This document shows positions 1 through 40,821 of a stretch of 40,821 nt of DNA, piece by piece. Made by a program: the position numbers and the translations under genes. Location: the NCBI GenBank assembly GCA_021790475.1, contig JAJYDU010000006.1, positions 1 to 40,821 of the forward strand, in the 5' to 3' direction. How positions within the stretch are numbered: the stretch's first letter is position 1; each line of letters opens with the position of its first letter. Below the pieces are notes generated by a model. That model was given only the letters and a program-made list of their open reading frames with translations. It was not told where the DNA came from and ran no database searches. This DNA is from Planctomycetota bacterium (lineage in GTDB: Bacteria; Planctomycetota; Phycisphaerae; WQYP01).

Positions 1-353
1 CAAATCACCAGTCCCTGGAGATGCGGTTCGCCGGCGATCCGGGCAAGTTGTTCCAGGCAGTCATCCTCGGCCGGGTCAATTCCGGCGAAACCGATCATGC
101 GATCCGCGTGTTCGGCGCAGTAGTCGGCGATGAACCGGTTGGGAATTTCCGCCTGCATATAGCGGCTTTTGAATCCCAACACAAAGCAGCGATCCACCGG
201 CTCCGCCGCCAGCAGATGCGCGGCGGTATCGGCCTTCGGCAGCAGTCGCACCCGCTCATTGGCGAAAAGCGTCGGGCGCGCCAGCCGGGCGGGCGCTTCC
301 ACGCCGAGTTGTTCGGGGCTTTGCCAGATGCTGCTGTGCGTATCCACAATCAT
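1..353 (-). CDS. Amidohydrolase-2-type metal-dependent hydrolase (N-terminal part)
   Basis: The frame opens with ATG at 353 and runs off the left edge, giving 117 residues with no stop. It begins MIVDTHSSIW and later reads MIGFAGIDP, the pattern of the amidohydrolase_2 / TIM-barrel hydrolase family, where strand 1 ends in an HxH metal-binding motif and a later strand has a (G)xxxxDP turn. Here the HxH position reads H-S-S, so the second metal histidine appears to be absent; this may mean altered metal binding or a non-catalytic relative. The gene follows the peptide ABC permease by 43 nt on the same strand and may be cotranscribed with it. Substrate cannot be predicted. The family call is moderately sure because the C-terminal metal ligands lie outside the window. 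Confidence 0.6.
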   Translation of the reverse strand, partial: MIVDTHSSIWQSPEQLGVEAPARLARPTLFANERVRLLPKADTAAHLLAAEPVDRCFVLGFKSRYMQAEIPNRFIADYCAEHADRMIGFAGIDPAEDDCLEQLARIAGEPHLQGLVI

Positions 354-396
354 TGGAAGCCTGTCCCCTATTTCAATCTTGCAGGCGCGCGGTATA

Positions 397-1314
397 CTAT
401 CCGATCCTTATCCGCGGGTCCGCCCAGGCGCAACCGATATCCACGAGCAGATTCATTATCACCAGAATGAATGTATAAACCAGCACGGCTCCCAGCACCA
501 GTGGAATGTCCTTGTCCAGGCAGGCGTTCACAAACACCTCGCCCAGGCCGGGAATGGCAAAAATCTTTTCCACCACGAACGATCCCGTCAACACGCCGGC
601 CGCCGCCGGTCCCAGGTACGTGAGCACCGCCAGCGAGGCGTTGGGAAGAATGTGTCCGCGAACCACTTTAAGCCGGCTTACCCCCTTGGCCCGCGCCGTG
701 CGAACAAAGTCCGCGCTCATCACATCCAGCGCGCTGCTGCGCGAAAGGCGTGCGATGTACGCCAGAAATGGCAGGGAAAGCGTCAGTGCCGGCAATACAA
801 GCTGCCGCAGAGTTCCCCATCCCCCCGGCGGAAAGACCGCGACATCGACGGAGAACAGAATCAGCAGGGCCGACCCAACGACGAATGTCGGCAGACTTAT
901 TCCCAACAGTGTGCCGATGGTCAGCGCCACGTCCGGCCAGCGGCCCTTGAGCAGCGCCCCGGCCATTCCCGCCGCAACGCCCGCCCACAGCGCGATCAGC
1001 AACGCCAGAGATCCCAGCGCCATCGACACCGGCAGGGTCTGGCGAATAACGTCCCGCACCGTCCAGTTTTCGTAACTGATGGTCGGCCCGAAATCGCCGT
1101 AACGCAGCACCCGCCAGGCATAGGCGAAGTAGGCCTTCCACGGGTTATTCAGGCCATAGCGCGCGCGCAGCGCCCGCAACACGGCCGGCGGCGGCTGTTT
1201 GTTGCCGATGAAAGGATCGCCGGGCGTCGCCATCAGCAGCCAGAATGTGCCGGTGTATACCACGGCCATCACCAGGGCGGATTGCAGCAGACGGCGAAGA
1301 ATAAAACTTATCAT
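397..1314 (-). CDS. OppB/DppB-type peptide ABC transporter permease
   Basis: This 305-residue inner-membrane protein is the permease half of a peptide/nickel-type ABC importer. It starts MISFILRRLLQSALVMAVVYTGTFWLL, the usual first helix of OppB/DppB, and has about six hydrophobic segments. The cytoplasmic EAA loop is recognisable as ARAKGVSRLKVVRGHILPNA around residues 205-225, where the permease contacts the ATPase. Length and topology match the family. Its ATG overlaps the stop of the upstream substrate-binding gene by 4 nt (ATGA), so the two are translationally coupled. The partner permease (OppC) and the ATPases (OppD/F) are not in the window; an amidohydrolase follows instead, so they may be encoded elsewhere. 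Confidence 0.9.
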   Translation of the reverse strand: MISFILRRLLQSALVMAVVYTGTFWLLMATPGDPFIGNKQPPPAVLRALRARYGLNNPWKAYFAYAWRVLRYGDFGPTISYENWTVRDVIRQTLPVSMALGSLALLIALWAGVAAGMAGALLKGRWPDVALTIGTLLGISLPTFVVGSALLILFSVDVAVFPPGGWGTLRQLVLPALTLSLPFLAYIARLSRSSALDVMSADFVRTARAKGVSRLKVVRGHILPNASLAVLTYLGPAAAGVLTGSFVVEKIFAIPGLGEVFVNACLDKDIPLVLGAVLVYTFILVIMNLLVDIGCAWADPRIRIG

Positions 1315-3050
1315 GGTTGCGTTCCCGCCTGGCGCTGGCGCTCCTTCGCGGCGGTGCTTCCCGGTATTCGCGTCCGGCCGGCTGGCGGAATTCCTTGGCG
1401 GTCTCTGCGCCAGTGTATGTATTGAAGCAGCGTGATCATACGCACGTTCATGCTTAACCCGCCGAGTCGCGCCGGGTGATACATCAGCCCGTCGCCAGCC
1501 TGGAACAATGGAATGGCGGGCAGGTATTTTTCCACCAGCAGTTTTTCCGCCCGCCGCAGCAGGGCGAAGCGCTCCGCCGAATGGACGCTTCGTCCCGCCC
1601 TCCGCAGGAGTAAGTCATAACGCCGGCTGGAAAAGCCCGAAAGATTGTTCGGGTTGCCGGTGCGAAAAAGGTCCAGCCACGTGGTGGGATCCATATAATC
1701 ACCGTACCAGCCGGCGCTGGCGATGTCATAATTCCCATGGACCATGTCCTGGTGAAAAACCTTGGTTTCTTCCTCGTTGATCCTGATTCGCACGCCGAGT
1801 TCCTTGCGCCACATTTCCTGCACCGCCTGGGCGATACGACCATTGATCGCCGCGGCGTTGTCGGTCAGGAACTTCAAACGCCGCAGGCCGTGCCCGTCGG
1901 GATAACCGGCCGCGGCGAGCAATTTCCGCGCTGCGGCGATGTTCATGCGCAATCCACGCGGGCTGCGGTAGCCGGGGATGCTTCCCGGCGGAACCAGGAC
2001 GTTCAGGGGGCGTTCCGGCAGACGCGTCACGTCGCGCACGATTTCCCGCTTGTTAATCGCCAGCGCCAGGGCGATGCGCACCTGGGGGTTGTTCAGCGGC
2101 TTGTGCCGGCAGTTGAACAGGTAATAGTAGCTGCCGAATACCAGCCGATAGTGCACATCATGGCGCAGCCCCAGCCGCTGTTCCCGTAACAAAGCGTGCG
2201 CGAAATCCGAGGGTACAAACGAAAGTACGTCCACGGCTCCGCTCTGATAGGCCAGGAAGGCTGATTCCGCATCCGGATAGTTGGCGATCCGCAGGCGGCG
2301 GCACCGCACCGTCCGGCGATCCCAGAAATACGGGTTCGGCCGCAGCAGAAGGTACTGGTGGAATTTCCACCCGATCAACTCATAAGGGCCGTCGGTAACC
2401 AGGTGGGGCGGACGGGTCCAGCGCGGCTGGTAACCACCCCGGCGGTAGGCGAACGGCTGCATGGAGCGGGCGTTGAGCGGGAAAAACGGCGGAAAAGCCA
2501 GCAGGTCCAGGAAATAAGTACAAGGATGCGCCAGATGCACCACCAGCGTCCGGCGACCAAGCGCCCGGGCGCCCACCGTCGCAAACGAGAGGCGCTCTCC
2601 GGGGTGGCGCGCCAGCGAATCAAAATAAGCTTTTGCCCCGGCGATATGAAACAGCATCATAACGTAGCCGGCGCCCGTCGCCGGATGCAGCATGCGTTTC
2701 CAGGCGAATAGAAAATCGTTCGCGGTCACCGCGGCGCCGTTCGACCAGCGCGCCCGGCGTCTTATATGAAATGTGTATGTAAGTCTATTTGATGAAATGC
2801 GCCAGCTTCGCGCGATTCCGGGCAGCGGCGCGAGCGTCCGGGGATTGTACCGGACCAGCCCTTCCCACAACGCCAGGGCGGCGCGAATGTCCTGCATCCA
2901 GGTCATTTTCGCCGGATCCAGGGTATGAATCTGCCCGGCTTCGCAGAACACGATGGCGCCGCGCCCGGGGGCGCTGCCGATGGTAAGCCGATAACACGCC
3001 GCTCCCAGCAGCAGCAGCAACAAAGTAGGCGCCAGCAGCGTTCGTTTCAT
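1311..3050 (-). CDS. Peptide ABC transporter substrate-binding protein (family 5, OppA-like)
   Basis: This protein of about 579 residues binds oligopeptides or similar solutes outside the membrane and delivers them to the downstream permease. The N-terminus MKRTLLAPTLLLLLLGAAC is a signal peptide ending in a possible lipobox (GAAC), which would make it membrane-anchored. Family 5 features include LDPAKMTWMQDIRAALALWEG near the start, SNGAAVTANDFLFAWKRM, and LAINKREIVRDV in the C-terminal lobe. ATG at 3050 was preferred to the in-frame GTG at 3059 because it puts the basic residues directly before the hydrophobic core; neither has a strong ribosome site. The gene lies 21 nt after the polyprenyl synthetase and overlaps the permease by 4 nt, so all three probably share a transcript. 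Confidence 0.88.
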   Translation of the reverse strand: MKRTLLAPTLLLLLLGAACYRLTIGSAPGRGAIVFCEAGQIHTLDPAKMTWMQDIRAALALWEGLVRYNPRTLAPLPGIARSWRISSNRLTYTFHIRRRARWSNGAAVTANDFLFAWKRMLHPATGAGYVMMLFHIAGAKAYFDSLARHPGERLSFATVGARALGRRTLVVHLAHPCTYFLDLLAFPPFFPLNARSMQPFAYRRGGYQPRWTRPPHLVTDGPYELIGWKFHQYLLLRPNPYFWDRRTVRCRRLRIANYPDAESAFLAYQSGAVDVLSFVPSDFAHALLREQRLGLRHDVHYRLVFGSYYYLFNCRHKPLNNPQVRIALALAINKREIVRDVTRLPERPLNVLVPPGSIPGYRSPRGLRMNIAAARKLLAAAGYPDGHGLRRLKFLTDNAAAINGRIAQAVQEMWRKELGVRIRINEEETKVFHQDMVHGNYDIASAGWYGDYMDPTTWLDLFRTGNPNNLSGFSSRRYDLLLRRAGRSVHSAERFALLRRAEKLLVEKYLPAIPLFQAGDGLMYHPARLGGLSMNVRMITLLQYIHWRRDRQGIPPAGRTRIPGSTAAKERQRQAGTQP

Positions 3051-3071
3051 CGCCGCCACAATAGCAAAATT

Positions 3072-4067
3072 CTACAATTCCCGCGCCGTGATGAACCGCG
3101 CCATATCCAGCAGTGTGGCGCGGGCCGGCGAATCCGGCAGAATGCGGATCGTTTCCATGGCCTCGTCGACCAGTTCCCGCGCCCGGCGGCGGGCGTAGGC
3201 GATGCTCGCGCTGGGAATCAGCAGCTGCCGCACCTTTTCCACGCGGTTCTCTTCCGGCGATTCCAGCAGCCCGATGAGCAGTTCGCGATGCGTTTGCGCC
3301 GCGGTGGCCAGAAAATGGATCATTGGCAGCGTCAGCTTGCCTTTGTCGATGTCCGTCCCCAGCGACTTGCCCACCGTCGCGGGCTGACCGGTAATGTCCA
3401 GCACATCGTCGATGATTTGAAATGCCGTGCCGATATGCCGCCCGTACCGCGCCAGCGCATCGATCATCGTCACGTCGCGGGTGGATTCCTGTGCCCCCAG
3501 GCGGCAGGCGGTCTCAATAAGGCTGGCTGTCTTGCGGTAAATGATGTCGAAGTAGGCGCTTTCATCGAGATTCCAGTCGCGGCGGCGAAAGTTCTGCAGC
3601 AATTCGCCCTCGCAGACAATATTGGTCGTGCGGCCGATCAGGCGCGAGGCGGTCTGGCTCTCCAGGCTGCTGCATAAATAAAAAGCATGGCTGATGAGCA
3701 AATCACCCAGCAGAACCGCGGCCTCGTTGCCGTGCAGATGGTTAATCGTTACGCCGCGCCGCCGGATTTGGGCGTTGTCCAGGACATCATCATGCACCAG
3801 CGTCGCCACGTGCGACATTTCCACCACGGTTGCCAGCACCACGTGCGCGCGCCCCAGCGGCCGGGGCGATTCCTGACAGGCCAGTCCCGCCAGAAGCACC
3901 AGCGAAGGCCGCAGCATCTTGCCGCGGAACCGCGCGACACGATTCACGAGCTGCTGCACCTGTGCCGGCTCGCTGCGAAGTTCCATGTTGAAGAGATCGT
4001 CGACCGCCGCCAGGTACGCCTGGATATGCGCCGGTGCGGAGGAATCCGCTGTTGTTGCTGTAACCAT
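3072..4067 (-). CDS. Polyprenyl diphosphate synthase (trans-isoprenyl chain elongation)
   Basis: The 331-residue enzyme belongs to the polyprenyl synthetase (IspB/GerC3-like) family, which condenses isopentenyl diphosphate onto allylic diphosphates, usually to make the quinone side chain. The first aspartate-rich motif is visible as VHDDVLDNAQIRRR and the second as FQIIDDVLDITG; GKMLRPSLVLLAG and KTASLIETACRLGA are also typical. The frame extends upstream to an ATG at 4115, but that start has no ribosome site, whereas ATG at 4067 follows AAGGGAAG by about 9 nt and gives a normal family length. It is the first gene of a minus-strand run leading into the peptide transporter genes. Chain length of the product cannot be read from the sequence. 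Confidence 0.9.
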   Translation of the reverse strand: MVTATTADSSAPAHIQAYLAAVDDLFNMELRSEPAQVQQLVNRVARFRGKMLRPSLVLLAGLACQESPRPLGRAHVVLATVVEMSHVATLVHDDVLDNAQIRRRGVTINHLHGNEAAVLLGDLLISHAFYLCSSLESQTASRLIGRTTNIVCEGELLQNFRRRDWNLDESAYFDIIYRKTASLIETACRLGAQESTRDVTMIDALARYGRHIGTAFQIIDDVLDITGQPATVGKSLGTDIDKGKLTLPMIHFLATAAQTHRELLIGLLESPEENRVEKVRQLLIPSASIAYARRRARELVDEAMETIRILPDSPARATLLDMARFITAREL

Positions 4068-4308
4068 GGTGGCGGTCTTCCCTTTTCGACTTAAGCTTTT
4101 CCGGCGCCGGGCCATTTGAATAATTCAAGCATGATATTGAAACCATAAAATGTTCTGATCGATTTGTCCAGCAACTCCCTGAACGGAATTGTACACAACC
4201 CGCGGCGGTTGTTTCCCCACCAAGCCTTCGCTAAAGTAAGCGGCGGGCCGTCGTGCGCAATGTCATGGCTTGGCCTTGCGGCGCCGGCGGCTTCACCGAG
4301 GTGTGTTC

Positions 4309-5229
4309 ATGGCGAGCAACCGGAAAAAAGAGGCGGCAACCCTTTACGAATTGTTGAAAAAATCCGGTTTGAAGAAGGCAAAACAGGATGGCCCGGTGCG
4401 TCGGCTGGCTTCCTGGTTTACCGCCCGCGACCAGCCGGCGTCGCCCGCTGAAACCGGAGCGGATAGTCCCGCGGGTAGTTTGAATGTCGGGACAACCGCT
4501 TCCAGGTCCGCGACCGGTAAACCGCGTCCTGCGGCGTCCGGTCCATCGCCGGCCATTCGCCTTCCCACCGCCGGGATCGCGCCACCGCGGGCCATGAGTC
4601 CCGACGTAACGCCGCTGGAAGAGAATACGATCCTGCTGGACATTCTGGCGGTTCGTTTTCGGCCCTGGTTGCTTTTTGCCGGCGCCGCGTTGACCGTCGT
4701 GATTATCGGTGTTTTGATTATCTGGGCGACGCGTAAAAGTTCCAGTTCCGGTCCTGTACCGTCTTCCCCTCCCGTGGGTAGCCCCACAGTTGAAATTCGT
4801 TCCCATCTCGAAACGGTTCCGTCGTACCCGATCGCAAACCGATCGCCGCGTACCTTTGCCGCGCCGGGAAAAACGCCGTCGGTCCGGCGGAAATCCCGGC
4901 GTGTTCATATAGGGCGCGTTATTCCAGCGGCGCAAGTGCCGCGATTGGCCAACCACTGGTACCTGGTGATTCTGACCACCTTGCCGCAATACGCGCGACT
5001 GGATGCCGAATTTATCGCCCGCCATGGCGTGGACACAACCGTGGAACCGGGTCCCGGTCGTTTTGCCATGGTGGTATCCGTTCGAGGGTTCCGCCATCGG
5101 GCGGGGCGCAGCGCGATTGCGTTCCGGCGTAAGGTGGTGCGGATTGGAACGCTTCTGCCGGCGGCCAGGCGGATCGGCCACAGCCTCTGGAGCGACGCTT
5201 ACTATGCGCGTGTAGACGCCGTGCATTAA
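4309..5229 (+). CDS. Single-pass membrane protein with SPOR-like C-terminal region
   Basis: I do not recognise a named family. The 306-residue protein has a basic cytoplasmic N-terminus, a Ser/Pro/Ala-rich stretch, one hydrophobic helix near residues 124-145 (WLLFAGAALTVVIIGVLIIW), a Ser/Pro-rich periplasmic linker and a folded C-terminal region. That end begins HWYLVILTTLPQYARLDAEF followed by IARHGVDTTVEPG, which resembles the first half of a SPOR/peptidoglycan-binding fold (strand, helix that adds a residue, G-V-D-T strand). ATG at 4309 is chosen because GAGGTG lies 6 nt upstream; the in-frame ATG at 4270 lacks one. It precedes the large coiled-coil protein by 195 nt on the same strand. 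Confidence 0.6.
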   Translation: MASNRKKEAATLYELLKKSGLKKAKQDGPVRRLASWFTARDQPASPAETGADSPAGSLNVGTTASRSATGKPRPAASGPSPAIRLPTAGIAPPRAMSPDVTPLEENTILLDILAVRFRPWLLFAGAALTVVIIGVLIIWATRKSSSSGPVPSSPPVGSPTVEIRSHLETVPSYPIANRSPRTFAAPGKTPSVRRKSRRVHIGRVIPAAQVPRLANHWYLVILTTLPQYARLDAEFIARHGVDTTVEPGPGRFAMVVSVRGFRHRAGRSAIAFRRKVVRIGTLLPAARRIGHSLWSDAYYARVDAVH

Positions 5230-5367
5230 CCGGAAGCGAACAAGAGCGGGCGCATTTCATGAACGGGTGGTGTGAATTTTTTTTTCGGAAATTACAGCGG
5301 AAAATCGGCAACATAATTGTCGCCGCCAGGATGGCATACCGGGCGTCCGCCTGTTTCTACGGATGTT

Positions 5368-5390
5368 CCCCGCCTGCCGGCGGGCGGGCC
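5368..5390. repeat. Short GC-rich hairpin repeat, copy 1
   Basis: The core CCCGCCTGCCGGCGGGCGGG recurs almost exactly at 31659-31680 and can fold on itself. It lies between two plus-strand genes, 35 nt before the next start codon. The preceding gap also carries a run of nine T at 5277-5285. Function unknown; a REP-like interspersed element is the simplest reading. Confidence 0.55.
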
Positions 5391-5424
5391 GGAAAAATTG
5401 CCATAATCTTAAGAGGACGGCATC

Positions 5425-8400
5425 GTGCCGATACTTGAAAATTCTCCGTTCCCCCCATCCCGGGATACAGCTCCGTTGATCGGGCATCTGGGACGGTTGC
5501 GCCGCCGCCTGCGTCTGGCGCTGGGCCTGCACGCTCTGGGTCTGCTGATCGCAGTTACAACGGGGGCGATTTTGCTTCTGGTTCTCGGCGACTACCGGCT
5601 TGATTTTCCCGGCTGGTTGCGGCTGGTGTTGCTGGGGGCGTTTCTGGCGGTGTTTCTGGGCCTGGTTTTTGGTCGGCTGTTGCGCGCGCTGCGGCGGCCG
5701 CTGCCCGACCGATTTTTAGCCGCCCGCGTCGAACAAGCCGCCGCACTGGCGCATGACGAATTGCTCTCCGCGGTCGATTTTCTTGAACGCAATCTGACCG
5801 CCCACAACGCCCTGGCCGCGCAAAGCGTTCGCAGCGCATCACAGGCCGCCGAAGCGATTGATATTTCCCGCTCGCTGAACTTCAAGCCCGTCCGACGGAT
5901 ACTGCTGGTCGCCATCGCCGGCCTGGTCGCAATGGCGGGCCTGGCCCTGGTCCGACCTGCCGATACGGCCATCGCCTGGCAGCGCTGGATTCATCCGTTG
6001 GCGCATTGTCCCTGGCCATTACACGAGAGGGTCGAACTGGTATGGAATACCGCCTCCGGCGCGGCGCCGTCCGTCTGGCCGCGCGGCCATCCGCTGACTT
6101 TGCAAGCCGTGGTCCGGCGTGGATTTCGTAAATCTCTGCGCGTTTGGCTGAATCTCCGTCGGGATGGTCGATCCCTGCCGGAGCAGTTGATGACCTGGCA
6201 GGAACAGGCGGTAACCCCCGGCGAATTTGAAAAGGTGATTGTTCCCACCGGTAAGATACTTCAGGTTCGCCCGGCCGCCGGCGACGACACCCATGAACCC
6301 TTTGCTACGATTCGTATCGTCCCGCGCCCGCGTATCGTCGCGCTTCAGGCCAGGATTTTTCCCCCGCCCTACGCCGCCGCCGTACCATCTTATGTGGTTA
6401 ATCTGCTCTCCGGTCCGGTCCATGTGATCGCCGGCGGCACGGTTGAATTAACTTTCCGCACCGACCATCCCCTGGTCCGGTCCGGCGCGCAGCCGCAGCT
6501 CCAGCTTATAAGTGTTCGCAGCGCCAAGCCCATGAAACCGTTCTGGCATCTGAAAATTCTTGGTTCCAGACGGGCCGCCATTGTTTTTCAAGCGCGAAAA
6601 TCAATCGCCGCCCGCTTGCGCGTTCAGGATACCGATGGCGTTGTCAACCGCCGCGGGGGATCGTTTGATATCCGGGTCATCCCCGACGCCCCGCCCCAGG
6701 TCCAGATCGTCCGTCCCCGCCAGAGCGTACAGGCTACTCCCACCGGTGAAATTCCGATCCAAATTCAGGCCAGTGACGATTTGGGGCTTACCGTGGTCTA
6801 CCTGGCCGGTCGTCATTCCAGCGCGTCGCCATCGGGCAAGCCCCTCTTCCAGATTCCTCTTTCGTGGCGGCGCCTGGTTTACGACACCGCCTCCCGTACC
6901 GACAACGGCGCCGCCCGCGTGCGATGGAACCTCGCGCCGCTGAAGCTCAAGCCCGGTCAAAGGTTGCGCGTTTTTGCCGAGGTCGGCGATAATTACTTCC
7001 GGCGCGCCGGGAACGGAGCGAGAGTCATCACGCATCCGCTGGTCCACTCTGCTTCGCTGTTGGTCGTTATCAATAGCAGAGCCCGGATCGAATCCGAATT
7101 GCGCGCCGATTTGCGAGCCATTCGCCGGATCATCAAACCACTTCTGGTCGATCAACAACAAACCCGGACCAGCGCCCGGGTCATTCGCCAGGCGATCCGG
7201 ACCAACAAAAAACTTACCGCAACCCAGCGGGAAATGCTTGGTTCGCTCGCGCCCCGGCAGATATCGCAGGCCGCAAGGGCGGCCGCCATCGCCGGCGCCC
7301 TGCGGCGAATTGAACGTATCGCCGATCGCAATAATCTCGCGGACACACCCATGGGCCGTCTGGCGCGCCGGGCGGCGCAACAGATGGGACACGTCGCCGG
7401 CGCCAGTATGCCCCGCGCCGCCGGCCGGCTGCAAAAGGCCGTTGCCCTGGCCCGGCGCCGCAACACTCTGGCCAAGGCGGGAATCTCCACCGCCCGGGCC
7501 ATTGTTCATCAGCAGCACGCCATTGACATCATGCGCCGGCTGTTGCGGCGGCTCGGCGCCGCGGGCGAATTCGCGTCGCTTGTGGCGCAAACCCGGCGAT
7601 TGCTGCAACAGCAGGAACAACTCATGCAAAAACTTCGCTCTCTGGCGAAGAAAACCATTGGCATAAGCCCGAATCAACTGCCGCCCAAGCTTCGCCAGGC
7701 GCTGGAACGGCTTGCCCGGCGACAGGAAAAGATGGCGGGAAAAGCGGACCGGCTTTCCCGCGCCCTTGGCCAGGCCGCCCGGCAGCTTGCCGCCCATAAC
7801 CAGGCTATGGCCCAGGCTCTTGGCCAGGCCGCGGCGCTGTCTCAAAAATTCGCCATCAGCGACGCCATGCGAATGGCCGGCCAGAGGGCCGCCCGCAACC
7901 AACTTCAGCAAGCCGCCGCCAATCAGTCGCAGGCGCGGCGGGGGCTGCGGGCGATGTTGCGCGCTCTGCAAAAAGAACAAAAACGTTCCCTGCAACAGGA
8001 AATATCCCGTCTGGAAAAACTCATACTCCAGGTCAAAGAACTCATCCGGCGACAACAGGCGATTCAACAGGCCACCGTCGCCGCCCCGGCCGATTCATCC
8101 GCCCCAATGCTTGCTCCGACGGCTGATCGGCAAAGTCATCTCCAACTCGATACGCTTGCCGTGGCCGGCCGGGCCGGGCGTACCGAACACACCGGTGCGG
8201 CGCCCGCCTACCTGCACGGCGCTTCGGACCTCATGGGCAAGGCCACCGGTTCACTTCTGCGCGGTCGCGAGCCGCTGGCGGTTCCGCGGCAGAATCAGGC
8301 TCTTGGCGCTCTGCGTCATGCCCTGGCCGACCTGCAAAAAGCCTTGAATAAAGCCCGCTGGCGCCGCCGGCTGCAAACACTGGAAGGCCTCCGGCGCGTG

Positions 8401-9015
8401 TATCAAAAGATCGCCAAACGCCAGGAAACACTCCTGGCCGAGAGCACGAACATCCGGCAACTCCGCCGCCGGCGCGGCGCGCTGCTGCGGGCCGATCTGT
8501 TCAAACTCCAGAGAGACTCTCGCGTACAAAAAGTTCTTGTGGGCGAGGTGGGCGATTTGAGCATCCGTTTGAAAAGCAAGGCGCCCGTCATCGTCTGGTT
8601 GAATGGAAAAATTTCCAAAAACATGACCTTTGCCGCCCGGCGGCTCGCTCAGGACGCGGCCGACCGTGCCGTGGTGGCCGGGCAAAATGCGGCGCTGCTG
8701 GGTCTGGACGACATTATCAAGGCGCTTAAAGAGCAAATTAATAACGACCGGCAAGGCGGCGGTGGCGGCGGTGGTGGCCAACCGCCATTGATTCCCCCCG
8801 CGGCGCAGCTTAAACTTCTTAAAATGCTGCAATTACAGGTGAACCAGACTACCATGCAACTCGCGGAACGAATTGGCAAAACCACCGATCCGAAAACGCG
8901 CGGTGAACTGATGGATCAGGTACGGGAGTTGGGCGGCATTCAGGGCGGGTTACGCCGGCAGATGATCAAGTTGATTCAATCCATGAATTCTCCGGCGGGA
9001 GCTGGCGGACGGTGA
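5425..9015 (+). CDS. Giant coiled-coil membrane protein (DUF4175-like architecture)
   Basis: This 1196-residue protein has two hydrophobic helices near residues 31-55 and 63-86, a third near 154-173, then a long extracytoplasmic region. Residues about 180-560 look beta-rich and Ig-like. Residues about 570-930 are very rich in Arg, Gln, Ala and Leu and should form long helices or coiled coils. A run of eight glycines sits near residue 1112, followed by another helical C-terminus. The arrangement resembles DUF4175/TIGR02302 proteins, which are shorter (my recollection, about 850 residues), and planctomycete proteins found near MoxR/BatA genes; none of those are here. The start is GTG at 5425, with AAGAGG 8 nt upstream. 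A small secreted partner candidate follows at 9417. Function unknown. Confidence 0.7.
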   Translation: MPILENSPFPPSRDTAPLIGHLGRLRRRLRLALGLHALGLLIAVTTGAILLLVLGDYRLDFPGWLRLVLLGAFLAVFLGLVFGRLLRALRRPLPDRFLAARVEQAAALAHDELLSAVDFLERNLTAHNALAAQSVRSASQAAEAIDISRSLNFKPVRRILLVAIAGLVAMAGLALVRPADTAIAWQRWIHPLAHCPWPLHERVELVWNTASGAAPSVWPRGHPLTLQAVVRRGFRKSLRVWLNLRRDGRSLPEQLMTWQEQAVTPGEFEKVIVPTGKILQVRPAAGDDTHEPFATIRIVPRPRIVALQARIFPPPYAAAVPSYVVNLLSGPVHVIAGGTVELTFRTDHPLVRSGAQPQLQLISVRSAKPMKPFWHLKILGSRRAAIVFQARKSIAARLRVQDTDGVVNRRGGSFDIRVIPDAPPQVQIVRPRQSVQATPTGEIPIQIQASDDLGLTVVYLAGRHSSASPSGKPLFQIPLSWRRLVYDTASRTDNGAARVRWNLAPLKLKPGQRLRVFAEVGDNYFRRAGNGARVITHPLVHSASLLVVINSRARIESELRADLRAIRRIIKPLLVDQQQTRTSARVIRQAIRTNKKLTATQREMLGSLAPRQISQAARAAAIAGALRRIERIADRNNLADTPMGRLARRAAQQMGHVAGASMPRAAGRLQKAVALARRRNTLAKAGISTARAIVHQQHAIDIMRRLLRRLGAAGEFASLVAQTRRLLQQQEQLMQKLRSLAKKTIGISPNQLPPKLRQALERLARRQEKMAGKADRLSRALGQAARQLAAHNQAMAQALGQAAALSQKFAISDAMRMAGQRAARNQLQQAAANQSQARRGLRAMLRALQKEQKRSLQQEISRLEKLILQVKELIRRQQAIQQATVAAPADSSAPMLAPTADRQSHLQLDTLAVAGRAGRTEHTGAAPAYLHGASDLMGKATGSLLRGREPLAVPRQNQALGALRHALADLQKALNKARWRRRLQTLEGLRRVYQKIAKRQETLLAESTNIRQLRRRRGALLRADLFKLQRDSRVQKVLVGEVGDLSIRLKSKAPVIVWLNGKISKNMTFAARRLAQDAADRAVVAGQNAALLGLDDIIKALKEQINNDRQGGGGGGGGQPPLIPPAAQLKLLKMLQLQVNQTTMQLAERIGKTTDPKTRGELMDQVRELGGIQGGLRRQMIKLIQSMNSPAGAGGR

Positions 9016-9038
9016 GAAGCCGGGCTTAGATCCTATGA

Positions 9039-9389
9039 CGGTTTCCGCGGGCATTGGTTAGCCGGGCCGCCCGCGGCCCGCTTGTGCCATAGCGGATACT
9101 GGCAATCGGACGCCGCGGATATATACATTGTGGCGGATGATTTTCAGGATAGCCGGCGGTTTCCGCAGGCATTGGTTAGCCGGGCCGCCCGCGGCCCGCT
9201 TATGCCATAGCGGATACTGGCAATCGGACGCCGCGGATATATACATCGTGGCGGATGATTTTCAGGATAGCCGGCGGTTTCCGCAGGCATTTGGTTAGCC
9301 GGGCCGCCCGCGGCCCGCTTGTGCCATAGCGGATACTGGCAATCGGACGCCGCGGATATATACATCGTGGCGGATGATTTTCAGGATAG
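9039..9389. repeat. Three tandem copies of a 118-bp hairpin-bearing repeat
   Basis: Units begin near 9039, 9157 and 9275 and differ at only a few positions (for example GCGGGC/GCAGGC, TTGTGCC/TTATGCC, CATTGTGG/CATCGTGG); the third has one extra T. Each unit contains the perfect inverted repeat CGGGCCGC-CC-GCGGCCCG and ends in TGGCGGATGATTTTCAGGATAG. The array starts 24 nt after the giant coiled-coil gene and ends 28 nt before the next start codon. All three frames of the minus strand read through parts of it, but the translations only mirror the repetition, so I treat it as non-coding. Near-identity suggests recent duplication. Confidence 0.9.
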
Positions 9390-9416
9390 AACGTATCGAT
9401 CACAAAGAAAGACGGT

Positions 9417-10124
9417 ATGAATTCGGCAACCACAAACTCGGCGTACTGGGCTATTCTGATGGATGTGCTCCGTCGCGCATTCGTGTTCAACGCCGTTCTA
9501 TGCGCATTCGTGTTGACCCCGGGCGCCACGTTCGCCGCCACGTCCCCGGCTCGCCATGGTCAATCCAGTTCGCCGCCACCTGCGTGGGTGTTCCGCATGA
9601 TGGCCTGGCCCGGTGGCGTGCGACATCAGATCGGATCGACCCAGGCTGCTCAAATTGTCCGGCAGGATTTCAAATCCATTCTCAAAAACATGGCCCACAG
9701 CGCCGCCGGCCTTTATGCGGGCAATCCGGGCCAATCCACCCGGCAAGCCCAGCGGCGAATCATTCAGACTCTTACCGACCTGATCAGACTCGCCGAGTCG
9801 GGTTCCTGTCATAGCGGGGGGGCAAAGCCGGGGCACAAAGCCGGAGGCATGAGTCTAAAGCGGAGCCGGGGCGGCGGTGTGGGTTCACATCCTCTGACTC
9901 CCAGCCGCGCGGCCCGCCATTCCTATGTTTCTTATGGTTCTTCGCTACCCGTTGAAGCGGGCCGGCCTTTTCACTCCAGCCACAAGCAATGGGGCAATCT
10001 GCCTCCGCGCGCCCGCAGCCTGATTATCAATGCCATGCACAACGAGTCGCTGCCGGCTTACCGCCGCCTGGTCCATGCCTACTATCGTGCCCTGGGCCGG
10101 ATGAATAGAAAATCCCGGCATTAG
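9417..10124 (+). CDS. Small secreted protein with WGNLPPRAR C-terminal motif
   Basis: The 235-residue product has a hydrophobic export signal in its first 45 residues (VLRRAFVFNAVLCAFVLTPG, then ATFAA), a low-complexity middle, and a conserved-looking tail: WGNLPPRARSLIINAMHNES followed by LPAYRRLVHAYYRALG. That tail is of a type I associate with planctomycete proteins of unknown function that lie beside large coiled-coil membrane proteins, as here. ATG at 9417 has a weak AAGAAAG upstream; ATG at 9459 would give a shorter, more standard signal peptide and is the alternative. The gene is separated from its neighbour only by the 118-bp repeats and is followed by stacked hairpins. I infer, without proof, that it works with the upstream protein. 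Confidence 0.65.
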   Translation: MNSATTNSAYWAILMDVLRRAFVFNAVLCAFVLTPGATFAATSPARHGQSSSPPPAWVFRMMAWPGGVRHQIGSTQAAQIVRQDFKSILKNMAHSAAGLYAGNPGQSTRQAQRRIIQTLTDLIRLAESGSCHSGGAKPGHKAGGMSLKRSRGGGVGSHPLTPSRAARHSYVSYGSSLPVEAGRPFHSSHKQWGNLPPRARSLIINAMHNESLPAYRRLVHAYYRALGRMNRKSRH

Positions 10125-10152
10125 CTGATAAGCGCCAATCTTACAAAAAATG

Positions 10153-10216
10153 CCCGGCAGCCCAGCGCCCTTGCGCCGAACTGCCGGGGTTGATCTCTCC
10201 CCCCCTCCGGGGGGAG
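10153..10216 (+). other. Stacked hairpins after the secreted-protein gene
   Basis: CCCGGCAG (10153-10160) pairs with CTGCCGGG (10181-10188), and CTCCCCCC pairs with GGGGGGAG across a four-base loop at 10195-10216. Neither has a T tract; they precede the terminator at 10230 and may act with it. Confidence 0.5.
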
Positions 10217-10229
10217 TCCGGCTTACGGT

Positions 10230-10254
10230 GCGCGCGGGGCTTCCGCGCGCTTTT
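10230..10254 (+). terminator. Rho-independent terminator
   Basis: An 8-bp GC-only stem, GCGCGCGG (10230-10237) with CCGCGCGC (10243-10250), has a five-base loop and is followed directly by TTTT. It lies about 105 nt after the stop of the secreted-protein gene and should end the 4309-10124 transcript. Confidence 0.7.
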
Positions 10255-10709
10255 AAGGAACCTTGGCGGCGTTTGCCGTCTTCTACCGTTCGCCGAATGG
10301 CGCCGTCAGATGGGTTGCGCCGCGAACGTACGTTGACAATATCAACGTATATATATGAAATCTCTCACTCCCTCCATCCGGAGTATTGATCCGCTTTGTC
10401 CGAATTGTTGCAAGCAGCCCGGCCGGCGCCTTTGGCCCGCGGCCCATGGCGGCCGCTGCCGGCCGCGGCGATCTGTGCCGGCAAACGCCGGCTGCCTTTG
10501 AATTTCTGATTCCTGCTTACGGGCGTCCATCCACAGCGGATATGCTTTTGACTTTCGTCCGATCTGTACAGATATATGTATCGTCCGGGGCCGGCGGAAC
10601 GTTGAGGAAAATCCGGAAAAAAAGCGTTCCGGACCTTCCCATAAGAATCTATCTCCATAGATGGGTTCTATACAGCCGCGGCGGCGTTATGGGCGGCAAT
10701 GTCCTCCCC
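10255..10709. other. Long non-coding gap with a promoter-like site
   Basis: No convincing gene is seen. Open frames of about 100 codons exist on both strands but have no recognisable composition or ribosome site. A consensus -35 TTGACA at 10333-10338 is 17 nt from TGAAAT (10356-10361), and it overlaps a 7-bp inverted repeat, ACGTTGA/TCAACGT (10330-10348), that could be an operator. GC-rich palindromic sequence fills 10415-10470. If the site is used, the transcript would have a leader of over 500 nt before the PyrK-like gene. Confidence 0.35.
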
Positions 10710-10812
10710 CCATAGCCCGGGTTTGCCCGGGGTGGGATTTCCATATACCGGCGGCTATGGGAGAGTTCACCGCCGGCAAGCCGGCGGCTATGCAATAGTG
10801 GAATTTCCGCAC
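10710..10812. repeat. Dispersed composite hairpin repeat, copy 1
   Basis: The element contains CATAGCCCGGGTTTGCCCGG, then ACCGGCGGCTATGG, GTTCACCGCCGGCAAGCCGG and GTGGAATTTCCGCAC. The same modules recur at 18034-18113 and 31458-31500. CCGCCGGC-AA-GCCGGCGG (10770-10787) is a perfect hairpin. It sits just before the PyrK-like gene, so reading frames through it are unlikely to be translated. Confidence 0.7.
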
Positions 10813-10901
10813 GAGTGCCCGACGGCCGGCCCCGCGTTCCGGGTCGCGTTATGGGCGGCGTCTATGTGACAGGCGGCGGCGCGGCGGGTATTCTTAACCC
10901 G

Positions 10902-11927
10902 ATGAGGCGGGGCTTATGTTTTCGGGATGCCGGTGTGGTCGATTGCTCGCCGCCTCGCGGCGAGTTTACCGGCGTTGTCCGTGCGAATCAGTCGCTATGC
11001 CGCGAGCATTATCGGCTCACGCTGGAAGTGGCGGGCTTTCCTCCCAGTTCGCCGGGGCAATTTATTGAGATTCTCTCTTCCCCCGCCGATCCAGGGGATC
11101 AGCTCGCGCGGCCGCGGGAATTGCAATGGACCGCGGCGGCGCCACCGCGTTTTACGAATCCTTATCTGATCGCCGAGCGGCCCTATCTGCGCCGCCCGTT
11201 CTCGATAGCGCAACGCCGCGGCGTATGCGGACTAAAGAATGATTCCGCCGCCGCGACGCAACTGGACATCATGTATCGCGTGGTCGGCAAAACAACCAGG
11301 GTGCTCGAACAACTTCGGCCCGGCGAGACGGTTTCCCTGCTGGGCCCGCTGGGACGGGGTTTTATCATACCGCCTTCCTTGCGGCTGGCGCTGCTGGTCG
11401 CAGGCGGCGTGGGCATTCCTCCCATGCTTTACCTGGCGGAACAATTGGTTTTGCGGGGTATCCCGGCGGTCGCATTCGCGGGCGCCCAACGGGCGGATTT
11501 ATTTCCGCTGATCCTGCCGCCCGACGCCCCCCGGCCCCTCGATCGGCCGGTGGCGTCGCGGAGCGTGCTGGAATTCGCCCGCCACGGTATACCCTCCATC
11601 GTGGCCACTGACGACGGTTCGCTGGGAATGCGCGGCTTTGTCACTGTGGCGCTGCGTGCATACCTGGAGCGGGAGAAAGAAATAAACGGCGGTTCGACCA
11701 CGGTATTCTGCTGTGGCCCGACGCCCATGATGAAGGCCACCGCCGCCATCGCCGCGACGTTCAAGCTCCCTTGCCAGGTGTCCCTGGAACAACCGATGGC
11801 TTGCGGTATGGGAACATGCCAGAGTTGCGTGATCAAGTATCAACCGGCCGGCGAACCGGATTGGGGCTACCGCCTCGCTTGCGCCGATGGACCGGTGTTC
11901 CCGGCGGCGGATATCATCTGGCCGTAA
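10902..11927 (+). CDS. PyrK-like dihydroorotate dehydrogenase electron-transfer subunit
   Basis: This ferredoxin-reductase-type flavoprotein would carry electrons between NAD(P)H, FAD and a [2Fe-2S] cluster, as PyrK does for dihydroorotate dehydrogenase B in pyrimidine synthesis. From ATG 10902: FAD-binding YLRRPFSIAQ at 95-104, nucleotide-binding LLVAGGVGIPPM at 164-175, a late CCGPTPMM at 270-277, and cluster cysteines C301, C306, C309 and C327 in the PyrK spacing. The true start is uncertain: the frame is open from GTG 10815, but that part lies next to a dispersed repeat, and no candidate has a clear ribosome site. No PyrD gene is adjacent. The glycosyltransferase-like gene follows by 44 nt. 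A PyrK-like subunit of another oxidoreductase is possible. Confidence 0.8.
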   Translation: MRRGLCFRDAGVVDCSPPRGEFTGVVRANQSLCREHYRLTLEVAGFPPSSPGQFIEILSSPADPGDQLARPRELQWTAAAPPRFTNPYLIAERPYLRRPFSIAQRRGVCGLKNDSAAATQLDIMYRVVGKTTRVLEQLRPGETVSLLGPLGRGFIIPPSLRLALLVAGGVGIPPMLYLAEQLVLRGIPAVAFAGAQRADLFPLILPPDAPRPLDRPVASRSVLEFARHGIPSIVATDDGSLGMRGFVTVALRAYLEREKEINGGSTTVFCCGPTPMMKATAAIAATFKLPCQVSLEQPMACGMGTCQSCVIKYQPAGEPDWGYRLACADGPVFPAADIIWP

Positions 11928-11971
11928 AAGCCGTCCGCCGGCGCGGGAGACTTTTGGAGTTGCATTTTAAC

Positions 11972-13174
11972 GTGACGACCATTCTGCATGTGTTCGATCC
12001 GACGGCGGGACTCGATTCCCTGGATACACTGGCGTTGCTGGTCAACGGCGTTCCCGCCCGGCATCAGGTACTGGTGCTGGGCCATTACGGCTGGTTGGAC
12101 GCGGCGCTGCTGGCGGGCGTACCTAAAAGCGCTGCTTTGTGGAGCCGGGCCTTGGGGCGGTGGGACCCCATGATGTGGCGGGCGGTGGACCGGGCAATAC
12201 GCGCGAGCCAACCCACGCACATTCACGCCTGGGGCCTCTGGGGCGTAGCCGCCGCGACGCGAACAACCGACTTTGAAGGCCCGCGGCTGGCGAACTTTCA
12301 GATTCCACCGAACCGCCGGGCAATGGCGGCTCTCCGTCGCACCGTGGCGCAGCGTCCCTGGCTGTTTGTCACGCCCTGGAACGCCACGGTAACAGCCCTG
12401 GGGGCGGGCGGTATTCCGCCGCCGCACATCGTGCGCGTGGCGCCCGGAAGATGGACGATTCCCAACCAGTCTCCGGCGCCGGCGAATCTGCGCCGCATCC
12501 TGCATTTACCGCCGCGGGACGGACCGGTCATCATGCTCGGCGGCTGGTCGGAAGACGCGCTTCGGCACGATCATGCGATATGGGCCACGGCGATCATCTC
12601 GCACGTGCATCTGGAAGCCTGGGGATTGATGCGCATGGATGACGTGCCGCGGAAAGAGTGGGTCAACCCCTACGCGGGTTACCAGTCATTCACGCGCACA
12701 CTTAAAGATCCGGGCTTGATCGCCATGGCTCCGACCCAATTCTCGTGGCGCCAGCTGGCGGCTCTGGCCGACGTATTCGTATTCACGCCCCAGCGGGCTT
12801 CCGGTATGAACGCTCTGCTGGCGGCGATGGACATGGCCAAACCGATTGTCTGTACCGCCATTCCCCAGACGCGCGAACTGCTTACGGATGGCCGTGATGC
12901 GCTGCTGGCGCCGCCGGAGAGTCCCCGGGAAATCGCCGGCCGGATCAACGCCATTCTGCAGGACAGGAGTCTGGGGGAAAGGCTGGGGCGGGAGGCCGGC
13001 GCGACTTATTCGCGGCTCTGCGCCCCGGAGATTCTGGTGTCGCAAATGAGCTCCATTTACAGCCAGATCCGGCAGGACCCCACCCTCCGCGGCACGGTGG
13101 TTTTGCCGGCGGATGCGACTACAGGGCACTGGGACGGCGCGCCTCGGTCCGGGGAAAACAGCCGGAATGCTTGA
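11972..13174 (+). CDS. GT-B-type glycosyltransferase-like protein
   Basis: The 400-residue protein has two Rossmann-like halves. The C-terminal one carries the usual GT4-like ending: DVFVFTPQRASGMNALLAAM, then AKPIVCTAIPQTRELLTDGR, DALLAPPESPREIAGRI and a final helix with LGERLGREAGATYSRL. The canonical E-x7-E is not intact: a methionine or alanine stands where the first glutamate is expected. No signal peptide is seen, so it should be cytoplasmic or peripheral. GTG at 11972 is chosen because GGAG lies 12 nt upstream; the frame stays open far into the preceding gene but in a different phase. Its 3' end overlaps the convergent suppressor-of-fused gene by 56 nt. Donor and acceptor are unknown. 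Confidence 0.7.
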   Translation: MTTILHVFDPTAGLDSLDTLALLVNGVPARHQVLVLGHYGWLDAALLAGVPKSAALWSRALGRWDPMMWRAVDRAIRASQPTHIHAWGLWGVAAATRTTDFEGPRLANFQIPPNRRAMAALRRTVAQRPWLFVTPWNATVTALGAGGIPPPHIVRVAPGRWTIPNQSPAPANLRRILHLPPRDGPVIMLGGWSEDALRHDHAIWATAIISHVHLEAWGLMRMDDVPRKEWVNPYAGYQSFTRTLKDPGLIAMAPTQFSWRQLAALADVFVFTPQRASGMNALLAAMDMAKPIVCTAIPQTRELLTDGRDALLAPPESPREIAGRINAILQDRSLGERLGREAGATYSRLCAPEILVSQMSSIYSQIRQDPTLRGTVVLPADATTGHWDGAPRSGENSRNA

Positions 13175-13793
13175 GCAGTTTGACCAGTCCGGCGCTGTGC
13201 TGGGCACGGGCGAAACACATTTCCGCATCCGTAATGCCTATACACGCTAATATATCAACTTGTCCCGAAGCAAGCGCGAAACGCGAAGGAAAATCATCCG
13301 CCGGGGCGATCAGCAAATGGCGCAGCAGGCAGTCCGGCGTGCCGTCGATCGTCCGGCCCAGGGGTACGCGATCCATCGGTTCGAGAAGCCGTCCCGCAAG
13401 CAGGCCGCAGGCCGCCAGCGTCTGCACGGCTCCAAGCCAGTTGAGTACGCCGATCGGCCAATGCGCCGGTTCGCCGGTTTGAATGAAGAACTCAAAACCC
13501 AGACCGCTCGCGCCGCACGGGTCGGCGCCGGATGGGGGGACTCCCCACGGATTGGAAAGACCCGAAGTTGCATAGATCCAATCGGGCCGATCCGCCCGCC
13601 CCGGCGATACCACCACACCGGTGGTTTGCCAGCGGGGATCAATTGTTTCCTGGCCGAGTTGGTGGAAAAGCGAATCCGGCGGCTTGTGTATCTCCGGAAG
13701 GATGAATCCAAAAATCTTGCGGTATACGTCTTCTTCGCGCTGCCGCCAGACATCCTCGAACCATTGTTGCCATTCCGGTTCATCCGTCGCCAT
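13119..13793 (-). CDS. Suppressor-of-fused (SUFU) domain protein
   Basis: The 224-residue cytoplasmic protein resembles the bacterial SUFU family: WIYATSGLSNPWGV near residue 75, then FEFFIQTGEPAHWPIGVLNW, then LEPMDRVPLGRTIDGTPDCL, and a last strand VDILACIGITDAEMCFAR. Bacterial SUFU proteins are of unknown function; many occur as immunity-like proteins in polymorphic toxin loci, but no toxin is visible here. The gene lies 6 nt after the universal stress protein and is the last of the rpsU-usp-SUFU run. Its 3' end overlaps the convergent glycosyltransferase-like gene by 56 nt, and both frames look real. The family call is from sequence feel rather than a search. Confidence 0.65.
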   Translation of the reverse strand: MATDEPEWQQWFEDVWRQREEDVYRKIFGFILPEIHKPPDSLFHQLGQETIDPRWQTTGVVVSPGRADRPDWIYATSGLSNPWGVPPSGADPCGASGLGFEFFIQTGEPAHWPIGVLNWLGAVQTLAACGLLAGRLLEPMDRVPLGRTIDGTPDCLLRHLLIAPADDFPSRFALASGQVDILACIGITDAEMCFARAQHSAGLVKLLKHSGCFPRTEARRPSAL

Positions 13794-13799
13794 GAGCCA

Positions 13800-14240
13800 T
13801 TACGCCTTGAGCCTTTTCTGTCGCGGATCAGCCCGCAACAGAAGAATGGGTATGGAAAGACTGTGTTGCAGTTCCCGGGCGGTGGTGCCCAGAACCAGAT
13901 CGGCCAGAAAACGATGGCCATGCGTGGTCATGGCAATCAGGTCGCAGTGGCGGCGTTTGACCCAAAGAATGATCTCCGTCGCCGGGTTGCCGAAGGCGAG
14001 TTCCGCCTCCACCTCGAAACCCTCCCGGCTCAGTTCGGTCTGCAATCGCACCAGATACTCCCGATCGGCGGTGACTTCGGGGCTTACCGCCTGGGGGCCG
14101 AAGCGGCGGGCGGCCCAGCCGTCCGCGACGTGAAGCAGCACCAGGCGGCTCCGGCACAAAGCGGCCAATGGACGTATATGCCGCAGAATAATCTGATCCG
14201 CCGCAGTGGTGTCAAGGGGAATAAGAATCGTGCGATACAC
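13800..14240 (-). CDS. Universal stress protein (UspA family)
   Basis: The 146-residue protein is a single-domain Usp. It starts MYRTILIPLDTTAAD, has LVLLHVADGW after the first helix, DLIAMTTHGH before the nucleotide loop, and closes with LSIPILLLRA. The ATP-binding G-x2-G-x9-G-S/T signature is only partly kept (THGHRFLADLVLGTTA): the second glycine is missing, so nucleotide binding is uncertain. Length fits the family. It lies 65 nt after rpsU and 6 nt before the SUFU-domain gene, on the same strand, so expression probably follows the ribosomal protein. Confidence 0.88.
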   Translation of the reverse strand: MYRTILIPLDTTAADQIILRHIRPLAALCRSRLVLLHVADGWAARRFGPQAVSPEVTADREYLVRLQTELSREGFEVEAELAFGNPATEIILWVKRRHCDLIAMTTHGHRFLADLVLGTTARELQHSLSIPILLLRADPRQKRLKA

Positions 14241-14305
14241 GCTATCCTCGCAGCTCTGCCCCGCCGCGCGGTATCAATCGGGCCGGCGCCCCGCGGACGC
14301 GACGA

Positions 14306-14584
14306 TCACCTCGGCGAACCTGTCCGCGCCCCCCCCGCGGAGCGCCCGGCCGCGGAGCGACTCGCCGCCGAACCGGCGGAAACCGCCCCATTGCCGCCTT
14401 CCTGTAGCGTCTTGAGTTCGCGCTTCTGAGCCTTGCGCATCTGGCGCCGCCGCCGTTCGCTGGGCTTCTCATAATAGCTGATTCGCTTCATCTCTTTGAT
14501 CAGCCCCTCTTTCTCACAGAGCTTTTTGAAGCGTCGCAGCATCTGATCAACCGTTTCATTGCCACGCGATTTGACTTTCAGCAT
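14306..14584 (-). CDS. rpsU: 30S ribosomal protein S21
   Basis: The 92-residue product is ribosomal protein S21, a late small-subunit protein involved in mRNA initiation. It starts MLKVKSRGNETVDQMLRRFK and has the family hallmarks CEKEGLIKEMKRISYYEKPS and RRRRQMRKAQKRELKTLQEG. The last 25 or so residues are Ala/Ser/Gly/Arg-rich and extend beyond the usual 60-70 residues, as seen in some planctomycete-like S21 proteins. ATG at 14584 has AGGAA 8 nt upstream; an in-frame ATG at 14683 would add 33 unrelated residues. It heads the minus-strand run with the stress and SUFU genes. Confidence 0.93.
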   Translation of the reverse strand: MLKVKSRGNETVDQMLRRFKKLCEKEGLIKEMKRISYYEKPSERRRRQMRKAQKRELKTLQEGGNGAVSAGSAASRSAAGRSAGGARTGSPR

Positions 14585-15080
14585 GTATGCATTCCTGTTC
14601 GTTCTCTTGTTCGTCTTTCCGTTGTCCATCCGATGGTATAGAGACCGGATATTTTCCCATCGGCGCCTGTTGCCACAATGCAAAAAGCACCCGTCCTTCG
14701 ACTACTTCCGCCAATGGGGGCCGGAAAAATGCAGTATAATGCTTACAAGCGGCCTTCGCAATGCCCGGACAAACATGAAGGATGTGGCGGGTGTGGCCGT
14801 ATTTTTTGGCAAAGCCGGCCCCGGTTGAGCCGACGACGTTATTGGGAGCGCGGCTGTCCCTGTCTGCGTCAGCTTGCCGGCCAGTGGGTGCAGACAGGCG
14901 CACAGGCAGGCCCAGCTGCCAAGTTGGCCGAAGAAAGTAATTTTCTTCATAGAGGCAATCACCGTGTTAAGCCGGTTTTTGCCCTGTTGCCCAAAAAATA
15001 CGGCCATTCACCCATATTCCGGGTGAAATGAAAGATAGCTTGCAATAGCCGGCGGCGTTAAACGTTTCTCTGGAAAAAGG
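14585..15080. other. Divergent intergenic region with structured sequence
   Basis: No gene is supported in these 496 bases between rpsU (minus) and the sigma factor (plus). On the plus strand there is a perfect -10 TATAAT at 14735-14740 with no good -35. Downstream is a 9-bp perfect inverted repeat, CCTGTCTGC (14859-14867) with GCAGACAGG (14890-14898), and a 7-bp hairpin TTCACCC/GGGTGAA (15007-15027). Together these could be a small RNA or a long leader for the sigma-factor operon; no known RNA family is recognised. Confidence 0.35.
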
Positions 15081-15668
15081 ATGGCTGTGGATTCGCAGGC
15101 CCTTACCTTCTTGCTGGCGCGATGTCGCACCGGTGACCGCGGCGCATGGGACGCGCTGGTGGACCTGTACTGGGAGCGGTTATACGGTTACGCCCTGCGT
15201 GCCACCAGGAATGAAGCGCTGGCCGGCGACCTCGTCCAGGAAACATTTTTGCGAATCGTACAACGTTTCGGCCGGTACAACGATTATGGCAAGTTTGAAG
15301 CGTGGATGTTTCGCATTCTGCTCAATCTGATTCGCGATCAGGGGCGGATGAAATCGCTCCATCCCGTGCCCCTTACCATTGCACGCAACGGCGAACATTC
15401 TCTCGGCGTGATCGATGGACTACCGGGAAAATCCGCCGCCCCTTCGGAACCGCTGGAACTTAAGGAAAACGTCGACCGCTTATTTGACGCCATGGAGCAG
15501 TTATCGGACATGGAAAAACACGTACTGTTTTTGCGACATTTTTCCGACATGCCTTTTAAGGAAATAGCCAGGATGCTCAACTGTCCGCTGGGTACCGTAT
15601 TGGCGCGCGCCCACCGGGCGTTGGGAAAGTTGCGCGTTCTCATGGAGGTGAGTCATGAAACAATTTAG
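15081..15668 (+). CDS. ECF-type RNA polymerase sigma factor
   Basis: The 195-residue protein has only the sigma-2 and sigma-4 domains of an extracytoplasmic-function sigma factor. Sigma-2 includes LYGYALRATRNEALAGDLVQ and ETFLRIVQRF, and the promoter -10 reader KFEAWMFRILLNLIRDQGR. Sigma-4 includes LSDMEKHVLFLRHFSDMPFK and the helix-turn-helix EIARMLNCPLGTVLARAHRA. It would redirect RNA polymerase to a stress or surface regulon. ATG at 15081 follows GGAAAAAGG. Its last codons overlap the next gene by 14 nt, which strongly suggests coupling to that membrane anti-sigma candidate. Confidence 0.92.
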   Translation: MAVDSQALTFLLARCRTGDRGAWDALVDLYWERLYGYALRATRNEALAGDLVQETFLRIVQRFGRYNDYGKFEAWMFRILLNLIRDQGRMKSLHPVPLTIARNGEHSLGVIDGLPGKSAAPSEPLELKENVDRLFDAMEQLSDMEKHVLFLRHFSDMPFKEIARMLNCPLGTVLARAHRALGKLRVLMEVSHETI

Positions 15669-16269
15669 CTTATCAAAAATCTGCCTGCTTGCTGTTTCCG
15701 GAGAGCTTGGCGCCGCTGCCTGGGAACGCCTGCGGAAACACTTATCAACCCATCCGGCGGCCCGGCTTGAGTACGAGCAACTTCGCCGCCGGTTTGACCA
15801 ACTGCAATCGCTGCCGCGGCTGCCCGAGGAACTCGACCCGGTAAGCCGCGCGCGGATTGCCGCTTCCATCAAGCGGGGCATTCACAAAGCCCTGGAACAA
15901 CAGCGGCACATGGAACGCCGGCGAAAAATGATGCGAGCCGTCTATCGATGTCTTTCGGTGGCGTCGGGCGTAGCGGCGTGCCTGATCATCGCCGCCGGTG
16001 TTTACCTGGTCCGGTTGCGCGAGCAAATACAGGAACAGAACATTCTCGATGCCGAAAGTACGTTTCAGGAAGTGGCGCAAAGCAATCTGCCCGGGACAAA
16101 CAACTCCCCGCTCGGTTTGCTGGCCCGTCGCATAGAGCGAATGGAAAAGTCGCGCGGTCTGGCGGCGGAATCGGGCCTTGGCGATGCGAACTGGATGAAT
16201 CTGCTCAACGCCCTGGATAAGGTGAATCTCGATGAAACGGCGCCGGCGCCGAGCGATGCCGGCTATTGA
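15655..16269 (+). CDS. Putative membrane-bound anti-sigma factor
   Basis: The 204-residue protein begins inside the sigma-factor gene. Its N-terminal 60 residues (LLAVSGELGAAAWERLRKHL and so on) read like an anti-sigma helical bundle that counts subunits on a chain, and one hydrophobic helix spans about 98-119 (LSVASGVAACLIIAAGVYLV). The C-terminal part is outside the membrane and has no recognised domain. The zinc HxxxCxxC of ZAS-type anti-sigmas is absent, so the family is not certain; the role is inferred mainly from overlap with the sigma gene and from topology. The downstream exported protein could be part of the sensing arrangement. Confidence 0.7.
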   Translation: MKQFSLSKICLLAVSGELGAAAWERLRKHLSTHPAARLEYEQLRRRFDQLQSLPRLPEELDPVSRARIAASIKRGIHKALEQQRHMERRRKMMRAVYRCLSVASGVAACLIIAAGVYLVRLREQIQEQNILDAESTFQEVAQSNLPGTNNSPLGLLARRIERMEKSRGLAAESGLGDANWMNLLNALDKVNLDETAPAPSDAGY

Positions 16270-16303
16270 TACCAGTATGTCACTGGAAGGAGACTCTGAA
16301 TTG

Positions 16304-17083
16304 ATGATCATCCGCCCGAACACTCGATCGTTCCTGATCGCTCTGGTCGCCGCCCTGGGTTTGCTGACAGGACGGCTTGTTTCGTCCGCTTTGCCTGCGG
16401 CCGCGAACTCACCGGTGAAAAGGGTGGCGTTGCGCCCGGCACCCCCTCCGCGGCCGGCTGCGACCACGGCACCCGTGGTTTTGAAATCACCGGTGAAAAA
16501 GGCGGCGCCGCCACACCCCTCACTCTCCCCGCGGCCGGCTGCGACCACGGCGCCCGCGGCTTTGAAACCACCGGTGAAAAAGGCGGCGCCGCGCCCGCCT
16601 GCCCCCCAACTCACACCTGCACAAATCAATCAGATCATGGACTTCCTCCACAAAACACAACCGGAGACGTACCACAAGGCCCAGGTTTTGCGACGAACGG
16701 ATCCGAAACAATTTGTCACGCTCATCAACAAGGCCGCGCCAAATTTCAAACGACTCGAACAACTGCAGAAATCCGACTCCAAGCTGTTCGACATGACCCT
16801 TGAGAATCTGGCGGATACACACAAATCCTTCCAAATCGCCGACGAATTGCGGCAACCGAACCTGCCGCCGGCACAGATGAAAAAACTGCAAAATGAACTG
16901 GTGCGGGTGGTCGCTTCCCAGTTCGAACTTCATCAACGGATTCGCACGCACGAGCTTAACCTTCTGCTGCGCCGCCTTAACAAGCTCAAAGCGCAATTTC
17001 AGCTTCGCCGGAAACAACGCGCGGAAATCATCCAGGCCCGCGTACGCGCCCTGATCGGTAAACCGCCAAGCGTCAACTGGTAA
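16304..17083 (+). CDS. Exported Ala/Pro/Lys-rich protein with helical C-terminus
   Basis: The 260-residue product starts with a signal peptide (SFLIALVAALGLLTGRLVSS), continues with a low-complexity Ala/Pro/Lys/Thr linker that contains two exact-phase copies of a 27-residue unit, and ends in a long charged helical region of about 150 residues (LTPAQINQIMDFLHKTQPET onward) rich in Leu, Gln, Lys and Arg. No family is recognised; the helical part superficially resembles DUF3106-like or other periplasmic helical proteins. ATG at 16304 has AAGGAG 11 nt upstream (TTG at 16301 would be 8 nt). It lies 34 nt after the anti-sigma candidate and is probably in the same operon. Confidence 0.7.
   Translation: MIIRPNTRSFLIALVAALGLLTGRLVSSALPAAANSPVKRVALRPAPPPRPAATTAPVVLKSPVKKAAPPHPSLSPRPAATTAPAALKPPVKKAAPRPPAPQLTPAQINQIMDFLHKTQPETYHKAQVLRRTDPKQFVTLINKAAPNFKRLEQLQKSDSKLFDMTLENLADTHKSFQIADELRQPNLPPAQMKKLQNELVRVVASQFELHQRIRTHELNLLLRRLNKLKAQFQLRRKQRAEIIQARVRALIGKPPSVNW
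16451..16590 (+). repeat. 81-bp in-frame direct repeat within the exported protein
   Basis: Two 59-bp near-identical blocks, 16451-16509 and 16532-16590, are offset by 81 bp, exactly 27 codons. Both encode PAATTAP-x2-LK-x-PVKKAAP. A partial third copy (SPVKRVA) precedes them at about 16408-16430. Repeat number may vary between strains. Confidence 0.8.
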
Positions 17084-17110
17084 TGCCCGCATCATAAGAG
17101 CGGATAATTT

Positions 17111-17737
17111 TCAGGACGGCTTGCGCACGGCCAACGAATAGAAGGGGCGATTTTCTCCGGCGTACTTGCGCTCGAAATTGGTCCCCACCAGCATTTCGTC
17201 CAAACCGGTCAGAGGCGAATCGAACGGTACGCGCCGGAGCGACGGACAACCCGCAAGCGTCTCTTCCATATAAGAAAAGTAGCCCGGATGATCGGTAACG
17301 ATGCGCATTTTTCCCAGCGGCTCGAGAATTCTCCACACCTGCTGAATAAACGCCGGCTGAATGAGACGGCGTTTGTGATGGCGCAATTTCGGCCAGGGAT
17401 CGGGAAAATAGATATGCACGGCGGCGACGGAGGCGGTGGCCACGTGCGCTTGAATCCACCCGAGCGCTTCCGCCCGCACCATTCGGCAGTTGTAAAGACC
17501 GCGGCGCCGCAGACGGTCGGCGGCGAAATTGCAATACGCCCGCGCCCATTCAATGCCGAGAAAATTACACTGCGGCTGCTGGGTCGCGGCCGCAACCAGA
17601 AACGCGCCCTTGCCCGATCCGATTTCAATCTGTACCGATTGGTCGTTTTCGAAAACCTCCGGCCAGCGCAGGTAACCTTGCGCTTCCGGGACGTTCATAA
17701 GGATCGGTTCGACAATAAGGTTCGCTCGCAAGGCCAT
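17111..17737 (-). CDS. trmB: tRNA (guanine-N7-)-methyltransferase
   Basis: TrmB methylates G46 in the variable loop of tRNAs using S-adenosylmethionine. The 208-residue product has the SAM site VQIEIGSGKGAFLV, the acidic second strand FLGIEWARAY, and the family signature HIYFPDPWPKLRHHKRRLIQ, followed by MRIVTDHPGYFSYM and a C-terminal TNFERKYAGE motif that contacts tRNA. All expected motifs are intact. ATG at 17737 is my choice; ATG at 17698 is possible, and an in-frame start at 17872 is rejected because it would translate a strongly folded region. The leader at 17756-17826 ends in a T tract just before this start. It is convergent with the exported-protein gene, 27 nt away. Confidence 0.92.
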   Translation of the reverse strand: MALRANLIVEPILMNVPEAQGYLRWPEVFENDQSVQIEIGSGKGAFLVAAATQQPQCNFLGIEWARAYCNFAADRLRRRGLYNCRMVRAEALGWIQAHVATASVAAVHIYFPDPWPKLRHHKRRLIQPAFIQQVWRILEPLGKMRIVTDHPGYFSYMEETLAGCPSLRRVPFDSPLTGLDEMLVGTNFERKYAGENRPFYSLAVRKPS

Positions 17738-17755
17738 GCTGTGCCCAATAAAAAA

Positions 17756-17826
17756 GCCGCCACAGGCTGCCGAGTGGGGCGCGACAGCTTTCGTGTGAGC
17801 AAAGTGGGAACCCACACGGTGGCGGC
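17756..17826 (-). ncRNA. Three-way-junction RNA element with T tract upstream of trmB
   Basis: Read on the minus strand, GCCGCCAC (17826-17819) pairs with GTGGCGGC (17763-17756) to close two inner hairpins: CGTGTG/CACACG (17818-17813 with 17797-17792) and GCTGTCG/CGGCAGC (17788-17782 with 17772-1766 of the same stretch, i.e. 17772-17766). A run of six T follows the closing stem at once, as in an intrinsic terminator. GTGGG-TT-CCCAC (17815-17804) offers an alternative fold, and the loop CCCCAC (17779-17774) could also pair with GTGGG. This suggests an attenuator in the trmB leader or a stand-alone structured RNA. No known riboswitch class is matched. Confidence 0.5.
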
Positions 17827-18033
17827 AAGAGTACAACAAATTTACCGACTGGGCATAAAGCCCGCCCCACATAATTTTTGCGCGGACGCCGCAGGCAACT
17901 TGCCGCGATCAGGCAAACACCGCAGACCTCGCTTGTTCAATTCACCGGCTGGAGCCAACCTTGGACACAAACTCCCACCAGTCTCCATCAGACAAATTCC
18001 ATTTTATGATCCGAGCGTCTTGAGTCAAGCACC

Positions 18034-18113
18034 TCATAGCCCCGGTCTTGCCCGGGGTGGAATTCCCGCACGTGATAACCGGTGGCTATGTGCGTGTTCA
18101 CCGCCGGTTATAT
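18034..18113. repeat. Dispersed composite hairpin repeat, copy 2
   Basis: It has CATAGCCCCGGTCTTGCCCG, GGGGTGGAATTCCCGCAC, ACCGGTGGCTATG and GTTCACCGCCGGTTAT, the same modules in the same order as 10710-10812. ATAACCGGTGGC and GCCGGTTAT form an imperfect hairpin. It lies between trmB's leader and the 3' end of the GH130 gene. Confidence 0.65.
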
Positions 18114-18151
18114 GATTTTTTCGGCCCATGGCCGGCGCAGTGCGGCATACT

Positions 18152-19291
18152 TTATCCTTTGGCCATGGCCATGCCTACTTCGGTATCCGCGCCGCCATAG
18201 AACAAAAACCACTTGTCCTGGAACCACGCCAGTCCTTCAATAAACGTATCTCCAGCCTTGTATTGGCCGGTCTTTTCCCATGACTCTTGCGGCCGGAAGA
18301 ACGGCTGAACCGGGCGCTGGATCAAATGCGCCGGATCGTTCCCCGCGAACAACGCCTGTCCCGCCGAATAGCGGCGCGGGGGGATCTTTGGACCGCGCTT
18401 AATATGTCCACCGCTCATGCCGTTATAAAACAGGACGATACCCTCCGGGGTCAACAGCGCCGGCGGCCCGGGCTCAGTCAACCGGCTGTCAAAATATCCC
18501 GGCTTGTTTTTAGGAAGCACCAGCCGTAGTTTGCCGGCCGTATCCAGCACGGGCGACCAATGGAGTAAATCCTCGGAATGGGCCAGAAGAGTTTGATCGT
18601 CCGCATGCCAGTACATCCAGTATTTGCCGTTTATTTTGGCGGCGATGATCCGGTCGCCGACCCTTTGAGTTACGATTGCCCCCGATTTGGTCCATAGGTC
18701 CACGAAGCGGCCGCCAAACGCTTTTCGAAACACCGGCCCATGGCGTTTCCAGTGAATCAAATCCCGTGAGGTCGCGACGCCCAAACGCGCGATTTTGTGA
18801 TCCCACATGGTATAAGTAAGAATAAAGGTATCGTCATCCGATTGGACAATCCGCGGATCTTCACATCCTCCGGGCCATTCATATTTCTCCCATCGACCCG
18901 GTTGCGGATAAAACACCGGTCGCGGCAATGCCGTGAAGTCCCGCCCATCGGCACTTTCCGCGAGGCCAAGGCGCGACGTGTATTGGCCGATGCCCCGGCC
19001 GGTGGTATCTTCAGCGCGAAACAGCACATATAGTTTTCCATTCCACGCAATCGCTCCGGGGTTAAAAACATGTGAATATTTCCAACACACCGGTTCCTGG
19101 GTGATCGGATCGCGGAACATCGCTTGCTTGTCTGGCCGCAGGATCGGCTGGCCGTTGGCGGGCCTTACAAACGGGCCGATCTGCCAGGGTATGGTTTTCG
19201 TCCGCGCCGCTCCGGCCCGCGCCGGTCGCTTGCCATCGATTGCCGCGGCGCCGGTGGTCCGGCCCGGTGCAACAAATTGTTTACGATCCAT
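18152..19291 (-). CDS. GH130-family glycoside phosphorylase/hydrolase
   Basis: The 379-residue protein has a five-bladed propeller pattern typical of GH130: FNPGAIAWNGKLYVLFRAED in blade 1, SRLGLAESADGRDF, then GGCEDPRIVQSDDDTFILTY with the conserved E-D-P-R-I, WHADDQTLLAHSEDLLHW, and a last blade ending WFLFYGGADTEVGMA. GH130 enzymes act on beta-mannosides, either as phosphorylases (for example on mannosyl-glucose or mannobiose) or hydrolases; which applies here cannot be decided by eye. No signal peptide is seen, so it should be cytoplasmic. ATG at 19291 follows AAAGGG. It is the last gene of the three-gene glycan cluster, 31 nt after GH3. Confidence 0.85.
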   Translation of the reverse strand: MDRKQFVAPGRTTGAAAIDGKRPARAGAARTKTIPWQIGPFVRPANGQPILRPDKQAMFRDPITQEPVCWKYSHVFNPGAIAWNGKLYVLFRAEDTTGRGIGQYTSRLGLAESADGRDFTALPRPVFYPQPGRWEKYEWPGGCEDPRIVQSDDDTFILTYTMWDHKIARLGVATSRDLIHWKRHGPVFRKAFGGRFVDLWTKSGAIVTQRVGDRIIAAKINGKYWMYWHADDQTLLAHSEDLLHWSPVLDTAGKLRLVLPKNKPGYFDSRLTEPGPPALLTPEGIVLFYNGMSGGHIKRGPKIPPRRYSAGQALFAGNDPAHLIQRPVQPFFRPQESWEKTGQYKAGDTFIEGLAWFQDKWFLFYGGADTEVGMAMAKG

Positions 19292-19322
19292 AATCCATCA
19301 TCCCTTTCATGCTATTTCGTCC

Positions 19323-21980
19323 TTAACTTACTCTTGCGATCGTAGCCGGTGATGTTAACGTGTCCGGGCCGCCGCTTTTGCCGCCGGCGGGTTCCAGCGT
19401 TACCTCGCCGTGGAGGCGGATATCCGCCGACGAACCGCCAATCATCAGCTTGAGTATTCCCGGCGTAAGCACGAATTTTCTTTGCTTCTCATGCCAATAC
19501 CACAGCGCCTGCTCCGCAAACGGCAGCGTGAAGGTTACTGTTTTGCTTTCGCCGGCCTTGAGTTCAATTCTTTCAAACCCCACCAACTGTTTGATCGGCC
19601 GTTTCACCGGCGATGGAGGGGCGGCGATATAAAACTGCACCACTTCGGCGCCGTCGCGCCGGCCGACATTGGTGATCTTCGCCGAGACCTCCACCATTCC
19701 GCCACTCCGCAAAGTATCGCCGCTGATGCGCAACCCGCCGTACTTGAATTGTGTGTAGCTTAGACCATGCCCGAACGGATACAGCGGCTCGCCTTCGAAA
19801 TACATGTACGTGCGGCCCTGCATGATGTCATAATTGTGGAACGGCGGAAGTTGATCGCTGGATTGGAACCATGTCGTCGGCAATTTGCCGCAGGGGTTGT
19901 AGTTGCCGAACAACACATCGGCTATGGCGGTTCCCTGGGCCTGCCCGGCGAATAAGGAACAGACAATGGCGGGAAGGTTGCGCTGTTCCCAGTTAATGGC
20001 CAGAGAATTATTGGTGTTAAGCACCAGGACGGTTTGAGGATTGGCGGCATGCACCGCCCGAATCAATTCATGCTGCGGACCGGTCAAACCAATGGTGTTA
20101 CGATCCATTCCTTCGCAATCAACTGATTGGTCGATACCGCACACCATGATGACCAGATCAGCCTTGCCGGCGGCGCGCACCGCTTCCAGAAAAGCCTTTT
20201 CATCCTTTTCGCCCCGAATGCCGCAGCCGCTATGGTAAACAACTGTTGGTTTGCCGGCCCGCGGCGCCATAGGCGGTCGTGGCAAGAGTTCAAACAAACG
20301 AATTTTGAACAGGCCCCCGGCGGGACAGGAAAATCTTAAAAATACTTTATGGCGACCGGTGATGCCACCCAAGGGAGCGGTCACAGTGGCGTAATTGCGC
20401 CAGCCGCCGGGTGGAATCTCGAGTTTGACGGCCCGCGGCCCGTCCTGATCATCCAGGTGTACGGCAATATTTCCACCGGGCTTCAAACTGACGACGCGTA
20501 GGACCATCTCCTGTTTATTGGTGAAATCCTGCGGAGGAAATTCCAGCCATGAACCGTTGGGAATACGGGAAAAATCGAGATTGGTTCCGCTGCCCGGCGC
20601 CCCCTGGTCCTGCAGATTGGGACTTAAACCAACCGCTTGGCCGGCGCGGACAAGTCCCCTGGAAACGTCCACCCCCAAGGCCGCCGCAATGCCATCCAGA
20701 GGTGAAACGTGAACGGCTGGAAAACCGGCGTAACTGCCGGCCTCAAATCCGGCGGTGGGACCTATGACCGCCACCGATTGAAGTTTCGCCGGATTCAAAG
20801 GCAGTAAATGGTTTTCATTTTTGAGCAACACCACGGATTGCCGCGCCGCTTCCAGCGCCAGATGGCGATGTGCGGGAGAATCGACCACATCCATGCTTAT
20901 AGAGCTATAGGGAACTGTTTCGGCGCGATCGAACTCGCCGAGCAAAAACCGTACGGTCAGCGCGCGAACCACCGCGCGGCTGATATCCGCCGCGCTGACC
21001 AAATTAAGATCAACCGCCCGGCGCAAGTGTTGCTGAAAAGTGTCGCCGCAATTTTGATCACATCCCGCCTGGATGCCCAGCGCCGCGGCCTGCGGCAGCG
21101 TGGGCACGTAATGATGCCCGTTTACTATGTTGGCAATGGCGTCACAATCGGAGACCACATACCCGCGGAAGCCCCAGCGATCGCGCAGCAGATGGGTGAG
21201 TAAAAAATGATCGGCGCAGCAAGGCACGCCATTGATGGCGTTATAGGCGCCCATCATGGTGAAGACGTCGCCATCAATAATACAAGCACGGTATGCCCGT
21301 GTGTAATACTCCCGGAAACTGCGCGAATCGACCGAGGCATCCGCCCGATGGCGATTATTTTCCGTATTGTTGCAGATAAGGGCTTTGGCGCAGGCGGTGG
21401 TTTTCAGATAATCCGGATTATCCCCCTGCATCCCGCGGACGGACTCCACCGCCAGGGAGCCAACATGGCAGGTATCTTCGCCGTAAACTTCCTGGCAGCG
21501 GCCCCAGCGCGGATCCCGCGTGATGTTCAACAAGGGAGGAGAGTAATAGGTCAAGCCGACACCGTGGACATTGTGATAGGCTCTGGCCTCGCTGGAAACG
21601 GCCTGGAAAACGCGACGGAGCAACCCCCGGTTCCAGGTGCAACCCAACGCCGTGGGCGTCGGGAACAGGGTTACCGGGGGAAGGCGGCGCAGACCATGCA
21701 GCGCTTCACCGGCATAATATTGATATGCGGGCAAACCAATTCGCTCAATGGCCGGGGCACGATTGCCCGTCTGGCTTATCTTCTCGTCGAGCGTCATTTT
21801 TGCGACCCACGCCGCGGCCCGATTCCACGCCTTGTGATATGCTTGTGCGGATATGCCATTGCGCGGGGCGGGGGGAGTCATATTCATGCCGGACGCGGGT
21901 GTTTCCGGCATACTATGGCAGCCGGTCATCACCAGCGCCGCGGCAGCCGTCCAAATGGCTCCAAACTCGCGCCGGTTCAT
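19323..21980 (-). CDS. GH3 beta-glycosidase with carbohydrate-binding-like insertion
   Basis: This enzyme of about 885 residues would release sugars from beta-linked glycans outside the cytoplasm. The N-terminus MNRREFGAIWTAAAALVMTG followed by C looks like a Tat-type signal with a lipobox. The catalytic barrel carries the nucleophile in YVVSDCDAI (Asp about 278); the second domain and a C-terminal fibronectin-III-like domain follow. Between them, around residues 485-575, a beta-rich insertion (GGNIAVHLDDQDGPRAVKLE and so on) resembles a CBM6-type module. The usual AKH substrate-binding motif reads C-A-K-A-L, so the histidine is replaced. The frame also opens at ATG 22010, which abuts the previous stop (TAGATG); ATG 21980 is preferred for the signal peptide. 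Confidence 0.9.
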   Translation of the reverse strand: MNRREFGAIWTAAAALVMTGCHSMPETPASGMNMTPPAPRNGISAQAYHKAWNRAAAWVAKMTLDEKISQTGNRAPAIERIGLPAYQYYAGEALHGLRRLPPVTLFPTPTALGCTWNRGLLRRVFQAVSSEARAYHNVHGVGLTYYSPPLLNITRDPRWGRCQEVYGEDTCHVGSLAVESVRGMQGDNPDYLKTTACAKALICNNTENNRHRADASVDSRSFREYYTRAYRACIIDGDVFTMMGAYNAINGVPCCADHFLLTHLLRDRWGFRGYVVSDCDAIANIVNGHHYVPTLPQAAALGIQAGCDQNCGDTFQQHLRRAVDLNLVSAADISRAVVRALTVRFLLGEFDRAETVPYSSISMDVVDSPAHRHLALEAARQSVVLLKNENHLLPLNPAKLQSVAVIGPTAGFEAGSYAGFPAVHVSPLDGIAAALGVDVSRGLVRAGQAVGLSPNLQDQGAPGSGTNLDFSRIPNGSWLEFPPQDFTNKQEMVLRVVSLKPGGNIAVHLDDQDGPRAVKLEIPPGGWRNYATVTAPLGGITGRHKVFLRFSCPAGGLFKIRLFELLPRPPMAPRAGKPTVVYHSGCGIRGEKDEKAFLEAVRAAGKADLVIMVCGIDQSVDCEGMDRNTIGLTGPQHELIRAVHAANPQTVLVLNTNNSLAINWEQRNLPAIVCSLFAGQAQGTAIADVLFGNYNPCGKLPTTWFQSSDQLPPFHNYDIMQGRTYMYFEGEPLYPFGHGLSYTQFKYGGLRISGDTLRSGGMVEVSAKITNVGRRDGAEVVQFYIAAPPSPVKRPIKQLVGFERIELKAGESKTVTFTLPFAEQALWYWHEKQRKFVLTPGILKLMIGGSSADIRLHGEVTLEPAGGKSGGPDTLTSPATIARVS

Positions 21981-22010
21981 GGGATTCGGCTCAGATAAGG
22001 GCTGACCCAT

Positions 22011-23840
22011 CTATTTCACCAGGGGCTTTCGGAACAGTTTATCATGTTGCCAGCGAAGCCCCTCGATTTTGGGACGGGCGGCACGGGCCAGATTCATAAA
22101 GTCATCCAAACGCAGCGGTTCGAAACGCGCCGGTGGCAGGCGCTTCATCACCTGGTCAAACAGATAAGGGTTCCCCGTATAGATTACCACGAACCATGGA
22201 CCGGAAATCTGTTTGGCCTGTGCCAGGAGTTGTCTGGCCATCACCGCAGGATCTTTGAGCTTGTAATAATCGGGACTATACGCCACCGGGATACCGGCGG
22301 CGGGATATTCAACCGATTGGAAGCCGCTGCTCCATTGGGTAAGCCCATGTAAGCCGCTGGTCTTCAGGAAGGTATTCCACAATCCCCGTTTTTTCAAATT
22401 GTCATCCCACCAGATGTCGCCGATGGTCAGCCCGCTGGCGCGCAACCCTTGATGGATCAGCCGTGCGTATGGAATTAAAAGCTTCTCGGACATCGCATCC
22501 GGATGTGTATAACCCCAGCATGAATCGGCGGCGAAGAAATAATCTTGCGGCGTCGCCGTCTTGTAGTAATAACTCACGAGTCCGGGAAATTGCCGATAGA
22601 GCAGTGGATCCATGCCCCAGTTGATGGGAAACCGGCCGCGTTCGGGTTGAATCCAGGCGCCGAAATTTTCCAGGGCGGTCAGACATTTAAGCGTATCGCC
22701 CTCGTTGACCATGAACGCGATGTAAATTTTATCTTGAAGCAGTTGGGTTTTCTTTTTTCCGCCGGGTTGGCCAAAAGGTTTGGTCAACACCGGCATGCCA
22801 TGGTAAAAGGTTCCGTTCCCATTGGCGGTGCATATCAGAACATGACCGCGACGCGATATATGATTGACCAGGGCATTTTCGCCCGGCAGGCCCCAGCCGT
22901 AAACCGGTGCCCATGGCTCAAGATGGTTGAGGATTTTGTCTATCAAGCCGCCTTCCAGAGCAATCTCTTTGAGCTTCCCGGGATTATGTGTGGGGTGCGA
23001 GTTGGAATTGCCATAGTCAAGTTGCAGGGTAAACCAGCGCTGCTGAATCGCCAGGTCCACGTCGGGGAGCGTATCGAAGGCGGTGGAACCATAATCAAGA
23101 ACGCGCGAGAAAACTCCATGCCGGGAGCATTCCGGCAGCAGATGCGCAATCGCCCAACGGTGGGCCGCCACGCGCCGGGGCAAGCCGGGTTGATATTGTG
23201 GATACAGGCTGCCCACATCAAAGACTGTCGCCGGCGGGTGTTGCAGCCGTGAAAACCATTGGCGGCGCACCATCGGTGTTACAGGGATCGCATCGCGCAA
23301 TCCCGCCATGGTCGCCGCCACCGCCAGGTCGTCATCAATATTGTGATAAAGTATCACACCCTTTATATGAGCCGAGCAGCGGGCGATCAGTTGTTCGACG
23401 GTGCATGTCCGAAACCGAAACAGACCGAGCCGGGCCAACTCGGCTATCCAGAAATCATCAATGGAGCGGTATTTTTTTGATATTTTCGCCGCTATCGCCG
23501 GATTCCATCCGGCAAAGCTTTCTCCGGGCTTGAAATGAAAGCCGAACCGCAGGAAGGCCAGGGACCGGCCATAATTGAGAAATACGCGCGAACCGTTTCG
23601 ATTCGCCAATCCCTGCAACGCCGCCATGGTCAGACGCTCGTCGGTGGTAAAGCTTCCCGCGTCTATCACCCATACCAAAGGCGGTTTCGACCTCCACGGC
23701 TCTGCCGCGACAGAACCATCTCTCGCCATCAATCCGCCAAGACCCACGGCGGCGAGGACTTGCAGCATATCGCGCCGTGAAAGCAGCGCCGCTGTTTCAT
23801 TTTGTAAATGCCCCACGCCTTTCCTGTCGATTCTACTCAT
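22011..23840 (-). CDS. GxGYxYP-type putative glycoside hydrolase, Tat-exported
   Basis: The 609-residue product has a twin-arginine signal (LLSRRDMLQVLAAVGLGGLM) and two regions that match the GxGYxYP family. The N-terminal part starts PPLVWVIDAGSFTTDERLTM and AALQGLANRNGSRVFL. The catalytic-like part has VYGWGLPGENALVNHISRRG, then DSCWGYTHPDAMSE, where the family's GxGYxYP appears as C-W-G-Y-T-H-P. The family is predicted to act on glycans, but I know of no defined reaction. ATG at 23840 follows AAGGAAA by 9 nt; the frame extends to 24047, but through an untranslatable-looking palindrome. It heads the cluster with GH3 and GH130, whose start directly follows this stop. Confidence 0.78.
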   Translation of the reverse strand: MSRIDRKGVGHLQNETAALLSRRDMLQVLAAVGLGGLMARDGSVAAEPWRSKPPLVWVIDAGSFTTDERLTMAALQGLANRNGSRVFLNYGRSLAFLRFGFHFKPGESFAGWNPAIAAKISKKYRSIDDFWIAELARLGLFRFRTCTVEQLIARCSAHIKGVILYHNIDDDLAVAATMAGLRDAIPVTPMVRRQWFSRLQHPPATVFDVGSLYPQYQPGLPRRVAAHRWAIAHLLPECSRHGVFSRVLDYGSTAFDTLPDVDLAIQQRWFTLQLDYGNSNSHPTHNPGKLKEIALEGGLIDKILNHLEPWAPVYGWGLPGENALVNHISRRGHVLICTANGNGTFYHGMPVLTKPFGQPGGKKKTQLLQDKIYIAFMVNEGDTLKCLTALENFGAWIQPERGRFPINWGMDPLLYRQFPGLVSYYYKTATPQDYFFAADSCWGYTHPDAMSEKLLIPYARLIHQGLRASGLTIGDIWWDDNLKKRGLWNTFLKTSGLHGLTQWSSGFQSVEYPAAGIPVAYSPDYYKLKDPAVMARQLLAQAKQISGPWFVVIYTGNPYLFDQVMKRLPPARFEPLRLDDFMNLARAARPKIEGLRWQHDKLFRKPLVK

Positions 23841-24018
23841 TCGCTGTTTCCTTGTATTTGAAGCCCGGTCCGCGCGGTGTCCTCGGCCGTCGGCTCGCTG
23901 GTGTGGCCGTGGCCCACATAAGCCGGCTCCACCGAATGACTCCGTGCCCTTCCGCACCGTTCTCGTGAGTTGTTTAACTCGCCGCCGGTCCTGATGCAAG
24001 CCCTGCGGGGGGGCGGCA

Positions 24019-24038
24019 ATCCCGATAGCTATCGGGAT
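24019..24038. repeat. Perfect 20-bp palindrome
   Basis: ATCCCGATAGCTATCGGGAT is a perfect palindrome between the glycan cluster and the ATPase-TOPRIM island. It abuts the stop codon of the orphan coding fragment at 24038-24199. It may be an interspersed element or a bidirectional terminator without a T tract. Confidence 0.8.
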
Positions 24039-24199
24039 CAGGAGCAACAGCCGATTCCTCCTCGGCTGCCGGCCTTCTTATATTTCTTGAGGCAGGTCAT
24101 CACATTGACGCGGCGGAGGTAGCCTTTCGTTGTGTCGTCAGGTATCTTCACCCAGCCATCGTGCACGAAGTAGCTTTGCTTCCGCAGGAGCAAGAGGCG
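24038..24199 (-). pseudogene. Orphan protein-coding fragment (about 53 codons)
   Basis: The minus-strand frame from 24199 to a TGA at 24040-24038 reads like real protein: RKQSYFVHDGWVKIPDDTTK then GYLRRVNVMTCLKKYKKAGS. It follows an in-frame TGA at 24202-24200, has no ATG, and ends at the palindrome; the last residues (RGGIGCCS) look random. It is in the same frame as the TOPRIM-like gene, 30 nt after that gene's TAG TAA stops. I do not recognise the family. The most likely reading is the eroded 3' end of a gene that once lay here. Confidence 0.4.
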
Positions 24200-24229
24200 T
24201 CATAGGCGCCCCGCGCGTCTGGATTGTTA

Positions 24230-24772
24230 CTATTGCAGCCGCGTGCGGTACTCTGCGCATGCCGCCACCAGCGACGATGGCGGCGTCCCTTCCATCGCTC
24301 CTTGCTGACACATCTCATAAAGGCGCTGGGTTTGGTCTTGACAATCGCGCTCCCGTATGAGGCGCGGATACCTGTCGGTCTCGTTTACGTTCTTGCCGGC
24401 CAGATAAGCGAGCCATGTCTCGATGTTTCGGGCTGGGGCAAAAATCGCCACTCGTTCGTCAGCCTGGCGGCGCTCGGAATCCTTTTCGCCACAGGCTTTG
24501 TCAATCTGCTCCACACGCGTGGCGGATTGTGCCGCGTCCGCATCGATAAGCACAACCAATGCCTGACCAACTCTGTGCTTTCGCACCCGATAATAGGCAA
24601 GCTCCTTGACAAATCGTTCCCGAACGAATTGCTCGCCTGAACCACGGCCTCGCGGGCTGACTTCCACTCTCTGTACCCTTACCTGCTTGCCAGCCAGCGC
24701 CAGGAATCTTCGAGCGAATGCCTCGTGTTGGCGATCCTCACACAAAATGACGACTTGAACATTTCGGCTCAT
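24230..24772 (-). CDS. Small TOPRIM-like protein (RloB/DUF4276-like), partner of the ATPase
   Basis: The 180-residue protein has the marks of a TOPRIM nuclease fold: a first strand ending in glutamate (VVILCEDRQ, E12), and a later strand with D-x-D (VVLIDADAA, D77 and D79). A later N-I-E-T-W motif (E118, W120) recalls RloB and DUF4276 proteins. Such proteins pair with AAA ATPases in anti-phage systems (AbiL, PARIS, RloAB; Gabija's GajA fuses both parts). Its ATG overlaps the ATPase stop in ATGA, so the two are translated together. At 180 residues it is shorter than PARIS AriB. Which known family it belongs to, if any, cannot be settled here. The nuclease role is inferred, not shown. Confidence 0.65.
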   Translation of the reverse strand: MSRNVQVVILCEDRQHEAFARRFLALAGKQVRVQRVEVSPRGRGSGEQFVRERFVKELAYYRVRKHRVGQALVVLIDADAAQSATRVEQIDKACGEKDSERRQADERVAIFAPARNIETWLAYLAGKNVNETDRYPRLIRERDCQDQTQRLYEMCQQGAMEGTPPSSLVAACAEYRTRLQ

Positions 24773-25878
24773 TGGTCCCAACCCCGCGCGATAACCTCAG
24801 ATAGTTTCAGCACTCCATCGACGGCCATCTCCCTGGCGGGCCGTACGATTGTCGCACCCGAGGTTTCCCGCCGGAGTACCAGACCTCTGTCGCCGCCGAG
24901 ATAGTCAATCAACTCCGGATGGTGCGAACAGAGCAGCGCCTGCGGCACCTGCCCGCCGCACGCATCGGCAAGCGCGATCAGCCAAGGTTGAATCTCGGCC
25001 AGCGCGACGTAATTGTCCGGTTCGTCGAGCAACAGCGTGTATCCTTGTCCCGCCGCCAAGCTGACCAGGGAGTACAGGGCGATCAACGCACGCTGTCCAT
25101 CAGAGATCTCGTCCAGCCGTAGTTCATAGCGTTCGCCGAACTGGTCGAACATGACCATTAAAGCCCGTGTGTCGCGACCAACCTTCTCCATTCGGATACC
25201 CCGGAAGCCCGCGACCACATCCTGCAACGCCTTCGTAAACTCGGGTACCAGTTCCTGTCGTTCCAGCAGTACGTGCCGATACCACGCCGCGAAATTATGG
25301 GCGTCCCGTTGCAAGACCGCATCTTCGGTTGACGATTCCGCCACGAAGCTGGCGGGATACAGGCCACAAACAATCACCTTGCGCATGAAATCCAGAAACC
25401 GTGTGAGCTTCGTGTTTTCGGGGCGTGAAGGCACGCGCGCCAGCGCGGACTCCGTCCAGTCGGCGCCGAACGTCGGCCCCTGGGTATGATCATCCCGGTA
25501 TAGATGCACTTCGCCAAGCTCAAAGATGAACAGCGGCTTGCCTTGCGATTCCAGGCTTTCCAGCGAGATCCGCGCCTTGCGGCTTGCCCGTTCGTGCTCG
25601 ACCTCCAGCCGATAGCGCATTTCATCTCCTTCCAGAACCGTATCCAGTTCGAACACCTGCTTGTCGCGTTTTTGCCAGCGCGTGAGCGTAGCGGTCAGAA
25701 AGGCCGCCTTGTCAGTAATCCTGGCTTCGCCGCTTAGCAGTTGTCTCAATGCGAATATCGCATCCAGCACGGATGTCTTGCCAACACCGTTGGGACCAAG
25801 CAGCAACGTCAGATCTTGAAGCTCGAGCTTGAAATTAACCAGACTTCTGTAGTTGTCTATGTAAAGGCGTTTGATCAT
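24769..25878 (-). CDS. AAA/ABC-like ATPase of a two-gene defence-type module
   Basis: The 369-residue protein is an AAA_21/RecF-like ATPase of the OLD/SMC style. It starts MIKRLYIDNYRSLVNFKLEL. Walker A is GPNGVGKT (28-35), the ABC signature is ISDGQRALI (about 258-266), Walker B is LLLDEPD (282-288), and the H-loop is CSHHPELID (about 317-325). The middle, about 90-230, has no recognised domain and no long coiled coil. Such ATPases sense infection or DNA and control a partner nuclease. The ATGA overlaps at both its ends, with a 97-codon fragment upstream and the TOPRIM-like gene downstream, imply one transcript. The exact system type is not identified. Confidence 0.8.
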   Translation of the reverse strand: MIKRLYIDNYRSLVNFKLELQDLTLLLGPNGVGKTSVLDAIFALRQLLSGEARITDKAAFLTATLTRWQKRDKQVFELDTVLEGDEMRYRLEVEHERASRKARISLESLESQGKPLFIFELGEVHLYRDDHTQGPTFGADWTESALARVPSRPENTKLTRFLDFMRKVIVCGLYPASFVAESSTEDAVLQRDAHNFAAWYRHVLLERQELVPEFTKALQDVVAGFRGIRMEKVGRDTRALMVMFDQFGERYELRLDEISDGQRALIALYSLVSLAAGQGYTLLLDEPDNYVALAEIQPWLIALADACGGQVPQALLCSHHPELIDYLGGDRGLVLRRETSGATIVRPAREMAVDGVLKLSEVIARGWDQ

Positions 25879-26168
25879 TGCAGCATCCTCTCTGGGGGCC
25901 GGGAGACATCATTATTCACCGCCTCTCCGGCAGCTTGTTTGACTTTGTATGTGTAATGACAATCGTTTTGACGGTTGCCGTCAAATTTTTCGTTGTCCGC
26001 AAAATCCGCGGTCTTCTCGTCCCAGTCCCGGAACCACGGATATTCGGCTATGGGCCGCTGGATTTTTTTGCCGCGGTATTTGGTCCATTTGAAGTTCGGC
26101 TCGTGATAGAGAACGCCGGCCTCCTTTCTAACGTTGGGCAAATCGGACGCCAAAACGGCGGGTGGCAC
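25875..26168 (-). pseudogene. Protein-like 97-codon frame, probable 3' remnant of a larger gene
   Basis: The frame from GTG 26168 to TGA 25875 has convincing composition: EAGVLYHEPNFKWTKYRGKK, then IAEYPWFRDWDEKTADFADN, then EKFDGNRQNDCHYTYKVKQA. It looks like the C-terminal end of a longer protein: there is no ribosome site, the phase stays open upstream to the end of ychF, and nothing precedes the block that looks like an N-terminus. Its stop overlaps the ATPase start as ATGA. The protein family is not recognised. Either the 5' part of a third module gene was lost when the island joined ychF, or this is an intact short protein; I favour the former. Confidence 0.5.
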
Positions 26169-26240
26169 ATTTCGTCGTTTGTTTGGCTGCTCCCGAAAAA
26201 ATTGCCGCTGCGTTAACTCTCGAGGATGGAGCCATCGCCA

Positions 26241-27335
26241 TCAAACGTTGAAAAGAAAGTGGACGATGTCGCCTTCCTGCAGCACGTAATTCTTGCCTTC
26301 CGAGCGCATTTTTCCCGCCGCGCGAATGGCCGCTTCGCTCTTGAGTACTTGCAAATCTGCAATATTGTACACTTCGGCCCGGATAAAGCCCTTCTCAAAG
26401 TCGCTGTGGATGACACCGGCCGCTTGCGGCGCCGTGGTTCCCTGGGCGATGGTCCAGGCGCGAATTTCTTTCGGGCCGGCGGTGAAAAAGCTCTGCAGAC
26501 CCAGCAGACGATACGCCTGGCGCGCCACCGCGTCCAGCGCCGGCTCCGGCAGCCCCAGGTCCTTGAGCATGGCCTGGCGGTCCTGATCCGTTAGTTCCGC
26601 CAGTTCCGCCTCCAGCTTGGCACATACCGGCGTCATCGCGCCGCCCTCATCGGCGGCCCGCCGCCGCACCACTTCGGCCAGCGGTCCGCGGCCATGTGGA
26701 TCCGACTCATCCACATTGGCGACATAGAGGACTTTTTTTGCGGTCAACATTCCCCAGGAACTGATGGCTTTGCGTTCTTCCGGTTTGTAACCAGCCAGAA
26801 GGGACCGCAGCGGTTTACCGCGCCGGAGCGATTCCGCGCACGCTTCCATCAGACCCAGGACCATTCCGGCTTCTTTACCGCCGGTGCGGGCGAGACGGCG
26901 GTGCTTATCGAGCGACTTTTCCAGTGTTTCCAGGTCGGCGAGCATCAATTCGGCGTCGCTGATATCGATGTCGCGCTGCGGATCAACACCGTGCTCCACA
27001 TGCAGTACTTCACCGTCTTGAAAGCAACGCACGACGTGTAAAATGGCGTCCACCTCACGGATATGGGCAAGAAACTTGTTGCCCAATCCTTCTCCGGAGC
27101 TGGCGCCGCGGACCAGGCCGGCGATATCCACCACTCGCAGCAGCGCCGGCACGATTTTTTCGGTTGCGATAAACTTGTTGATTTGCGCCAGGCGTTCATC
27201 CGGAACGCTTACCACGCCGACGTTTGGTTCAATGGTGGCAAAGGGGTAATTCGCCGCCAGCGCTCCCGCGTTGGTCAGGGCGTTAAACAGCGTGGACTTG
27301 CCCACATTGGGCAAACCGACGATACCAACCTGCAT
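26241..27335 (-). CDS. ychF: Redox-regulated ATPase YchF (Obg-like)
   Basis: The 364-residue protein is the universal Obg-like ATPase YchF/OLA1, which binds ribosomes and favours ATP over GTP. G1 is GLPNVGKS (7-14), the following [20 protein letters not shown] is typical, G3 is DIAGL, and the G4 position is N-V-D-E, the form linked to ATP specificity. A C-terminal TGS domain ends in [10 protein letters not shown], the usual last residues. ATG at 27335 is correct; an in-frame start at 27452 would translate the antisense of the tRNA-Lys gene. GGGAG lies about 13 nt upstream. The tRNA gene is 29 nt upstream on the same strand. Confidence 0.95.
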
Positions 27336-27364
27336 CAAAAAACCACTCCCAAAATAAGTGAAAC

Positions 27365-27437
<73 letters not shown>

Positions 27438-27450
27438 GGCTGCAATAGTC

Positions 27451-27478
27451 ATTTTAGACCGTCCCGCCGGAGGGTCAA
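27451..27478 (-). promoter_or_regulatory. Sigma-70 promoter of tRNA-Lys
   Basis: On the minus strand TTGACC (27478-27473) and TAAAAT (27456-27451) are 16 nt apart, ending 13 nt before the tRNA. It may also drive ychF. Confidence 0.7.
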
Positions 27479-27518
27479 GGCGGGACGCCGGGCCGGCCGG
27501 CGAGTATGCTTAATTGCG

Positions 27519-29597
27519 ATGAATACGCTGTATTTTCTTTCGCCGCAAGGTCCGGTGGCGCAACGGCTCCCTGATTTCCAACTGCGCCCCGAGCAGATTC
27601 AAATGGCGGCGGCGGTGGACCGGGCATTTGAGGAAGGCGGGCATCTGATCGTTGAAGCCGGCACGGGCGTTGGCAAATCGTTCGCCTACCTGGTTCCCGC
27701 CATTCGCCAGGTGATCCAACACGGTCGGCGTGTGGTAATTTCAACCCACACGATCAGTCTCCAGGAACAACTCGTGGAAAAGGACATTCCATTTCTACGG
27801 GCGGTCAGCGGCGAGGAATTTTCGGCTGTTTTGTGCAAGGGGCGATCCAATTACCTTTGTCTGCGCCGTTGCGAGCAGGCCCGCCAGAAAGTCGTGGACC
27901 TTTTTACGCAGCCGGCCCTGCTGGATGACTTGGATATGATCCAGCAATGGTCAAAAAACACCAGCGACGGTTCACTGTCCGATCTGCCGCGCCAACCCGC
28001 CTGGCAGGTGTGGGATAAAGTTTGCGCCGAGCACGGCAACTGTCTGGGACGGCGCTGTAAATTTTATGAGCCATGCTTTTACCAGGCGAGCCGGCGGCGT
28101 ATCCAGAACGGCCGGCTATTGATCTGCAATCACGCCCTGCTGTTTTCCGATCTGGCCGTGCGGCGCGCCGGATCGTCCATCCTGCCTGATTACGACCTGG
28201 TGGTGATCGACGAAGCACACACGATGGAAGCCGTCGCCGCCGATCATCTGGGGCTGAGCCTCGGCGAAACCCAGGTCATGCGTCTTCTGGGCAGCCTGTT
28301 TCAACCGCGCACGGGGCGCGGATTTCTGGCGAGTCTTCACCACGCCGATGCCCAAACCGCCGGGGAAGCCGTGGCCGACGCCCAGTACGTGGCCGAGAAG
28401 TTCTTTGATCATCTGGCTCTATGGAAACGCGAACAAGGGTCAGCCAATGGGCGCATCCGCCGGAAGGGGATTGTGGAAAACATCCTTTCCCCGGCTTTGC
28501 GGCGGGTGGAATGCGCCCTGCGGGCACTGGTCAATTCCCGCGAGCCGGGTGCGGGAAAAAGCGGTCCCATTCCTCCGCCGCTCGTGGACAATCCACAAGA
28601 AGGAAAGCCGCTGTCCGGTCCGGCCTATGAAATTGAAAAGGACCGCTTCGAACTGAACTCTCTGGCGGACCGCTGCGGCGGCCAGGCCTTGGCGCTCAAT
28701 ACTCTGCTCAATCAGGATCAGCCGGATGCGGTTTATTGGATGGAAGATCGGGGCCGCTCCACGCGGCGGCTTTCCCTGCACTTATGCCCGGTGGACGTGG
28801 CGGAGCATTTACGGGCCAATCTCTTCGATGCGCATAAATCCGTTGTCCTCACCAGCGCCACGCTGGCGATCGGCCGCCCGGGGGTGAAAACAAACAACCC
28901 GACGGGCGCGGCCCGGCCGGGTCCCTTTGCCTTTCTCCGCCGCCGCATCGGTTTGGACAAGGCCGGGGAATTGTTGCTCGGCTCGCCTTTTGATTACGCC
29001 AACCAGGTCACGCTGTACCTGGAAACCGGATTGCCCGCCCCGGATGAAAATGGCTTTGCCGAGCAGTCCATGCGGCGGGCGCTGCATTACCTGCGGCAGA
29101 CCGAAGGCCGGGCCCTGCTGCTTTTCACCAGCTATGCCGCCCTGGATCGGGCCGCGGCGATTCTCGAACCGGAACTGCAAAAGCTGGGCTATCCACTGCT
29201 GGTCCAGGGCCGCAGTCTCACGCGCAGCCAATTGCTGGCGCGCTTGCGCGGTCAGGATCACAGCGTGCTCCTGGGAACCGATTCCTTCTGGCAGGGAGTG
29301 GACGTGCCGGGCGCGGCGCTGGGCAACGTTATCATCACCCGCCTGCCCTTCGCCGTGCCGGACAAGCCCTTGATCGAAGCCCGTATGGAAGCGATTGAAA
29401 ACACCGGTGGAGATCCGTTTCAGGAATATTCCATACCGGAGGCGGTGATCAAGTTCAAGCAGGGATTCGGCCGGCTCATCCGCGCCAACCAGGACAAGGG
29501 CATTGTGGTGGTGCTTGATAAACGCATCGTTACCCGCCGCTACGGACGGTTGTTTCTTGACGCTCTGCCGGACTGCCGTGTGGAAAAAGTGCCGTGA
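27519..29597 (+). CDS. DinG/XPD-type ATP-dependent DNA helicase
   Basis: The 692-residue protein belongs to the DinG/XPD superfamily-2 helicases, which unwind DNA 5' to 3' with help of a [4Fe-4S] cluster. Motifs: QIQMAAAVDRAF (Q motif), Walker A EAGTGVGKS about residue 46, cluster cysteines in NYLCLRRCEQ and GNCLGRRCKFYEPC, DEAH box VVIDEAHTMEA, and the C-terminal half ending with GTDSFWQGVDVPG and KQGFGRLIR. Four spaced cysteines support an intact cluster. ATG at 27519 gives the standard N-terminus; the frame is open further left only because it crosses the ychF/tRNA region. It is transcribed away from tRNA-Lys and is followed by trpS, 87 nt later. Confidence 0.9.
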   Translation: MNTLYFLSPQGPVAQRLPDFQLRPEQIQMAAAVDRAFEEGGHLIVEAGTGVGKSFAYLVPAIRQVIQHGRRVVISTHTISLQEQLVEKDIPFLRAVSGEEFSAVLCKGRSNYLCLRRCEQARQKVVDLFTQPALLDDLDMIQQWSKNTSDGSLSDLPRQPAWQVWDKVCAEHGNCLGRRCKFYEPCFYQASRRRIQNGRLLICNHALLFSDLAVRRAGSSILPDYDLVVIDEAHTMEAVAADHLGLSLGETQVMRLLGSLFQPRTGRGFLASLHHADAQTAGEAVADAQYVAEKFFDHLALWKREQGSANGRIRRKGIVENILSPALRRVECALRALVNSREPGAGKSGPIPPPLVDNPQEGKPLSGPAYEIEKDRFELNSLADRCGGQALALNTLLNQDQPDAVYWMEDRGRSTRRLSLHLCPVDVAEHLRANLFDAHKSVVLTSATLAIGRPGVKTNNPTGAARPGPFAFLRRRIGLDKAGELLLGSPFDYANQVTLYLETGLPAPDENGFAEQSMRRALHYLRQTEGRALLLFTSYAALDRAAAILEPELQKLGYPLLVQGRSLTRSQLLARLRGQDHSVLLGTDSFWQGVDVPGAALGNVIITRLPFAVPDKPLIEARMEAIENTGGDPFQEYSIPEAVIKFKQGFGRLIRANQDKGIVVVLDKRIVTRRYGRLFLDALPDCRVEKVP

Positions 29598-29684
29598 CGG
29601 GCGAGGCGGGCGGGTAAGGGGGGTATATCGTTTACAAGTTTCCCGCGGCACGGATAATGCGCCGTAGATTGATCGGAGTATGAC

Positions 29685-30767
29685 ATGACGCCAACCGCGG
29701 AGAATCAATCCCAACCGCGCCTGCTTACCGGCGACACCCCCACCGGCCGCCTGCACCTGGGCCATTGGGTGGGTTCGCTGGAAAACCGCGTGCGGATGCA
29801 GGATCAATACGAGTGTTATTTCATCATCGCCAACGCCCACGCTTTCACCACGCGCGCCGATCAGCCCGATGAAATCCGCCAAAGCGTTCTGGACATCGCC
29901 GCCGATTATCTGGCCGCGGGCATTGATCCTCGCCGCAGCACCATTTTTGTGCAGTCTGAAATTCCCGCCATCGCCGAACTCACGTTTTTCTTCGCCATGC
30001 TCGTGCCCTTCGGCCGCCTGATGCGAAATCCCACCCTGAAAGACGAAATCCGCGATAAGGGCCTGGGCGATAATTACAGTTTCGGTTTCCTCCTTTATCC
30101 CGTCGGCCAGATCGCCGACATTCTGGCCTTTCGGCCGCAACTGGTTCCGGTGGGGGAAGACCAGCTGGCGCACCTGGAATTGACCCGCGAAGTCGCCCGG
30201 CGGTTCAACCAGCTTTATTGCGGCGTAAACCCGCAAACCCGGGACGAGGATTGCCTCAAAGCCGGCGGCCTGTTTCCCATCATTGAACCCCGGCTCGGCC
30301 GCGTGCGCCGTCTGGTCGGCATCGGCCCGCCCAATGCCGCCGGCCAGTTGCTCAAGATGAGCAAATCGCTCCACAACGCCATTTTCATCAGTGACGATCC
30401 GGACGCGGTGCGAAAAAAAGTGATGGCGATGTATACCGACCCCAACCGCCGGCGCGCCGCCGATCCCGGCACGGTGGAAAACAACCCGCTTTGGATATTT
30501 CATGAAACCTTCAATCCGGATCAGAATTGGGTTCGCCAGGCCGAGGAAAAATACCGCGCCGGCGCCATCGGCGACGTGGAATGCAAGAAAAAACTTGTGG
30601 ATGTGCTGGTCGCGCTGATCGAACCGATGCGGCAACGGCGATTGGCCTTGGAAAAAGACCCGGGCCATGTGCTGGCGGTGCTGCGGGAGGGAACCGCCCG
30701 GGCCAACGCTCTGGCCGGGCAAACACTGCGCCTGGCCAAGGCGGCGCTGCGACAAAATTACCTTTAG
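29685..30767 (+). CDS. trpS: Tryptophanyl-tRNA synthetase
   Basis: The 360-residue class I synthetase charges tRNA-Trp. The HIGH motif reads HLGH in TPTGRLHLGHWVGSL (residues about 19-33) and the KMSKS loop is intact in LLKMSKSLHN (about 223-232). LLYPVGQIADIL and PVGEDQLAHLELTRE are the usual Trp-AMP pocket segments. Length is slightly above the usual 330-340. ATG at 29685 has GGAG 8 nt upstream. Confidence 0.95.
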   Translation: MTPTAENQSQPRLLTGDTPTGRLHLGHWVGSLENRVRMQDQYECYFIIANAHAFTTRADQPDEIRQSVLDIAADYLAAGIDPRRSTIFVQSEIPAIAELTFFFAMLVPFGRLMRNPTLKDEIRDKGLGDNYSFGFLLYPVGQIADILAFRPQLVPVGEDQLAHLELTREVARRFNQLYCGVNPQTRDEDCLKAGGLFPIIEPRLGRVRRLVGIGPPNAAGQLLKMSKSLHNAIFISDDPDAVRKKVMAMYTDPNRRRAADPGTVENNPLWIFHETFNPDQNWVRQAEEKYRAGAIGDVECKKKLVDVLVALIEPMRQRRLALEKDPGHVLAVLREGTARANALAGQTLRLAKAALRQNYL

Positions 30768-31033
30768 TTAATGCGTGTGTGAGAAAATATTGTGCTGCCG
30801 TCGTCGGCTCCCGCGGTACTCCCTGTCAACTGGGCGCAAAATTGGCGCCGCGTATCATTAAGCTGAAGGTGTCCTGCACCGTGCGGATGGGATAACCTGC
30901 CATAATGTTTCAATCTTGAAATGCGCGCGGTATATAGCGGTATATACTGGTCTGCCGGGACCTTAGGTTTCGCAATCAGGCGATCGCCTATTCCCGGAGC
31001 CGGTATGTCGCGCCATGCGCAAGGGAATCACCC

Positions 31034-31483
31034 GTGAATCTGGAATGTTCCATATCCATTCGCGTGCGCTATGTCGAATGCGATGCGATGGGTTATCTGC
31101 ATCATTCGCATTATCTGCCCTATTTTGAAATGGGGCGCACGGAACTGCTGCGCCAGTCCGCAATGAGTTACCGCGAGCTGGAGGAACAAGGTGTCTTCTT
31201 CGTAGTGGTGCGGATCAGCGCGGCGTTCCGGAAACCGGCGCGGTACGACGACGAACTGACATTGAAAACAAAAATCATCCGGCAAACGCATGTGCGCATC
31301 GACCATTCGTATGAACTGGTTCACGTCCACAGCGGGCAACTCCTGTGCACCGCTGAGAGTTCCATCGCCTGTGTGGACCGGGCGGGAAAGGTAATTCCGA
31401 TACCGGCAACGCTCGCCGGCGATTTCCAGGCACGCCGCGTTACGGGCGTCAACGTCCCCGCCGGCAAGCCGGCGGCTATATGA
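31034..31483 (+). CDS. 4-hydroxybenzoyl-CoA-type (hotdog) acyl-CoA thioesterase
   Basis: The 149-residue protein is a YbgC/4HBT thioesterase that hydrolyses acyl-CoA. It starts with a hotdog strand and active-site loop: RVRYVECDAMGYLHHSHYLP, with the catalytic Asp, then YFEMGRTELLRQSA on the central helix. It begins with GTG at 31034, AAGGGAA being about 7 nt upstream. The last codons, VPAGKPAAI, lie inside a dispersed hairpin repeat (31458-31500) that provides the stop. The enzyme's core is complete without them, so the repeat appears to have landed at the gene's end. Confidence 0.88.
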   Translation: MNLECSISIRVRYVECDAMGYLHHSHYLPYFEMGRTELLRQSAMSYRELEEQGVFFVVVRISAAFRKPARYDDELTLKTKIIRQTHVRIDHSYELVHVHSGQLLCTAESSIACVDRAGKVIPIPATLAGDFQARRVTGVNVPAGKPAAI

Positions 31484-31500
31484 AGGTGGAATCCCCGCAC
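31458..31500. repeat. Dispersed hairpin repeat, copy 3 (overlaps a gene end)
   Basis: CCGCCGGCAAGCCGGCGGCT (31458 onward) is identical to 10770-10789, and GTGGAATCCCCGCAC matches 10798-10812 with two changes. It contains the stop codon of the thioesterase gene at 31481-31483. Confidence 0.7.
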
Positions 31501-31658
31501 ATAACGCCCCGTCCGTATCGCCTCCTCCCGCTACTGTGCGAGTGGGGTATTTTTGGCCTAAGATTGTCTGTGGATACGGGCGGGGAAGAGCGCGGGGTGG
31601 AGGGCGGCATGCCCTTGCGCTTGCCCGCTCCCGAAAAAGCTTTTTACCGGTCCCGCTA

Positions 31659-31680
31659 CCCGCCTGCCGGCGGGCGGGGC
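31659..31680. repeat. Short GC-rich hairpin repeat, copy 2
   Basis: CCCGCCTGCCGGCGGGCGGG matches 5368-5388. It lies 28 nt before the radical SAM gene. A 12-bp palindrome, AAAAAGCTTTTT, sits just upstream near 31635-31646. Confidence 0.6.
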
Positions 31681-31707
31681 CATCGGAATTGACTGTTGGA
31701 TAACGCG

Positions 31708-32613
31708 ATGGCGGAACTTACAAAGAATCTCCATATATTACTCGATCCGGCCAACCGGCCGGCCTTCGCCGCCCACGAGCGGATATGGTCGAACCACCGT
31801 TACGTATACGCGGTGGTATCGCGGCGGAGTGGTGGAATCAGCATCGGCGTGAATCTGAATCCGAATAAGGTCTGCAATTTTGATTGCATTTATTGCAGCG
31901 TGGACCGGCGCATACCGGCGCCGCTGGAGAGTAATTCGCCCATGGATCCGGCCCTCCTGGAAACCGAACTGGAGCGAATGCTCACGCTGGTCCGATCCGG
32001 CGAAATTTTCCGGTTGGAACCCTTTGCCGGGATCGCGGCTGAACTTCGCCGGCTCAATGACGTGGCGTTTTCCGGCGACGGAGAACCAACCACCTGCCCG
32101 CAATTCCCCCGGTGCTGCCGCGTCGCGGCCGGTGTGTTGGAACGCGCCGGAATGGCCCACGTGAAAATTGTGGTGATTACCAACGCCACGATGTTTCGCC
32201 GCCCCGGTGTCCGCGAAGCTCTGGCGTTCCTGGACGCGCATCAAGGCGAAATATGGGCCAAACTCGACGCCGGAACGCCGGAATATTACCAGCTGGTGGA
32301 TCGTACCGGCATTGCCTTGGAGAAAGTGCTTGCCAATATTTTGTGGTGTGCCCGCCTGCGGCCCACCGTGATTCAAACCCTGCTGCTGCGGGTTCGCTCC
32401 GAGCCGCCTCCGGAAAGTGAAATCACCGCCTATATCCGGCGTCTGGGTGATATAATCCGCGGTGGCGGCCGGATCAAACTGGTGCAGCTTTACACCGTGG
32501 CCCGCCGGCCGGCGGAAGCGTACGCCGCGGCGCTGGCGCCGGAGCAGCTGCTGGCCGTCGCGGCGCGTCTGCGCAACGCGATGCCCGCTCTGGCGGTGGA
32601 GGTATATCCGTAA
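31708..32613 (+). CDS. Radical SAM family protein
   Basis: The 301-residue protein has the [4Fe-4S] radical-SAM motif C-x3-C-x2-C in NKVCNFDCIYCSVDRR (about residue 53) and the downstream GDGEPT motif (FSGDGEPTTCP), both normal in the family. The region GGISIGVNLNPNKVCNFDC is of the kind seen in the COG0731-like (TYW1-related) radical SAM group. The SAM-dependent reaction is unknown. ATG at 31708 is chosen over TTG at 31696. It precedes the kinase-fold gene by 21 nt on the same strand and may be in one operon with it and the ketosynthase. Confidence 0.85.
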   Translation: MAELTKNLHILLDPANRPAFAAHERIWSNHRYVYAVVSRRSGGISIGVNLNPNKVCNFDCIYCSVDRRIPAPLESNSPMDPALLETELERMLTLVRSGEIFRLEPFAGIAAELRRLNDVAFSGDGEPTTCPQFPRCCRVAAGVLERAGMAHVKIVVITNATMFRRPGVREALAFLDAHQGEIWAKLDAGTPEYYQLVDRTGIALEKVLANILWCARLRPTVIQTLLLRVRSEPPPESEITAYIRRLGDIIRGGGRIKLVQLYTVARRPAEAYAAALAPEQLLAVAARLRNAMPALAVEVYP

Positions 32614-32634
32614 AGGTTATATTTATATATATTT

Positions 32635-33534
32635 ATGAATGATATTGCCAGCCCCGCTCCCTCCCGCTCGTCCGATCTGCCGCCGCCCCGGCAAACGGGG
32701 CGCCGCCCGCCGGCGAGTTTTTTCGCGCTCGGCTGCCATGCGCCGCCCGAAGAGATTCAAAGCGGCGGGCGCCGCTACCGCCGGAGGCGGGTTTTCAAGC
32801 ACGATTTTTTCGCCGCCACGGGCCTTTATGAAGAGGTGAACCCCCATCCGGGAGCCGGCGGGATGGAGAACGCCCAAACTCCGTCGGCTCGCGGGATTGA
32901 TTCTCCCGCCACCGCCGGCGGCCAGGGCCAACAGGTAGTACTGAAAATTCAGCGAACCTATCCGCTTTTCGGGTTTCCGATGCAATGGCTGGGACGATTG
33001 GCCGCCCGGCACGAAACCGCTGTTTTCCGCAGACTCCAGGGAATCGCCGGAATTCCGGAATTCCTCGGTGAATTCGGTCCCACCGGTTACCTGCACGCCT
33101 TCGTCCCCGGGCGGGACCTTGGCCCGGCGGGCCAGCCCGACGCCGCCTTTTTCCAGGCGCTTTTTGAATTGCTTACCATGATCCACGCCCGGCATGTCGC
33201 CTACGTAGACACCAACAAGCGCGAGAATATTCTCCAGGGCGACGACGGCCGCCCCCATCTGATCGACTTTCAGATTTCTTTTATCGCCCGGCGCGGCGCG
33301 CGGGACAATTTTGCGGCCCGGTGGATTCTCCGGCGGCTGCAAGCGGAAGACTGGTATCACTACTACAAGCACAAAACCCGCCTGGCTCCGCAAATATGCA
33401 CGCCCGCGGATTTCCAGCGGGCCGGGAACCGCAGCTGGTATATTCGTCTGCATCGTCGCATCGCGCAGCCTGTGATTCGATGGAGACGGCGTTTCCTGGC
33501 CCGTTACAACAACCCGGCGCCCGGGCGTCGCTGA
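32635..33534 (+). CDS. Protein-kinase-fold (LPS-kinase-like) protein
   Basis: The 299-residue protein resembles the small kinase fold used for lipid A/heptose phosphorylation (KdkA/RIO-like). It has VVLKIQRT (the Lys of the N-lobe), HARHVAYVDTNKRENILQGD with the catalytic D-x-x-x-x-x-N loop, and HLIDFQISF, where D-F-G has become D-F-Q, as is common in such kinases. The N-terminal 100 residues are proline/arginine-rich with no fold seen. Its ATG at 32635 follows a run of A/T (TATATATATTT) without a Shine-Dalgarno. It ends 37 nt before the ketosynthase. Confidence 0.65.
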   Translation: MNDIASPAPSRSSDLPPPRQTGRRPPASFFALGCHAPPEEIQSGGRRYRRRRVFKHDFFAATGLYEEVNPHPGAGGMENAQTPSARGIDSPATAGGQGQQVVLKIQRTYPLFGFPMQWLGRLAARHETAVFRRLQGIAGIPEFLGEFGPTGYLHAFVPGRDLGPAGQPDAAFFQALFELLTMIHARHVAYVDTNKRENILQGDDGRPHLIDFQISFIARRGARDNFAARWILRRLQAEDWYHYYKHKTRLAPQICTPADFQRAGNRSWYIRLHRRIAQPVIRWRRRFLARYNNPAPGRR

Positions 33535-33571
33535 AGTTGCGGGAAGAACCGCAACCGTGCGGGAGTCGTAA

Positions 33572-34825
33572 ATGTCCAATCTCCGCCGAACTGTCATAAC
33601 GGGAATCGGCGTGGTGGCGGCCAACGGCGTGGGCGCGGACGCTTTTACTCAGAGTTTATACAACGGCGTCAGCGGCGTGGACTGGATTGATTCGTTTGAC
33701 GCGTCCCCGCTCAAGGTCCGCTTTGCCGCCGCGGTGAAGAACTTCGATCCGCGACGGGTTCTGGACGAACGCGACGCGCGGCGCGTCGGCCGGCTGGTTC
33801 CTCTGGCGGTTGCCGCGGCGCGCGAAGCGCTGCAAATGGCGGGTATTGCCATCGCGCCCGCTGATCGGGAGCAAAGCCGGCGGATCGGCGTTCTGCTGGG
33901 GACCGGCGGCGGCGGCCTGGATTTTATCGAGCCGCAATATCGCGCCTATTTTACCGGCGAAGGCAAATATTCTCCTTTCACCGTGCCGGCCGGCACCCAC
34001 GGCAATTTATCCAGCGAAATTTCCATCGCCTTGGGATGCCGCGGGTTTTCCCATGTGGTAAGCACCGGTTGCGCCAGCAGCACCGATGCGCTGGGCTACG
34101 CCATGCGGCACATTGAGCGCGGCGACGTGCCGATAGTTCTCGCCGGCGGCGCCGACGCGCCGATCACCCCTGGCATTCTTAAGGGATTCGAAATGATGCG
34201 GATTCTCGCCGGCGAGATCAGGCCGATTCAGCGCGCCAGCCGGCCGTTCAATCGCGATCGCGACGGTTTCGTGCTGGGGGAAGGGGCGTGGATGTTTGTA
34301 CTGGAAGACGCCGCGCACGCCGTTGCACGCGGCGCCGTCGTGCTGGCTGAATTACACGGCTGGGCTTCTACCTGCGACGCCTGGCATCGCGTACAACCGG
34401 CGCCCGACGCGCTCGAAAGCGCCCGGGCCATTACGCTGGCCCTGGCGGATGCCGGCATAGGGCTGGAACGAATTGATTACGTGAATCTCCACGGCACGGG
34501 TACGCGGCTCAACGACGAATTGGAAACCCGGGGCCTCAAGCTGGCCCTGGGCAAACATGCGGCGCGGATTCCGATGAGCAGCACCAAATCCATGATCGGT
34601 CATCCGCAGGGCGCCTGCGGCGCCGCGGGCGTGGCGGCGAGCATACTTTCGCTGCGCGCGGGTTTTATCCATCCGACCATCAACCTGGATGATCCGGACC
34701 CTTGTTGCGATCTGGATTATGTTCCGGGCCGCGCCCGGCCGAGCGGCGCCGCGACTTGGGCGTTGTGCAACTGCATCGCCTTCGGCGCGAAGAATTCCGC
34801 CCTGGTGCTGCGGGTGTGGCGATAA
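33572..34825 (+). CDS. Beta-ketoacyl-ACP synthase (KAS II-like)
   Basis: The 417-residue thiolase-fold enzyme would condense malonyl-ACP with acyl-ACP. It starts RRTVITGIGVVAANGVGADA, has the catalytic cysteine in VSTGCASSTDALGYA, the first histidine in VNLHGTGTRLND and the second in STKSMIGHPQGACGAAGVAA. All three catalytic residues are kept; the GHPQGA variant is unlike E. coli FabF (GHLLGA) and is shared by many planctomycete and secondary-metabolism ketosynthases. A role outside standard fatty-acid synthesis is possible. It is the third gene of a possible run with the radical SAM and kinase-fold genes. It is convergent with the next gene, 7 nt away. Confidence 0.88.
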   Translation: MSNLRRTVITGIGVVAANGVGADAFTQSLYNGVSGVDWIDSFDASPLKVRFAAAVKNFDPRRVLDERDARRVGRLVPLAVAAAREALQMAGIAIAPADREQSRRIGVLLGTGGGGLDFIEPQYRAYFTGEGKYSPFTVPAGTHGNLSSEISIALGCRGFSHVVSTGCASSTDALGYAMRHIERGDVPIVLAGGADAPITPGILKGFEMMRILAGEIRPIQRASRPFNRDRDGFVLGEGAWMFVLEDAAHAVARGAVVLAELHGWASTCDAWHRVQPAPDALESARAITLALADAGIGLERIDYVNLHGTGTRLNDELETRGLKLALGKHAARIPMSSTKSMIGHPQGACGAAGVAASILSLRAGFIHPTINLDDPDPCCDLDYVPGRARPSGAATWALCNCIAFGAKNSALVLRVWR

Positions 34826-34832
34826 GGAAAAA

Positions 34833-35264
34833 TTATCCGCATTCGCGGCGTAGATCGAACACCGCCCGGGGCGCCGCCGGCGGGCGTGCCGGCGGCTCGA
34901 AGGCCTGATCGAATTCAAACACGTTGTCGAAATCGCGGACGGAGTCCCGCGGTGTCTTCCGCATCAACCCGTTGTCGACCATCGCAAAGACAATCCGGCC
35001 GAAGTCGCAGGTCTGATGGATGTTCCAATGGTTGAGCACCGCGCGCGCCAGCACGCCGTAACGCTTGATGGCGAAATCGCGTAAACCCAGCGAAAGCTCC
35101 CGTCCGGTAATATGACGCTGCTCCAGCGTACACCTGTCGGCGTCCGGGTGAACGCGGCACACCGCATAAGCCAGCCCATCGCGAACAAATTCAAAAGCCT
35201 CCGGCGGATAGCGACCGTCGCTTTGCACAATTTGTTCCACCGATTTTTTCTTGGTCTTGTTCAT
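34833..35264 (-). CDS. Minf_1886/TIGR04138-like conserved protein of unknown function
   Basis: The 143-residue cytoplasmic protein matches, by eye, a family limited to Planctomycetota and Verrucomicrobiota: YPPEAFEFVRDGLAYAV, then RHITGRELSLGLRDFAIKRY, then GRIVFAMVDNGLMRKTPRDS and DFDNVFEFDQAFEPP. No function is known. ATG at 35264 gives the normal start; an in-frame ATG at 35303 is possible. It is a useful taxonomic marker here. Its 3' end is 7 nt from the convergent ketosynthase. Confidence 0.85.
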   Translation of the reverse strand: MNKTKKKSVEQIVQSDGRYPPEAFEFVRDGLAYAVCRVHPDADRCTLEQRHITGRELSLGLRDFAIKRYGVLARAVLNHWNIHQTCDFGRIVFAMVDNGLMRKTPRDSVRDFDNVFEFDQAFEPPARPPAAPRAVFDLRRECG

Positions 35265-35303
35265 CGTCAAGTCCACTATGGAAGAAATTCTCCTGCCGGA
35301 CAA

Positions 35304-35804
35304 TTATAGCAACACTCCCGGTCAAGAGGCATAGCCATCGTAGAGATTACGCAGTTGTCTTCCCGAAGCAGCCCCACCTCACGGTGCATGACGCCTTAAG
35401 CTTGTTTATAGTTGGTTGGCGGCCATACCGGCGAATATGGCGGGGGGGGTATTATTGACCACCGATTACGCGGTCAAATAACCATCCGATTGGGAGCGCG
35501 GCGCGAATTCCGCTCGCGTATGGGTTTTCGCGAGTGAGAACAAGTCATTTAGCGGCGGGTCTCCGCCCCGCGCGTTTGGGGAACTGCCAAGTCGCCGTTT
35601 AGCGGCATGCCCTGGCCCGCGGCGTTTACGTCAAGCCACGTCTCCCCCATGACCGGATACCTTGCCATCACTCAATTGGCATTGCCGGTGAACTCCTGCC
35701 GACAGGCAGGTCCACCCCAGAGCCGGATATCTCGCCGAATCCGTCATGCGCCGTGCCATCATAATCGCCGGATTTATTGATATTTCTTTTTTTCTGGAGA
35801 GGGA
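35304..35804. other. Long intergenic region with several inverted repeats
   Basis: No gene is seen. TTGACC/GGTCAA (35455-35460 with 35472-35477) forms an imperfect dyad, with ACCG/CGGT inside it. Two related pieces, TTTAGCGGCGGGTCTCCGCC near 35549 and TTTAGCGGCATGCCCTGGCC near 35598, look like copies of another GC-rich element. CCTGCC-GACA-GGCAGG (35695-35710) is a hairpin. These suggest accumulated interspersed repeats and possibly an operator. Confidence 0.45.
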
Positions 35805-35810
35805 TATAAT
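35777..35810 (+). promoter_or_regulatory. Possible promoter of the Sel1-repeat gene
   Basis: A perfect -10, TATAAT, is at 35805-35810. The nearest -35-like TTGATA (35777-35782) is 22 nt away, too far for a standard sigma-70 promoter; the spacer holds a T run. If used, the leader would be about 125 nt. Confidence 0.35.
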
Positions 35811-35941
35811 CCATGTTGATCTGCCTGTGCGCACCCTTTTTGAGTCCCGCGAGCTATCGGCAGGCATACAGACTGGTCAGACGTTGTCGAGAGCCTGCCT
35901 GGTCGAAAGACCGTGAACGGTTTCGTGTAAAGGAGTCAACC

Positions 35942-36496
35942 ATGATGAGGCAAAGCTTCGGTTACGCAAAACTTCTGATGTTGTTTGTGCTTCTTCTGGC
36001 GGGAATGGGGGATTTGTTGTCGTTAGGCGGCTGTAATGCAACGCCAAGTCGGCCCTCGCTTTCCATCGCCAATCTAAAAAAGGCCGCCGCGGCCGGCGAT
36101 GCCCAAGCAATGAACCGCCTAGGTGATCTGTATTATCGTGGCGCCTTGTTTTCACCTGGTTATCAGCATGGGATGCGCTATCCCGCTCCGGATTATCACA
36201 AAGCATATATCTGGTATAAAAAGGCCGCCGCCGCGGGTAACACCGATGCGATGTACCACCTCGGTGTACTTTATTATACAGGCGCCGCCCTTTATGCACC
36301 TATGCAGAATGCATATTATCCGGATCATCTCCAGGCTTATATGTGGTTTAAAAAGGCTGCCCATGCCGGCAATACCGAGGCGATGGTCTGGCTCGGTCGG
36401 ATCTACCAACAGGGATGCTTTGGTATTCCGATGAGTGTGAAAAAGGCTCGCTATTGGATGAATAAAGCGGTGGGCGGGGGGAAATCAAGCCGCTGA
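35942..36496 (+). CDS. Sel1-repeat lipoprotein
   Basis: The 184-residue protein has a signal peptide with lipobox LGGC, then three Sel1-like (TPR-related) repeats: AAAAGDAQAMNRLGDLYYRG, DYHKAYIWYKKAAAAGNTDA and LQAYMWFKKAAHAGNTEAMV, with a shorter last helix pair KKARYWMNKAVGGG. Sel1 proteins mediate protein contacts, often at the envelope. ATG at 35942 has AAAGGAG 7 nt upstream, the strongest ribosome site in this region; the frame extends left to 35813, but without one. It is flanked on both sides by long non-coding DNA. Confidence 0.88.
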   Translation: MMRQSFGYAKLLMLFVLLLAGMGDLLSLGGCNATPSRPSLSIANLKKAAAAGDAQAMNRLGDLYYRGALFSPGYQHGMRYPAPDYHKAYIWYKKAAAAGNTDAMYHLGVLYYTGAALYAPMQNAYYPDHLQAYMWFKKAAHAGNTEAMVWLGRIYQQGCFGIPMSVKKARYWMNKAVGGGKSSR

Positions 36497-36564
36497 AAGC
36501 CCAAAACGGTGGCAATGGAGGGAGAATGGAGCTAAAATAATCATATTCGCAGTTGTGTCGGGCA

Positions 36565-36628
36565 GGTGGAACTACGCCCGCCATTGCGGGTGATTCGACG
36601 GCCGGGTTGTTCCGGCGGCCGTTCCACC
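36565..36628 (+). other. Folded element upstream of rpoD (three-way junction)
   Basis: GGTGGAAC (36565-36572) pairs with GTTCCACC (36621-36628) around two hairpins: CGCCCGC-CATT-GCGGGTG (36575-36592) and GGCCG/CGGCC (36600-36604 with 36616-36620). A further stem, GCCCCG/CGGGGC (36794-36799 with 36819-36824), ends 5 nt before the AGGAG ribosome site of rpoD. These could regulate sigma-factor expression. The rest of 36497-36839 shows no gene. Confidence 0.45.
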
Positions 36629-36839
36629 CCGGCAGGAGGCAGTCCGAAGGGGCCGATTATTGCCGGAGATGAAGGGGTTTCAAGGATTTATCAATCGAAG
36701 ATTCCAACGCCCCCCGGGAAAATTTCATGGCCGGCGCTTAACCGCGCCGTCCGATGCCAGGTAAAGATGATAGACTCGGCGGGCGAGGGTCAAGCCCCGC
36801 CAGGCAAGACAAAGTCGCCGGGGCGATCAGGAGAACATT

Positions 36840-38636
36840 GTGAGTCACGCCAATCATTCGCAAGTACAACCGCCGGCCACGATCCACACCGTCCCGCTGG
36901 CTAAGGCCGGGGCCAATATTCAGCTTCTGCTCGATAAAGGAAAAGCGCAGGGGTATCTCACCTACGATGAGATCAACGAGCTTTTGCCGGACGATGCCAT
37001 TTCGCCCGATCGGCTCGACGCCCTGATGCAGCAGTTCGACGTGCTGGGTGTGGAATTGCTGGATCAGATGCAAGGCGACAAGCAAATTCCACAGGCCGCG
37101 CCGGATGAACCCGATAAAAGCATGTTGCACCAGGCGCAGGAGGAAGTCGACAACCTCAAGGAAGAAGACATACCCGAGGTGGGCGCCAAGCGCATCGATG
37201 ATCCGGTACGAATGTATCTGACGCAGATGGGTGAAATTCCGCTGTTGACGCGGGATGAGGAAATTCGACTGGCGAAAAAAATTGAATTCACCCGCACCTG
37301 GTTTCGCCAACGCGTGCTGGAAAATGATTACTGTATCCAGGCCGCTGTTGACATCCTGGCGCTGGTGGCGGCCGGCGAACTGCCGTTTGATCGCACCATG
37401 CGCATTTCCACCGCGGAAGTAGACGCCAAGGGAACGATCAGCAAACGAATACCGACCAATCTTGAAACGATCCGCAAGATGCTCGCCCGCAACCGTCACG
37501 ACTGGGAAAAAATCAGGAGTTCCGCCGGTTCCGAGGGCGAGAAGTACCGGCGGCGTTTGGCCAGCACGCGCCGCAAAGCCGTGAAACTTCTCGAAGAGCT
37601 TTCCCTGCGCACCAGCAAAGTGATTCCGCTGATGAAAAAACTCCTGTCCATCAGCGCCAAGCTGAGTGAATTGGAAGAGCAGCTATCCAACCAGGCGACG
37701 AAGCTTTCCGAAGACGACCGCCAGGCGATGACCGAGGAATTCGATGGCCTGATGGACCTGGTGCTGGAAGACGCCGGCGCCCTGGCGCGGCGCTGTCAAA
37801 ACATTCAACTCGTTTTCAACGAATATGAAGACGCCAAACGGAATCTTTCCGGCGGCAACCTTCGCCTGGTGGTCTCAATCGCCAAAAAATATCGCAATCG
37901 CGGGCTTTCTTTTTTGGACATCATCCAGGAAGGCAACACCGGACTGATGCGGGCCGTGGACAAGTACGAATACCGCCGCGGCTACAAGTTCAGCACCTAC
38001 GCCACCTGGTGGATTCGCCAGGCCATCACGCGGGCGATCGCGGACCATGCCCGGACCATCCGTATTCCGGTGCACATGATCGAAACGATGTCGAAGCTGC
38101 GCAATATCAACAAGAAACTGCTGCAGGAACTGGGCCGCGAACCGACCATCGAAGAGATCTCGCGCGAAGCCAAGATGCCGATTGCCGAGTGCCGCCGTGT
38201 TCTTAAGATCGCCCGGCATCCCATTTCGCTGGACCGGCCCGTGGGGGAATCGGAAGATTCCTATTTCGGCGATTTCATCGAAGACGAGGCGGCCGAAAAT
38301 CCCGTTGAAACCACCACGCAGGAGATGTTGCGGGACCGCATCGACCAGGTGCTCAAGACGTTGACGTATCGGGAACGTGAGATCATTAAACTTCGCTACG
38401 GCATCGGCGACGGTTACACGTATACGCTCGAAGAAGTGGGGAGGATATTCAAGGTTACCCGCGAACGCGTGCGGCAGGTCGAGGCCAAGGCGCTGCGCAA
38501 ACTCCAGCATCCCGTGCGATCGCGCAAGCTGGAAGGCTTTCTTGATGGATCAATTTTGGCGACACTGGGCGTCATTCCCGGCCTGGGGGCGCCGGCCGAT
38601 TCGGACGAAAACGTCGATGGCCAGGGAGAGCTATAA
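36840..38636 (+). CDS. rpoD: Primary RNA polymerase sigma factor (RpoD/SigA)
   Basis: The 598-residue protein is the housekeeping sigma factor. Region 1.1 is near the start ([20 protein letters not shown]), region 1.2 is [20 protein letters not shown], and a non-conserved region of about 200 residues follows. Region 2 (about 341-415) contains [20 protein letters not shown] and [15 protein letters not shown]; region 4.2 (about 533-556) is [20 protein letters not shown]. The start is GTG at 36840 with AGGAG 6 nt upstream. A 30-residue C-terminal tail ([20 protein letters not shown]) extends beyond region 4. The tmRNA gene follows by 73 nt on the same strand. Confidence 0.97.
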
Positions 38637-38709
38637 ATGGAACCGACGCCCGGCGCCATCCCGGGGAGCCGCGGCGGTGTTATCATGAAGTGATACGCTC
38701 TTGAAGAAA

Positions 38710-39089
38710 GGGGGCGAAAGGTATCGACCGGACAGAAGTGTTGAACATGGCGTGCCGACCTGCCGGACAAGTCGTTAAACTGATCGGCAAAAAATCAAAT
38801 GCTGAGAACTTCACGTTCCCAACAGCCGGCGGCGCAAGCCTCCGGTTGGCCGCCTGATTAAAAAGACGGCCCGGTTCCCGCGGGCAGTCCGCGGCCCGCG
38901 GTGAACCGACGACCAGCGGAATGCGCGAATCACAACGTCGATCGGCGATTCGCTAAGACACAGGATCGGCTGGGGTTGCCGGAAGCCGGGCTACGGGCGC
39001 CCGGCGGCCCGAGATGAATATGAAGCCTACGCATGTAGATGTGTCCTACAACCTGTCACGGGACGAGGGTTCGACTCCCTCCGCCTCCA
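38710..39089 (+). ncRNA. ssrA: Transfer-messenger RNA (tmRNA)
   Basis: A one-piece tmRNA of 380 nt, which rescues stalled ribosomes with SmpB. The 5' end GGGGGCG pairs with CGCCTCC before discriminator A at 39089, and the T arm is GGGTTCGACTCCC; GAAAGGTATCGACC follows the 5' end as usual. The tag frame opens with GCT at 38801 and ends with TGA at 38855-38857, encoding AENFTFPTAGGASLRLAA (18 residues). CCA is not encoded. A reading frame beginning at 39039 inside it belongs to the deacetylase by accident only. Confidence 0.95.
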
Positions 39090-39119
39090 GTACCGGATAC
39101 CGTCCATCGAGGTTCCTGG

Positions 39120-39926
39120 ATGTTTGAGTTCCCCCGGATTCCCACGCCTTTGGACATTGGCCGCACGCTCGCCGGCCATCCGTGGCTTGCCGCAGCCGGG
39201 GCGCTCGGCGGCGGAACGGCGTTCCTGGGCTACAGCGTCTTGTACTCCGGCAGCCAGGTTTTCGCCCCGGTTATCAAGCGCATCAAAGACCGCCGCGCCG
39301 TGGCCCTTACTTTCGACGATGGTCCCACGCCGGCCTTCACCGGTCCGGTTCTCGACATCCTCGCCCGCCGCAACGTCCGGGCGACATTTTTTTTAATTGG
39401 TCGCAATGCGCGGACAAATCCCGATATGGTCGCCCGGATCGTCGCCGAAGGCCATACGGTGGGCAATCACTCCTGGGATCATGATCACCGGGGCGCTTTC
39501 GGTTCGCGTTCGTACTGGGCCGCCCAGTTGGAACGGACCAGTCGTATTCTTTTCGACGCCTCCGGTAAAAGCCCGGTATTGTTCCGCGCTCCGATGGGCT
39601 TCAAAACATTCAGTCAGGCCCGCGCGGTTCAAAGGGCCGGCCTGCGGTTTGTCGCCTGGCGGGTGCGCGCGTGGGACACGCTTTCCATCTCCGCCCGGAC
39701 CATCACCCGAATCATGAAGAACCGGGTTCGCGGCGGAGATATTTTGACATTGCATGATGGTCTGGAACCGGCACGCCGGCACTGTTCCCAGGAACAGACG
39801 GTGCGGGCGCTGCCGCAGATCATCGAGTATCTGCGGGACCGCGGCTACCGGTGCGTGCCGCTGGAAGCCGCGCTGGATTTTCCCGTGTATGAAAGTACAC
39901 AAGGAATCTCCGGTAAAGGGGGTTGA
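39120..39926 (+). CDS. Polysaccharide deacetylase (NodB fold, CE4)
   Basis: The 268-residue protein removes acetyl groups from an N-acetylated polysaccharide such as peptidoglycan or chitin-like polymers. It has a hydrophobic N-terminal helix (HPWLAAAGALGGGTAFLGY) that may anchor it. All five CE4 motifs are visible: TFDDGP, GNHSWDHDH (metal His pair), FRAPMGF, W-R-x-R-A-W-D-T, and ILTLHDG. ATG at 39120 has GAGG 7 nt upstream. It lies 30 nt after tmRNA and ends in a clear terminator. Confidence 0.9.
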   Translation: MFEFPRIPTPLDIGRTLAGHPWLAAAGALGGGTAFLGYSVLYSGSQVFAPVIKRIKDRRAVALTFDDGPTPAFTGPVLDILARRNVRATFFLIGRNARTNPDMVARIVAEGHTVGNHSWDHDHRGAFGSRSYWAAQLERTSRILFDASGKSPVLFRAPMGFKTFSQARAVQRAGLRFVAWRVRAWDTLSISARTITRIMKNRVRGGDILTLHDGLEPARRHCSQEQTVRALPQIIEYLRDRGYRCVPLEAALDFPVYESTQGISGKGG

Positions 39927-39988
39927 GAGTTGTATGGTTCGGCGAGTTTGGTAATATATCATGCAGCGTAACAGAGACGGGAAGCGTT

Positions 39989-40020
39989 GCCGCCGGAGAT
40001 GAAGCGGCGGCGGGTTTTTT
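39989..40020 (+). terminator. Rho-independent terminator after the deacetylase
   Basis: GCCGCCG (39989-39995) pairs with CGGCGGC (40005-40011) across a nine-base loop; GGG and six T follow (40012-40020). Confidence 0.85.
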
Positions 40021-40080
40021 CTCTCGGCTAAAACCGATGATGGTTCAAACCTGAGAATCATCTTATCAGGGAACAGTTAT

Positions 40081-40821
40081 ATGGCCACACAATCCGGCAA
40101 TGAAGGAACTGGTTCCCGCGGGGGCTCAGGCCAGAACGGCGGCACGCCGCCCGGCGGGGGAGGCGGGTTTCGGGGACGTAAAATAACCAATTGCTCGTTC
40201 TGTGGGAAATCCAGCCGCGAAGTCGGCCCCATGGTCGAAGGACCCAACGACATCTACATCTGCGCCAGTTGCTCGGAACTCTGCCAGAATATTTTCCGTC
40301 AGGAAAAACGCAAACTCTCCACCACGCGCCCCGTGATCGGCCGGATTCCTCCGCCCCGTCAGATCAAGGAATTCCTGGACCAGTACGTGATCGGACAGGA
40401 AGCGGCCAAGCGCGCCCTGGCGGTCGCGGTGCACAACCATTACAAGCGGTTGGCGCACAGCGACGGCCGCGGCGCTGATGATGTTGAGATCGATAAATCC
40501 AACGTTCTGCTGATCGGTCCGACCGGTTCGGGCAAGACCCTTCTGGCCAAAACGCTCGCCCGCTGCCTGCACGTGCCCTTCGCCATCGGCGACGCCACCA
40601 CGCTGACCGAAGCCGGCTATGTCGGCGAGGACGTGGAAAACCTGCTGCTGAAGCTTCTCCAGAACGCCGATTACGATCCGGAAATGGCCCAGCGTGGGAT
40701 CATCTATATTGATGAAATAGACAAAATCGGCAAGACCAGCATGAACGTTTCGATCACCCGCGACGTATCGGGGGAAGGCGTACAGCAGGCCCTGCTCAAG
40801 ATGCTCGAGGGCACCGTGGCC
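40081..40821 (+). CDS. clpX: ATP-dependent Clp protease ATP-binding subunit ClpX (N-terminal part)
   Basis: ClpX is the AAA+ unfoldase that feeds proteins, including tmRNA-tagged ones, to ClpP. The 247 residues present run off the right edge. After a Gly-rich N-terminus, the zinc domain has NCSFCGKS (C38, C41) and ICASCSELC (C61, C64); the ATPase starts [20 protein letters not shown], with Walker [20 protein letters not shown], Walker [12 protein letters not shown], and [20 protein letters not shown] at 40081 has AGGGAA about 8 nt upstream. The Gly/Ser/Asn-rich first 33 residues precede the usual start of the family. No clpP is seen. Confidence 0.95.

Follow-up and report, generated by a model that had tools for sequence, protein, structure and literature searches.

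A PARIS-like, HEC-01-related gene pair, probably from a BREX/Druantia defence cluster, at the ychF locus of a Planctomycetota bacterium

Two overlapping genes beside ychF in the genome of a Planctomycetota bacterium were found to form a compact pair (1.65 kb as a whole) that is PARIS-like, related to the candidate system HEC-01 and probably derived from a BREX/Druantia defence cluster. The pair lies in the window, by which we mean the whole 40,821-nucleotide stretch of DNA that was analysed. With a probability of roughly three in four, we read it from its sequence and homologies as an intact, horizontally acquired anti-phage module, a putative sensor with a putative nuclease, that has outlived its host system; the role in defence and the substrate are parts of this reading that we infer. 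An earlier reading of the window, made from the sequence alone, had proposed a candidate anti-phage pair of an ATPase and a small TOPRIM protein, and this interpretation was both supported and sharpened by the present analysis. What the sequence-only reading had missed was the BREX context: the pair directly follows a fragment of PglX, the methyltransferase of BREX. The features of the locus are collected in Table 1.

Table 1. Features of the insert and its flanks (positions in the window)
Feature	Position	Strand	Evidence
Whole insert, 2,276 bp	23956..26231		blastn of window against G001:C4, both sides homologous
ATPase, OLD/ABC-type, predicted sensor subunit, 369 aa	24769..25878	-	motifs, PADLOC, AlphaFold, Foldseek
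Small TOPRIM-like protein, predicted nuclease effector, 180 aa	24230..24772	-	conservation, AlphaFold model, profile matches
ATGA start/stop overlap of ATPase and small gene	24769..24772	-	sequence; -4 spacing recurs
PglX remnant, C-terminal end	25875..26177	-	PADLOC PglX 2.6e-13; genome search E 2.4e-11; identity to PglX of L020
DruA (DUF4338, Druantia) remnant, N-terminal end	24041..24190	-	similarity to L242 ORF
ychF, conserved upstream flank	26241..27338	-	90% identical in G001
Downstream flank gene, conserved	22011..23930	-	79% identical, adjoins ychF in G001

The insert at the ychF locus

Comparison of the window with the same-genus genome G001 by blastn revealed an empty site in the latter, in which a mere 59 bp, between ychF and the downstream gene, stand in place of the window's 2,276 bp, and the insert was delimited on this basis. 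The pair is thus not conserved at this locus, and its earlier description as an insertion beside ychF held in this comparison; a search of 17 same-family genomes recovered ychF itself in 15, at E <= 3e-147. The fragments that had been noted on either side of the pair proved to be the C-terminus of a PglX upstream and the N-terminus of a DruA downstream. The PglX remnant, whose stop codon overlaps the start of the ATPase gene (ATGA), covers profile positions 1049-1123 of 1125 (75 positions) and is 64-65% identical to the PglX of locus L020. It is the only clear PglX match in the genome (contig C88 has a weak second match, at 1.8e-4, within another large ORF), a search of the genome, which is 91% complete, found no PglZ, and from the Type I BREX set (brxA, brxB, brxC, pglX, pglZ, brxL) the window has the PglX C-terminus only. 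Over 42 aa, the DruA remnant shares 55% identity (E 6e-9) with the ORF L242, which itself matches DruA at 1.2e-112. With these remnants of BREX and Druantia on its two sides, the reading of the pair as a defence module gains in strength.

Both genes of the pair are complete and retain every conserved residue while both flanking genes are cut down, and a pair that still works is therefore more likely than a relic. If the pair were a relic of a BREX/Druantia island, it would be as fossilised as its neighbours, lacking both promoter and function, and would merely have escaped disruption so far; the fragmentary state of both flanking genes, the lack of PglZ throughout the genome and the failure to recognise a promoter within the insert are consistent with this explanation. 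However, no terminator was found on the ychF strand, so that read-through from ychF into the pair is possible, and we consider a relic unlikely, also in view of the relatives described below.

The insert also holds a perfect 18-bp palindrome, TCCCGATAGCTATCGGGA, at 24020..24037, which recurs once elsewhere in the genome (C36:4306). In the sister genome G001, the gene of the downstream flank is interrupted by a single in-frame TGA. Elsewhere in the window, a tmRNA gene was located at 38710..39089 (+), with the tag peptide GGASLRLAA.

The two proteins and their closest named systems

The ABC-type motifs that had been read from the sequence are all present in the ATPase, which contains Walker A (GPNGVGKT, residues 28-35), the signature (ISDGQ, 258-262), Walker B (LLLDEP, 282-287) and the His loop (SHH, 318-320). 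Across an alignment of 40 homologues, the cores of these motifs did not vary: G28, N30, G31, G33 and K34 of Walker A, S259 and G261 of the signature, D285, E286 and P287 of Walker B, and S318, H319 and H320 of the His loop. The best match among all PADLOC models was HEC-01A (2.7e-24, 327/399 positions), and mad3 (8e-22), AriA (8.7e-19) and PDC-M25A were matched as well. Against Pfam, the protein scored 64.8 bits for AAA_21 (cut-off 27) and 45.6 for AAA_15 (cut-off 32.1). Its AlphaFold model (pLDDT 93.9) was placed by Foldseek closest to PtuA of Septu (2e-14), retron PtuA, and Rad50 and OLD (6p74), the last two at about 1e-12 to 1e-13. The ATPase also matches RecF. The protein is an OLD/PtuA-type ABC ATPase, the kind that serves as sensor in several defence systems. 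Its overlap with the 180-residue gene, four bases common to both ORFs as first reported, would couple the translation of the two.

The case for TOPRIM in the small protein had been made from E12 and D77-x-D79, and conservation bore these residues out: among 54 homologues, E12, D13 and D77 were invariant, and D79, R86, E118, T119 and W120 were at least 90% conserved. In the AlphaFold model (pLDDT 92), the order of strands is TOPRIM-like, and the acidic residues occupy the canonical positions: E12 directly follows strand 1, and D77/D79 directly follow strand 3. Foldseek returned no significant match for this model against the PDB and viral models; the weak matches include OLD C-terminal domains, topoisomerase II, the DnaG TOPRIM and a RloB-like protein. 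The PADLOC search that gave HEC-01A for the ATPase found no model for the window's small protein at E <= 1, HEC-01B included, and the protein scores below the Pfam cut-off for DUF4276. The direct profile matches of its family are weak (OLD-like TOPRIM, E 0.046; DUF4276, 0.0069), and the TOPRIM link runs through HEC-01B. One HEC-01B model matched 27 of the 54 relatives (the best value for any HEC-01B model was 1.3e-6), and the family profile, widened with distant relatives, matched HEC-01B profile to profile at 3e-9 (reversed control, 0.22); in this match, E12, D77/D79 and E118/W120 face identical residues. The HEC-01B profile in turn gave 1.2e-5 against OLD-like TOPRIM and 5.4e-8 against DUF4276. 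Linked through these profiles, the small protein is predicted to be a TOPRIM protein, and profile comparison did not place it outside that fold.

The likeness to HEC-01 (Hma-embedded candidate 1; HEC-01A/HEC-01B in PADLOC-DB) consists in an ATPase gene and a small-protein gene in identical order, the HEC-01A match and the profile-to-profile match of the small-protein family; the difference is that the window's small protein has no direct HEC-01B match and belongs to a separate, conserved subfamily with the signature CEDxQHE and RxxNIETWxxYL. With PARIS (AriA-AriB), the pair shares an OLD-ABC ATPase and a predicted TOPRIM protein as separate genes, an ATPase that resembles AriA models and lies above the AAA_15/AAA_21 cut-offs, and, in relatives, the place between pglX and pglZ in Type I BREX (PMC9009780, PMC11341690). 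However, PARIS is detected by an AriB effector with DUF4435 above cut-off (PMC9122126), and no DUF4435/AriB match was found for the window protein (E <= 1) or among the families listed for its 54 relatives, nor did a search of the genome find DUF4435; PARIS proper was therefore rejected. The effector is also shorter than AriB, as had been claimed (180 aa, whereas residues beyond 230 have been named in AriB; PMC12409363). The proposed kinship with PARIS, AbiL and Gabija stands as regards the superfamily of the ATPase and the logic of a two-gene system, but not for the closest named model, which is HEC-01 rather than AriAB, nor for the effector, which is not a DUF4435 protein. By its ATPase and the adjacent predicted TOPRIM gene, the pair falls into the broad class of two-gene OLD-ABC ATPase plus TOPRIM modules.

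Two further systems were compared. MADS resembles the pair in the mad3 match of the ATPase and in weak mad4 matches of 7 of the 54 small proteins (best 0.0027), but no further gene of that system was seen next to the pair. The fused OLD nucleases, Gabija GajA and P2 Old, are built from the same ABC ATPase and TOPRIM parts, and OLD is among the fold matches of the ATPase, but the window has two genes instead of one and the similarity outside the P-loop region is weak. Gabija was rejected, because it needs a fused GajA and the GajB helicase and no helicase gene adjoins the pair within the insert.

Spread of the module and the pglX-pglZ slot

When bacterial and archaeal genomes were scanned with the ATPase only, 78 loci were recovered, and the small protein was also encoded downstream in 73 of them. 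The overlap was exactly 4 bases in 54 of the 80 loci where it could be measured, and the loci come from about 17 phyla by record title, although most are metagenome-assembled genomes in which single phylum assignments may be wrong. This recurrence of gene order, overlap and pairing goes far beyond chance: the two genes are a genuine and ancient pair. Substitutions that separate the window from its nearest relatives were far more frequent at third codon positions (0.47-0.65) than at second positions (0.08-0.26), a pattern expected for proteins under selection, at the level of the family. A homologous ATPase also lies directly upstream in 57 of 58 HEC-01B or DUF4276 loci, which joins these modules into one large superfamily. 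In the window's class, DUF4276 proteins were present in 85 of 248 genomes, with an OLD-type ATPase upstream in all 30 loci inspected; DUF4276 plus ATPase is a very common and little-studied type of module there.

Patchy presence (13 of 150 related genomes, distant homologues included), absence from the locus in the sister genome and movement between phyla led us to reject the hypothesis of a housekeeping DNA-repair pair, a RecF/Rad50-like ATPase with a RecR-like TOPRIM protein; this is the least probable of the explanations considered, in spite of the Rad50 and RecF matches of the ATPase. Among 50,697 phage records there was no match to the pair, viral contigs gave four weak P-loop matches and nothing else, so that no phage-borne origin was shown, and plasmids gave just two distant matches (25-27% identity). 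These searches bear on a further alternative, that the pair directs the same ATPase-gated TOPRIM chemistry at another target, as in plasmid exclusion or competition between mobile elements. The module is mobile, and the logic of ABC ATPase and TOPRIM is also found in the anti-plasmid system Wadjet (PMC10568477); but the phage and plasmid counts speak against such a target, the recurrent position inside BREX operons points to phages, and we regard this alternative as very unlikely. The neighbours of most standalone loci look ordinary, and few of the 110 neighbours scanned matched defence models (DrmD, ZorD/DpdE, type III methyltransferase and PDC-M38A); an enrichment of these loci in defence islands is not claimed.

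The module occurs both alone and within Type I BREX operons, where it sits at the pglX-pglZ slot. In 12 of 95 loci, the pair lies right behind a PglX C-terminus. The Cloacimonetes locus L079 is a complete Type I BREX operon with two ATPase-nuclease modules inside, in the order brxA, brxB, brxC, ptuA, ptuB, pglX, pair, one further gene, pglZ and brxL, and the order pair-pglZ-brxL was also seen in L039, L065, L069 and L070. The second module of L079 is a complete Septu pair (PtuA, PtuB; L079:4515-6565) between brxC and pglX. Since the two-gene region between pglX and pglZ of Salmonella LT2 encodes an ATPase and a DUF4435 protein, that is PARIS (PMC9009780), the window family fills an identical slot with a different effector family.

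At other loci, as in the window, BREX is reduced to fragments: an intact pair adjoins a short PglX tail and a 120-residue piece of PglZ in L019 and a 56-residue PglX tail in L021, and in L032 a short PglX tail lies beside a pair whose small gene runs off the contig. These three loci suggest recurrent loss of BREX around the pair. On the ATPase tree, the BREX label was scattered: its 12 rows needed 11 changes, no improvement on shuffled labels, and strong branches forced at least six changes, although some of the rows taken as BREX-free may have BREX beyond the ends of short contigs. Hence repeated entry into and exit from BREX seem likely for the module, and BREX is not an obligatory partner. 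Most relatives are BREX-free, so the pair does not need BREX, and this, together with the survival of intact pairs beside the PglX tails of L019 and L021, argues against a relic.

Proposed mechanism and implications

PARIS is triggered by anti-restriction proteins such as Ocr. In this system, AriA binds and restrains AriB and frees it upon sensing a phage protein, and AriB then cleaves tRNA (PMC12409363). By analogy, the OLD-family ABC ATPase of the window would probably be the sensor, keeping the small TOPRIM protein inactive until a phage product, possibly an anti-restriction protein, is detected and the TOPRIM protein is switched on. The latter would act as a metal-dependent nuclease in which E12, D77 and D79 bind the metal ions used to cut nucleic acid, and this cutting would kill or arrest the cell and so stop the phage. 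The module probably reached the ychF locus within a defence cluster that has since lost its BREX and Druantia parts.

The concept behind this mechanism is known, since TOPRIM-linked OLD-ABC modules in BREX have already been described as backup suicidal effectors (PMC12839542), a description that fits the window family. That paper deals with modules of the PARIS type and does so without the name DUF4276; its relevant sections give no account of an orphaned state such as that of the window.

A more specific proposal, which we put forward tentatively as a doubtful but real possibility, is that the subfamily, so far unannotated, fills the Type I BREX pglX-pglZ slot independently, as a guard of BREX whose small effector has a target unlike that of AriB and which continues to work after BREX is lost. 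If this is true, the orphaned copies behind PglX tails would be live abortive-infection systems that mark former BREX sites. In a survey of about 7,000 stretches of genes between pglX and pglZ, about 5,000 were without a known defence system (PMC11341690), and the window family, with an effector that current PADLOC and Pfam models do not catch, is a concrete candidate for some of these unexplained stretches. With the orphaned copies, nature also provides a test of whether a guard module depends on the system that surrounds it.
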